Assembly (NCBI GenBank): GCA_032622095.1 | Contig: CP136069.1 | Span: 128,135,123 to 128,199,122 of the forward strand | Reading direction: 5' to 3' | DNA: 64,000 nucleotides | From: Siphonodentalium dalli | Lineage: Eukaryota; Mollusca; Scaphopoda; Gadilida; Siphonodentaliidae | Part shown: piece after piece, positions 1 to 64,000 of the stretch | How positions within the stretch are numbered: the first letter of the stretch is position 1 | Layout: the number at the start of each line of letters is the position of its first letter | Made by a program: the position numbers and the translations under genes | The notes under the pieces: generated by a model | What the model saw: only the letters and a program-made list of their open reading frames with translations | Databases searched by the model: none | Told to the model about the DNA's origin: nothing

Positions 1-381
1 TGTTCATCTAGATAATTTGTCCGGCCCAGTGACATGCCACAACCAGTTACGTCTGATGGGATCTGGCGATGTCATTCATGTCGACGGAGACAGTTGATAG
101 CCTTTACCAAACGCAACTGAAGATCAATGGCAATCTCTTCATCAGTACATGTACACTATCGGGGATTTAGGTTGCGACGTGGCTGTCAAAATGCAGGGAC
201 AATGGGTGTCCCACCATCAATTCCAGCAAAAACAATGAAATCATGCATTTAGTGTGGTAAATTAGTTTGTCAACGCAATTTCAGCATTACACAACTGTGT
301 GTATATTACTATGTTATGCAATGATACCGGCAAATCTACAACGACCGAAGACCGTTATATCCCCATTGTAAGACTTCGATA

Positions 382-606
382 TTGGCATATTAGTGGGCAG
401 GGAGATCTGTTTGCATATTGATTCAAGATAATTAATATTCATCTCACTGTCCAATGAGGATGCATAATTCCCGGACGAGGACGCGATGTGACTATCTGTT
501 GTAACGTTTTGTTGGCATGTTATTGGGCAGTGAGATTTGTTTGCATATTGATTCAAGATAATTAATATCCATCTCACTGTCCAATGAGGATGCATAATTT
601 CCGGAC
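382..606. repeat. 95-bp direct repeat, two copies
   Basis: Positions 382-476 and 512-606 are near-identical 95-bp copies, 130 bp apart, each ending in an AATTnCCGGAC motif. The linker GAGGACGCGATGTGACT that follows copy 1 reappears near 672, so the duplicated unit was larger. The open frames over this stretch differ only by the repeat and I do not regard them as genes. Confidence 0.85.
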
Positions 607-1540
607 ATAGTAATAGCGTGAGACTCCTTTGACCGGGAATAAGAAAGAGTTTCTTTCCATCTGCCGAACGCCGAGGACGCGATGTGACTGTATGTTGTAA
701 TGTTTCTTTGCTGTGTGCATATAAATGTCTTGAAATTTCAACTACGTGGAGCAATCTGTTATTCCCAGACTATAATACTCGGGCCAGAGTGTTATACCGT
801 GATGGACTGAAGTCTGAAATTATACTGCATTATGTTACATTCCCATCCAGTTCAGGAGATGAAAATGGGTCGATAAAAACCGGTAATTAAAATGCTCTAG
901 GGCTAATATCACAGCATATAGAAAGGTCGATCCCAACATTTCGTCAGCGTCGACCAATTCTAAAAGCGTGCCTTGTTAGTATACTCCCGTTATGGTGAAA
1001 ATAAACTAAGTTCATGCGAACAATTGAGAACAGGTGGAAAATTGCAATGACTTCGTCAAGTTTTTCAGAGTATATAAAGCCCCCCTTCCCCTTCCCCTTG
1101 ACACGATCAAGCATGTAGATAGATATTGTGAGCATGTATTTATCGACATACAGGTATCGATGATCTTATGGCTACTTCCCATTACATTGCGTGAGCATGA
1201 TTCGGAGGTTAAAATAATAGCAATGTCCGTTTAAAAGCGGACGGCTTTGGCTAATGTCATATTCAACTCAATGCGGTTCTGTTGCTCTCTTCACCCTGAA
1301 TATATTTATAATGTTGAAAACATGTCTAAACATTATTTTGGTTCTTTAATGATCACTGGCGACGTTTTTGTGAGGCCGTATACTGGCATATAGAGCATAC
1401 TAGCAGTGACATCTCTGGTACTATTCTGAGTCTCCAGTGTGTTCACGTGTCGCACCATACACGCTATTCAGCATGTTCACCCCCCCCCCCCCCCCCAAAA
1501 AGAGCACATTATCGGCTTATAATATAACTTTATTTAGGTA
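607..1540. other. No gene seen; C17 homopolymer
   Basis: Short open frames here have no recognisable domain or splice structure. A run of 17 C lies at 1480-1496, a likely place for read slippage. Confidence 0.6.
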
Positions 1541-1633
1541 GATAATCTGCTTAGAATCGTCGATAATGTGCTGAAAATGTGAGTGTTTTAATCACATTAT
1601 CGACACTTAATGAGACGATTCTAAGCAGATTAT
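1541..1633. repeat. Small inverted-repeat (hairpin) element
   Basis: GATAATCTGCTTAGAATCGTC at the left reappears inverted as GACGATTCTAAGCAGATTAT at the right. An inner pair, CGATAATGTG and CACATTATCG, lies nested between them. A diverged relative is at 60752-60826, and fragments of the same words recur at 1725-1870. No coding capacity, so a MITE-like or hairpin repeat. Confidence 0.7.
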
Positions 1634-3234
1634 GTTTGGACAATGACACAACTAAGTCAACTAACGACTGTTCAGGTGTACGCTCTGTAACATGTGTTTT
1701 CACTGTAAACGAAATAACGGGTATGAGTCCATTATCTGCTTATTTCAGAATAAAATAATCACATTATAGGCGCGAGGATATGTTGAAATAACGGGTAAGA
1801 GTCCATTATCTGCTTATTATCAAATACTCACTGTATGTACCTATTTCACATTATATATAGCTCGATTATGTGCGTATTTCCGCGAGGATATGTTGCGCAA
1901 TTATATTTCCCTTCCAGAATTATTTTAAGATTGGTTCGGGCCGACCGGGCGTCCGTTGATTGATTGACACACGGGCGGGGAGTCCATTTGCCCTAGTTCA
2001 CTTTCGCAATGCATCTGTGAAAAACCATCAAGGAAGAGAGCAATAAACTGCAACGATTGCGCCACACAACAAATCGAAAAAACATGTAATTTTACTCCCC
2101 AATGGGAGTCATTCTGAAGATGATCTCATTTTATTATGTAGTATTTCTGTTAATATTGCGTGATGTTATATTCTTCTGCATATCGACATTCCTTCTAGTT
2201 TATAGTTGATACATATCGCAGAAGTAATAGCGTAGAAGCAATAATCGACTAGATAACCGACAGTGCTGTTAGCGAATGCCATTAGTGTGTTCATTGGTGC
2301 CAGTCGAAAATGTACGTCTCAACTGGCGGCAGGGGCGTGGCGATACGGTCATAGTTGGGGCGGGGGCATGTCCAAATGCACCCCGTTGAACCAGGATCAG
2401 TTTCCCAACTTCGAGAAATTGCATTTGCACCCCTTTTTGTTGGAATTTTCTAATTATAACATCAAACTTTTCTACTGTGGTAAATTTTCAACATAACACT
2501 CCCTAACATTGGAAATGTCTAACTAGTTTCCATTTCGGTCCAAAAATGCGACCAAAGTAGGAAACAACAACATTCACACTCAATAATGGTTGGAATATCA
2601 AACTTACAGAAGAAATTCAACCAATACTTTTGGTCTGCATATTCTAAGTAATGTTGTAGCAGGCATGAAATTACAACTTGTGAAGTGTTTGGCAAATTTT
2701 GAGACCATCTTCGAGGAGCAATGAACTGCAAAGAATGCGCGCCACACACAAATTTAAAATAAATTGTACTGTTAGCCCCAGCCGGAAACACGATGATGTC
2801 CTATTTTATTATGCAATATTTCTGTTTATAATGCTATGATAATATATATATATATATATATTATAATATGATAGCAGCCAAAGACGCCCGCTATTAAACT
2901 GTCATTGCTATAATATTAACATCCGAATCATGATCACGTAATGTATTATATACCATTAAAACCCACCGGCGTGTTATCCCTTTGTCCGGACAGGGCTCTT
3001 ATCTGGCAGAACGCTCAAGCGTTTTGATCGCATGAGCATTATTTTAACGCCAACAGTCATTCTTTTTAAAGAATGCCCGTGGGCATTATTTTTTAAGAAT
3101 GCCCGTGGGCATTATTTTTTACGAATACACGAGGGATTAAATCGACTGAGGGGCGTCATAGAGTGGCTCCTCCCCCAATCATGTAAGTTGAGTCAATATA
3201 GCGTGTCGGCAAGCTGCATTAAATATCGGAACAC
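1634..3234. other. No gene seen; AT microsatellite and a 26-bp tandem duplication
   Basis: A (TA)n stretch lies at about 2840-2861. A 26-bp unit containing the palindrome GCCCGTGGGC is duplicated at 3071-3122. Words of the TTGGAAATTTTCCAACC repeat family occur near 2420-2530. No coding region is supported. Confidence 0.6.
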
Positions 3235-3686
3235 TTAAAGGTACTCAATCAGATCAGGCCCTTATACATTACTATTTCTTTGGCTTCTGGGATAAACAAT
3301 AATTGATTCGAGACGAGTAACCTATCTATCAACGCTCATAGTGATCAGATTGTTTTTTGAAGTTTTGTTATTTCTATTGTTTCTGGCCCAGAAACACGCC
3401 GTCAAAAGGGTGGTCTCAGTCAAAATTGCGTTATTAATACACTTGATTTTAGAGTTATCCAGCTTCGCCTGTTTGAATAAGTGTTTCTGTGAAAATTATA
3501 CATCTCGAGAAAATTACAAACTTAGGGGCAATTATTAGTACGCATAATTGCAAACTTTAAAAATTAATATCTAATAACTCTGAGCTTTGATGGATGGGTT
3601 CCTCGACTCGAATCAAATATTTTGTTTACCCCTGAAGTCACAGAAATAGTAATTTAGGGGTGCTTAATCGGATTGAGTATCTTTAA
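3235..3686. mobile_element. MITE family A, copy 1 (TTAA-flanked)
   Basis: The ends AGGTACTCAATC and GATTGAGTATCT are inverted and flanked by TTAA on both sides (3235-3238 and 3683-3686). The inverted arms run over 100 bp and share the words ATTACTATTTCT and GATTCGAG. Two further copies are at 12677-13027 and 16108-16440. TTAA target sites are used by piggyBac and Kolobok transposases; which one moved this family cannot be told from a non-coding copy. Confidence 0.75.
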
Positions 3687-5205
3687 TTTGCTGAGCTAAT
3701 TTAAACTTACAAATATTTAGCGATTTTGATTTGATATTGCCACGCCAAAAAATAAAATAAAATTTCTTCAAACTTTGATACAAAAACACCAACAGCTATT
3801 TGGACTATTTAGAAAAGTCCGCAGACAGGCTAAAACACATATAGATAACATCTAAATACGTCCCTAAGTCGGTCAAATAAACACAAAACCGTTTAACACA
3901 GATTTTAACTATACGTTACTTATTGAACGAGAAAGTGCTCACATGGTTATTTTTAATACAATGGGGAAGCACAGAAAAAATATAACATTTCCAGTATCAA
4001 ATTGAAACAGAATAGCGTATACCCATGTGTATAGACATGTCATGCATATCTACTCTGGCTTCGCCAAGATATCATACTCCACTAGTTCAAAACATGGTAA
4101 CTTTCTGTTGCTCTGACAGGGAAGTTTTATAACATTGAAAAAAAATGCAGTTAACATAATGCTCGGTTATAACTGTTCCGTAATAACATTGTATGTTATA
4201 GCAGGTAAAGGTCCTAACTCGAGTTTGCATGGTTTGGGGGACTTTAATTAATCGATTGTACTATGCGTCGCTTGGAAAGTTGGAATTTCATTGATGTTGG
4301 CTCACAAAACTACACAAATCTTGCAACCTCGAGCTGGGAATTTATATTCAAGGAACAAGTATTAACACAGAAATATATTCGCTGCATGGTTTGTTCAATC
4401 GTCAAACCCATCAGAAGATAATAGAAAAGGCTCCCAGGGTTTGAACATATGGGAAATGATATATACGGGGGTACGGGAGCCTGATAAATTATTATGGAAT
4501 GTTAACGTATTTGATGTCGAATTAGATGGGGCATCTTTAAATCAAGAAAGAAATATAGTAAGATATTGCTCACATACACTGTCCGAATCCAAAGCGCAAC
4601 GACAAACTTCGGAAGAAACGTCCCTCAACTGGCGAGTCCTAATTCGAATTAAATAATAATTGAAATGTGTTGCTTTTCATCGTGGACAACACGGACATCA
4701 CAAACTGTCCGTGCTGAACTGTGGGCGTGTACTCAGGTAATCAAGGCAGAGCTGTGTGCCAGACACAATTGATAGTTGGCTCCAACGACAATTTTCAATG
4801 AGTGGGTTTTAAGTCAGATAATATTCTCAGCGTCGGGAATTCGGTAAAGAATAGACTCGGGCAAGCCCTCGTCTATTCTTTTACCGAATTCCCTCTGCTT
4901 CGAACATTATCCTTTACATAATACTCAATTATGTTTGTTAGTTTGTTTGGCCGCTTATTGGCGATCAAACGGCTGGACCATCATAGTTTGAAAACTTGTA
5001 TATAGGGGTAATTTGGGCATTATTAGATAGGTCCCGTTTACCTCAGATGTTTTAAACAGACCAACTGAGATTATGCACGGAATGCATGTGACATGTTGCG
5101 CACATAAGCGGTCATAACGCTCTTTATTTATACCATATCAGGAATAGATCAAATGAACAATAATCAATAGATCAATATTGATCAATAGACCAATAGATCA
5201 ATAGT
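3687..5205. other. No gene seen; contains one perfect hairpin
   Basis: The only clear structure is an inverted repeat at 4835-4893: GGGAATTCGGTAAAGAATAG pairs with its near-exact inverse around a short loop. The segment 5110-5205 holds overlapping ATCAATAGATC repeats just upstream of the Helitron remnant, plus an AACGCTCTTTATTT word shared with the family C elements at 47.6 and 52.8 kb. Confidence 0.6.
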
Positions 5206-5601
5206 ATGTTAGTCTACACAGAGACCTCACTGAACGTCACACACCGCTTCTTTAATTTCAAGTTAGTTACAGTCAGCTTTGCAATGACTATACATAAGGC
5301 TCAGGGGAAATCCCTCAAGATCGCTGGACTTGATTTACTATCTCGTGTTTCTCCCATGGCCAGCTCTACGTTGTGTGCTCGAGGATTGGATCATTACAAA
5401 ACCTATTCATCCACCCAGCAGACGGGAAAACCACCATTATATAGAGAAGTTATTTTAAATTGTGTAAATGATTGTCAGGACACTTCAATTTGTTTCCAAT
5501 CTGCTTTACCCAAGCAACACCGGGTACCACAGCTAGTGTATATACATGTGTATAGGTGCCAGTGTATCGATGGCAGTGGGAAATGTACGTCTCGGTTGTA
5601 G
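5206..5601 (+). pseudogene. Helitron/PIF1-like helicase C-terminal remnant
   Basis: The translation carries FAMTIHKAQGKSLKIAGLDL within its first 50 residues. This matches the last conserved helicase motif of PIF1-type enzymes, in which F-A-x-T-(I/V)-H/N-K-x-Q-G-x-(T/S) is followed by a G-(V/I)-D-L segment. In animals that motif is most often found in Helitron rolling-circle transposons. Similarity fades after about position 5350, and the rest of the open frame looks like unrelated flanking DNA. No Rep nuclease domain or other helicase motif lies nearby, so this is a truncated relic. Helicase family is clear; assignment to Helitron rather than a cellular PIF1 gene is inferred from truncation and context. 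Confidence 0.7.
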
Positions 5602-7252
5602 TGGATAATGGACGCCTCTAATGTCAGGAGGCGTGTGGCTAAATGGTCTCCCCCTAGGGTGTCCAACATAAAATTTCCAACTGCATCCCATCTTCCGTTA
5701 GAACCCACCCCCCCCCCCCCCCCAAAATTGTCCAACTGATGTCTAAAATCTACAAATTTTGGACATTTCCAACCTGACACCCCTTGAGTATGAACATTTT
5801 CAAACTATAATGACCAGTTCTGTTTAAAATAATTGCATTTCTGTTTCAGCTAAAACAGGAAAATATTCGAAAGCTGGTATTAAAAAACTAATTACACACT
5901 AAATGTTGGTTGGAAAACTATCGGAACACTTATAATAGTGAGTTTTCCGTTGTGGGTAGTTGGTCTGCGCATGCTCACGACAAGATCGTGAACAAAACAT
6001 GAATATCAAGCACTGTTTGATTTCAGCTGCGAAAATCGTGGCGTATCATTGGTTAACCCCACTTGCGACGGCATCGGAGTCGTGGGTACGTAAAAATCGT
6101 AGGGTAGTCAATCACGTGGTTAACCATGACTACGAACAACCCAGAAATCCCCCAAATTGTGTGAACAGACTATCCAAGTTTTTGTCGGGTCAGATTTCAC
6201 CACTTACGAATCGTAAGTTACGATTGAATCGTGGTCGTATATGAACGTTCACATGGAAGTTAGAACAAACGCCTTATCATTTGTGTAGTTACATTGTGCG
6301 AATTGCAAGCGTAGTGGACGTCGGGATGAAGGCGTCAAACGCAAGAATAGGAACAAGGCGTCTGAGTGTATGTGGTGTGCGTCGCGTTTAAATTCGGAAA
6401 TGTCCGTCATTTACGACCACGGGGAGTGACATGACGTGGATACCGAAATGGATCGAACATCACAGTCAAGACTGTTCGAGTGAATATTGTGGTCGGTCGT
6501 GAAGCAGCATGCCGTCTACAAAGACCTGCGGCAATATATATTGTATGTACGGCGCTTGTGTATTATAATCACGCATGTATCTGCGGGACATTATCAATTA
6601 GCAATGCACAGGCGAAGTATTGCTACTGCATTGTGCCAATGTGCGGTGCTGCCTGTCATTGTCTGCTATGGTGTGATTGTTTGAGAGCATGTATTGATGT
6701 CTGTAATTGTGTAAATTTAGTCAATGGTGGAAATAGACGATCTTTTCATTTTGGATTTTGCACATTATCATTTAGGCATTTTGATTTTGATCATATGGTC
6801 ATGGCGTGTGGGCTAATAAGATGGTTGGTGACCGATCGCCAAAACGCGACATGATGTGAGGATACACCGGCCATGTGTTGACGTTATATACGAAAACGCA
6901 CGTGTGTGTGTATCCCCCCATGTATACACATGTGTATAATACACAAACTCCATATATACATCTCGCCGTTAATGTGAACAAGATTTCAGATAAAGATGTG
7001 TATTATATTATCCGGGACAAATCGGTTTGCCGGAACCACTCGGTCGCTCTGTTACATGAGCCAAGACAACTTGGTTACCCGGTACAACTCGGTTTGACGT
7101 GCAGCTATATATATCAGTCTATCTTTCAATCACAGCTGAAACAGGTCAATGTGAAAGAAGACATTCATGTGAACAACCAGTAACTGTGTTATATTTGAAA
7201 TTTGCAACGAGGATGGCGTTAATTGGTAATTTAAAAAACAATCGGTAAAATA
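5602..7252. other. No gene recognised
   Basis: A C homopolymer of about 17 lies at 5707-5723. Words of the TTGGAAATTTCCAACCT repeat family occur around 5730-5790. GT/AC-rich sequence lies at 6898-6945. A cysteine-rich open frame at 6480-6854 has no pattern I recognise. Confidence 0.5.
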
Positions 7253-7740
7253 TTGACGTCACGGAACTTCGTCGGAAGGGTCACACATAAAAAACACTTG
7301 GTAACCGGAATAGACTTTCGCCATTGTTTTGCTAAATTACTCATTTTCTTAACGATGACGACCTGCAGTGCCACAGAGCAAGTGTCGAATGCTGAATTGA
7401 AACAATATATTGTGAACTTGACAAAGGAGATGGACGATAATTTCCAGATTTCACAAAAACAAGAAATGAAGTTGACAGTGAAATGTGAAATAAAAGAAGA
7501 GCAGCAACGAATTGACATTGCCGTGGGCTATGTCGAGGCGTGAATATAACAAATAGAAGAAACAGTCATTCCTGAACTCGATGTTAAACTGCTGGCAACA
7601 TATGAAGAACTATATGAGAAAGAGGCATGATCCGAGAAGTCCATGATCGGAAGTATAATCCTCATGAATATGGTAATTCCTGTGACAAAACCAGAGAATC
7701 CGTAGAGTGTCTTGGAAAAAAGTTATTGTGAATGACTTTA
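7253..7740 (+). pseudogene. Possible LINE ORF1 remnant (coiled-coil type)
   Basis: From about 7355 the frame reads as a charged, helix-forming segment containing LKQYIVNLTKEMDDNFQ, with heptad-like spacing of hydrophobic residues, and stops at 7543. After the stop, other frames give ELDVKLLATYEELYEKEA and then IREVHDRKYN. That is the order seen in ORF1 proteins of L1/Tx1-type LINEs: a coiled coil followed by an RRM-like domain beginning with a DRKxN motif. At least two frame breaks separate the pieces. No reverse transcriptase follows, and the 1-kb gap before the minisatellite is featureless. The LINE interpretation is moderate; a degraded host gene is possible. Confidence 0.4.
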
Positions 7741-8561
7741 AATTGTTGTTCGGAAGACAGCACATTTAGCCTTGTGATTCCCAGTACCGTAGGATATAAC
7801 GTATTATGTATATAATATGTTAATAGTGTTCTATCATCTCGAATGTACGCCATGTTATATTGAGCTGAAAAATTAACTCATTCATATCATAGATTGATTT
7901 CATAATTGCATTATTTGTTTGAAAGTCATTTGATTATTTCATTCCATTAAACCACGCGAGATAGTATTGCTAGTAGTGTGTGAAATCGCCAGCTGAAATA
8001 GCTAGCACAAAGAAAAACCTTAAGATGTGACATATTTGCACTTATATCTCTGTTTCTGCACTTTGTCATTACTGAGACTGTCACATCCAACTGGAGCTAT
8101 GCAACTCTTTAATACTCCTTCCAACTTTCAAAATAATGTCCAAGAAGGAGTATGCCAACGGGGTAAAGTATACCACATTCAAAGAAATGGTATTCACCTG
8201 GTAATCTCCTTCAACTTTTGAATTTAATTAGGATGGGTGGTCCGAACCTAATGGATACATATACACCTATGTTCATAGATATATCCGGTGGATGGACAGT
8301 ATATACCAGAAAGATGTGAGTCTCGGCTTCTATAGCTGCATATACATATTTATCTCAAAATTAGCTGTTTATCAAGACTTTGTCTCTATAATAAGACCAA
8401 TTCCAAAGTAATTTTATATTATTAGTAAAGGCGAATTACAAATAGATAAGATAACAGAACAGTCTCTTTATGAATATCTCTTTATGTATATTTAAAATGC
8501 ATCTGCAAATTTAGATTGTTGTTTTTGGCCAAGGTTTGGGTGCCTTCGGGACCAGATACAG
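7741..8561. other. No gene seen
   Basis: AT-rich sequence without recognisable coding capacity. The last 40 bp hold the start of the minisatellite, including the first TTCGGGACCAGATACAG spacer. Confidence 0.5.
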
Positions 8562-11393
8562 GTTTCCTGTCCGTATTATAATATTGGTGTTGGTGACATT
8601 CGGGACCAGATACAGGTTTCCTGTCCGTATTATAATATTGGTGTTGGTGGGTTTCCTGTCCGTATTATAATATTGATGTTGGTGGGTTTCCTGTCCGTAT
8701 TATAATATTGGTGTTGGTGGGTTTCCTGTCCGTATTATAATATTGGTGTTGGTGGGTTTCCTGTCCGTATTATAATATTGGTGTTGGTGACACTCGGGAC
8801 CAGATACAGGTTTCCTGTCCGTATTATAATATTGGTGTTGGTGGGTTTCCTGTCCGTATTATAATATTGGTGTTGGTGGGTTTCCTGTCCGTATTATAAT
8901 ATTGGTGTTGGTGGGTTTCCTGTCCGTATTATAATATTGGTTTCCTGTCCGTATTATAATATTGGTGTTGGTGGGTTTCCTGTCCGTATTATAATATTGG
9001 TGTTGGTGGGTTTCCTGTCCGTATTATAATATTGGTTTCCTGTCCGTATTATAATATTGGTTTCCTGTCCGTATTATAATATTGGTTTCCTGTCCGTATT
9101 ATAATATTGGTTTCCTGTCCGTATTATAATATTGGTTTCCTGTCCGTATTATAATATTGGTTTCCTGTCCGTATTATAATATTGGTTTCCTGTCCGTATT
9201 ATAATATTGATGTTGGTGGGTTTCCTGTCCGTATTATAATATTGGTGTTGGTGGGTTTCCTGTCCGTATTATAATATTGGTGTTGGTGGGTTTCCTGTCC
9301 GTATTATAATATTGGTGTTGGTGACACTCGGGACCAGATACAGGTTTCCTGTCCGTATTATAATATTGGTGTTGGTGGGTTTCCTGTCCGTATTATAATA
9401 TTGGTGTTGGTGGGTTTCCTGTCCGTATTATAATATTGGTGTTGGTGGGTTTCCTGTCCGTATTATAATATTGGTTTCCTGTCCGTATTATAATATTGGT
9501 GTTGGTGGGTTTCCTGTCCGTATTATAATATTGGTGTTGGTGGGTTTCCTGTCCGTATTATAATATTGGTTTCCTGTCCGTATTATAATATTGGTTTCCT
9601 GTCCGTATTATAATATTGGTTTCCTGTCCGTATTATAATATTGGTTTCCTGTCCGTATTATAATATTGGTGTTGGTGGGTTTCCTGTCCGTATTATAATA
9701 TTGGTGTTGGTGGGTTTCCTGTCCGTATTATAATATTGGTGTTGGTGGGTTTCCTGTCCGTATTATAATATTGGTTTCCTGTCCGTATTATAATATTGGT
9801 GTTGGTGGGTTTCCTGTCCGTATTATAATATTGGTGTTGGTGGGTTTCCTGTCCGTATTATAATATTGGTTTCCTGTCCGTATTATAATATTGGTTTCCT
9901 GTCCGTATTATAATATTGGTTTCCTGTCCGTATTATAATATTGGTTTCCTGTCCGTATTATAATATTGGTGTTGGTGGGTTTCCTGTCCGTATTATAATA
10001 TTGGTGTTGGTGGGTTTCCTGTCCGTATTATAATATTGGTTTCCTGTCCGTATTATAATATTGGTGTTGGTGGGTTTCCTGTCCGTATTATAATATTGGT
10101 TTCCTGTCCGTATTATAATATTGGTGTTGGTGGGTTTCCTGTCCGTATTATAATATTGGTGTTGGTTGGTTTCCTGTCCGTATTATAATATTGGTGTTGG
10201 TGGGTTTCCTGTCCGTATTATAATATTGGTTTCCTGTCCGTATTATAATATTGGTGTTGGTGGGTTTCCTGTCCGTATTATAATATTGGTGTTGGTGGGT
10301 TTCCTGTCCGTATTATAATATTGGTTTCCTGTCCGTAACATAATATTGGTTTCCTGTCCGTATTATAATATTGGTTTCCTGTCCGTATTATAATATTGGT
10401 TTCCTGTCCGTATTATAATATTGGTGTTGGTGGGTTTCCTGTCCGTATTATAATATTGGTGTTGGTGGGTTTCCTGTCCGTATTATAATATTGGTGTTGG
10501 TGGGTTTCCTGTCCGTATTATAATATTGGTTTCCTGTCCGTATTATAATATTGGTGTTGGTGGGTTTCCTGTCCGTATTATAATATTGGTGTTGGTGGGT
10601 TTCCTGTCCGTATTATAATATTGGTGTTGGTGGGTTTCCTGTCCGTATTATAATATTGGTTTCCTGTCCGTATTATAATATTGGTTTCCTGTCCGTATTA
10701 TAATATTGGTTTCCTGTCCGTATTATAATATTGGTTTCCTGTCCGTATTATAATATTGGTGTTGGTGGGTTTCCTGTCCGTATTATAATATTGGTTTCCT
10801 GTCCGTATTATAATATTGGTGTTGGTGGGTTTCCTGTCCGTATTATAATATTGGTTTCCTGTCCGTATTATAATATTGGTGTTGGTGGGTTTCCTGTCCG
10901 TATTATAATATTGGTGTTGGTGGGTTTCCTGTCCGTATTATAATATTGGTGTTGGTGGGTTTCCTGTCCGTATTATAATATTGGTTTCCTGTCCGTATTA
11001 TAATATTGGTGTTGGTGGGTTTCCTGTCCGTATTATAATATTGGTGTTGGTGGGTTTCCTGTCCGTATTATAATATTGGTTTCCTGTCCGTATTATAATA
11101 TTGGTGTTGGTGGGTTTCCTGTCCGTATTATAATATTGGTTTCCTGTCCGTATTATAATATTGGTGTTGGTGGGTTTCCTGTCCGTATTATAATATTGGT
11201 TTCCTGTCCGTATTATAATATTGGTGTTGGTGGGTTTCCTGTCCGTATTATAATATTGGTTTCCTGTCCGTATTATAATATTGGTGTTGGTGGGTTTCCT
11301 GTCCGTATTATAATATTGGTTTCCTGTCCGTATTATAATATTGGTTTCCTGTCCGTATTATAATATTGGTTTCCTGTCCGTATTATAATATTG
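8562..11393. repeat. Minisatellite of interleaved 25-bp and 35-bp units
   Basis: About 2.8 kb of head-to-tail units. The short unit is 25 bp, from GTTTCCTGTCC to ATAATATTG. The long unit is the same preceded by GTGTTGGTGG, giving 35 bp. Near the left edge a variant spacer with CGGGACCAGATACAG appears several times. Copies are almost identical (one change, GTAACA, near 10336), so the array has homogenised recently. Each unit contains the palindrome TATTATAATA. One short plus one long unit is 60 bp, which is why long stop-free frames appear; these are not proteins. Confidence 0.97.
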
Positions 11394-11769
11394 GTGACAT
11401 TTTTTCTCAAGACTATGTCTCTGAATAAAGAAACACGTACAATTTCCAAGGTAATTTAAAATCAATTGACCCAATTAACGAATTTAAATCTGGAACAGAT
11501 GGCAGTGACCACTTTGCAACATTTTATCGCCAAATAGATACATAAAAAAAGCCAAACTGTGAATCCATTTGGCATCGGACTGATTTGGATATTTGATGAA
11601 GATAACATATCCTGTTTTCAACGATTGCTATCATCTTCAGATTTTTCAATAATTTTGCAATCCTCATCCGTAGATTAGTCATAAAAATCATTCATGGAAA
11701 TCTACATAAATTGTTGTGAAATTGCCTTTCCGATAAAACACTAAAAAAATACCAAAAACAACAGCTATA

Positions 11770-12085
11770 GATGACCAAATGCCTATTGCAATCGTCTGTA
11801 GAAAAAGGAAAATTATATAGAAAACAATTGAGGTCTCCAACAGGCATCAATACAAATTTTTACAAAAAATACTGTTGATAAATTAATCGCGCCAAAAGAT
11901 ATATAAAAAGAGTATTATAGTAGGCTACATATGTATAAACGTGATATGAAGAAAACATGGCAGGGAAGTTATCCAGAATACAAGTAAAAAGCTGCAGTAC
12001 CCCAACAATCTAACATTGATGGTAAACAAATAGAACATTTCAACAATTTCTTCTCAACTATTGGAATGCGAGAAGTAGAAACAAT
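11770..12085 (+). pseudogene. LINE ORF2 fragment, endonuclease-RT linker
   Basis: Three short in-frame blocks resemble the linker between endonuclease and reverse transcriptase in many animal non-LTR elements. They are KGKLYRKQLRSPTGINTNFY, then YKRDMKKTWQ, then DGKQIEHFNNFFSTIG. The block order and the NNFFSTIG motif are typical. Stops and at least one frame break interrupt them, and neither an endonuclease nor a reverse transcriptase is found beside it, so this is a small degraded piece. Confidence 0.65.
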
Positions 12086-12676
12086 TAACAAAAATTGTGT
12101 ATAAGAAATATGTAGGTCCATCAATGGGTCCGCTTTGCATAGCAGTTCCAGAGTTCTGTCTAATAGCTGTGTCCAGTGTTGGTAGTAGCCATATTGAGAT
12201 TAATCCGGTTCGAGGGATCAAATGTCGGGAAGATCGAATGAAAGCGAGAAGATCGAGGGTATCGGAAGGCACAATTTTACTCTAGCCAAGCATATTTACA
12301 ACTTTAAGTCAATTACACACAATACGTGGTCATACACAGTTCACTCACTCAATTGTCTCACGCATTACGCAGCGTCACATTCGTTAACGTGATTAGCTGC
12401 TCAGGGGCGGACTCAATCCCCGACAAATTGGATCATGATTTTACATATTGATGAACCGACATCTAATAGTATGTTTATGAGACCAACAAACACGGAAGAA
12501 TTGTTTTATATATTGTGAGCAATATGAAAAATAAGACTATTAAGGATAAGTGGAATAACAACAAGTCTTCTTAAAGAAACTATAAGTGAAATATCTACAC
12601 CACTATGTAACATAATAATCTGTCTATTGAAAAGGGTGTTGTTCATAGGGACATGAAAATAGCCAGAAGTGTATCA
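12086..12676. other. No gene seen
   Basis: AT-rich sequence between the LINE fragment and a MITE copy. Overlapping open frames on both strands at 12054-12285 show no recognisable family. Confidence 0.5.
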
Positions 12677-13027
12677 CTATTACTATTTCTTTGGCTTCGG
12701 GAGTAAAAAATATTGGATTCGAGTCGAGGAACCCACCCATCAAAGCTCCGAGTGATCAGATATCGATTTTTAAAATGTGTTATATTTCTGCACCTCGTAA
12801 TATATGACGGCCTGGCAAAAATGGCGGTTTCTTCTTCCCCAACTGTTAAAGACAGGCGTGGTAGTCATTATTAGCTCGTAACGGCGTCCGCGCATGTATG
12901 TCATTGTTGTTGAAGAAGTCATCGCCATTTTTCCAGGATGCCAAATATTGCGAGGTGGTCAAATATAACACATTTCAAAAATCGATATCTGATCACTGAC
13001 TCGAATCAAATATGTGTGTGCCTTTAA
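12677..13027. mobile_element. MITE family A, copy 2 (ends diverged)
   Basis: Shares ATTACTATTTCTTTGGCTTC and GATTCGAGTCGAGGAACCCA with copies 1 and 3. An inverted partner AAAATCGATATCTGATCA lies near 12978. Its long inverted arms enclose about 150 bp of unrelated, GC-richer sequence. The outer AGGTACTCAATC end is not recognisable here. Confidence 0.7.
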
Positions 13028-13850
13028 GAAAGCTGAAAATAATCACAACATTCAATTCGGATCTACATTATGAAAATCTAATCTCCATGCCCAATATAGA
13101 TATTATAGGAACAAAAATGGGTGCTGTTATGGTATCATAATAATGTGTTGACGAAATTGACCCCAGTTTCTGGTCGGGTACCGAATCAGTCATACCTTGC
13201 ATGCGGTATACACTGAAAAAATAGGGATATAACATGATATTGGTTCTGAATAGAACACAAATATCTGTTAAGTAGAAATGTGCTTATCTACGAAAAACCG
13301 TTTAATGATAAATTACCAAGTGTTGTACATAGCCGAAGAAAAAGCAAACTATATATCGGTTATCACAAAATAGGTCCCATAATTCCGTTCAGCAATTATT
13401 TGTTACTTTGAACCAAATAACCAAACTCTTGCGCAGAAAGTAGCCCATTGCAATTCAATCAGGTTGCTTCATACGCGTGTATGGTTGAATCTTAGTACTG
13501 ACGTTTTAAATTAGTGTACCTTGAATTCGCGCAATTGGTCGAAGTCATCTCATTATAAAAAAAACGCTAAGATTTTTGGAAAGCGAGATGCTATATAGTT
13601 TCAGTACGTCACGTTACCATTTGTATGACAAGAGTTAGGAGAATCTCATGTCATCCAAAATGCAGAAGGGATAATAATTGTTGATACACGAAATTCACAT
13701 GTATATACATGCAGCAACAGAGACTTTGAATTAAGTACATGCACGTCTAGACACTTCACTGAGCGTCCACATACTGCATGGTTGTATTTTGGAACTTGCC
13801 CACAAGTGCTGACAGATACCATTGCCCATGGGATACCATATGAAACTTAC
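13028..13850. other. No gene recognised
   Basis: Unremarkable AT-rich sequence. If the minus-strand exon ending at 13851 is real, this would be the start of its intron. Confidence 0.4.
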
Positions 13851-14028
13851 CATCTGACGACAGAGGCTTCAATAAGGTATTTTCTATGCATCTCTTCAGA
13901 ACATTCCAGGCTCTGGGGTCGTTGACAAAGGTACCGTATGGTTCCATATTCTCTACAATTCCACTGGAGGTGTCATTGGATCGGAATGAAACTTCGTTGC
14001 CATAGCGAGTAGTATTAATCATTTCCAT
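13851..14028 (-). CDS. Possible first exon of an unrecognised gene
   Basis: A minus-strand ATG at 14028 sits in a good context (CCATGG). It opens a 59-codon frame beginning MEMINTTRYGNEVSF that ends at a consensus splice donor, GATG|GTAAGT, at 13851/13850. I do not recognise the protein: no transmembrane segment or catalytic motif is visible, and I could not find a convincing second exon downstream. A frame at 15295-15065 on the same strand might be related but lacks splice support. Reading past the donor gives about 30 more codons before a stop. Either a real 5' coding exon or chance. Confidence 0.25.
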
Positions 14029-14131
14029 GGTTACTGGTGACGTTTAACTCCGTATCACATTGTTCAGCATGAATGGTATCTGCTGGAAAGAAAAGCCTCC
14101 AATGAATCACAAGGGCTTGTTACAAGCTCCG

Positions 14132-14530
14132 TTAACCCTTTACCCAACAGAAGGGCCCTGTGCCAATGCATTCTCTTATATATGCGAGTCGACCATAGGT
14201 CGCCTCGCATATATAAGAGAATGCATTGGCTTAACACATTAAAAATTATAAAATTGTTAAAGAATGTAAGAAAAAATGGTAATAAGTGTTAAAAAAAGAT
14301 TTTTTTAGGCCAATGCATTCTCTTATATATGCGAGGCGACCTATGATCGACTCGCATATATAAGAGAATGCATTGGCACAGGGTATAACTGTAACTATCA
14401 CAATGTGGTCAAGGAGCCGGTTCCAATGATATCCATATTTGTATGGTTCTATTGAGACAGACCGAAGATATTTTAGGCTGTTGAAGCTTTATTTGGCCGG
14501 TTTTGACCGGTTTGCTGGGTAAAGGGTTAA
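14132..14530. mobile_element. TTAA-flanked element built of two hairpins
   Basis: TTAACCCTTTACCCAACA at the left matches the inverse of TGCTGGGTAAAGGGTTAA at the right. TTAA occurs at both borders (14132-14135 and 14527-14530). A terminal CCC after TTAA resembles piggyBac-type ends. Inside, two near-perfect hairpins sharing CCAATGCATTCTCTTATATA lie at about 14161-14230 and 14312-14379 and mirror each other. A partial relative is at 63810-63938. Confidence 0.8.
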
Positions 14531-14563
14531 TCACACCCCTCCCACCACCATCATCCGCACTGC

Positions 14564-14694
14564 CGTAGTATGCACCGTCCCCCACCGTAGTATGCACCGT
14601 CCCCCACCGTAGTATGCACCATCCCCCACCGTAGTATGCACCGTCCCCCCACCGTAGTATGCACCGTCCCCCACCGTAGTATGCACCGTCCCCC
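14564..14694. repeat. 22-bp minisatellite, about six units
   Basis: Units of the form GTAGTATGCACCGTCCCCCACC, with one A-for-G change and one extra C. The array gives stop-free frames on the minus strand, which I reject as coding. It abuts the TTAA element. Confidence 0.92.
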
Positions 14695-16107
14695 ATATAC
14701 GTGCATGCATTGCGCTAAGGTAGTATAGTAAAGATAAGAAGAACAATATATTTTACCCAATTTTATACCGAGATATCATGCGACATTGCAATAGGAACGT
14801 GACACAGTTTCTGACGTGTCTAATGTTTGGCAATCCATCTTGAGTTGCTTTTACCAGTTCGCTTCAAATGAAATTAAATGGTATATACATGTACCAATAG
14901 TTCCACCCATGTCAGCACGATATATAATGCCCTTTTGTAAATGTTTCAACTCATAAACACAGCATTTAACAATCTGATGCGTTTCTTCAAATTGATTTTA
15001 TCACAGAGATGATACTCCCAGAACTTAATATCCCCAGTCCGTTCTCAGACTAGCTAATAACTCGTCATAAGCTCACACTATGAAACACAATTCTGATTAA
15101 AATCATACTCAGATGCTTTAGGTACTGAGTCTGGCGAAATTGGGTAGGGGTTCCATTACTACAAACAGGAATTACGTAATACCAATAGCCAATACCACCA
15201 GTAAAGCGATGTAACCAATCAGGCGATAGTCGCATGGAATACTCAAGACTATGGGAATGACTCCAGCCGACACGATTCCAGTAAACGCCGCCCATTAGCT
15301 AAAATAGCGTAAGAACTTTTCTGCCGCATTGCTAATTTCACTCAATGTTTACAAATTCAGAGTTTACGACATCCAATTAAACACTACTAGCTGCATGCAA
15401 GGCGTATATAAATAATCCACAATTTATCAATATTACTAGCTAACATGTCCAATAGAACTGCATATTATCAAGAATTGTAACATTTATTACCGAGCAATCT
15501 GAGGTAGATTTCACTTTTGGATTTGGCTCAATATCTCTATCTCTAAGAGCAATTTAGAAGCAAAACCGAGTTCTAAGACCTACTGCAACCGCCATGTAGA
15601 TCTCTTTAGTTCGTACATTCATGTGGTAATGCTATTTATTTCACTCATGTATTATAGTTGTTAATTCTTGGAGATGAGATATATGTAAGTTTACATAACT
15701 TGTGCCCCGACTCCGTTTGTATACTTCATTATTTATTAATGGATATCATTTATTTATATATTGGAGGGTTTACAATTAAAAGCAATGTTTACACCAAGCT
15801 CACACGCTAACAGCGTCATCCCGGATCATAACAACATATGAGACCAAAAATTATAATATAACGGAGTTATGCGTTTTTGTGTTTTATTGGGATGTTCGAA
15901 CGACAATTTGTTTTCAGCCCTATATCAGTTGTGCAGGTTTGACCAGGGCCATTCTAATCGACAAGAGGCATTGTGTGAGCGCAAATAAACAAAAGGCTGA
16001 ATAAACAGGCAAGAGAACAACAACAACAGCATTGTCAGACGACCGCTTTCATAGCAGTGTTAATTTACTGAGCAGTCATATGCACTATGAGATGAAAGTC
16101 TATTATT
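14695..16107. other. No gene recognised
   Basis: AT-rich sequence. The open frame at 15295-15065 (minus) has no recognisable family. Confidence 0.4.
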
Positions 16108-16440
16108 TTAAAGGTACTCAATTCGATCCCCATACCATCAAGATACAACAGCATTTCTTCAAAATACGCTTTAGTTATCAGAATCGATTTATTGCAACAA
16201 AATAATGCTAACCACTGTCAACTATGGTATATCATATTTCCCAAAACTTGTTATTTATCAACATTTTGTTCAACAAAATATGGGCGTCCGAGACCCGCCG
16301 TTTGTCAACGTGTTTCTGGGCCGCATATTATTACACACCGCGAGAAATAACGAACTTCAAAAATCGATATCTGATCACAATGAGCTTTGATGGGTGGGTT
16401 CCTCGACTCGAATCAAATATGTTTTACCCCCGTATTTCGC
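16108..16440. mobile_element. MITE family A, copy 3 (right end lost)
   Basis: Starts with TTAAAGGTACTCAATTCGAT, matching copy 1. Near 16350-16420 it shows the inverted arm AAAATCGATATCTGATCA and GGTTCCTCGACTCGAAT. The right outer end and its TTAA are not recognisable. Confidence 0.65.
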
Positions 16441-19400
16441 GCATTAGACTGGCCCTTACGAGGCGCCAGATACGAGGTAACATGACCTTTTTTGCCGGAG
16501 TTGTGCAGCGTTTTGTTGATGTGCGTTGTTACCACCGTTTCAAATTTATACTTACTGGTGTGCGGCAGTCCAGACATGAACCGTTAGCTCTCGACGTGGA
16601 CTTGCATGATAATTAGTTTCCTGCAACAGCTGTTTTGAGATTGGGCAGTCAAGTACTATCAGTTATACTAAAGTTTGGCTGCCCGTAGCTTTCATTGGTA
16701 TTAAGCAATGTGTACATGTAATAATTTTTTAATAAATGATATATATAAAAATACTTCTAGTTCATCAAAATTATTTTAATTATTGTGTATTTACCTGTGT
16801 CTGTTAGATTTTACGTTTTAGTCATTAATTGTGAACCTACCAGAAAACGATGATTTAATTTGGCCAAAGTGTTTTTTAATTTGGCCAAAAAACATTTGGC
16901 TAAAGTTTGTTTCAGTTGGCTAATAAAATTTTCATTTGGCTAAACTTTTGGCTAAAGTTTTTTTCGGTCCAGCGCGAACATTGTAGCACAGTAATATATA
17001 AGATGGAGAAGCTTTGAACAAGCTACGGTAAGATAAAACGAAAAAACGTCAAAAGTAAACATGCAATTGTGCTTGCCAAACAACTTGCACATGCAGCCAT
17101 CTTCCACAATACAAACTAGAACCACAAGAACCCCATCCAATGGTAATTGACCCAAACACCAAATAGGTGGTATACTGATCAGATTAATAAGTTCAACAAA
17201 CGGACATAAACAAATATGTTCCGCCAATGAATACGACTCTTACGCTTGTATTATCTGTCTTCTGCTTATATTTCCTGAACATCCCTCTAAATGAATAATA
17301 GATAATTCCAATCTATGAATTTATAACTGATGGTAGAATCCGTTAACTAAATAAGACGGATAACGGAAATTAAGATGCAGACGTACCTTAATATTTCAGT
17401 AGGCAAAATTATTATCCCGTACTGAGTGTAAACGTTATGATGAGTGTAACCTCTTCACTAGGTTGAACGAATACCCCTTGGATAATTTCAATGTCCACAC
17501 CGTAGCTCTTGTCCTGCTACTGTTTGTCTTCAAACAATTGTAATTAAGAGACATAAAGTCCTTGTTTAAGGCATGTAGGTTGGGATAACATTGTTTTCAA
17601 ACGGCATGCTTGTATATGGACATTCGGTTATAAGGAGGCAGTAGGGCATATAAATGTGGCATGAGACCTCATACTTCCTCGCAGAAAGAACTGTCAGTTG
17701 TTATCATCGTGGCGAACTGATCTCTATTCAGGATGATTAATATTCGCTCATTTGTCACAGAAACAGTAGGACAAGACTTCCTGTCGAGGTCCTAATTCTG
17801 ATCAGAATCGCAATTAGTCGGTGGATGCCCACAGGCTCTTAATCACATACAGGGAATTGATACGGTTGTCCTTGTGTCAATATGCTGAGCGAAATTAGGA
17901 TAAATGTTGGAAGCAGTGGCGTTTTCTTGTCAGGCGAACGACCCAATGCATGAAGAAATGGACCGCTGGGTAAAGCTGAGTTAACAAGATAAAACTTGTA
18001 TAGCACTGAAACTTTCTCACTGTTTCTTATCGAGATTATTCCTGAACGTGCACATGTTTGACGCCGATAACAGTTGGCACCCGCCGAATGATAAATCACA
18101 GCAGCCGCCGAATGATAAATCACAGACTATTCCATTGAGAAAATAACAGCGTCAATTCTTTGAAAAGAGCGGTAAAATTTCCCGCTAAGATAGTTATTCC
18201 CCCTTACCACGCTTTCCTTTGGTTAGACACAATTGCCGTCTGCGCTTCTATCTCCAGCAATAATCCGATAATAATCCCATGCCGACGACAGATCATGCCG
18301 TGACCAATTGCACACAATTCGTGAAATCGATCTTTCGACAACTCATCGTATGCCATGAACGATGAGACGACATGCGGTTAAATACCAGTCTGACGAGCTA
18401 CAGTCCACCTATTATCATGGTCTCTTATTACATATACCTCTTACTCTGATAACTCTTCATTTATGGAGGACATTAAAGACATATATAAACTGCACCCCGG
18501 TATATGTATATGAATTAATGTGAACCATGTATTACCATGAGGGCCCTCATATTATCAAGCTCTGCTTCAATAGTGTCATGTTGTGTGTATGTGTATAGTA
18601 GTGTCATTGCTTATCTAATAAACTTTATTGAACTTGAACTTGAAAGTCGCGTTTGATTTCCAGTTTTCCGACATCCACAAAGTACAGTGTTTACGCTGGG
18701 CCGAAAAATCTTTTGCTCAATATTTTCGCCAAACTAAAAACAACTTTGGCCAAATTAAATACTCATTTCCCGCATGGTTTCAAAATTAATTAATAGTTTT
18801 GTTTTATTTAACATCTAACATTCTATATAAGTATGTCCATACCTTCAAATAATCTGTATAACACTTTAATTCCACAATTGTTACTATACCACTAACCACT
18901 ATCTACCATTCAGCCTTATATTACAAACAAAGGTGTCATTAGTGTTAATCATCATTACTGCCGCGTGTTTTATTGAAGTTGGTAACCCATTGTTTGATAG
19001 TGCGCTGCCATGATCGCCGTTTGTTACACATTAAGCTGTATCACATAATCAATTAGCAGATGATCATACTATAAGTTTGATTCTCATTTCGCTCCCTTTA
19101 CAAAATCAATTCGTGTTTTTGAATTAGATTTTCGATTTTGGGTTAAAACAAACTTTGTCCAAAATTTAGATTGGTCATTTTCGAAGAAAAAAATTGCCCT
19201 TGGCGCAAATTTGGCGCGGATCGATGTCCAACGGCTGTCATTGAGTTACAACAGCGTTGGGTTGCGATTGATTGATTGTATGTCATTACAACTGAACACC
19301 ATGGCGAACAAGAGGTAAGTAATGAAATCATACCTGACATAGCCGATTAGTAAAATTATTAAGCTGTCTGTAACGATCGAGACATGACATTAATTAACTT

Positions 19401-20080
19401 TTGTTTCGTTTACAAATAGACACAGAACATGGTTCAATGTCGAGATATTCCCATGGCGTGGTGTTTAAAATAAATAACATATATTTTTAGTAATTGAGTG
19501 TCGCAGATAATTAATAATACACGTTCAGATTGTGTTTCTTGTAGCATTACGCTCTGTGGTATCGATCAATATATAGACTAATGTTTACTGTTATCTTTCA
19601 AACAACGAGATTCAGACCAAAACACCATACACATTGTTTGTTGACCCAACATCGGGACAATATTTTGGTTGATATAAATTATATATGAACATCGTAAATT
19701 ACGCTAAAATCTCAAAACATTCAAAAGACTTTGGCCCAACATATATATATATATATATACATGTATATATATAACCTATATAGTATGGCCGTTAGACCCG
19801 GAATAAATTGGTACAGAAGCCATTTTTGGTATGGTATAATGATCTACTTCGAGAACTGATGTAATTTAGGCAATCATGTTGAATGCCATCCTGAATAACA
19901 AAGTTTTCCCAAAGCGGATTTTAGATATATTATACTGACAACTCTGCAGTATCTGTTGACACCAAAATCGCCTCTTTTTTTACCAATTCATTCCGGGTTA
20001 ACCCATTATTTCGCGTACCACGACCAATCTAATACACGACCATGTCACATGTGTTTTTTTTTATTTTCGTATATCATTTA
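16441..20080. other. No gene; scattered repeats and a retroelement tail
   Basis: A cluster of TTTGGCCAAA / TTTGGCTAAA words lies at 16857-16978, ending in TTCGGTCCAGCGCG. Related words recur at 18695-18760 and 26335-26410. At 18608-18640, AATAAACTTTATTGAACTTGAACTTGAA looks like the 3' tail of a short retroelement ending in a simple repeat, though its body is unrecognised. An 18-bp duplication of CCGAATGATAAATCACAG occurs at about 18083-18124. AT microsatellites are at 19741-19770. Confidence 0.55.
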
Positions 20081-20226
20081 AGAAATAAATACACGGTGTA
20101 GAGGTGTGTATGGTCAAGTTGTACCACAAAAAAACTGATTGTAGGACGACGCGTAGCGGAGTCCTACAATCAGTTTTTTGTGGTACAACTTGACCATACA
20201 CACCGATACACCGTGTATTTATTTCT
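20081..20226. repeat. 146-bp near-perfect hairpin
   Basis: The left arm begins AGAAATAAATACACGGTGTA and the right arm is its near-exact inverse. Arms are about 65-70 bp with a loop of roughly 13 bp, so a transcript would fold into one long stem. Part of the arm (GTGGTACAA) recurs inverted at 20956-20990. Possibly a hairpin MITE; no clear target duplication. Confidence 0.85.
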
Positions 20227-21440
20227 TTTGTAATACGACTGAAAGTTTATGGTCACAATTCGACTGAATAGTCAACGAAATACTGCGCTTTTTCGGTCTC
20301 AGGTGAGAAATCATTTCGTGGTGTAATTCGTATTGGGCGTACTCGATTCTTTGCATGGAGTACTCTAGTAATTTGTTTGCGTAAATAATCGTTGTGATTG
20401 GCTAAAAAACGATGTGTTTTCAGCGGCGCCCGTGCCTTTCATTTAAATTGTACAGGAAATACGATTGCTGTCATTTCTGTGTTGAACGTTGTTGGGACAA
20501 CATGAATATTATCATCGACTATGGACCATTTTCCTTACACAAAGCGATCTAAATGAACTAGTTTACTAAACTAATCTTATTCCCCTTCTGTACTGGTGAA
20601 CAAGCGCTTTCATTTTCAACTTGATTCCGAAATATCGAATATGATCGAGATTCGAATCGACGAATGCACAGCCCGGCCCCATGGATTTAGTTTGTCATTT
20701 AATATACTTATTAAGTAACTTTCTTTGGTCGTAACGTATATCAGTATATAATAACATCATTTGGACCATATTCATTGGCAACCAAACTGGTTTCAAGCGA
20801 AAAATCGCTAGAAAATTCGCAAGATTGTCAAGATGTAGCAAAATAATTCAAAGGGTTACGGGTGCGGGTGTACTCCGTTGATGCCCCGTTTGCGCGGAGT
20901 TAGAAAAGACGGGAAAAGTCGCGTGCGGCGATATGAATAAACCGATTTTTTTCGTGGTACAATTGGAAAAAGTAGAATTGTACCACAAAACTGGAACGAG
21001 ATAGCCATGGTAACTCGGGCCACTGGCCAATCAGGACATGGCTTTTAAGCATAGTTAGGCAGGGTCGTATTACAATTAAAATTATTCCATTAGTTGTTAC
21101 ATATGTGGGGAAGTATAGTCGTATGCCTCCGACAGTGGCGTTTTACTTGTGTAAGTCATATAAGGGGCAGAACTATATTATAATATGAAAGTGTGGATAA
21201 AACCAGCGATATGTGGATATTAACATCACCCAATCCGAATATCGATGCTTGAGTTATAATGCAATACGTTCATTGTATGATGTTTTCTAAGTCCAACAAG
21301 GCCCATAACTATGGTAGGTATGCGTGGGTGAAACCCACAACATATGGATGTCTGATCTCCCATGTTGGTGTATATCACCATACCATAGGACATCAAAATC
21401 CGATAACTGATGCTTGAGTTATAATGCAAAATGTTTGTAC
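20227..21440. other. No gene; possible TIR element
   Basis: TTGTAATACGAC at about 20227-20239 and GTCGTATTACAA at about 21064-21075 could be terminal inverted repeats of an element of about 850 bp, but no target duplication is obvious. The phrase GCTTGAGTTATAATGCAA is directly repeated near 21247 and 21412. Confidence 0.35.
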
Positions 21441-21449
21441 GGACGGACG

Positions 21450-21495
21450 CAGTCGACATAAATTTCGACTCAGTATATCATATAAATTCATCTGA
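21450..21495 (+). repeat. Left terminus of the 14-kb transposon
   Basis: CAGTCGACATAAATTTCG is followed by ACTCAGTATATCAT and AAATTCATCTGA. The first 18 bp recur, with single-base changes just after them, at 30069 and 32181, and inverted at 28648. The inverted copy matches over about 46 bp. Confidence 0.9.
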
Positions 21496-22294
21496 GTCGA
21501 ACAGGACTGGCCGGAATTCTATTTCCAGACTTGGGGATATACCAGGGAATTCCTTGTTTTGATTGGAAGCGGTACCAGAAAGCGATGGCCCCGATTAGCT
21601 AACCGATAACAGCTGCGCGTGTCCCGTAAAAATAGCCCAGTTATCACCATAAACAGGTGTGTATATTGATCTAAATTTAAATACTGGGCGGAGCGAAGAG
21701 ACGAGAAATTTTCATTTGAGCATGCGCACACATTGACAAATAAGCTTCCTGTTCAAAATATTTTTTTAAAAGAAAGACATTATTCATCGGTAAAACTCGT
21801 TTTCGACGCTTTTAATAATCACATCACAATAGGAAAATGAGTGTTACAGTGGACAAAGACCGAGACAATGTGTTAGTGAAGTGTGTTTCGTCTATCTTGA
21901 AAGAGACAGTTATTTCAGAGTTGAAATCTGAACAATTTCAAGTGTTGTCGGCAATATTCGTAAACAGGTGTGATGTTTTGTGCATTTTGCCGACTGGTTT
22001 TGGAAAGAGCCTTCCGCACCAAATATCACCATTTATTTTGAGGAAAATGGCTAACGGTGAACATTTCAAACAATACAGTGGAATGCATTTGATCATTGTG
22101 GCTCCTCTTAAAAGTTTGATGAGGGATCAAGTCAGCAGAATGGAGAAACTGGGTGTGTCCGCTGGATTTATTGGACAATCAGAGGACATTGATAAGAAAA
22201 TTGCAAATGGTGAACTTGAAGTCGTGTTAGGTAAGTCAGTATATTTTAGACTAATAGTTTAAAATAAACGGAAATATATCTCATCGGACAGGCT

Positions 22295-22470
22295 CTGTTC
22301 CGTTTAATATTGCACCATACAGCCTACATAATTGGCTACGGCTGAAGCAAACTGGGCCACAGCATACGTAGTGTTGCCGTAGCGGATTGCCGAAGCCAAA
22401 CAATCTGAATTAAGAGGGCTGCACCATACAAATTTTTCACCACAAATATGTATGGTGCAATACGGAACAG
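22295..22470. mobile_element. Small TIR element in helicase intron 1
   Basis: CTGTTCCGTTTAATATTGCA at the left pairs with the inverse of TGCAATACGGAACAG at the right, and CACCATACA follows on both arms. It is 176 bp with no coding capacity. No clear target duplication. Confidence 0.7.
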
Positions 22471-22835
22471 ACTACAGTGCAGATATCGTTTCGTTTATTT
22501 TGAACTAATTTAGACTTGTCCAAATCACTAATCAGTTATTTAAATTTGTATTTGCAAGTGAACAACTTGAACTAGTAGCCCGATTCCCCAGACAGGTGAA
22601 TCGTGTATTAAAGATTCGTGTTATGAACTATATATTAGTATTCACAGACCTGCCCAAAGAAACGAGCCTGCTGAATAAACGTGCTGGCTTACATTTACCC
22701 CTAATAATTATTAATAGTGCTGGAATTTTCACTATCATGACCAATTAAATTAATATTAAAATTAATAAACGTGCCAGGCTGCCAGCTTGTTTTCTATGGG
22801 AGGCCAAAATTCACATTTAATAATGAATTGCGCTT

Positions 22836-22955
22836 GAGCGCAATTGATTGCGTTTAAGCGCAAATACCACATATTGTGCTTAAGCTCAAATAGGGCATTT
22901 ACGCTTAAACGCAATAAATTACGCTTAAGTGCAATCAATTGCGCTTCAGCGAAAT
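22836..22955. repeat. Array of degenerate TTGCGCTTAAGCGCAA palindromes
   Basis: About six palindromic copies in 120 bp, each varying by one or two bases, with two more copies near the other end of the element (about 23860-23895). Their subterminal placement suggests protein-binding sites, but nothing here shows binding. Confidence 0.75.
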
Positions 22956-23264
22956 TGTGACTACTATCTAACCTACCTATAAACTATTAGCATGACCTGG
23001 TGTATCACCTAGCAACAAGTGATGAGCATTGGGCTAATTTTGACCTGTGCTCAACAGTCAACTATGAGTATGTGTTCAACAAGGAGAATCCCTAATTACA
23101 TATTATCAACATCCCTCTATCCAAAGAATTTATGTCGCCTTCCCGGAACTCTAGTAATTTTTTGTATGATGTTTTTAATGTATTTTTGCACATATTTTAG
23201 CCTTTACTATGGTAATATCCTATACATGCATGCGGTGTCACGACATGAGGGCTTTCTTACCTCA

Positions 23265-23400
23265 TACAGTAATGCTCTAATTAATCGACTTCTTAACCAC
23301 AGCAGAATTATGGGTAACTTTTCAGGATTTAGTCGGAAATATGACTTGTTGCCATTCATCGAAAAGCTCTTGAGAGTCGATTAATTAGAGCATTACTGTA
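23265..23400. mobile_element. Hairpin MITE, Tc1/mariner-like, copy 1
   Basis: Ends CAGTAATGCTCTAATTAATC and its inverse, bordered by TA on both sides. The core ACCACAGCAGAATTATGGGT, running into CAGGATTTAGTCGGAAATATG, is shared in inverted orientation with the copy at 29549. The TA border and CAGT ends fit Tc1/mariner-type mobilisation. Confidence 0.75.
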
Positions 23401-24350
23401 TGATTTACTTATTGACTTAAATCAGGGGGAAAAAACCCTATTTTCATATTATCAGCATCCCTGTCCAAAAAATGGTGTGTAATTACTGGAGCTTTGGTGT
23501 CTCAGTCCTGGAGCTCTAGTTTTTCTTATTAAATCAGCATCTCATGCACAAATCTATAGTATTTCCATGATCATATAGTGTGAATGTGGTGTCACCGAGG
23601 GCTTGCTACCCTCATATGGTGTGCCTGTATACTCGAAAATTGAAGAAAATCAATGTTGCCCCGACTAATACAGAAAGTAATGCTATTGCGAGTAGCCCCA
23701 ACTAATATATACAGAAGATAATATAATGCTATCACGAGTCGCTCCAACTAAAACAGAAGGTGATACCGTACTATTGCGAGTCGGCCATTTTGATAACGGA
23801 GTTGGGCTAGCTCCCTACCCATCCAAACCAATGAAACCAAGAGGTGACATGTCAATTGATTGCGCTTAAGTGTAATTATTTGCGCTTAAGCACAATTAAT
23901 TATTAAATGTGAAATTGGCCTCCCATAGTTTTCTGGCATCCAAGAGTACATACATGTGTATATAATACATTGTTATTAGTACAACACACATGTTGTTCAT
24001 GTATGTAATTTGTAAACATATATACACATTATTTATTATTGGAATAGTTAGTCAAATTGTAAATGCTTTATACGTGCTTAAAAGAACACAGTAGTAAATG
24101 CACATGAACTGACTCCACTGAGTGAGGTCAACATGGGTGATGATCAATGATATTTATTATTGTTATAAAACATGAGTTCACATTACTGAACATCTTGCTA
24201 TTTTTCACATAATTGAACGTTGAACACTTTCATTGTAGGCAGCCCAGAAAGTTTGGTTGGCAACAACAGATGGCGTGATGTTCTTTTAGACAAATACAGA
24301 GGAAAAGTCCTGTGTATCGTGGTAGATGAAGTACATACAGTTGCTAAATG

Positions 24351-25155
24351 GTGAGTTCATTGAAAACTGTTGGAATCTGATATTAATGGCAGATCATATC
24401 ATCATAAGAACATTTTCACACGACGTTGAACATTACTAGTATTGTTCAGTACAGGGGGGGGTATTAATAAAAAATAGTACCCATATGTGCATCAGACCTC
24501 GAGAGTACAGTTACATGTTCACTAAGTACACATATGTAAGTTACTGACTTACTGCGTCTTGTATTGATGTACTCTATACATTGTCAATTTTGTCATATCT
24601 GGTGAGGTTAGAACTATATCAGGTGAGGAGCCAAGTTTTATAGTATTTATTAAATTTGTATTGTGAAAAGGTAAAGTATTAGCAACTATTCGTCAACTAA
24701 TTTATTTATTAAATCTTTGAAATTATTCAAACATATTTTTAAATGATCATTACATGTAATACATGATAATCATAAGGGTTATTAAAATATAGTTTAATAG
24801 TTTTGATTTAGTATAATTGATGGAATCAGATGGGTTAAACAATTCAGCGATTACTTTGAGGTGGGAAAACATTATCTTTTTTTTAAAAGGTGGAAGACAC
24901 CCAATTTGATTTTATGTTAGGTTATTTGAAATTTAATATGGGTTAACCAGTTTAGTTGCTCGTTAAATTACCTAATACAGTGTTATATACACCCAATCAG
25001 AATGTGTGACACAGTGCCTGATGGTGTATTCCATTTAACATACAATCGGTGCAATGGCACTTCCAAGTTTCATGGCCTATTCTGTGATAGACTTCCAAAT
25101 TGAAAACAAAACTGATATGTCAGATGTGTAATGTTTATTTATATTTTCTTTCCAG
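24351..25155. other. Helicase intron 2, no internal gene
   Basis: AT-rich intron from GTGAGT to a TTTCCAG acceptor. It contains a short G run at 24454-24460 and no recognisable insertion. Confidence 0.6.
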
Positions 25156-25952
25156 GGGAGAGAAACAAGGTGGACAATCTAACCCATTTCGGGTGTGGTT
25201 CAGACATGTTAGTGAACTTCGATCAGTTCTGCCAGATGTTCCCATCCTATGTCTGACGGCAACAGCATCCCTGCAGACACAGAAAATTATTAAAAACTCG
25301 TTAGAGTTAGCACATGATGTGATGGTGATTCAGAAGGATACCGATAGGTCAAATATTAAATATATGGTGATGCGATGCAGTCCGAATGTCGGGGAAAATC
25401 TGTTCTGGCTTGTTGACCTCATCAATGACAACAAGATGAACATCGACACGATACCGAGAATGATTATTTATTGTTCATCAATTCTTAAATGTGGCAATAT
25501 CCATGACTTTCTATTGAAGGAGTTGAGTGAAGAGTTAAAGAAAAAAAACTTCCTTGCACAATTCCATTCGAAGACTGAAGAACCTGTCAAAGAAGATATT
25601 TTGGAATCAGTGAGTGAATCCGATAGTCCACTGAGAGTAATTATTGCAACAAGTGCGTTGACATGAAGGGGACATTCTTAGCACTTCATTATGGTCCACC
25701 AGATGATGTTGACTGCTTCGTGCAAGAAACAGGTCGAATTGGAAGAGAGGGACAACCTTCGCTCTCATTGTTGATGTTTAATGGGTCGATGCTGAAAACA
25801 TGTGGTGAATCGATGAAAGACTATGCAAATAACAACACTGAATGCAGGCGGATATTCTTCCGATTGAACATCGACTTCACATTTTTAATGAACTTTCAGG
25901 GTCAGACACTGATCAATCATCATCGACATCATCATTATCATCAACAGAATAA

Positions 25953-27432
25953 ACGATATTGCATCAGTGATTTATTGAATTGTATACTACAAACGTATAC
26001 ATGCTGTAAAAATTGTTTTAAATATATAACATTCAGTCAATTGAATAAATGTGAAAGGGCTTTAAGCCTTAAGACACGTACATATTTTTTATTGTGTAAC
26101 TACTCAACGATTCGACTAGCAATTTTATTCCATTTTGACCGACAAAGATGTTCTCCAAAGTGGATTGAACATTTCTGACAGGCAAATGTAATAATTTATT
26201 ATAATTATGATTCCTATGCCATTCAATATTGATTTGCCAACTACCGGTAGTCTGTTTGTACAATGTACAAACTTGACGATAAATTCAGATTGTTTCAATA
26301 ATCACTGCAGCTGTCGGATATGACATGATGCTCAGGGTCCGCGCTGGACCGAAATTTACTTTTGCCAAATGAAAATATTTTTTGCCAAATTCTGTTAGAA
26401 TTTGCCAAATGTTATCATTGATGCTTTGTTAACAGAATACATACTCTCTGGTGCCAAATAAATATGTTGGCTGAGTTAAAGCGCCGACATATTTCTGTAA
26501 AATTATTAAAGGGGTAGTCCGAACTCGAAGCTAAAAAAATAATCTTGTTTGCAACAGTTCAGTGGCTAAAATATTAAAGAAAATATCTACTATGAGTCAA
26601 AGTTCGGTAAAATAACCAAACTATGGCATAATGTATACTGTTGGTGATATAGCACTAAAATAATAAATTGCGGATCTGCAACTTGTTATTTCAGTGCTAC
26701 ATGTATATCAGCAACGTACATCATGCAATATTCATGTTTATTTTACAGAACCTTGATGGGTGGTATATATTTTCCTCAATATTTTAGCCACTGAACCATT
26801 GCAAACAAAATTGTTTTTTTTCACAAAACATTATGCTTCGATTGACCGTTTAACATTGATGCCATTTAGATGATATGCATATATCATGACCAAATAATAG
26901 TACTGGGCAACAATTTCTTCCAAATTTGATAAACATGATCGCACGTTTATAATTATTTGGCACCCAAATCGCAAATGTTGTGTTCATTTGCATGCGATAG
27001 TATCCAGACATATGTGTATCATATGCATGCATACATAGGGTAGATTAATATAAATGAAGTTCACATGGCTTTAATTGTTCAATTGGCCCCATATCCTATT
27101 CTGATCCCAAATATTTTTTATTTAAAAGCTATTTGGAACGAGTAGCTAACAAAACGCATCTGCGGTGCCTCGAAAATTCAGCGATGGGAAGTCAAAATAA
27201 AATTAAAACCAGGTACCTTAATTCTAAATAAAATCATTTTAAGGCGAGGGATTTCTTTAATTTCTAGAGACTTTTAGGCTACGCATAATATACAAAATAA
27301 CATGTATATATATTATGTTTTCACACCTATATATACAACCACAAGCAACTCGTTCCTAACTGCTTTAAACAAAATAATTTGGTGGTCCGAATGTGATGTG
27401 GGCCTTTAATTAAACCAATGCGAAAACCAGGC
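25953..27432. other. Spacer between the two convergent genes
   Basis: AATAAA at 25948 and 26044 could end the helicase transcript. The piece at 26335-26410 carries TTTGCCAAA words plus GCGCTGGACCGAAA, shared with 16970 and 18700. A family B MITE relic follows at 26508. Nothing coding is supported. Confidence 0.55.
26508..26830. mobile_element. MITE family B, diverged copy
   Basis: Begins TTAAAGGGGTAGTCCGAACT and shares CAGTTCAGTGGCTAAAATAT and TTGGTGATATAGCACT with the copies at 31448, 33935 and 34118. The inner right side (CCACTGAACCATTGCAAACA) is the inverse of the left. The right outer end has decayed. Confidence 0.7.
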
Positions 27433-28602
27433 TTAGTTACAATTCTGTTTTTGCTGTAACAGAAAATCATTAAACTCTGCAGCATTGACTTCAAAGATGT
27501 TTCTCATGTCACTCTTGATGTTTTTGTAGGGTTTTCGGCCAGCAACATGTTGCATAAGCCGTCTGTCCTTTATGTCAGACATTATTTGTTTAACACATTT
27601 TTCTCTTATTGGCCGCGCATGAAATCCCATTTTCCTCTTTACTGAAGATACTTCATCAAAGTTTTTGTTGATTTTTCGAATTGCGTCGAAGGCCTTTGAA
27701 AGGGTTTGGCAAGATTTGAAGTCTTTACTTCCTTCACAGTCACTTTTCAAATCACGATTTATCAACTCGACCCAACCATCAATAGATTCATTTGATGATT
27801 GTCCTCCTTTTATATTAACTGTTCTGTTCCATGTTAATCGAAATGATGTTTCTGCTGGTAACAAATACTCCACAGACGCGATTAATTGAAAGCTGGAGAG
27901 GCAATATTTAAATTTCTTTGTCATGTTGAAGAGCAAAATTTCGAACTTGGAGAGTCTGACATTGCGCTTTCCATCCCCATCATCGATACTTGTCTGCAGG
28001 TTGAAATAAATAGCCGAAATGGTGAATAACGCTTTCTGATAGCAAAACACCTGGTCATCTTGTGGACTTTTCTTTATCTTTTTTGTTTTTGGTGGAATGA
28101 TTTGTTGGTGTTGTTTTTTTTTGGTGATTTCTCAAGGCAGACAGATTAACATACGAACGAGTGCAATCTTCAATTTTACATTCAAATTTATTCTGGTCAT
28201 TCAAATTGAGAACATTGTTTGACTCCAGTTGGTGTAGTTCATCCCGGAGCTTTCCAAACAAGTCTTCAGAGTTATCAAATACAAATGAATCCACAATTTC
28301 TAGAGAAGAAATCTCCAAAAAACTCAGAAGTTCAGAACTTTCCATGGTCACTAATCTATCTGGTAGATCATCGACCAAGCTATCCATTCCTAATTTTGAC
28401 AAAAATAGTTCGCAGCACATTGCATCAAATATAGTCTGTAAAAAGTTTTTACATGCCCTTAATTTGCTTTTTGGTTTGTTTGAAACATCATGGGCTTTCA
28501 ATTCATTTTTGTAGTATACCAAACTACCGACATCACCAGCAGAATTGTCCTTGTAGAAGATTTTCCATATTGCCTGAAAGAACATTATGAATATATGTAT
28601 AT

Positions 28603-28648
28603 TCAGATGAATTTATATGATATACTTAGTGGAAATTTATGTCGACTG
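28603..28648 (-). repeat. Stray inverted copy of the transposon's left terminus
   Basis: Reading the minus strand from 28648 gives CAGTCGACATAAATTTC, then AGTATATCAT and AAATTCATCTGA. This matches the left end at 21450 with about three differences over 46 bp. No matching right end lies between here and the exon-6 acceptor at 28573, so this is a solitary end. Confidence 0.85.
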
Positions 28649-28651
28649 CTC

Positions 28652-28905
28652 CAAGCCTTGAAATAGTGTGTCTGTCATTTGCAGAATGAGGTCCCCAGAG
28701 GGTGAATTTAGTGATGCTACCCCGCATAGCGGGCTAGGAACACCAAATTCACCCTCTAGGGACCTCATTCTGCTTACAACGCAGCAGAATGAGGTTCACA
28801 GAGGGTGAATTTGGTGATGTTAGCCCGATATGCGGGGTAGCATCACTAAATTCACCCTCTGGGGACCTCATCATGCAAATGACAGGCACACTATTTCATG
28901 GCTTG
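28652..28905. mobile_element. Nested double-hairpin element in DUF6589 intron
   Basis: Outer arms CAAGCC-TGAAATAGTGTG and TCTGTCATTTGCA are inverted at the right. Inside, the GAGGGTGAATTT segment occurs four times in alternating orientation, separated by CCCGCATAGCGGG-like centres. It could fold as a cruciform or clover. It begins four bases from the stray transposon end. Confidence 0.85.
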
Positions 28906-29548
28906 TTCGGCTCCAGCGAAAAGTGACCATGCCATTTCAGCAAGTTGTATAAAGTGCTTCTCCATTCCAACATGCATCACATTCTGTATTTATTACACAC
29001 CCCATTTGAAATAACAGTTTTTCATTGAATTGAACGAAAAAATATATTTCCCAATAAAAAGCACAATGTATATAACTGTAAACAAATAATGTCATGACTC
29101 ATACTACACATTTTTAGTGGTTATAACAGGATATAAGATATATTATACCGTATGTTAATAAATATCCTGTAAGTCTCACATTTATAAGGATTAAATGGGT
29201 TGATAGTGCCATCCCAGAGTTCATACAATTGAGTGTGTAGAATGAGATTGTATATGGACTGCAGGATGGCAATATCGGCCCATGTAATCCTTCCTATAAA
29301 TCAATAACATGATTGTTACCCCAGGTGGATATTTGATATCAAAATATCAGATAATAATCGAGAGAAAATATGTTCCAAAAATACTGCGAACATGCATTAA
29401 GAATTACAGACTATTGAAATTATCACATTCATATGCTACTTAATGCAATGGATGGATACCGCAGATTAAAATATATAAGCTACTTTTAACAGTAACACAT
29501 TGTTCATCCCTAACAGTACACTAAACAAGTGGAATAATATATCTGATC

Positions 29549-29677
29549 TACAGTAATGCCCAAAGTAATTGACCACTTAACCACAGCAGAATTATGACCA
29601 TATTTCCGACTAAATCCTGAAAAATTACCCATAATTCTGCTGTGGTTAAGTGGTCAATTACTTTGGGAATTACTGTA
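29549..29677. mobile_element. Hairpin MITE, Tc1/mariner-like, copy 2
   Basis: TA-bordered, ends CAGTAATGCCCAAAGTAATT and its inverse, arms of about 45 bp. The core is shared with the copy at 23265 in the helicase intron. Confidence 0.82.
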
Positions 29678-30068
29678 CATGCAGACACACATGGCCGTGT
29701 TAACTTTTAACACAGGATTATAAGATTATTTATTTGCTCTGGATGAAATATGGATTAACATTCAACCTTTCCAGCCGAAATTAAATGGACAGCCAATCGA
29801 CGGGTGCGCTTCTCAGTCAATACAAAATACGCTCTCATATTTTGGATGTAACTGACGAATCAAATGTCTAGATTCGTACTACTGGTGTACAACATAAAAT
29901 ATATTTATCGCATAGTTATGACTAATTTCATAATCCCATAATGTAAATATTGTTGATGTATACATGTATTTATATACTCACATTGATGTTTCCTTGTCAA
30001 CCTTATATTGACACGGCAATAAATGTATATAATAGTTGTATCCGCTGAAGTTGGAACACCCTATTTTA

Positions 30069-30137
30069 CAGTCGACATAAATTTCGTCTCAGTAATATCA
30101 TAGAGTGGAATTATTACGGAGATGTTCGCGTCGACTG
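30069..30137 (+). mobile_element. 69-bp minimal derivative of the 14-kb transposon
   Basis: Begins CAGTCGACATAAATTTCG and ends GAGATGTTCGCGTCGACTG with almost nothing between the two ends. The 9 bp on each side are identical: CCTATTTTA at 30060-30068 and 30138-30146. This small element therefore inserted with the same duplication length as its parent. It lies in the last intron of the DUF6589 gene. Confidence 0.93.
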
Positions 30138-31447
30138 CCTATTTTATAGGTCTTGTCCATTTTATTTAGTTTATAGACTTACATCTAAATTATTCATGCT
30201 TCTGTGGAGATCCTCTGATTTTGGTATTAACCCATCAAGCTTTTGAAGAGGGGTAGTTGTCTCTTTTAAACTAGCCATACACCTCTTTGCTCCCTGCGCC
30301 CGTTCATCGGTTAGCCAGTCACCTCCTAGGAAGATAGGCTCTATGGTTTCAGTGCCAGGTGTGCTCACTTGTGGAGTGAACTCTTTGGTGAGTGTCTTCA
30401 TGAGCTCAATCATATCGGCAGTCTTTGACTCATTTATTTCTTCCAAGCCCAGGACATACTGAAGAACAAAATTTAAAAGTATTTAGTCAACATGTTGTAT
30501 TATCTCAAAGACCGCCCAAAAGAAACATTGATGTTAATATATTTCTACATCCAATCATCCATAAACTCATACTGATCAACCAAATAGTAATTTCTGCTGT
30601 CTTAGAGATATATAACAACCAATATAGAGGATCTCCTAACAGGTACATGTAACATTTCAGTTTTCAAATTAGAAGTTTGATAAAATTGGAAGAGAGTGAT
30701 TTAAATTTATTAAACTTATGTCAGTCTATAAATTGTCAGATTACTTTGTGTACACAGTACACCATTGATACTGATTTTGTTATTATAATAAAAATGTGTT
30801 CTTATCCTAATCCATGGACTCGTCATGATATGGCCTAGTTGCTAAAGTGACTAATCAATCCTAATCCATGGAAGTTTTTATGCGACAAATTGAAATGGTG
30901 TGATATATTTATTAGTTATAATTATTCTTCACATGTACCAGGTTCACAAATAATTATGTAAATAATGTCTGAAATAAGTTTACCTGTTCAGACTTTTCTT
31001 CATTGCGTCGGCCATTGGATTAAAGTATGTCTCTGGAAAGGCTGTTTTTCTTGACTTCAGAAGCTTCGTTAGTTGAGGCATGTATTCTAGTGTTCTAGAT
31101 ACTATCAGATATGCTATCTCAGATGTCACGAGTATTTGGTCTGTTTTTGATGGTATCCACTCAATATTCTCATGCAGGCGAATCTCCTTAAGTGGTTGAA
31201 TACATTCCAAGCCATCACCCTTCACACGATCCACAAGCAAAACGCTGTTGAAGAAATGTTGATCATCCACTCGTCTATCCGAAGTGAGATATGTCGGGAC
31301 GATTCTCCTGTCCCAATTGTCACCGGCCAGACTGTATTTCTTGAAATCTGGTGATGGTGGTACAGATGTGACTATCCTGCAAATAAATGTCATTGACAGC
31401 ATGTCATATTATGGAAATTTCGTCCAAAACATGAAAACATTCCCAAT

Positions 31448-31620
31448 TTTAAAGGGGCAATCTGGACTAGAAACAACACAATTTGAAAAAATAGTGTTAT
31501 TTGAAACGCTTCAGTGGCTAAACATATTATACCACACGCATGTTGTATGTTGGTGATATAGCACTGAAATAATATATACATGCACAAATTTTATTTAGAG
31601 TCTGGACTAACCCTAGACTA
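31448..31620. mobile_element. MITE family B, left-half copy
   Basis: Starts TTAAAGGGGCAATCTGGACT and contains GCTTCAGTGGCTAAACATAT and TTGGTGATATAGCACTGAAA. The right half is missing. It lies in the intron between exons 3 and 4 of the DUF6589 gene. Confidence 0.7.
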
Positions 31621-32180
31621 TTTAAAAAAAAAATCCATGTATTTGTTGTATTATTGCCAGTAGATATATGGATTACTTTAAACATATTTTAGTCTGGTGA
31701 GCATGACTGTACTTGTGTATTGTTAAGGACTTGGGGCATATTCGGGTGTAAAGAATTTTCCATCGTTAACTAAGAATTTATTCTTCCTCAATTATCCGAT
31801 CTTGTGAAATCACGTTTGCTGGAATGTAAATTACATTAGTTAGTGAAGTTATACAATACTTACATTCCTGAATTGTTTTCACATGATCTTTTCAAAGAAG
31901 ATGTCCATTCGGTGACTAATTTGTCTACTTCTGCAAATTTTCGTCCAGCAATCGCCTTGATCTTAGCATTCGAAGTCTCACGTGTTACACAAAATCCTAT
32001 CTTTTGTAGACGCTGCTGGGCCTAGAATGATATTCAACAATATGTAGAATGACATTTAACAATATAATGAGATGATAAACATCTTGACACCTAGATGCGA
32101 CTGATGCATTATAGAACATACAATTTACGCCTACATGCATTTATGAACATGTAGGTGACATTGTTGTGTATAGTCATATG

Positions 32181-32938
32181 CAGTCGACATAAATTTCGGC
32201 TCAGTATATAGAGGATATGAAATGAGTGTTTCTCTCATATGATATTTATGAAACGAGTCTAAGAATTTTCAGTTTTCTCGAGCCTGTGGCGAGAGAAAAC
32301 TTAAAATTCGTTTCATAAATATCATATTAGAGAACACGAATTACATATTCTAGTTATCATATGACACCTATAAATTTATTATGATGTCCAAATGATGTCC
32401 AAAACGCACACAAATCACTAAATAGCTATATGACATTGGCAGCAAAAGGTTAATGTGACGTCACTTCATTGCACCGGAAGCCCAATTACACCTGGTGAAC
32501 TAGCAGAAATAATATGCACGCAAAGATATAGTGCACTATTCTGTTCTCAGTTTGTGACATTATATCGTATGTTTATTAGATCAATACGAATTACATATTC
32601 TATTTATCGTATAACAATGTCCAAAACTATATATTTCAAGATTATAATTGCGAGTATTTCGGCATCGCGTTAAGTCGTGTATTTGACGCGCACGAATTTG
32701 ACCTGCATTTAGTCAGAGATGCGGCTCGGCCCCCGGCTGCCATTCAGAACCCACTTTTTATCAACAAACCAATCAAATTATCGGAAGGTGATATGGACTA
32801 GTAGTCCATATGAAATTGATTTATGACATACATGTAGTTTCCAACGTAAATAATGATTGAGTCGCATGATCAATCAGTATATCATATTGATTCATTTGAA
32901 TAATATTGGAATTATTACCGAGATGTTTACATCGACTG
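32181..32938 (+). mobile_element. 758-bp derivative of the 14-kb transposon
   Basis: Starts CAGTCGACATAAATTTCG and ends CCGAGATGTTTACATCGACTG. The flanks AGTCATATG (32172-32180) and AGTTATGTG (32939-32947) agree at 7 of 9 positions, a decayed duplication. An internal inverted repeat (about 32227-32337, centre GAGCCTGTGGCGAG) lies near the left end. No transposase remains. It is located in the DUF6589 intron between exons 2 and 3. Confidence 0.85.
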
Positions 32939-33934
32939 AGTTATGTGTGGTTTCATATAAACATTTGAAATAAGGTATGATGTCCAAATATATCTCAGCA
33001 TTTGATATTTCAAAAGCAATTTCAATTTAGATGTCTCCGAAATAAAAGAAACTTCGTTTTGAGTTTGTAAACAACGTAATCAATTGAAATGTAAAGTGTA
33101 CACATGGGTGTTCTAAAGTATTCTAAATACCTTGGAGCTGCATCCACCATTACTGAGGATGATACCCGTCATGTGCTGTAGTAGATTCATTTGCATATTT
33201 CTATGCCTCAGAGCAACTGCTGCTGTTGTTGAAACTCGCCTCCTATTAACATTGTCCTGTGTCGATCATCCCACAATAGCACCAAGAATTTTACATAGAG
33301 TGGGTGCTACAAGTTCAAGTTCATCATAAATTTTGTCCCATTGAAAGGTGAATAGGGTCTCTATGTCCTTACTTCGCAGAATTGAATCAGTGTTTTTCGA
33401 ACATATTTTGATGCATTCTTTGTTTAGAATGGTGCAGAAGTGTTCGATCATTTCTCTTTCGCACAAAAGAGAACATTTCTTGACCAGGCCCATATGATTT
33501 TTGTACACCATCGATGAAATAATGCTCTGTTCCACTGGATCCACTATGGTGAATTCTCTCTTTTTCGAAGGATAGATGAATGTGACCTGAAATTGCAATG
33601 TTTTATATTTATTTACATCATGTTTTTTTATAAATATAAAACAAATTTAATATAGATATAAATATTAGTGTTATCATACATTGTATACAATATAAATCTA
33701 TCTACATTTATTTATAGGGGTGTAAAATAAACAGTGGCCTACATGCATATAAAGGGCTACATATACAAGAACAGATATACTGTACATGTAAATGGGGCTG
33801 CTTAAATATACATGAGGGTACATACAACTCGATACAATTTTGTCGCCTTCGTACATATCAAAATGTGCCAAATTAAATATTTGTTTGAATTATAAACATG
33901 ATCTTTTTAAGAATTAAATGCAAAATATGGTTGA

Positions 33935-34117
33935 AGGAGCATTCCGGGCTCAAAGCAAAACAATTTTGAAAAAATAATCTTGTTTGGAACAGTTCTATGG
34001 CAAAATATATTATGGAACCTATATACCACGTGTCTGTAAAATAACAAAAATATTGCATGCTGTATGTTGCTGATATAACACTAAAATAAGAAATTGCTTT
34101 ATAGATTATGAAATGAT
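33935..34117. mobile_element. MITE family B, diverged half copy
   Basis: Shares TTGTTTGGAACAGTTCTATG and TTGCTGATATAACACTAAAA with the family. It abuts the full copy that starts at 34118. It lies in DUF6589 intron 1. Confidence 0.6.
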
Positions 34118-34611
34118 TTAAAGGGGCAGTACGCACTCGAAGCAAAACAAAATGAAAAACAATATTGTTTCGAACAGTTCAGATGCTAAAAATATTAAAG
34201 AAAATATACACCATCAGTCAAATATCCGAACAATTACCAAAATATCACATAATGTATGTCGGTATACGACTGTGAAATTGTATTTCACAACACGTAGTGT
34301 TATATGTTGTATTTATATGAACCAATAAAGAGCTTTTCTCACTGTATTAATACAGTCGTAAATAGAACAAACCGTATATTAATGAAGCTATATATTGATT
34401 ATGTGTCTCAAATTTGACGCTAGTAAGTCAGATTCCTCTTTCTCTTGCTTTTATATACGCCAGATCAGATATAGCATAGTAGCGTCGGAGACAAAATCGG
34501 AATTTGATGGGTGGTATATATTTTCCTTAATATTTTTATCCACTGATCCATTCCAAACAAGATAATTTTTCCTATTTTTTTTTTGCTTCCGAGTGCGTAC
34601 TGCCCCTTTAA
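34118..34611. mobile_element. MITE family B, full copy (TTAA-flanked)
   Basis: AGGGGCAGTACGCACTCGAA and the inverse TTCCGAGTGCGTACTGCCCCT form the ends. TTAA borders both (34118-34121 and 34608-34611). It is 494 bp long, fills much of DUF6589 intron 1, and ends about 50 bp from the exon-1 donor. Confidence 0.88.
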
Positions 34612-35462
34612 TGATGCCATGTAAACAGTGAGTTACAGTGTATACAAAGAGGAGAATACTCACTTTTCATCTGTTTTTTCCCCAAATTCCAGACATTTTT
34701 TCGCTTTCGGTTTTTTCTTTTCTTTCATTGGAGTCTTTATCTTGGTTGTAATGTCTTGCAGTTGTCCGAGTCTCAACCGTGGACTGTCAGTTGTCGTACC
34801 AACACTTTGAATTCGGTCACACAATAGGTTGGTGAACGATTTCAGAGGTGTCCTTTTAATTGTTTTGAGTTCCACAGGAATATTTTCAGAACCTTTTTCA
34901 AGCTCCAAGGAAATCAGTTTATTTTTCTTTGCACATTGCCCATCTGTATACGGCGAACGCAATAGTCGTTTAACTCGGTCATGTGGCACTGATTTAAAGT
35001 TAGTTTTAATAGTTGTATTGATTTTGACCAGCTGCTTCATCAAAGAAAAACACTTGTGACAAATGGCATGATTCTGGTCGGCGGCGAAATAACCGGTGCC
35101 GATATTCAGTGTTCTGTAAATCTCTGCCTCTCGTAACATTCCAATACAACCTTCCGTTAAAACATGTTTATTTTTTATATTATGTTCCAATCTTCCAGTT
35201 TTTGTAACATGAGTCCCTTCAAAAGAATAGTCGCAAAGCATACATGATTTAATTTCACTTTTTAAAATAAATTTAACAGGTGTCGGTACCGACGCCATGA
35301 TTCCGGAAGCAAGCTTTACTTTGTTTACTTAAATTGATTGACGCGCATAAATTATTCCTTGTTTGGAATGTCTGCGACATCAGTATGACGTCACGATATT
35401 GGGGGGAAGCCCACAGTTCTGGAAATGGGTTTTTACATGAATTCGTGTCGACGTAATATTAT

Positions 35463-35491
35463 AATTATTACGGAGATGTTTACGTCGACTG
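35463..35491 (-). repeat. Right terminus of the 14-kb transposon
   Basis: Ends ATTACGGAGATGTTTACGTC-GACTG. The same block closes the small elements at 30137 and 32938. A second GTCGACGTAA lies inverted 40 bp inside (35447-35456), making a local palindrome that could be a second transposase contact. Confidence 0.88.
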
Positions 35492-35641
35492 GGACGGACG
35501 GAGACATCGAATATATATACCCACCGAACTTCGTACGGATGCATACTAATACCAATCTGTGTAAATATACACTCATATTCATGCTGATACTGTTCTGTAT
35601 ATGTGGGTATGTAATTCAATCCAGACTGAATAATATAAAGT

Positions 35642-35776
35642 TATTATACAATGTTGTGTACAGTATGTGTTTTTCTTGTACGAGTCCAGGTTGTGGTGAA
35701 AAGTCAATATGACTTTTCACCACAACCTGGACGAGTACAAAAGATAAACTCATACTGTACACAACATTGTATAATG
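35642..35776. repeat. Long near-perfect hairpin just outside the transposon
   Basis: Arms with TATACAATGTTGTGTACAGT and CCAGGTTGTGGTGAAAAGTC pair with their inverses around a minimal AATATGACT centre. It begins about 140 bp beyond the transposon's right duplication. The centre word reappears twice at 36068-36106. Confidence 0.85.
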
Positions 35777-38578
35777 ACATTTTTATTATCCATCTGTATG
35801 TTTATCCAAATTTTGGAATAAAACTTTTGTGGTTATTTTTGGTATTTGTCAGCACTTAATTATCTATAAAAGCCTGTATATTGATCATCAGAAAGCATGA
35901 TTTGGAAAAGTAAACACGGAAGTGAGAAAAAATAACTCAATGCGGAAGTGAAACGTCTGCTAAAATCCATCAGTGTTGCGCGCGCATCACAATTTCACCG
36001 ATTCATTTCGCAATAGAATTATTTCGTGACGTCACGGAGTCCCAAGAACAAAGTTATATTGTTCAGTCGGGTGTCCAATATGACTTTCGGGAGTCCAATA
36101 TGACTTTTTCAAGGACTATCACGTGGCGGCTTTTGCCCAATCGGAAATGGTGTTAGTTAAGGGATGGATAATAATACCATATATTTGGCGTAGATCTAAT
36201 ATGCCTGACTGGACTGGGGTGAATATGGTTCGGACTTTGTGGTTTATATTGAGTCTATTGTCGCTGCGCAGATGGCAATGTCAGCACATGTTGTGAATCA
36301 ATAAACTCCAGCTGTGCAGGAGATCCCAATCGAACAGCATGCACCGAGTATACCGTGGCCGAATATTATGATGACTCGGACAACACAGATGTATCTGTGT
36401 TATACACTGATATATCTGTGTTTTGTTATTGTGGTTCATGGCATTGTCTCTCGCCATGACATATCGTGGCGTCAGTTTTACAGATGAAGAAAGAACGCAC
36501 AGAAGGATAATTTTCCAGGCAACTCTCTCCACTGCATGCGGATACCACCAGGAAGCAACTGACAAACTATCCAAGACATGTTAATCAGGTATCCTTCAAT
36601 CTATGTAGTTCACAAGTCATCTGGATTACAACCAGGCCGGACATCGTTGAAATGCTTATGTTTCCCTAATACGCCACGTACATGTATCTTAGCAAATTAG
36701 CCACACACCATCCCCCACTCCGTTGTTTAGGCGATACGAGACGTGTTGATAGCATGGGCAGTGTTGAATCATTGCATATAGTGAAGGCTACATATAGGCG
36801 ATAGCATCACTGTCGGTTACAGGGCTATTAAAGTATCTGGAATTCGCTAGCAAAGACTATTCGGAACTCGAATTCATTGCCATAGTTCAAGTCAGCATTA
36901 AAAACTCACCAATTTAAACGCAGGTATCAGAAGACTAAAGCGAATGATACATAGTGACTAATTGTGTATTCCATCTTTTGTTGCTGACACTTGTTTTAAT
37001 GTCTATTTCTCACCCAGTACGGGATAAGCGCTACATAAAAATTATAATAATTATTATTATTATTATTAGTTTTACCATGGAAGTATATTGTTATTCAATT
37101 GTTTGTATTCTTCTCTATTATTTATTATTCTTAGAAATTTTGTAACACTTATATCTCAGGAAGTAAAAGAGATGGAATTACGTATGTATATAGGCCTATT
37201 ATAGTTACATCGAACTCCGCTATATGCAATTTTGTCCGCACTTGACTTACATAGTTATCTCCCTTTATGTGAAAATTGGGGTTTTAAAATCACGGAAAGT
37301 ATGAGGAGCAGAGACTCGAAGGATCATAGATACATCTCAGTATGCCAATTTACGTCCACATATAACACTTTTTGTCCTTGCTTCCATGGTTCGCATAACT
37401 CGATGTCTTTCAGATTCAGTGTCCGCTATATATATGGCATGCAAGGTATCCAGATGTGACAGCTTAGTGCAGTTACTCATCAACTTGCTATAGCACACTT
37501 GCTAATGGAGGCGTATACCTGGTACAAGTCACATCAATGCAGCAGTAGCACAATGCAGTAGACCTGCCAGCACAATGGTTATTCATAACAGTTTCAGCAA
37601 CAAAACATAGTCCAGCGCCGAAAAGTTGTCATTGTCTCAAGCGATGGTTGAGTGTGAACGTTATCCGAATTCGTCCCCGGCGTTGCTAAGATATTTCATA
37701 TGGAGGATTTACGCTTTTTATCCAGAAAATTACCCGTGTAACGAATGCAACCCAGTGCACTGGGGTATGTATCAAACACGACCCAAAGGTATGATAGCGG
37801 ACGGTACGCACTTCACCACGTGGTCTCCTTTAACAAATTGAAAACAAATCATAGTGGTCCAAGCGGGAGCTTCAGCCGCACCTTTATACGGCAATTTGTT
37901 TTCCATCACCAGCCTCGATTGAGGGGAATGGCATTGTCCTAATGATAACAAGTGATAACAGCATTATGCTGATATTATTAGGTCTATATTACATGAAATT
38001 TCGCAGTATTATATATACTACTCGGATATCTTTAGGATATATAATATCTAGCTTTCGTGTATCGGTTGAAAATTAACCAAGTTACGGACCCCGACATCGG
38101 AAATCCAGAGTTTTGTATTCAAACTATATCTCTCACTATGAACTAACATGCATACGCAACAGTTTGCATCTTACTCCACCTCTGCATAGTAACATTAACA
38201 AACTGCGGCGTTTACTCCACTATTGAAAATGATAAAAGATACTGAATCCAGAACTGAAAGAATTTTCAAAATCAGTTGCGAAAGACCAGATTTATGGGCC
38301 CTCAAAATTTGGTGAACTGGTTGTAAGTTTCGTGACTTGGACATCACGGAAGGGATGGCAAGTGGCCTTAATTTTTGTTACCCACCGAATCTAATAAAAC
38401 TTGGAATATAAGATCACTAAAAGGCACTGTATCCGAAACGGAACGATTTGTCAAAATCCGTTGCAAAATACCAGATTTATGGGCTCTCAACATTTGAATT
38501 TTGGGCTGAAATGTAGGTCATGCTACATATCGTTTTGCTAGGAATGCGCTAATAGTGTTAGGTTTACAGCTATGTTAG
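35777..38578. other. No gene recognised
   Basis: Several modest open frames (for example 36574-36281 minus and 37626-37841 plus) lack recognisable domains or splice-supported neighbours. ATT-rich simple sequence is at 37041-37068. Confidence 0.45.
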
Positions 38579-38715
38579 GTTTTATTTATGGGGTAATCTT
38601 AGGGTTAGGGTTGGGTTATTTTTTAGGATTAGGGATAGGGTCAGCTTCAAGATTAGGGTTATTATTTGGGTTACAGTAAGATTATGGTTAGGGGTTTTTG
38701 GTTAGGGTTTGGGCA
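38579..38715 (+). repeat. Degenerate TTAGGG-like repeats
   Basis: Irregular copies of TTAGGG and GGTTAGGGTT variants spread over about 140 bp, mixed with TTTGGG and TTATGG variants. They resemble an old interstitial telomere-type stretch or simple-sequence drift. Copies are too irregular for a terminal telomere. Confidence 0.65.
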
Positions 38716-40992
38716 TGTTTTATGGTTATGAATATGGTGCCTTTCTCTTACATGTATACTATAAACACGATTTGCGCTTTCCTCTAATTAACGTTTTTCA
38801 CCTGTTGGCAATTTCCAACCTGATAACCTCCTAACGTTGGCAAATTTCCAACTGATGATCATTTCAGACCTATGAAAAGTAGAACAAATGTAAATATCTG
38901 GTATAAAAACAAATTACTGGGTGGACAATAAAACAATTATAACCATTTTAACCAATGTGAGCATGGTGCAAAATGTCAATCTAATGTTATGTTATGTTAT
39001 GAACATTCAGTTATTGAAGTTTGGGAGAGACACCCCTCCTCGCAATGCTCTCCATCATTACATTAGTGTTGTCTCGAATCTAGTTGCCAAAGAGTCTTTA
39101 TTTTAATGTCCCCGAAATAAATGTGGGGGTGACAACAGAAATGATAGAATGAGGGTATCACCCCGTCCGTCATCCAGATCGTACAACACATTTGTTGTCC
39201 CTTGAATGTATGACTGAATTTTATGACATTTTGTATGTGCATGGTCTGCACATGAAAACGTTCCGGAGAATTACCAATGTGGATCTGCTCAGATTTAGAA
39301 TTTACTGATCATTTTGTTTTCCACATGATAACTTAAACGGACGTGCATTTCAACCTTATGTATGCATAATTTGGTAACATGTATTTCGAACTGAACCAAT
39401 GCGGAGGATTTTCAAACAGACTCGTCGATATAGCGCTGAAAAATACGTCTTTTGTTTCTGATATTTCGGTAAATTTGCGATCGTTTCCTTTGTGCCGGAT
39501 CAATTTTGTAATCATGGGTCGCGTAAAAGTTATAAATCTATAGAGCTTTCGTCGCCATGGAACATTCATGGTAATACATAGTTTTGATGATTAAACTGAA
39601 GAGAAAGCAGTTTGTGAAGTTAGAAAGACCCTTCATTAATATATGTTTCTTATATTCGTCCACTTAGAATACGCTTCACCCGTTTGAAACAACTGCACAG
39701 GTAAATAGAGCACATGCACAACTTGAACAAATTCAATTCTAATCCGCAAGGATTGTCCCATGAGCCACGCGTAGCACTAGCAATAGCTGAACTTGGATGG
39801 GAAACATTAGCAGATAGGAGAAACAATTTTAAACTACATCAGTTTTATAGCATGACTAGCTGAAACATGACGAGAGCCTTTATTCAGCGTCGGAAAGGCC
39901 TGTGCCCCTGTGTGCGCTTCGCGCACATGGCAAACAGATCATACTCTAAAATATATAGATTATAATTATTATGCTACGTCAATATATAATATCGTGCAAA
40001 TTGGTTCATACTGGACATAATCATTGACATCATTGGTTCATATTGGACTTATTTTATTCCTGGAATAAGCCCATAGTGGACATATACCCGATATTATGTT
40101 GGATATTCTGGGCCACAGTCAAAACACATATATAAAGAGCGTGCTTTGTAAATAGGTTCATATTGAACCTAAATATTCGCATTTATTTGATTACGAAATA
40201 GGCCCATAGTGAGCTTGTTTAAATTTGTGTGTGTTTTAATTTAATTAACAAAATCTGTTTAAATACAAATTTAACGCCAATATAACTTCTGTCAGGGTAC
40301 CACGAGTCACCAGACCACATTTAGTCTTTAGATATATTTAAGTCATGATTAGATGTTATGCTATTCAATATTCCATAGTCACTTGATTTATGATATACTT
40401 CAGAAAAAATCTATGCGCATAATAAATAATAAAAAAATATAATATTCACACAGATCCACTATTCCAAACTATGGAAGTTTTAAAATTCATTGATCTGTTT
40501 ACTCTGAATTCAAATCTAGCTGTTCGTGATGGTTTCATTTAATTAATTCATATGAATGTTCCAAAATGACACGCGACAAACAGTATCTTCTCTCGAAACT
40601 TACTCGAACAGTATTTTTCAAACGATGTGGAATTCCCTGGACGAAAGACTAATACTTTTCCAACGCGAACAATTTTCAAAAATGATTATTCTGAAAGCAT
40701 CCTATATATATTCTTATTAGTCGAATCCCAAATGTACATACAAAAGATGTCATATAGAGTCAATACTATGATACTTTTACAAATTGTTAAATTGTAATAA
40801 TTTGTTATTACAAAGCTTCGTAGTACTGCTGGCCCGCAAGAATTGTGAAAACCGAAAGTAGTCTTTAGACGGAATATTACCCAAAACACCTTAATATGAA
40901 TCATATTGCATGTGCACCAGATGGCCAATACATTTAGAACGGGTTCTGGAATAACAGCGCTGTAATGGCTGTGATGTGAGTGACATTTACGT
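38716..40992. other. No gene recognised
   Basis: Words of the TTGGCAAATTTCCAACTGATG family lie at 38806-38870. AT-rich sequence with short unsupported open frames fills the rest. Confidence 0.45.
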
Positions 40993-43900
40993 ATAACTGT
41001 CGGGTGTACCTAAAACGCTGAATCAGCAGCTGATCAGCAGGTTATCACCTAAAACGCTGATCAGCAGATTTCCCGATTTTAGTTTAACTCAAATATAACG
41101 TTGATGGCGGGTTGTAGGTTGTGCAAATGGCACGTAGAATATGTGTTATATACCAATACAACAAGGAGACACATTTAGACCGTTCAGCGGTTCAAAATCC
41201 CGACCAGCAGTTCATATCGAGCAGATCAGCAGATTATCACCTAAAACGCTGATCTGCAGATTTTCCGAGTTTAGTTTAACTCAAATATAACGGCGATGGC
41301 GGGTTGTAGGTTGTGCAAATGGCACGTAATACATGTGGTATATGCCAATACAGGAAGGGGACACATTTTGACCACCCTCTATGCCCGTTCAGCAGTTCAA
41401 AATCAGTTCAACAGTACGGCAGCTACAGTTCAGTAGATTATCGCAAACGCTGTTTAACTCAATTGTAACGAAGTTAGTTGAGTTTAGGTGGTGCAAATGA
41501 CTTGTAATTAATGGGACATAACCAGGTACATGGATAAAAAGCCATTTGGCCGACGCCCACCCCAGATCAGCAGTTCAAAATCCCGTTCAGCAGTTCATAT
41601 CGAGCAGTTCAGCAGATTCCCCGAAGGCGGTTTAACCGAATTTTAACGAAGATAGTCGGGCATGTGTTGTGCAAATGACATTATATCGATGGTCCATAAC
41701 AAAATACAAGAAGAAAACACGACTTGGCCGACATAAACCCCAGATCAGCAGTTCAAAAGCCCGTTCAGCACTCTATTTGGGGCAGTTCACCAGAATCTCA
41801 AAAATTCAGTTTAACTGATTTTTAACAAAGATATTCTGGTATAGGTGATGCAAATGGCATTTTATCGATGGCTCATATGCAAGCACATGGACAGGAAACC
41901 ATTTGGCCGACGTCCACCCCAGATCAGCAGTTCAAAATTCAGTTCAGCAGTTCATATCGAGCAGTTCAGCAGATTCCCCGAAGGCGGTTTAACCGAATTT
42001 TAACGAGGATAGTCGGGTATATGTTGTGCAAATGACATTATATCGATGGTCCATAACAAAATACAGGAAGAAAATACGGCTTGGCCGACATAAACCCCAG
42101 ATCAGCAGTTCAAAAGCCCGTTCAGCACTCTATTTGGGGCAGTTCAGCAGAATCTCCAAAATTCAGTTTAACTGATTTTTAACAAAGATATTCTGGTATA
42201 GGTGATGCAAATGGCATTTTATCGATGGCTCATAAGCAAGTACATGGACAGAAAACCATTTGGCCGACGTTCACCCCAGATCAGCAGTTCAAAATCCCGT
42301 TCAGCAGTTCCTATCGAGCAGTTCAGCAGATTCCCCGAAGGCGGTTTAACCCAATTTTAACGAGGATAGTCGGGTATGTGTTGTGAAATGACATTATATC
42401 GATGGTCCATAACAAAATACAGTAAGAAAACACGAATTGGCCGACATACACCCCAGATCAGCAGTTCAAAATCCCGATCAGCAGTTCATATCGAGCAGAT
42501 CAGCAGATTATCACCTAAAACGCTGATCTGCAGATTTTCCGAGTTTAGTTTAACTCAAATATAACGACGATGGCGGGTCGTAGGTTGTGCAAATGACTTG
42601 TAATTAATGGGACATAACCAGTTTCATGGATAGAAAATCATATGGCCGACGTCGACCCCAGATCAGCAGTTCAAAATTTAGTTCAGCAGTTCATATCGAT
42701 CTGTTCAGCAGATTCCCCGAAGGCGGTTTAACCGAATTTTAACGAGGATAGTCGGGTATGTGTTGTGCAAATGACATTATATCGATGGTCCATAACAAAA
42801 TACAGGAAGAAAATGCGGCTTTGCCGACATAAACCCCAGATCAGCAGTTCAAAAGCCCGTTCAGCACTCTATTTGGGGAAGTTCAGCAGAATCTCCAAAA
42901 TTCAGTTTAACTGATGTTTAACAAAGATATTCTGGTATAGGTGATGCAAATGACATTTTATTGATGGCTCATAACCAGGTTCATGGATAGAAAACCATTT
43001 GGCCGACGTCCACCCCAGATCAGCAGTTCAAAATCCCGTTCAGCAGTTCATATCGAGCAGTTCAGCAGATTCCCCGAAGGCGGTTTAACCGAATTTTAAC
43101 GAGGATAGTCGGGTATGTGTTATGCAAATGACATTATATCGATGGTCCATAACAAAATACAGGAAGAAAATACGGCTTTGCCGACATAAACCCCAGATCA
43201 GCAGTTCAAAAGCCCGTTCAGCACTCTATTTGGGGCAGTTCAGCAGAATCTCCAAAATTCAGTTTAACTGATTTTTAACAAAGATATTCTGGTATAGGTG
43301 ATGCAAATGGCATTTTATCGATGGCTCGATGGTTATGTCCCATTAATTACAAGTCATTTGCACCACCTAAACTCAACTAACTTCGTTACAATTGAGTTAA
43401 ACAGCGTTTGCGATAATCTACTGAACTGTAGCTGCCGTACTGTTGAACGGATTTTGAACTGCTGAACGGGCATAGAGGGTGGTCAAAATGTGTCCCCTTC
43501 CTGTATTGGCATATAACACATGTATTACGTGCCATTTGCACAACCTACAACCCGCCATCGCCGTTATATTTGAGTTAAACTAAACTCGGAAAATCTGCAG
43601 ATCAGCGTTTTAGGTGATAATCTGCTGATCTGCCGATATGAACTGCTGATCGGGATTTTGAACTGCTGAACGGACAGGACGGGCGGTCTAAATGTGTCTC
43701 CTTGTTGTATTGGTATATAACACATATTCTACGTGCCATTTGCACAACCTACAACCCGCCATCAACGTTATATTTGAGTTAAACTAAACTCGGAAAATCT
43801 GCAGATCAGCGTTTTAGGTGATAATCTGCTGATCTGCTCGATATGAACTGCTGATCGGGATTTTGAACTGCTGAACGGACAGGACGGGCAGTCTAAATGT

Positions 43901-44276
43901 GTCTCCTTGTTGTATTGGTATATAACACATATTCTACGTGCCATTTGCACAACCCACAACCCGCCATCAACGTTATATTTGAGTTAAACTAAACTCGGAA
44001 AATCTGCAGATCAGCGTTTTAGGTGATAATCTGCTGATCTGCTCGATATGAACTGCTGATCGGGATTTTGAACTGCTGAACGGACAGGACGGGCGGTCTA
44101 AATGTGTCTCCTTGTTGTATTGGTATATAACACATATTCTACGTGCCATTTGCACAACCCGCCATCAACGTTATATTTGAGTTAAACTAAAATCGGGAAA
44201 TCTGCTGATCAGCGTTTTAGGTGATAACCTGCTGATCAGCTGCTGATTCAGCGTTTTAGGTACACCCATAACTGTC
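40993..44276. mobile_element. Foldback transposon with tandem-repeat arms and 9-bp target duplication
   Basis: The element spans 41002-44267. The left end is GGGTGTACCTAAAACGCTGA and the right end is its exact inverse. Both sides carry ATAACTGTC (40993-41001 and 44268-44276). The arms are long: about 430 bp at the left pairs with the region 43330-44267 at the right, where one arm unit is repeated several times. The middle is a tandem array with two alternating unit types, together about 360 bp, both full of GTTCAGCAG and GATCAGCAG words. No transposase is encoded; short frames that repeat with the units are not genes. A 9-bp duplication is typical of MULE-type and some other transposases. Confidence 0.92.
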
Positions 44277-46367
44277 TGTGTTACATGTTAGCGATCACTG
44301 CCAGTACTATCAGAGATCGTAACTCAGTTTGCTGGTAAGTTTTTCTTACACTTGTCATTGAGAATTTACCAAACGAAAGATCTATAACTAATAGTTACAA
44401 ATTTTTAAGTTCTAAATAAAAAATCCATCTTTTTCAGAACCTATTGATGTGTATTATAAGAAAATGTCAACAGTATGCACAATAAAAATGAAGCGTATTG
44501 CATGCATTAGTTCGTATAATTAGCACATGCAGTCAAAAGTTTAGGTTATCACCCCACCCATTGCATTATATATATAATCGACCATAAGTCCTATGATTGG
44601 GTAGAATGTTTGAACAATCACTCTACACACTGAACATGGAGTTTTGTTTTGAAGTAGCATATAAATATTCCGTTTTCTATTTGTTGAAGCGTCTACAATC
44701 TATTGCCTTGATATGGTGGTCGGGGGGGGGGGGCAAAACACTCACTAATTATATATTGGATAACGTGTGAACTGATATATGATACTAAATTCAGCAAAGT
44801 GCCGCTGTACGGTGGCTGATATGTTGTGCTCAAGAAAAAGCCAACAGGCTAACACTTTTAAGAGATCATGACACATGTGTCAAACGTATTCCCTCTGCAC
44901 GTTTGACCAAAAGGTTAAACGAATTTCTCACTGACAGATGTTTCGACTGCGTTGTCAGCTCGTTGATTAAGGAAAATCGATATTTTCTCACGGGATACTG
45001 TTCTTTAAATTACAAACCACTGAAAATTCCGATACTCATAGCGTTTAATTATTGTTAGCCAGCATTTGTAATGTCGAATTGTTCCTACCAGTAACATATA
45101 ATTGGAACACGATGATATGCTCCTGTGAACCCTGCATGTTATGTTATGGAGCTAAAAATGGCTACTCGCCAATTTACCGTTTTGAGGATTTGATAATTTT
45201 TTTAGTTACAATTAATCGCCCATTCTGTAGATTCTTACTACAGTAAACATGTTTGATTGTACTCGGATATACACGCGCTGGTGAAATTTCACAAAAACGA
45301 CCGGATTATACTATTGTAAATATGTTTCATGTATATTTTCAATAACATTGTATCGTCCTAGGAGTTCTGTTCCATGCTTTTAATAACCGTTTTTTTTTTT
45401 AGTTTGGTTGTTAAATCGTCAAGATCGGTCCATGCAATGTAAACCAATAAGCTATGGAAGTAAATGTATGTTATCCCATTCTGCGATTTGGCATATTCAA
45501 TGTCGTCTTGTCGCGGAATTTACAGGCGATGTAAATTGCATTAGAATCTTCCCTGAAAGCTATTGGGAAGTTGTCGATTTCGGAAATGTACATTCATATC
45601 ATCATATGTGTCAATAATCCCCAAGTACGTCCTCACACAAAATACATCTATGATGGAATAATTAAATGTCGCAGACCACGTGTGCCCGAACAAGTGTTTT
45701 TTTTAAGCAAGGATAGACCGTGACCAAATTAAAACATTTCCTTTGTTTTCTGAAATTTGAGCCACTTACCAAATATCAAGCAATTAATTCGTTCAGATAA
45801 CTAAAGGTAAAGTTATCAATCGGAAACCAAAACAATCGGCACATTTCAAGTCGACAAGGACCATAAATCCGGAAAAATGGGCGGACAAAACGCGAATTCG
45901 AACTCAGTCTGTATCTTCATGCCGTTAATCCACATGCCAAATTAAAAAACAATCAGACTAGAAAAACTAAAGTTATCATCCGGAAACCAAAATAATCGGC
46001 AAAGTCGACAATGTTCATAATGCCAACCTCTTTCATAATAGCAGATATGTAATATGTATGTATGTCAGTCCATGTTTGAAAGTGAATCGCTCATGTATTC
46101 GTCTGGGGTTTCTGATTCTTTTATGTAAGGAATAGGCAGATATGACATATTTCCAAAAAGGGTTGAATTTAGAAAGATTATTCTAAAGTTATAAGACTAG
46201 CTTTGTTTAAATTCAGTTTTTGTTTCAGAAGGATCATTTTCCATTCTAATAGTTAAGACGGTCCATTAATTTCTTTAGCCATGTCACATTAAGAGATTTC
46301 AACAAGCATGTTAATTCTTGTAGTTTCAGACCTCCATTTGTTGCACTTTAACCTATCCCCTTTACCA
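44277..46367. other. No gene recognised; one imperfect direct repeat
   Basis: A G run of 12 lies at 44722-44733. Between 45770 and 46010 the phrase AAAGTTATCAxxCGGAAACCA occurs twice, about 165 bp apart, each followed by AATCGGCA. A poly-T stretch lies at 45391-45401. Coding is not supported. Confidence 0.5.
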
Positions 46368-46661
46368 TTAAACAATAATATTTTGAATTACTTTAGTTAT
46401 AGAACAGGGTAGATTAGGTATTACATTCATTATTTGAGTGAGGATATGTGGTGCTAACATTTTAATTACTGTTGCTTTTCCAATATATGGCAGTTTCATA
46501 AATTCACAATGCTTCAATACATGCTCAACGCTTTCTTTATTTATTAAATCAGGGACATGTTCTTTCCGAACCACACACCAAGGATTCTCCAAGACAAAAG
46601 AATTTGAATGTTTTCTGAATATAGCCTCAATCAATAAAGTGGAGTGTTTTTTCATAATCAA
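46368..46661 (-). pseudogene. L1/Tx1-type LINE fragment (RT thumb region)
   Basis: The minus-strand frame contains MKLPYIGKATVIKMLAPHIL. This matches the G-K-x-x-x-I-K-M-L-x-x-P block downstream of the catalytic reverse transcriptase motifs in L1-like ORF2 proteins. The frame opens and closes without the catalytic motifs, so this is a short relic. It could belong to the same family as the 3' fragment at 47171-48360. Confidence 0.6.
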
Positions 46662-47170
46662 GGAGAAGCATCAAATCCACGGGTTGCCTTCGTTGTAGGT
46701 TATAACTTAGAAATAATAGTTAATACATTATGAGCATTTCCTCAATAATTGTTTTTTTATTATATTTTTTTATTGAATAGCAAAACATACACGGAATATC
46801 ACAGACATACATTAGCTTAAGATACTTCAAGTCACAGTCACAAGCGCAGTCTCACACTCTTCATTCGCACCTGGTGTCATCATCTAATGTGACATGGATA
46901 TATAATATGTTTATATCAAATATGGAAGATTGGGCACGATCCACAACGCTGAGAACAGTCAGGATATGTCAAAACAGATGATACAGCCTCGATGCCGGTG
47001 GGGGGGGGGGGCTATATTAATAGAGTTGTTACCCTTTGTTGTGTGCAAGTAATTCATTGCCGACAAATTATTTCGTTGTTTACGAACAATCGGTCAATGA
47101 CTGGCGATGTTTCGACTTTCTATTCTACCAATATAATATTGCGATGTATATTCGACCTTTAACGTGTTGT
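46662..47170. other. No gene seen
   Basis: AT-rich, with a G homopolymer of about 12 near 46998-47011. Confidence 0.5.
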
Positions 47171-48360
47171 ATCTTATCGGGTTTCGTTTTCAAGTGCTGG
47201 TTTCATTATAAGCCACTTGGTATCGAACATATCACGTTCAAGTCTGCAGTATGCATTGTATTTTTCGCAATTATACCTAAAGTTGAGTTCTGAAATTAAA
47301 GCATTCATAGATAGTTGGTCCGTTTTAAATTTTGTTTTGTAAATATAGTTTTTAATAATCAAAATTAAATAATTTGTAATGTTATCCGTTCGCTTGCTCA
47401 TGTTTCCAAGCGTCATTGTCTTTTTTGTTAAAGGCACGTGAGGCCTTAGTTGTCGAAAATATTCATATTTGTTCTAATCACCGTAAACAGAAAAACATTA
47501 AAACGCATACAGTTTCGTTCATATATACCATGACCATCACGTAAACAGCATGTTATCATAAAGACCTACTATATTTTACCTAAGCAAGAGCCTGATTGTG
47601 TTACAGAAGACAGCACAATGCTACAGGCTAATCACACACAAATGGCATAAACGCTCTTTATTAGTTCCATATCAGGAATTCACCAACAAAGAACGCTCTT
47701 TATGTTTACCATCATAATATAAACAAACACCAGAAAAGTTACTTTTTATGCTTTTGTTTACATAACAATGGTCAAACATTTGACAATAACATACTGTTTA
47801 TGCGATATTTCTTATTTGTATACGGACAAAGTCTGTCTACATTTTGATGTTCTTTCTGTTTGTGGCGGTTTTTGACGGGTGGAAATATTTTCACAGGATA
47901 CCCACCGCCAAGGCCAACCGTACCTTTAAAGGAATGACAAAATTGTTTGATATTGTCCATTTGGAAAGCTTGTCTATAGGAATGATTGAACATGCGGACA
48001 TTCCCAACATATGTGGCATATCGTTTCTTGTGTTTGACATCGGTTGCAAAGATCGTCTTGTCTAAACTTGGCCATTTTTAGAAATTTATTGGTGGCTAAA
48101 ATTTTACATTGCTACTGTGCTATATTACAGTTTATACGAAATTGAAGCCAGTGTAATTTAGTGTCAGATGTGGACTGGAATGGGGCCCTGAAGCAAATAT
48201 CCCACGGAATATTGTACTCCCCTAGTTTGGATTCCCATTTCGAGCAAACGTCAAGTTTCTTGTTTCTCGACACTAGACAGTTGTAAAAATCGCGCACACC
48301 TTTCCCATTACGTAATATTAATATGTATTTACTTGGGAGGATTTGTGCCATCAGGGGATT
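47171..48360 (-). pseudogene. L1/Tx1-type LINE ORF2 C-terminus, interrupted by an element
   Basis: Read on the minus strand from 48360: CSKWESKLGEYNIPWDICF, then TKLHWLQFRIN, then (after a stop) ILATNKFLKMAKFR and a Cys/His cluster CNRCQTQETICHICWECPH. This is the usual C-terminal order of L1/Tx1 ORF2, ending in a zinc-knuckle-like CCHC. A family C element interrupts at 47428-47929. Beyond it the frame resumes as TLGNMSKRTDNITNYLILI and IKNYIYKTKFKTDQ, the last helix-rich stretch of such proteins. One in-frame TAG (48112 area) and a stop before the insertion show decay. Confidence 0.78.
47428..47929. mobile_element. Family C element, copy 1 (TTAA-flanked, about 500 bp)
   Basis: Starts AGGCACGTGAGGCCTTAG after TTAA and ends AAGGCCAACCGTACCT before TTAA. 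It is almost identical to 52619-53120. Non-coding; it inserted into the LINE above. Confidence 0.9.
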
Positions 48361-48478
48361 ATTCGGTTGTTTAAGGTTTTGGCACTTTTTTCTGCCTGTA
48401 TTTCCTCAAGAATATAGTGATGGTATAGTATAATGATAGTATTAATGTGATACTAATAATATTAATAAAAGCAATTAT

Positions 48479-49222
48479 ATGCTTTTACACCCACAAAACA
48501 ATGACAAAAAATGGAATACTTTGAAATTAAAGCTAAATAACATTGAATTGAACCGAATAGGAAATCTTGGGCGTGAATCCTCGACAAAATTCTTAGGTAT
48601 CCACATTGATGAGAACTTGACATTCAAAAAGCACATATCCGTAATCTGCTCCAAAATATCACATGCAATCTACTGCATCAATAAGGTGAAAAACTTGTTC
48701 CCAAGTAAAGCATTGAAAATATTGTACTATGCTCTGATTCAAAGCCACTTAGTTTATGGTATCCAAATATGGGATCATGTTCCGGAAGTCAAGAAAATAT
48801 TCCTATTACAAAAACGAGCATTGCGTATAATATGCAATAAGTACAGGAGTCACACAGATCCACTCTTTAAAAGAGAGAATATCTTTAAAATATATGACTT
48901 ACACACCCTCAATTCCTCAATTTCCATGCATGACTGGTGTTATAACCGTCTGCCTGCGTCTTTTGGAATGATGTACAACAAACGAGCAAAATCAATCCCA
49001 ATACACCCGAATCCCGTACTGTTGGAACTTCCTAGAACTGACTGGTCAGGAAACCTACCCCACCACGCCTTCCCCACAACATGGAACAATATGGAAAAAG
49101 TCTATACTTCTTGCCAAAGCAGGCACACATTGAAGAAGCGCTTACAGATAGCCATGCTGAGAAATTACCCAGAAAATGTACACTGTAAAAACAAAGGATG
49201 TCCCGATTGTGCTCTATAATAC
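48479..49222 (+). pseudogene. LINE reverse transcriptase C-terminal part (Jockey/CR1-like)
   Basis: A 246-residue stop-free frame begins inside a reverse transcriptase. FLGIHIDENLTFKKHI (near residues 38-53) and the IYCINKVKNLFPSKALKILY to HLVYGIQIWD blocks are the classic region after the catalytic motifs in Jockey, CR1 and L2-type ORF2 proteins. The finger, palm and YADD motifs are absent, so the element is 5'-truncated. The frame ends naturally with a Cys-containing tail (CKNKGCPDCAL). About 380 bp of 3' UTR follows, ending near 49613-49630 in repeated GGAACT units, the usual simple-repeat tail. Its intact frame suggests a young insertion. Confidence 0.85.
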
Positions 49223-49640
49223 AACGAACATTAATAGTCATACGCGATACATAATCCTAACTCTACTCGAATAATGTTCTTCACAACGTACCCGCAAGTG
49301 GACACACATCGCATTCTCGTTCCTAGCATGCCCATACACTACCATACATGATACATCATAGATGCCATCGTATATTATTATGATTACTCTAACGTGGCTC
49401 TGACCCTATACCGCTAGACATACATAGAACATTACATATATGTAATATTGTTAATCTGAATTATCCCAGAACCTCACTCAACAAAGAGACTTCCCGGCGA
49501 TCTTATATAGATCCTCATTGTGTTTACCGAACAAATAATGGTGGTATCTCTCGCCTGAATCCGTTGTAGCAACACAAAACTAACTGTTTTATTCCTAATA
49601 AACCCATGGAACTGGAACTGGAACGGAAACTGTCATATGT
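49223..49640 (+). other. LINE 3' UTR and simple tail
   Basis: Non-coding continuation of the preceding reverse transcriptase fragment. An AATAAA near 49598 and a GGAACTGGAACTGGAACGG tail at about 49608-49630 mark the end. Confidence 0.6.
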
Positions 49641-49857
49641 TTAGAAAACCTGAACAGTTCAAAACATTCATGTGGAGAGATAATACATTTTTCGATCTTA
49701 TAACTCGTCTGGATTGACTCACAACCACACCAATACTTGTTTTTGTTATGCCCTAAGTACTGGATTCTACAAAGTTTTATATATGATTATAGTCTGTACG
49801 TGTGCGTGGATATGGATACAAGCATCTATTCTATTATTTATACTGATACCTGTTTTA

Positions 49858-49985
49858 GGGGGTAGCAGGAAGACAGCCCGATAGGGCTAGGCTACCCCCG
49901 ACAATATACTGCTTTACCTTATTATGTATTTCTGCCATTGTATAAATCATGTATATTGTAAATAAATTATCCTATCCTATCCTAT
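49858..49985 (+). repeat. Retroelement 3' end with (TATCC)n tail
   Basis: Ends TTGTAAATAAATTATCC followed by repeated CCTAT units. The same 3' end occurs inverted at 57851-57969, with matching words CAGGAAGA-AGCCCG and CAATATACTG. Two independent copies ending in the same pentamer tail show a LINE or SINE 3' end. Confidence 0.8.
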
Positions 49986-50179
49986 ACTACCCACAAAACA
50001 CACTTTGTGTGAGATAAAATGCAGTTTGATTGTCGTTATATTTTTCGCGAAAAGCACGTTGGTCTGTTTATCAGCAGATTCAAGAAGTTATCCGTAGGAT
50101 TCCGGAAATCGTCGGCTAATGAAGCGAATCTTTCGCGTAAATGACAACCACGTGTTCGAACAACATTCGCTGTACGCTG

Positions 50180-50626
50180 TAGGTTACAGTGAAGTAATTC
50201 TTTCCCATAGGCCTCAGTGTTAACATAAAATGGCCTGCAGCCCTGACTATCCACGAATTGTGATAAATGAGTACATGGTCACCAGGATTGGCATCTGCGC
50301 AAAGTTTCTGCATGAAAAAATCATATCGTTGAGCGTGGAATGTACCTTTAAATTTGGGATTTATAATCGAGAGTCAGAATTGCATGAAAAAAATATTGAC
50401 ATTTTTTACCTCATACTAAAAAAATTAAATCTAGGAACCACGTGCTTTACAATGTGCCAATGTTTTGTTTGGCGTCTGAAATTTCAAGAGGAGTGATTGC
50501 ATGTATTTTATATGTTTAAATATCGAAACTACTATTAACCAAGCAGAGCCCAGAATTTTTTTAATTCTCTCCTGAATCTTGGTCCAAAATCCGTTGGAAT
50601 CCAATCGAATTACTTCACTGTAACCT
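50180..50626. mobile_element. Family D element, copy 1
   Basis: The ends AGGTTACAGTGAAGTAATT and AATTACTTCACTGTAACCT are inverted. It is 447 bp, non-coding and near-identical to 51511-51964. No convincing target duplication; possibly TA. Confidence 0.85.
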
Positions 50627-51510
50627 AAAGTGACAACAGCGTCAATGACATGTCATCTGAAAATGACACAAATCGGTCCCTGTACTCTTCACATTTGAAA
50701 ATTAAATACAAAATCTCTATCCATGACTTTGTTTTCGTCTTATTAACCCTTTCCTGACCCCACCCCTGTTTACAATTGCAACACAAAATATCTTAAAATG
50801 AACACGAAAAGTCACCATGTGAGGTCCATGTCGATAAAGTAAACGATGGTAGCATATATACCCATCATTGGTGTTATAGCTCACCGACTTCTCTCTGAGA
50901 AAATATGGACGATGGTTCACCTGATAAACATGGACACGCTGGAGCTTGAATTGGGCGCACTTGACAAATTCTGGTAAACGAAATTTTAGTATAAAACTGA
51001 AGTTTTGAGTGCAGCAGAATTATTCTGTGCCTACATGTATGTGAATGGAAACAGCCACATCACTCAAACACACCACCGTGTTACACTTTTTGTCGACAAG
51101 CCACCTCAAGCAGACTAATTGGCTGCCATTTAACCCTGCACTGGTCATGTTTTACATCAAATTTTAGAGACCTGCCACATATAGCGATGTAGTTTGCTCT
51201 CATGGCTAGTCGAAAAGCCTTTATTTCAGTTGTGTACTCACCCTCGATGTTCAGTGCGTGATTTGTTACCATGACATTCATTAAATGTACACATATGGGC
51301 TCATAACGGACAAAAAAGGGAGATTTTCGAGGTGAAAATTTGAAGCAAAAATTGTCCCAGATGGGTTAATATTGGCTTCTCATTGATTACCACCGACTCA
51401 AATAATATAATATGCCACGTGCTACAAGTTCCCTAATTGTTTGTTGGTCAATATTGATAGGAAACCCACCATTGGGGCCCAAATGAGAAATTTTTTCGTT
51501 TTTGTGCTTT
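50627..51510. other. Spacer between two direct copies; possible TTAA element
   Basis: TTAACCC at 50743 and GGGTTAA ending at 51369 could be the borders of a TTAA element of about 620 bp, but the inverted match is only seven bases. No gene seen. Confidence 0.35.
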
Positions 51511-51964
51511 AGGTTACAGTGAAGTAATTATTTCCCATAGGCCTCAGTGTTAACATATAATGGCCTGCAGCCCTGACTATCCACGAATTGTGATAAATGA
51601 GTGCATGGTCACCAGGATTGGCATCTGCGCAAAGTTTCTGCATGAAAAAGATCATATCGTCGAGCATGGAATGTACCTTTAAATTTGGGGATTTATAATC
51701 GAGAGTCAGAATTGCATGAAAACAATATTGACATTTTTTACCTCACACTAAAAAAATTAAATCTAGGAACCACGTGCTTTACAATGTGCCAATGTTTTGT
51801 TTGGAGTCTGAAATTTCAAGAGGAGTGATTGCATGTATTTTATATGTTTAAATATCGAAACTACTATTAACCAACCAGAGCCCAGAATTTTTTTAATTCT
51901 CTCCTGCATCTTGGTCCAAAATCCGTTGGAGGGCGCTACCAATCGAATTACTTCACAGTAACCT
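51511..51964. mobile_element. Family D element, copy 2, interrupting a LINE
   Basis: Same ends and body as copy 1, in the same orientation, with a small insertion (GAGGGCGCTA) near the right end. It cuts the reverse transcriptase frame of the minus-strand LINE. The open frame continuing from the LINE into this element is fused sequence, not protein. Confidence 0.87.
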
Positions 51965-52618
51965 GTATACGCTGCCTGTTCTCCCGAAAACCCACACGCT
52001 ACTTGCTTATAATATAACTTCTTATAAATTGACAAGAGTTGTTGCCATAGAGCTATTCTCCCAATTTTGTCAAATGCTTTTTCATAGTCGACAAATGCGC
52101 AATAAAGGTTTGAATTTATTTCCCTTGTCAATTCACTTAGAATGTGTAATAGACATATGTTGTCAGTTGTAGAATAACCTTTTCGAAAAACCTGATAGGT
52201 TTTCGAGAAGTGTTGCATTTTCCTCAACACACGTGTACATTCTATTATAAGAATGTTCATGAATTTACCAAAGCAGCTTAATAACGTTATGGGTCTATAA
52301 TTTTTTGGGACCTTCGTGTCTCCCTTATTTTTGTATGATGGTACTATTGTTCCTATTCCCCACGCGTCGGGTATACATCCTGAGTCTAATTTAATATTGA
52401 ACAGTGTACAATAAATATCTGCCATGTTGTCCGCTGTTGCTTTTATGTATTCATTGAGGACCATATCTTCCCCAGGCGACTTATTATTTTTCAAACTTTT
52501 CAAGGCTGACTTTTTTTCTTCTACAGATATTGGCCTGTTAAATACGCTATCATGATCCAAAGAATTACAATTGTATTCGATGTCGATATCTTGAGAGTGT
52601 GTTACAGAGTTGAGATCT
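51965..52618 (-). pseudogene. LINE ORF2, first half of reverse transcriptase
   Basis: Part of the composite minus-strand LINE (58312 to 51965). Visible blocks in order: ISVEEKKSALKSLKNNKSPGE, YIKATADNMADIY, YRPITLLSCFGKFM (RT motif 2) and VFRKGYSTTDNICLL. Then comes AFVDYEKAFDKI, catalytic motif A with its first aspartate. The frame is then cut by the family D element, so YADD and the thumb are lost. Upstream it continues across a family C insertion. RT family resembles CR1/L2-type elements; RT identity is certain, clade is not. Confidence 0.9.
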
Positions 52619-53120
52619 TTAAAGGCACGTGCGGCCTTAGTTGTCGAAAATATTCATATTTGTTCCAATCACCGTAAACATAAAAACATTAAAATGCATA
52701 CAGTTTCGTTCATATATACCATGACTATCGCGTAAACAGCATGTTATCATAAAGACCTACTATATTTTACCTAAGCAAGAGCCTGATTGTGTTACAGAAG
52801 ACAGAACAATGCTACTGGCTAATCACACAAAAATGGCATAAACGCTCTTTATTTGTTCCATATCAGGAATTCACCAACAAAGAACGCTCTTTATGTTTAC
52901 CATCATAATATAAATAAACACCAGAAAAGTAACTTTTTATGCCTTTGTTTACAAAACAATGGTCAAACAAATGACAATAACATACTGTTTATGCGATATT
53001 TCTTATTTGTATACGGACAAAGTCTGTCTACATTTTGATGTTCTTTCTGTTTGTGGCGGTTTTTGACGGGGGCAAATATTTTTACAGGATACCCACCGCC
53101 AAGGCCAACCGTGCCTTTAA
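52619..53120. mobile_element. Family C element, copy 2 (TTAA-flanked) in the LINE
   Basis: AGGCACGTGCGGCCTTAG to AAGGCCAACCGTGCCT, between TTAA at 52619-52622 and 53117-53120. With the element and one TTAA set aside, the flanking LINE codons read EYFKDLNSV without a break. This shows both the target duplication and the exact borders. Confidence 0.95.
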
Positions 53121-54602
53121 AGTATTCCTGGAGAGTATCTATGCTTATATTTGAGGAACGACCCTTTTTCCATTTCCGCCAAGTTTATTCCAAACTTTTC
53201 TAGGGTTATTTACTTTAGTGTTTGTCATTTCGCGAGATACCTGATCTCTATGCTTTGATATGGCAAAATCGAACTCCCATTTGTACTCTCGAGACTTCTC
53301 TCTTAATACATATCTCGCATCGTCGTTCGAGAAACGCCTAAAATCTCACAGCTTTTCGATAGCTTTTCCGTTCCAAGGTTTACTGTTATTTTTGTCTATA
53401 CCTTTTAGTCACACAATAAGATACTGTACCAACGGTCTGTTCGGCACAAGTACAAAGTATATATGTTATCATATTAGCCAAGTTATTTATTGTCGTAAAG
53501 TCAATGCTACTAACTGTCATAGGGTTTAAATTGCGTTTAATGTCGGCTAGTTTTTCAATATTTAGGTTCAAAGTAAATTCTGAAGTTTTGTTAGGGTCCC
53601 AAGTTTTTATTGAAGTCTGAATATTTTCTGAGGGATTTGATATTGTTTCAGTACCTGACAAGGTTATGCTGGTTTTAATATACGAATGAGCTTCCGAAAA
53701 TAGACTATCATATCCGCCAACATTAAAATTGGTCACTAGTTTGAGAACATCTATAGAGCAAATCGCGTAGGCGACAACAGAAGCGTCGCGACAGGTAAGC
53801 GCATCGATTTCTCTGTCATTGCCTGCTCTCCCATTTAAAACCAAAACAAAATCACTAACTTGACATAAAGATAAAAGATGACGACCAAAGTTATTTTTCA
53901 TTTTATCCACACTATCGTTTTTGGGGGAAGCTAGCTTCGTCGAGAATAACTGATCCATCGACGATTTCCAAATCCATGTTCATGAAGTCAAGATCAAAAT
54001 CATTCTCATATACTAAGTATTCTAACTCAGTCGATGTGCGCGCAGTGAAATCGCCTATTAGGAGTATTTTATTTGAACGCCGTTTCATATGAGCAACTTC
54101 GCACTCGATTTCATTGATAGCGGTATCTGAGGTGTACTTAGTTCCTTCTGGAGGTACGTATACAGCCCCTATAATAAACTTTCCATTCGAGTTCGTTATA
54201 ATTTCTGTCCATTGTACAAATTGACATTTGGTTTCTATCACTTTAAATGACGACTTTATGTCGTCATGTACACAGAAAACTACACCTCCGGATCTAATTC
54301 GTGACAAATTCATTCTGTTTTTCATGTAAAACGTGTAGCCAGGAATTATTATTTCATCGCAAGCGTCAGTTTTCGTTTCGGTTAAATACAGCAAATCGAA
54401 ACGCTTACAAAATTCTCGAAATTCTGAACAAAGGGATTTCTTTCGGATGCCAGACGTTTAACGCTAAAATATTTAAATCAGTACTAAATTTGCGTTGTTC
54501 ACGTTTGGAGCAATCTTTTTGGATTAAAAGTGTTGGATATGGCATCACAGTTTTGTTGTTGGCTGTCTCATATAAATCATTTACATGCGTGGGATACGCC
54601 AA
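53121..54602 (-). pseudogene. LINE ORF2 endonuclease and linker (decayed)
   Basis: An APE-type endonuclease is spread over several frames. The N-terminus LNILALNVWHPKEI is in one frame, then LLYLTETKTDACDE, SGGVVFCVHDDI, FIIGAVYVPPEGT and KILLIGDFTAR. Another frame change leads to FVLVLNGRAGNDREIDALTC and VGGYDSLFSEAHSYI. Catalytic positions have drifted: the family's GDFNAR reads GDFTAR and the SDH motif reads SEAH. The remaining stretch to 53121 (KHRDQVSREMTNTKVNNPRKVWNKLGG in pieces) is the linker leading to the reverse transcriptase. At least three frame breaks. Dead copy. Confidence 0.85.
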
Positions 54603-55574
54603 TATCCTGTCCCTAAAACATATACATTTTCATCATCGGTCTTGCTATTGTTGAATATTTTATTAGTGATGAGTTCACATAAGTACTACGTATAGGTACA
54701 TATTCGTGATCATAAGAGTCAACGTGCTCATATTCAATATTGTTTGCGTATTCTTCATCAGTAGATTGCAGTTCATTAGTTTTACATGTAATTACACTTA
54801 GGGGTTGTCATATCCAACAGTTGGAAGAACCCGTTGTAAACTCGATGAAAACTCGAACCTAATATGGGGGTGCAAATAAAAGTTATTGGAAGGGGTGCAT
54901 TTAGAAACTGTAGGTGAACACCCCAACAGGGACCCTGCTAACCCATGATTTACACTGCTTTAATTTTTCGATTGTTGTACAGTTCCGGGCCTATAATGTC
55001 GAATAACACAGAATAGCCTATACTATTAATGACATTGGGACATAAAACACAAACACGCTTCCACATGCACCCCACCCTAAAGATGATCCGTGTGCCGGCC
55101 TGTCCGAATGATAATTGGGATATTTTCAAGCAGAAACGGTCCAAATGTGAAGTATATTACATGTATTCGCATCTTTGACATCCCGTATCTGCTTTGGCGA
55201 CATCTCGATCTGCGGCTTTGATAGCTGCAATTACGGTGGGTACCCACACTTGGACGCAGATAGTATTTTTGAGAACCGGTCTGCAGGCTAGACAATTTTA
55301 TGGTTAATTAAACATATAATGTTCTATTGATACACACATTATCCGCCGTCTATGGCTGGTAATTATGTTTCACACGAACTACCTAACGTCAAAAAGTGTC
55401 TACTATTTATGATATCGTAAATGAGCTGGAATTTCTAATAAATTTATCGGGGTGAGAGTATGCTATGGTCGCTACCTCATCGAGGGAACATTCCGCTTTG
55501 CGAAATTAAGTTTTTAATAGTGGATATCACCATTTAAATGGGAGCTATATAGATTCATCTGAGGGAAGATATGT
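54603..55574. other. Between LINE ORF1 and ORF2 remnants; no gene seen
   Basis: Short open frames on the minus strand have no recognisable family. It may hold LINE spacer and unrelated insertions. Confidence 0.4.
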
Positions 55575-56260
55575 TTATTTATCAAAACCGCATCGTCTGG
55601 TTTGGTGATACCCTCGGGTTTGGCGATAACACGTACACGGGGTGATGAAGTCCTCACAGCCTCTCTTATTTTCTGAGTCACATAGAAGTGTGTATGCCAC
55701 ACCTGCGTTGGCAAACTCGTCGTCATCAAATATGGTATCCGCTAGAGCCGCTGAAAGATTTTCGCACCGCTTTGAGTTCAGATGGACCCCGTCGGTTTCG
55801 TCCTTAGAAAGGGATTTAACAATATTGCCACCTTTGATTAGCCAAGTGTCATTGTCTGTGAAGTCATAACCCTCAGTGAGCTCACAGTGTGTTCGCATAT
55901 GCTCATTCACGCCACTGGTTATGACGTTGGTTGTGTGATACTTTCCTCTTGGTAGTCTCCTAGGTGGAATACTGCATTATGTTCAATGTGGCGTTCGGGA
56001 AGGCACATTTAAGCTTCGCCTGTGCAGCATTGAACAAATGTGTTACAATCTTACTGTTCGTGGTATTGTTTGTGATGTCATTGGTTCCGAGGTGAATGGT
56101 AACGGTTTTGACATCGCCCGTATTAACATCACTGGACGCTTTTGCTTTCCCGATTAATTTGTCTATATGTTGATAAGACACTCCGGTAATATACGCAACA
56201 CGAGTATTGCTTTTATTGACACGCACGTCACGGCAATTACTGGCACCCATAATTTATTGA
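55575..56260 (-). pseudogene. SGNH/GDSL esterase domain of LINE ORF1
   Basis: Two consecutive minus-strand frames carry GASNCRDVRV (a block-I-like start), IHLGTNDITN with the block III G-x-N-D, and ETDGVHLNSKRCENLSAALA with the block V D-x-x-H. This order identifies an SGNH hydrolase. Several CR1-like LINEs carry such an esterase in ORF1. A stop at 55960 separates the halves. The nucleophile serine of block I cannot be assigned with confidence (S in GASN). It lies in line with the RRM/zinc-knuckle piece upstream and the endonuclease downstream on the same strand. Confidence 0.8.
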
Positions 56261-56589
56261 TTGAATCTTTGCTTTCGTCTGGTTCTGATTGGTCTATGTT
56301 GTTCCCGGGGAATTGTCACCACTCAAGCTCGCTTGCTCTGGTTGGTCACCGCCCACTTGTCTGTCATTCTTGTAGAATGTGACATCAAAGAGGCGTGGTG
56401 TACGCCATTGGTTTCCCGTAGTAGCACGTGATGGATCCTGTGTGTAGTTTTCGTCAGACGTGGCGACACCCCTTGTTTTGGGGGTGTCTATCCCCCCCCC
56501 GCCAACTTTGGTCAAAATATTCAACATTTGGAAAATTTATATGTTATACCTGCCAAAACATTAGTTCACACCAACAATAGGTTGAAAAT

Positions 56590-57440
56590 GTTCCTGTATT
56601 TTGATTTTCAAACAATTTATTGCGGGGAATTAATTGTTTTTGGGCCAATATTTGCATATTTTCCTATTTTTTGTCAAAAGATTTGACTGAAATGGTAATA
56701 AGTTGGAAATTTTCCAACCTTAGGGGGGTGACAGGTTGGAAATTCCCAACACTTGGAAAGCTTGTTTCCTGGTACCTCCACCGTGGCCAATCAAAAACTG
56801 CTAGTTAATTTAAGAAAACAATATTGTCATACAGTTGGTCAACGTTTTGATTAGAATTGTCATCAGTTGGAAATTTTGCAACCTAAGTGGGGTGTCAGTT
56901 TGAAATTTCCAACTCTAGGAAGACTTGAGGCTAGTCTAGATGCTAGGATTTTGCGATTTTCTTGTTCAGATTTCAAAATGTTCTCACACCAGCCGAACCA
57001 TAGTCTGCCCGGTGTGGCATTGTCCCTCCCCATGGCCAATACAAAGCTGATAATAAGTTTAACAAAATAATATATTATTACATTTGGTCAAACTTGTGGA
57101 CTGAAATGGTCATCAGTTGGATAATTTTCCAACCTATGGGGGGAGTGTGAGGTTTGAAATATCCAACACTATAGGAAAGCTTCAGTTCAGTCCAGTCTAG
57201 AATCTAGGATTTGCGATTTTCTTGTATATTTTTCAAAATTTTCTATCACCGGGTCGAACAGCCATGGTCAGCCCGGTGTGTCCTGTCTCTTGTCCGTAAC
57301 CGTGTGCATTTGTCTGGAGATAGACTACTAGATGTTAGGATTTATGCAATTTTTCAGGTTAAAATATATGAATGTTCTCATACCAGGAATATATAACCAT
57401 AGTTTATGAATATATAGGGTGCAAATGGGTGCAAATGGAC
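56590..57440. repeat. Three-unit tandem repeat with TTGGAAATTTTCCAACC motif
   Basis: Three units, roughly 160-250 bp each, start near 56690, 56850 and 57105 with GTxATxAGTTGGAAATTTTCCAACCT. They continue with GATTTTCTTG and CCGGTGTG words. The palindromic start motif recurs singly at 5750, 38830 and near 2430-2520. It separates the ORF1 halves of the LINE. Confidence 0.75.
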
Positions 57441-57639
57441 TTATGCAAAACTAAACTTGTGTTTGGTCTGATTCTGATTCAAGAGGGGGGTTGCAGTTGG
57501 AATTGTCCAAGGTGAACACCACCCACAACGGAGAACCTCTGGCCACGTCCCTGGTTTTCGTAACTAGTTCTGGCGCATGTGATGTGGGCATTGTTTGTAA
57601 ACATGACCAGTGAACCTTACACGACTTGCACCTAATCGC

Positions 57640-58312
57640 TCAAACAATTCCCACAGAAACGGTTGGCCAGCCTGCTTTCTTCACATATGCAGGTCAGATA
57701 GTGTTTGCACGAGCAGTGCTTACAGTCAATCTTTGTCAAGGCCGAATGTATGCGTAGTGTACAGCCCTGCATGGAAATAGTGCTTGGAATGTCAGCATTA
57801 CCGGATTTTATTTGCAGGAATCTGGTGCCAGTTTCCACAATACTCTGACTGTAGGATAGGATAGGATAATTTTATTTACAATACACATATGAATAGTACA
57901 ATAAATTAACATATAACTAGATAATAATTCAGTATATTGCTGGGGGAACATAACCGGGCTTTCTTCCTGTTTCCTTCATATATGTTCCTCTACGAACGTC
58001 CCCCACTATTTCCCCACATGTAGAGAGACATGCATTTACATCAGGCATTTGTATGGGACCATCTTTTATGTTGACTGCTGTGCTTCTTTCTTCTACACTG
58101 ACAGGCCTAATTTTGAATCCGTATATGTTCATTCCTCTTGACAGAAGTTCATTTTTCATATCTTCGCTACTCACTGTTATTATGCATTCTTCTTGTGTCA
58201 TCTGAATAGCACGTATTTGATCGCAGGGAATCACCTTTTCTGCAGCGCGCAGTACATTTTCTCGAGAAATCCCGTGGAAATGTGTTGTGCAGAAAGAATC
58301 CGTCAGTGGCAT
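57640..58312 (-). pseudogene. LINE ORF1 with RRM-like domain and zinc knuckle, interrupted
   Basis: From 58312 the frame begins MPLTDSFCTTHFHGISRENV and contains IRAIQMTQEECIITVSSED and NIYGFKIRPVSVEERSTAV, with the alternating beta/alpha character of an RRM-like ORF1 domain. After EIVGDVRRGTYMKE the frame runs into a foreign retroelement 3' end (57969-57851). Beyond this the ORF1 sense resumes as TRFLQIKSGNADIPSTISMQ and CKHCSCKHYLTC, a Cys/His knuckle. It is the 5' part of the composite LINE. Confidence 0.78.
57851..57969 (-). mobile_element. 5'-truncated retroelement 3' end inside LINE ORF1
   Basis: On the minus strand CAGGAAGAAAGCCCGG leads to AATAAAATTATCC and repeated CCTAT units. It is homologous to 49858-49985. 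Only about 120 bp inserted, with its tail intact, splitting the ORF1 above. Confidence 0.82.
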
Positions 58313-59479
58313 TTTAATTTAGCACGACATAACTTAATTCTGGTTTGGCAAGTTCTCCGATCACCCCGGTGTTATTTTGAAGGGATATGGAGCCAGGACA
58401 ATAAGCTATTTGGTGGTTGGGGTTTTGAGTGAAATTATTAATTTCTAGCAGTTCTTGGTACCGAAATAGACAAAAAATTAAATAACATATTCAACCTCTG
58501 AAATGTATTAAAATCCATTGTTTTGTTGTTTATTAATAATTGCCTATTATATATACAATGAAGATGAACTCAAGATATGTTTCCAGATAGATCTAGAGAA
58601 ATTCTGTTGAAAATGTCTTGCTATTTTGGCTTGATTTATGGAAAACGTGCGTCTCCCCCTTATACTTAAGCCACGTATTTGTTTTTCTCCAAATTCTAAA
58701 AGCAAGCCATATTTTAAACGTCCATTCGCCTATATATCAATACAAAACTTTGTGTATCGCTTATCATGTCATTCGAGTGTACTGTCAGTCTATTAGCAAT
58801 CACTAAGGCTGCAAGTTTATAGTATACATTTATTAGAGTAATTTGCGTTATGTTTTTCATAAAACAAATTCAATGATAGTCTTTCATATTGTATATGGCT
58901 ATCTATATGAATATAGTTGTCGCCAGGATCAGTGATTGTTTGATTTATCGTGTATTCAAAGGAGTTATTGGAACCAACTGCTATACCCCTACTGATGCGC
59001 AGTGTGGCCCCGGGATAGAATAGGTCCACCGCCCCACTGCGAGGGGTAAGCACCCCCTAATGTTAGCACCCTGTTTGCCGTGGGGTGCATCATGTGAGGT
59101 GTGGTGTAGGAGTTTTGGAAATACTATGGCGGCCGTATCCCATGGGGCATCGACCTGCGGAAACGGCTCAGCTCATGGTCCTACATCTAATCAAGACGGG
59201 TGGTTGAGTTGACCCGGCTCATTCAATCGGATAGTCACGCCTCTCCATAGTGTTTCAGATTACATTTCTGCCATCTGTTGTATTTGGTTTCAGGTGTCTA
59301 GTTGTGTGTTGTTTCTAACGTATGTTGTGTCTCTCATGTCATATCTGTTTGCATTCATCTTCATGACTTAAATGTTTCAATCTTGTGCTGTTTACGCCTG
59401 TCCCATTGTGGCGATATACCGAGAGGCTGCTATATGCAGTGGTGGCTGCTGGGCGAGTAGTCGATTATCTGCTTTTCAT
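58313..59479. other. No gene recognised; possible 5' region of a plus-strand LINE
   Basis: The segment 59041-59345 is more GC-rich than its surroundings and lies directly before the plus-strand ORF1 remnant, so it may be its 5' UTR. Nothing else is identified. Confidence 0.4.
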
Positions 59480-60330
59480 ATGGAAACTCAAAACAAACAA
59501 AAACGTACGATTGACCACCCGCCAAGTTCCACTGATGCTGAGGTCTATCCTCAGTACTTGGTTTTGCTCCAAATGTCAAGAAATCTTCCCTTATCTGTGA
59601 TTGATAAAATGCTACAAAGCATAGCCGGATTATTAAAATATGTCAAACAGATCAGGACTGGGCCACTAAGTGGCTCTCTTATGATCAAATGTTCAAGAAA
59701 AAATCAAGCGAACGTTCTTATGCAATTAATATCTGTTGCACAAACACCAATATTGATCACTCCTCACAAGACATTGAACAGTAGCAGAGAACTCTAGCTG
59801 ATTCCGAGATATTTGCCGAGTTAGCATCACAGGGAGTTACATAAGTCCATATATTTACTAGACAGTTGATGGACAAAAAGTTCCATTGAATAGTTATCTT
59901 TTGACCTTCAGTCTGTACGAACATCCACCGACGTTGAAGATTGGCTATATGAAGATGGATTTAAGCACTTATGTTCCAACCCCATTGTGACGTTTTAAAT
60001 GTCAGGGGTATGGCCATGGCCAGGAACATTGTAAAAACAAAGAACACATATGTGCACGATGTTCTATTTCTGATCATGATAATAAGAATTGTACGAATAT
60101 TAATAAATGTTCAGACTCTGAAGTTTCATATGCTGCAATGGATCGTTCATGTCACATTTGGGACTATGAATATAAGATTAAACGATGTAAAGATGTAAAG
60201 CTGAGAAACATCTGTCATATGTAGATGCTGAGAAAATAGCTGGTCCTCGGCCATACATTCCACAGGTTACAGACTCAACAATAGTGTCTACAAAAAAGTG
60301 TTTTGATGCCAGCAATCCGACATAGAACTA
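59480..60330 (+). pseudogene. LINE ORF1 with two zinc knuckles (Jockey/I-like)
   Basis: Pieces in several frames give LSVIDKMLQSIAGLLKYVKQ, SGSLMIKCSRKNQANVLM and, near 59990-60110, FKCQGYGHGQEHC. The last is followed by CARCSISDHDNKNC and SYAAMDRSCHIWDYEYKIKR. Two successive CCHC knuckles followed by an A-x-D-x-x-C-x-x-W motif are the signature of ORF1 in Jockey and I-type LINEs. Downstream KIAGPRPYIPQVTDSTIVST continues the family pattern. At least three frame breaks. No ORF2 follows; at 60752 an unrelated hairpin repeat begins. The reverse transcriptase at 48479 could be from a related family but is not contiguous. Confidence 0.8.
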
Positions 60331-60751
60331 AACTCGTCAGTATATCATTAGCAACACAAGTGGAGGAGACTGATATTATTCCTTTTCTAGAACCTGTAGC
60401 GCAGGCAATGGACAGTCTCCGCTGTTGATACAGATCCTCCGAAACAATCTATGCAAGTTGATCTTATTGTTCCAAAACCAAAATCTCCAAAATCTGTCAA
60501 ATCTTTTCACTCTCGGAAACAGAGGTTGATATTTGAATGCTTCGAGAGATAATGTTATAACTTGGAGGGAAGGGGACACCATGTATGTTTTGTGGAGAGA
60601 GGCTGGCTGTTGGGCGAGGGATCCCCTACTGAGTCAACTACCCGATTGTGAACTTGATGAACTGATTATATTCACGCCAGATTCAACAGATATTAGACTG
60701 TTCTCCAGAAAATCCGCACATTTATCTGCTTATAACAGAACTTATTTTAGG

Positions 60752-60826
60752 TCGATAATCTGCTGAGAATCGCTTCATTTTGAATCGATAATGTTCTGAA
60801 AATGAGAGCGTTTTAGTAACATTATC
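60752..60826. repeat. Diverged copy of the 1541 hairpin repeat
   Basis: GTCGATAATCTGCTGAGAATCG, then TCGATAATGTTCTGAAAATG and GTAACATTATCC, follow the layout of 1541-1633 with several changes. Confidence 0.6.
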
Positions 60827-62892
60827 CAAAAATGTAAAGTGTGCACACTGGTATTTCGGGCCTTCCTTCCAACTACGTAAACAAAATTGTGGAACATCAT
60901 TGTGGGTAGAACCAGACAAGCCCGGTCATTGCTGACCTACTCAGTGTTTGACGGTTATTTCACACGACAAATGATATATGTGGCATTATGAACTGGTATC
61001 CCTTCAACGGGAGATACACCGGTCACCGTATGGTGAGCCGGTTCTCATATCTCTGCTGAGAACTCACTGCCCTACCCGTCGCCTTCGACTGAACTAAATG
61101 GTGTTTAAAGTTTATTCTATCTTATAGAGTTATCCTTCATGGTTCATTGGTTTTCAGTTTCATTGCTTGATTTGTGTAAAACAAACTGCACTGGGTTGTC
61201 GCTTCAAACCAGTACTGGACGTGATGCTATGTTTCATCCCTGGTCAAGCGCTCATGCTGATTTCATATGATGTTGGTGGGCTAAAGTGGTGATGTTAATA
61301 AGTGAAAGTGGCAATGACACTGTAGCTCAACTCGGGTGTCGTTACTAAATTTAGGCTGAGCAGAGCAGCCAATAGAACGATAAAGAAGGAAATTCAAAAG
61401 ATTTCAGTAAATGAATTGTGCTGTGTAAATGAAATTATATCAATTTCAAACATTTCTACAATAAATGTGGGCTGCGGGGTGTGCCGATGGATTCAAATGT
61501 TAAATCCTAGATGGCTGCAGGCGGCCATGTTGTTTAACAAATTGCGGATAAATTGGACAGCTTCAATCCTTCAATACATAGATCACCACAAAGAACCATA
61601 CGAAGTTTAGGGATGAGGGATTTGGCATGTATGGTGTGTCATATAATTTTAGTCATGAAAAGAGTAAAAACCAAGCTGGACGCTGTATAGTGTGCGAAAG
61701 GATTTAGTCATGCAAAGATTAAATTTCAAGATGGCTGCCGGCGGCCATGTTTTTCATCGAAAATCTCTAACATCTGATAGCTCCCATCAAATCCAAATGT
61801 GCCGGGAACCCCCATAGGACAAGTAATGAAACACCAAGACGATATAACATATACAGCTCTGGTATTTATTGTACTGGATGTGTGATACACGCATGCGTAT
61901 TCAGCACAGTGACAATAGTGATGAAGGCCGAGACGAACAAAAAGGTCAAAGGTACGGAACAAGATTTTTTGGGATAAGAAAAAATATCTGACATTTCGAG
62001 TATTATCTAACTTTTTTATATAGCAATTAATTATCTTAAAGATTGTGTATCTTTTCCTAGAAAGTTTGATGTAGATTCCGGGTAATATAATAATAGCTAT
62101 GAATCGAGGACACCTGTCCGAAAACGCTTCTATCAATTAATATTAATTTATATAGAATTTCTTATCACATTCCCGGAACAGTAAAAGAGCTATTTTAAAA
62201 CAGAAATCCCGCGAACGCGTTTCACATCGTACCAAGAAGGAGAACACTATATCTTATTAGCGCCCTCTGGGAAGGCAAATTTCTTTTCAACTAATAGATT
62301 ATGAAGAATTAAGCTTGGTTGCAGAAATTAGAAATAAACCGCTTGAATTTGTAGTCTTGAAATCTGTTTTTTTTAATGTTGTAATTGTATGCCAGAAGAG
62401 ATACACTACCTTTAACATGTTCTGGAATTTAACGAAAATTGAAAAAATAAATAAGTATAAAGTTCAAATCTTTCGTCTGCGGTTTGGCTTCAAAGAAAAC
62501 TTTCTAACCAAACGTATGTGTACGGTTGCATTTTGGTATCCGGTGGATTGAAAATAAGGACGTGCCTCCGATCTCGAGACCTTAAGCTACACCACTGTTA
62601 AAGCAGTTACAGTAATAAACAATGTGATGACGCACATAACATCATTTGAGCGTTATATAATAATGAAAACAATTCAAATATCAACAATAGCACAAATATT
62701 CTTGCACTCAAACTTGAAAGGATATTAGTCCATATGGAATGATGGGCAATCCAGAATACCTGTTTCCCCATTAGTAGGTAGATAAGAAATTTAGACCTTT
62801 TTAATGGGACCCAATTCACTCGCAATGGGTAAATGAACAAAAATGTAAATGTCTACAAAATATCACCAATAAGATCACGGAGAACTTCGTTC
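60827..62892. other. No gene recognised
   Basis: An approximate duplication around TTTAGTCATGxAAAGAxTAAA-TxCAAG (61648-61675 and 61704-61730) is followed by AGATGGCTGCxGGCGGCCATGTT words at 61510 and 61731. Open frames here lack recognisable domains. Confidence 0.45.
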
Positions 62893-62957
62893 CTATATTC
62901 ATTATTGATAGTTCTATATTCATTATTGATAGTTCTATATTCATTATTGATAGTTCT
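62893..62957. repeat. 21-bp tandem repeat, three copies
   Basis: Units of CTATATTCATTATTGATAGTT in direct order. The following bases CCAATAATGAA form a short inverted match. Confidence 0.9.
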
Positions 62958-63040
62958 CCAATAATGAACTTTCGCGTGTTGGAATGTTTGTTACAATGAA
63001 AACAAAACGATTACGGTGATTTGCCAACAAGCACCTCTAA

Positions 63041-63456
63041 GGGTATACGTTCATACGCTGGCAAGTTTGCACGGCATGTATTTGTGGGCATTTCGTCATT
63101 GAAAACCACATGGTGCCAGAATATGAACGGAAACATGCACATAACATGCATATTTACCAAAGTGAAAGTACTGAGAAGTAAAATGTATGTAGTTTCGCTT
63201 GTAACGGCGCTACTGGGATTTGCCTTCCAATACTTGTATAATTTATTCTTGCGAGATTATTGCATGCTATCTACATGCAAATTCATGTAACATCGCTACA
63301 TGCGGAACTACGGAGATTTTACTTCGCGCGTAGTTAGCTGTGGCACAGATACACTTTATGCGCTTGTTTCCGTTCATATCCAGGCACCATACCGTGTTCT
63401 ACGACAAAATTCCCGCAAAGCACACCGTGCAAACTTGCTGGTGTATGAACATACCC
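63041..63456. repeat. Inverted duplication with coding-like arms
   Basis: GGGTATACGTTCATACGCTG at the left returns inverted near 63456. The arms are about 105 bp, enclosing about 210 bp. Arm translations stay similar: FVVEHGMVPGYERKQAHK in the right arm (minus strand) and FVIENHMVPEYERKHAHN in the left arm (plus strand). Confidence 0.75.
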
Positions 63457-63809
63457 TAAACGTGTAGGAATTTCAAATAATTTTAGTCTAAATATGATTT
63501 TCAGAATATTTTTCCTTGCTTTGCAGAGTGCTTTGATTTTCTTCAAATGATTACCGGCCAAGTTTTGATTAAACTCTACTATCTGATCGGACTAATTGGA
63601 CATTTATCGGTTATTTCAGGGCAGCAGTAATGTCTATATAGCAATGGTTTAGACATGCGAAATCTCATTTTTTTTAGAGTTATTAATATTGAGAATAAGA
63701 ACAAAGTAAAACTCTTTGCTCGCGTACTTGTTAATAACAATTTTTTTTACAAACGTATACAAAAAATATGTTATTACACACAAACCCACTTCGAATGCCT
63801 TTAATCCCT

Positions 63810-63938
63810 TTAACCCTTTCATGATGGGAGCTGCGTAGGGCCAGTACATGCTCTTATATATGCGAGTCTCCGGTAGGGAGCATCGCATATATAAGAGATC
63901 AAGGTAAATGTTGTTAGGCCAATGCATTCTCTTATATA
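63810..63938. mobile_element. Partial relative of the TTAA double-hairpin element
   Basis: Begins TTAACCCTTTCATGATGGG, then a hairpin with CTCTTATATATGCGAG (about 63851-63898), then GGCCAATGCATTCTCTTATA as at 14132-14530. The second half is replaced by an AT microsatellite. Confidence 0.75.
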
Positions 63939-63942
63939 ATAA

Positions 63943-64000
<58 letters not shown>
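63939..64000. repeat. AT microsatellite at the window end
   Basis: (AT)n continuing past the window edge, apparently expanded from the TTATATAA centre of the hairpin element. Confidence 0.95.

Follow-up and report, generated by a model that had tools for sequence, protein, structure and literature searches.

The 64-kb stretch of DNA analysed here (the window) contains a 14,042-bp element at positions 21450-35491. Very probably it is a DNA transposon copy of the AcademH kind, complete at its ends but dead in its proteins, that combines a DUF6589 protein, the putative DDE transposase, with a RecQ-like partner. Its ends are precise, a 9-bp target-site duplication (TSD) flanks it, uninterrupted paralogous sites exist and non-autonomous copies share its ends. 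The element looks like a further member of a known lineage, AcademH having already been named; this placement draws on described traits (helicase, TSD length). The first-pass annotation had presented the element as a complete 14-kb transposon and a good type specimen. The ends are indeed intact, but both genes of the window copy are frame-broken, and its standing as a complete type specimen is therefore unsupported. The exact boundaries, inverted ends, perfect 9-bp duplication and two inward-facing multi-exon genes of that annotation were all recovered, the genes lying tail-to-tail (Table 1).

Table 1. Features of the element and its immediate flanks (window coordinates)
Feature	Position	Strand	Basis or remark
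Left TSD GGACGGACG	21441..21449	.	Sequence; occurs once at L088, a paralogous site without interruption
Left-type terminal sequence CAGTCGACATAAATTTCG...	21450..21496	+	Sequence
Helicase exon 1, Walker A GFGKS	21837..22230	+	PF00270 E=3.1e-16 (spliced protein)
1.2-kb insert in helicase intron 1	22765..23968	.	Missing from sister copy L017
Helicase exon 2, DEVH	24239..24350	+	
Helicase exon 3, exon end approximate	25156..25860	+	Frame broken at 25656
DUF6589 last exon, GWVELINRDLK (proposed catalytic E), C2H2-like finger	27433..28573	-	
Lone left-type end piece, 47 bp, 96% match to the left end of the element	28603..28649	-	
Nested 69-bp non-autonomous copy	30069..30137	+	Perfect 9-bp TSD CCTATTTTA; same place in L017
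DUF6589 exon, GGDWLTDERAQ...DLHRSMN (proposed second catalytic D)	30183..30458	-	Comparison with relatives
DUF6589-gene exon, SLAGDNWDRR (proposed first catalytic D)	30984..31376	-	Comparison with relatives
DUF6589-gene exon	31864..32021	-	
Nested 758-bp non-autonomous copy	32181..32938	+	Flanks AGTCATATG/AGTTATGTG match 7/9
DUF6589-gene exon, in-frame TGA 33268-33266	33131..33586	-	5' splice site tentative
First exon of the DUF6589 gene; N-terminus Cys-rich, without Pfam match	34664..35300	-	Junction to next exon uncertain
Right-type terminal sequence CAGTCGACGTAAACATCTCCGTAATAATT	35454..35491	-	Sequence; end at 35491 reads CAGTCGACGTAAACATCTCC
Right TSD GGACGGACG	35492..35500	.	Sequence

Ends, flanks and copies in the host genome

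Both ends of the element read CAGTCGAC(A/G)TAAA in inverted orientation, and the perfect duplication GGACGGACG abuts them directly. The inverted terminal repeats (CAGTCGACRTAAA) are a trait expected of AcademH. Within the window CAGTCGAC occurs six times against 0.52 expected: at the two outer ends, at each end of the 69-bp nested copy, at the left end of the 758-bp copy and in the lone piece at 28603-28649. The interval 21450-28648, enclosed by two left-type ends (47 bp, 96%), was considered as a unit of its own and rejected, as the DUF6589 gene crosses it and its outer 9-mers differ.

A search of the 2.23-Gb host genome with the left 401 bp of the element gave 535 candidates, of which 40 were scored; these contained at least 64 matches. 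Both ends lay at identical points in 31 of the 40 retrieved stretches; among the nine without an end pair, L019 merely continues another and the others are shortened, altered or uncovered. For the census 34 copies with both ends were examined, which represent 31 independent events. A 9-bp TSD was perfect in 19/31 independent copies and within one mismatch in 27/31. Of the outcomes that the first-pass annotation named as refuting, breakage at other points is countered by the 31 stretches with coincident ends, and flanks lacking the duplication by these 27 copies. One copy of the 31 had a perfect 10-bp duplication and one a perfect repeat of 4 bp, while perfect repeats of 3, 7, 8 or 11 bp were found in none. 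Mispaired flanks served as a control and matched in 2/930 combinations, both involving L047 and L053, which share one 9-mer. Across copies the duplicated 9-mers are of mixed sequence. The census of 31 independent copies thus returned the 9- or 10-bp TSD that characterizes AcademH.

The window element is inserted in a dispersed repeat, and 35 of 54 joined-flank matches (among the matches listed) span the site without the element. The multi-exon, intron-containing structure of the two genes would suit ordinary host genes flanked by repeats through chance, with no mobile unit involved, but the uninterrupted paralogous sites, the TSD census, the same ends on many copies and the same gene pair at other loci leave this explanation a vanishingly small probability. 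L037 and L038 have no TSD; these two, the equally TSD-less Locus B and the 7/9 flank match of the 758-bp copy run against the AcademH reading, as do the unpaired DUF6589 and helicase loci described below and the absence of homologues from the protein-database searches.

Nested insertions account for ~2 kb of the element. The 1.2-kb insert and the 758-bp copy both contribute length absent from L017, the 758-bp copy being reduced to a remnant there. The possibility that L017 represents the empty site of the 758-bp copy was rejected, since this scrambled remnant persists.

The helicase and DUF6589 genes

By its profile matches the plus-strand gene is a RecQ-like helicase, in agreement with the original assignment: TIGR00614 was matched with E=1.1e-40 at 139.8 bits, under the model cut-off of 219.8, and PF00270 with E=3.1e-16. 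The presence of a helicase is a further AcademH trait. Relative to L017, 13 bp are missing at the frame break at 25656 and a further 109 bp at ~25857 in exon 3. The window frame ends ahead of the final RecQ motifs; PF00271 is not reached in this shortened helicase and is present at the relative L082.

Checked against Pfam, the minus-strand gene proved to be DUF6589 as proposed, with PF20231 matched at E=1.4e-34 (120 bits, gathering cut-off 27). The match, obtained with the concatenated exons, covers positions 17-405 of 410 and hence nearly the whole profile. Two lesions besides the in-frame TGA were located: the exon at 30984..31376 is 1 bp shorter than in L017, near the exon end, and the last exon has a frame slip near 28120, the relative L058 having one open 397-aa frame there. 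The Pfam entry states no function for DUF6589, none of the papers searched proved relevant to DUF6589 or PF20231, protein-database searches found no homologue and megablast against phages gave no match.

Around the proposed catalytic E, the residues N, G, D, E and K are invariant in nine aligned rows, two of which are 99% alike. Between the proposed second and third acids, a C2H2-like finger is found in the window copy, L058, L061, L064 and L065, a PHD-like one in L082, and none is obvious in L081, L083 and L084.

Relationship to known transposons

AcademH transposons carry inverted ends. The AcademH lineage of Academ DNA transposons was reportedly treated by Kojima in 2020, in Mob DNA 11:15. 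AcademH encodes a helicase and generates TSDs of 9 or 10 bp (PMC10045372), and it is linked with DEAD and Helicase_C domains and reported from fungi (PMC10799480). The window element likewise encodes a helicase and has TSDs of 9 or 10 bp, which favours the suggestion of the first-pass annotation that it is an AcademH member rather than a new superfamily. No differing trait emerged among those tested (helicase, TSD, inverted ends). AcademX would belong to the same superfamily if the AcademH placement holds; it differs by a nuclease (PMC10045372) and TSDs of 3 or 4 bp, against 9 bp and a RecQ-like helicase in the window element. As a candidate AcademX was rejected on perfect repeats of 3 bp in 0/31, 4 bp in 1/31 and 9 bp in 19/31 copies, and on the lack of any nuclease Pfam match in the window exons scanned.

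MuDR/MULE transposons produce duplications of ~9 bp, and the TSD length would fit an element of that type that had acquired a helicase. We consider this very improbable, as neither the exons nor the concatenated protein contain a MULE Pfam domain; the scanned pieces of the sister families (see below) gave no MULE-profile match either. Still more improbable is a RecQ-bearing member of the Kolobok group, such as KolobokH. Kolobok transposons duplicate TTAA, against mixed 9-mers and a perfect 4-bp repeat in 1/31 copies here, and the transposase family differs by Pfam, the minus-strand gene matching DUF6589. The likeness lies in the RecQ helicase on a transposon: KolobokH encodes one, and Kolobok-1_CCri of a red alga has RecQ on the complementary strand, a similar layout (PMC9587614).

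Pairing of the two genes and a proposed mechanism

Two sister families measure 14.2 and 12.6 kb; both end in CAGTC and are flanked by a perfect 9-bp TSD (GGTGACATG and GCGGATGAT). CAGTC ends occur at three further long loci, including both sister families; Locus B has matching CAGTC ends, yet no TSD. A RecQ match lies within 20 kb of 17/26 DUF6589 loci, the other nine being without one, and 19/36 helicase loci are without a DUF6589 match. All 17 pairs are tail-to-tail; the random mean is 0.005 pairs. Beyond these 17, two divergent loci, L081 and L082, have divergent helicase pieces arranged in the same way (PF16124 1e-9, PF00271 1.4e-14), and the DUF6589 genes beside a tail-to-tail helicase partner are 20-57% alike within one genome. 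The pairing of DUF6589 with a RecQ-like gene is old and fixed in orientation.

We infer that the DUF6589 protein is the transposase and the helicase its partner, roles that are strengthened by the tail-to-tail arrangement of 17/17 pairs. Transposase would then be the likely function of a Pfam family of unknown function. The protein would be a DDE enzyme with a putative RNase H fold. Its proposed triad would consist of one aspartate each from GDNWD and GGDWLT and the glutamate of GWxEL; in several copies a zinc-finger cassette precedes this glutamate. It may bind the CAGTC ends and excise the element, and insertion would proceed by two strand transfers with a stagger of 9 bp, occasionally 10. 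RecQ enzymes translocate 3'-to-5'. The helicase may open the ends or clear a transposition or gap-repair intermediate, and such service could be why the two genes are co-inherited.

DUF6589, a family abundant in fungi, might instead form its own superfamily that arrived at a helicase and a 9-10-bp TSD by convergence with AcademH. The AcademH likeness indeed lies in described traits, and Kolobok lineages have also recruited RecQ helicases (PMC9587614). We nevertheless regard convergence as quite unlikely, since the helicase and the 9-10-bp TSD are jointly stated as AcademH traits (PMC10045372) and AcademH is itself reported from fungi (PMC10799480). It is similarly doubtful, if slightly less so, that DUF6589 represents an uncharacterized DDE transposase class, perhaps its own superfamily, tied to RecQ and equipped with an exchangeable zinc-finger cassette between the second and third acids; if it does, a chromatin-reading module may help in target choice.

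The conserved tail-to-tail pairing in one genome makes the role of a helicase in transposition testable. The sister families, stop-free in the exons read, are better material for this question than the window copy.

Element ends and target-site duplication

The 14,042-bp element terminates in CAGTCGACATAAATTTCG on the left and, on the minus strand, CAGTCGACGTAAACATCTCC on the right. The first-pass annotation described a perfect 9-bp duplication outside it, and in the window sequence GGACGGACG indeed lies flush with both ends. CAGTCGAC occurs six times in the window, with 0.52 occurrences expected: at the two outer ends, both ends of a nested 69-bp copy, the left end of a 758-bp copy and in a lone left-end piece. 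The palindrome adjoining this piece has 123-nt arms (91% complementary) and looks like a dispersed repeat because a similar one is present in another host-genome stretch (L064, 986-1071).

Features of the window (forward-strand coordinates)
Feature	Position	Strand	Remarks
Element	21450-35491		
Helicase gene, three exons	21837-22230, 24239-24350, 25156 on	+	Splice sites read from sequence
1.2-kb insert	22765-23968		Inverted arms of ~57 nt, 22807-22863 / 23860-23916
DUF6589 gene, about six exons	35300 to 27433	-	Splice sites read from sequence; first-two-exon junction tentative
Lone left-end piece, 47 bp	28603-28649		
Palindrome	28652-28905		
Nested 69-bp copy	30069-30137		Perfect 9-bp duplication CCTATTTTA
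Nested 758-bp copy	32181-32938		Flanks agree 7/9
Reverse-transcriptase fragment	51766-52653	-	PF00078, E=1e-8

The host genome (2.23 Gb, 9 contigs) was searched with the left and right 401 bp of the element. These searches gave 535 and 505 first-look candidates, of which 40 were scored in each, so the copies examined are a sample rather than a genome total. By our rule, 31 of 40 fetched stretches contained an end pair; nine did not, one of which (L019) merely continued another stretch. Together with three window copies this gave 34 end-paired copies, with flush 9-bp direct repeats that were perfect in 22 and had at most one mismatch in 30. Three of these copies duplicate the flanks of another and were dropped; among the remaining 31, 9-bp repeats were perfect in 19 and within one mismatch in 27. 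Perfect repeats of 3, 7, 8 or 11 bp were absent from these 31, one copy had a 4-bp repeat and one (L036) a 10-bp duplication. L036, L037, L038 and the 758-bp copy did not fit at 9 bp. Mispaired flanks matched in 2/930 cases, both from L047 and L053, which have 9-mers in common and different further flanks; both were kept in the census. Fifteen copies of 500-575 bp were on average 97.3% alike. Three copies at C6:213-214 Mb (L022, L023, L024) lie in a GAT-repeat context and, as their flanks are alike, probably represent one insertion spread by local duplication.

Searching the genome with the joined window flanks (40 of 1032 candidates scored, 54 matches listed) led to a dispersed repeat that the element had entered. 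By our count, 35 of the 54 matches listed cross the join without the element. Six of these sites, which are paralogous and not allelic, were aligned. L088 (88%) reads TACGGACGGACGGAGACAT with one GGACGGACG only, L090-L093 carry a single GGACGGACG and then three extra bases, and in L089 the 9-mer is partly lost.

Conservation of the gene pair

The last DUF6589 exon yielded 75 candidates, all scored, and 36 matches merged to 26 loci, the best besides the window's own being 57% identical. The helicase exon yielded 83, all scored, and 39 matches at 36 loci. A helicase match lay within 20 kb at 17/26 DUF6589 loci, tail-to-tail in all 17, with 0.005 pairs expected from random placement. The independent cases number fewer than 17, because five form a cluster on contig C2, spaced almost equally, and another four are nearly identical copies. 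Four of the nine DUF6589 loci without a helicase match were read over 4 kb. Two (L081 and L082), 20-23% identical to the relative L058, carry convergent RecQ-like pieces (PF16124, 1e-9; PF00271, 1.4e-14); among the longest frames listed for the other two (L083, L084), no RecQ-like piece was noticed. The DUF6589-helicase pair is old. Of the 36 helicase loci, 19 lack a nearby DUF6589 match; several of these 19 are short pieces. Helicase-exon pieces at C5:259.2-259.9 Mb and C5:227.8-228.9 Mb are 85-94% identical to the window's, and several end near query residue 116. None of these C5 pieces has a DUF6589 match within 20 kb; they are perhaps amplified fragments.

The three-exon helicase gene encodes GFGKS, DEVH and LTATAS motifs and matches TIGR00614 (1.1e-40, under the model's cut-off) and human WRN (1.1e-18). 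With exons concatenated from after the stop, the DUF6589 protein matches PF20231 at 1.4e-34 (profile 17-405 of 410). The window shares SLAGDNWDRR with loci A and B, the latter a long locus on C1, and GGDWLTDERAQ with the seven relatives compared; the exon holding GGDWLTDERAQ is broken in L071 and locus B. Nine aligned rows are invariant for N, G, D, E and K around GWxEL. Ahead of the GWxEL E lies a C2H2-like finger (PF00096, E=0.0049 and 0.037 in two scans, both below cut-off). Its position in close families is occupied in the L082 protein (L082:1161-2165) by a PHD-like finger (PF00628, E=4.4e-4, below cut-off).

Broken and open copies

One further long copy was recovered, L017 (9,118 bp, perfect TSD ACAAGTAAC), which resembles the window element at 96-99.5% in six colinear blocks. 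Relative to L017, the helicase gene of the window is missing 13 bp (at 25656) and 109 bp (near 25857), and the window's DUF6589 gene contains an in-frame TGA and is short of 1 bp. The frame also slips in the window's last DUF6589 exon, which in L058, L061 and L065 is a single frame of 397-404 aa. Window 26465-29646, with that exon, is absent from L017, and the L017 helicase has two stops. Neither copy is intact. The 69-bp copy occupies an identical position in the two; the 758-bp copy, whole in the window, is reduced to a remnant in L017. The 1.2-kb insert, found in the window copy only, is probably another nested element.

Sister families were found on other contigs. C4:228797745-228811937 (14,193 bp; ends CAGTCTGAGTGAAC / CAGTCTGAGTAAAC; TSD GGTGACATG) was the only match when inverted ends accompanied by a duplication were sought within set limits. 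Read exon by exon, all its matched DUF6589-gene and helicase exons have a stop-free frame, including the RecQ-Zn region. Three further copies are 98-99% alike over the compared parts (2 to 3.6 kb). C8:38135507-38148111 (12,605 bp; ends CAGTCTTATTAAAA / CAGTCTAGTTAATT; TSD GCGGATGAT) ranked first of 51 in a looser scan; because four tied on first score, its boundaries lean also on the CAGTC ends and the position just outside both genes. Open frames run through its helicase exons and its last DUF6589 exon; the remaining exons were located by match. Locus B has matching ends CAGTCTGGAGTAAACTACATACCC 13.9 kb apart, no duplication at these ends and a frame change in one DUF6589 exon.

Proposed mechanism and classification

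Insertion generates a 9-bp duplication, and the gene pair is conserved. The DUF6589 protein would act as a DDE transposase; the helicase, we propose, may open the ends or repair the intermediate. PMC10045372 gives duplications of 9 or 10 bp for AcademH and 3 or 4 bp for AcademX, and relates these lengths to helicase and nuclease. We file the element as a probable new AcademH member on its helicase and TSD length, together with its inverted ends. DEAD and Helicase_C domains are linked to AcademH, KolobokH or Helitron in PMC10799480; KolobokH, and a Kolobok of a red alga that carries RecQ on the opposite strand, are described in PMC9587614. Among the molluscs compared in PMC10294476, Academ is reported as nearly confined to bivalves, with no sure bearing on the present host. 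Elsewhere in the window lies the reverse-transcriptase fragment.
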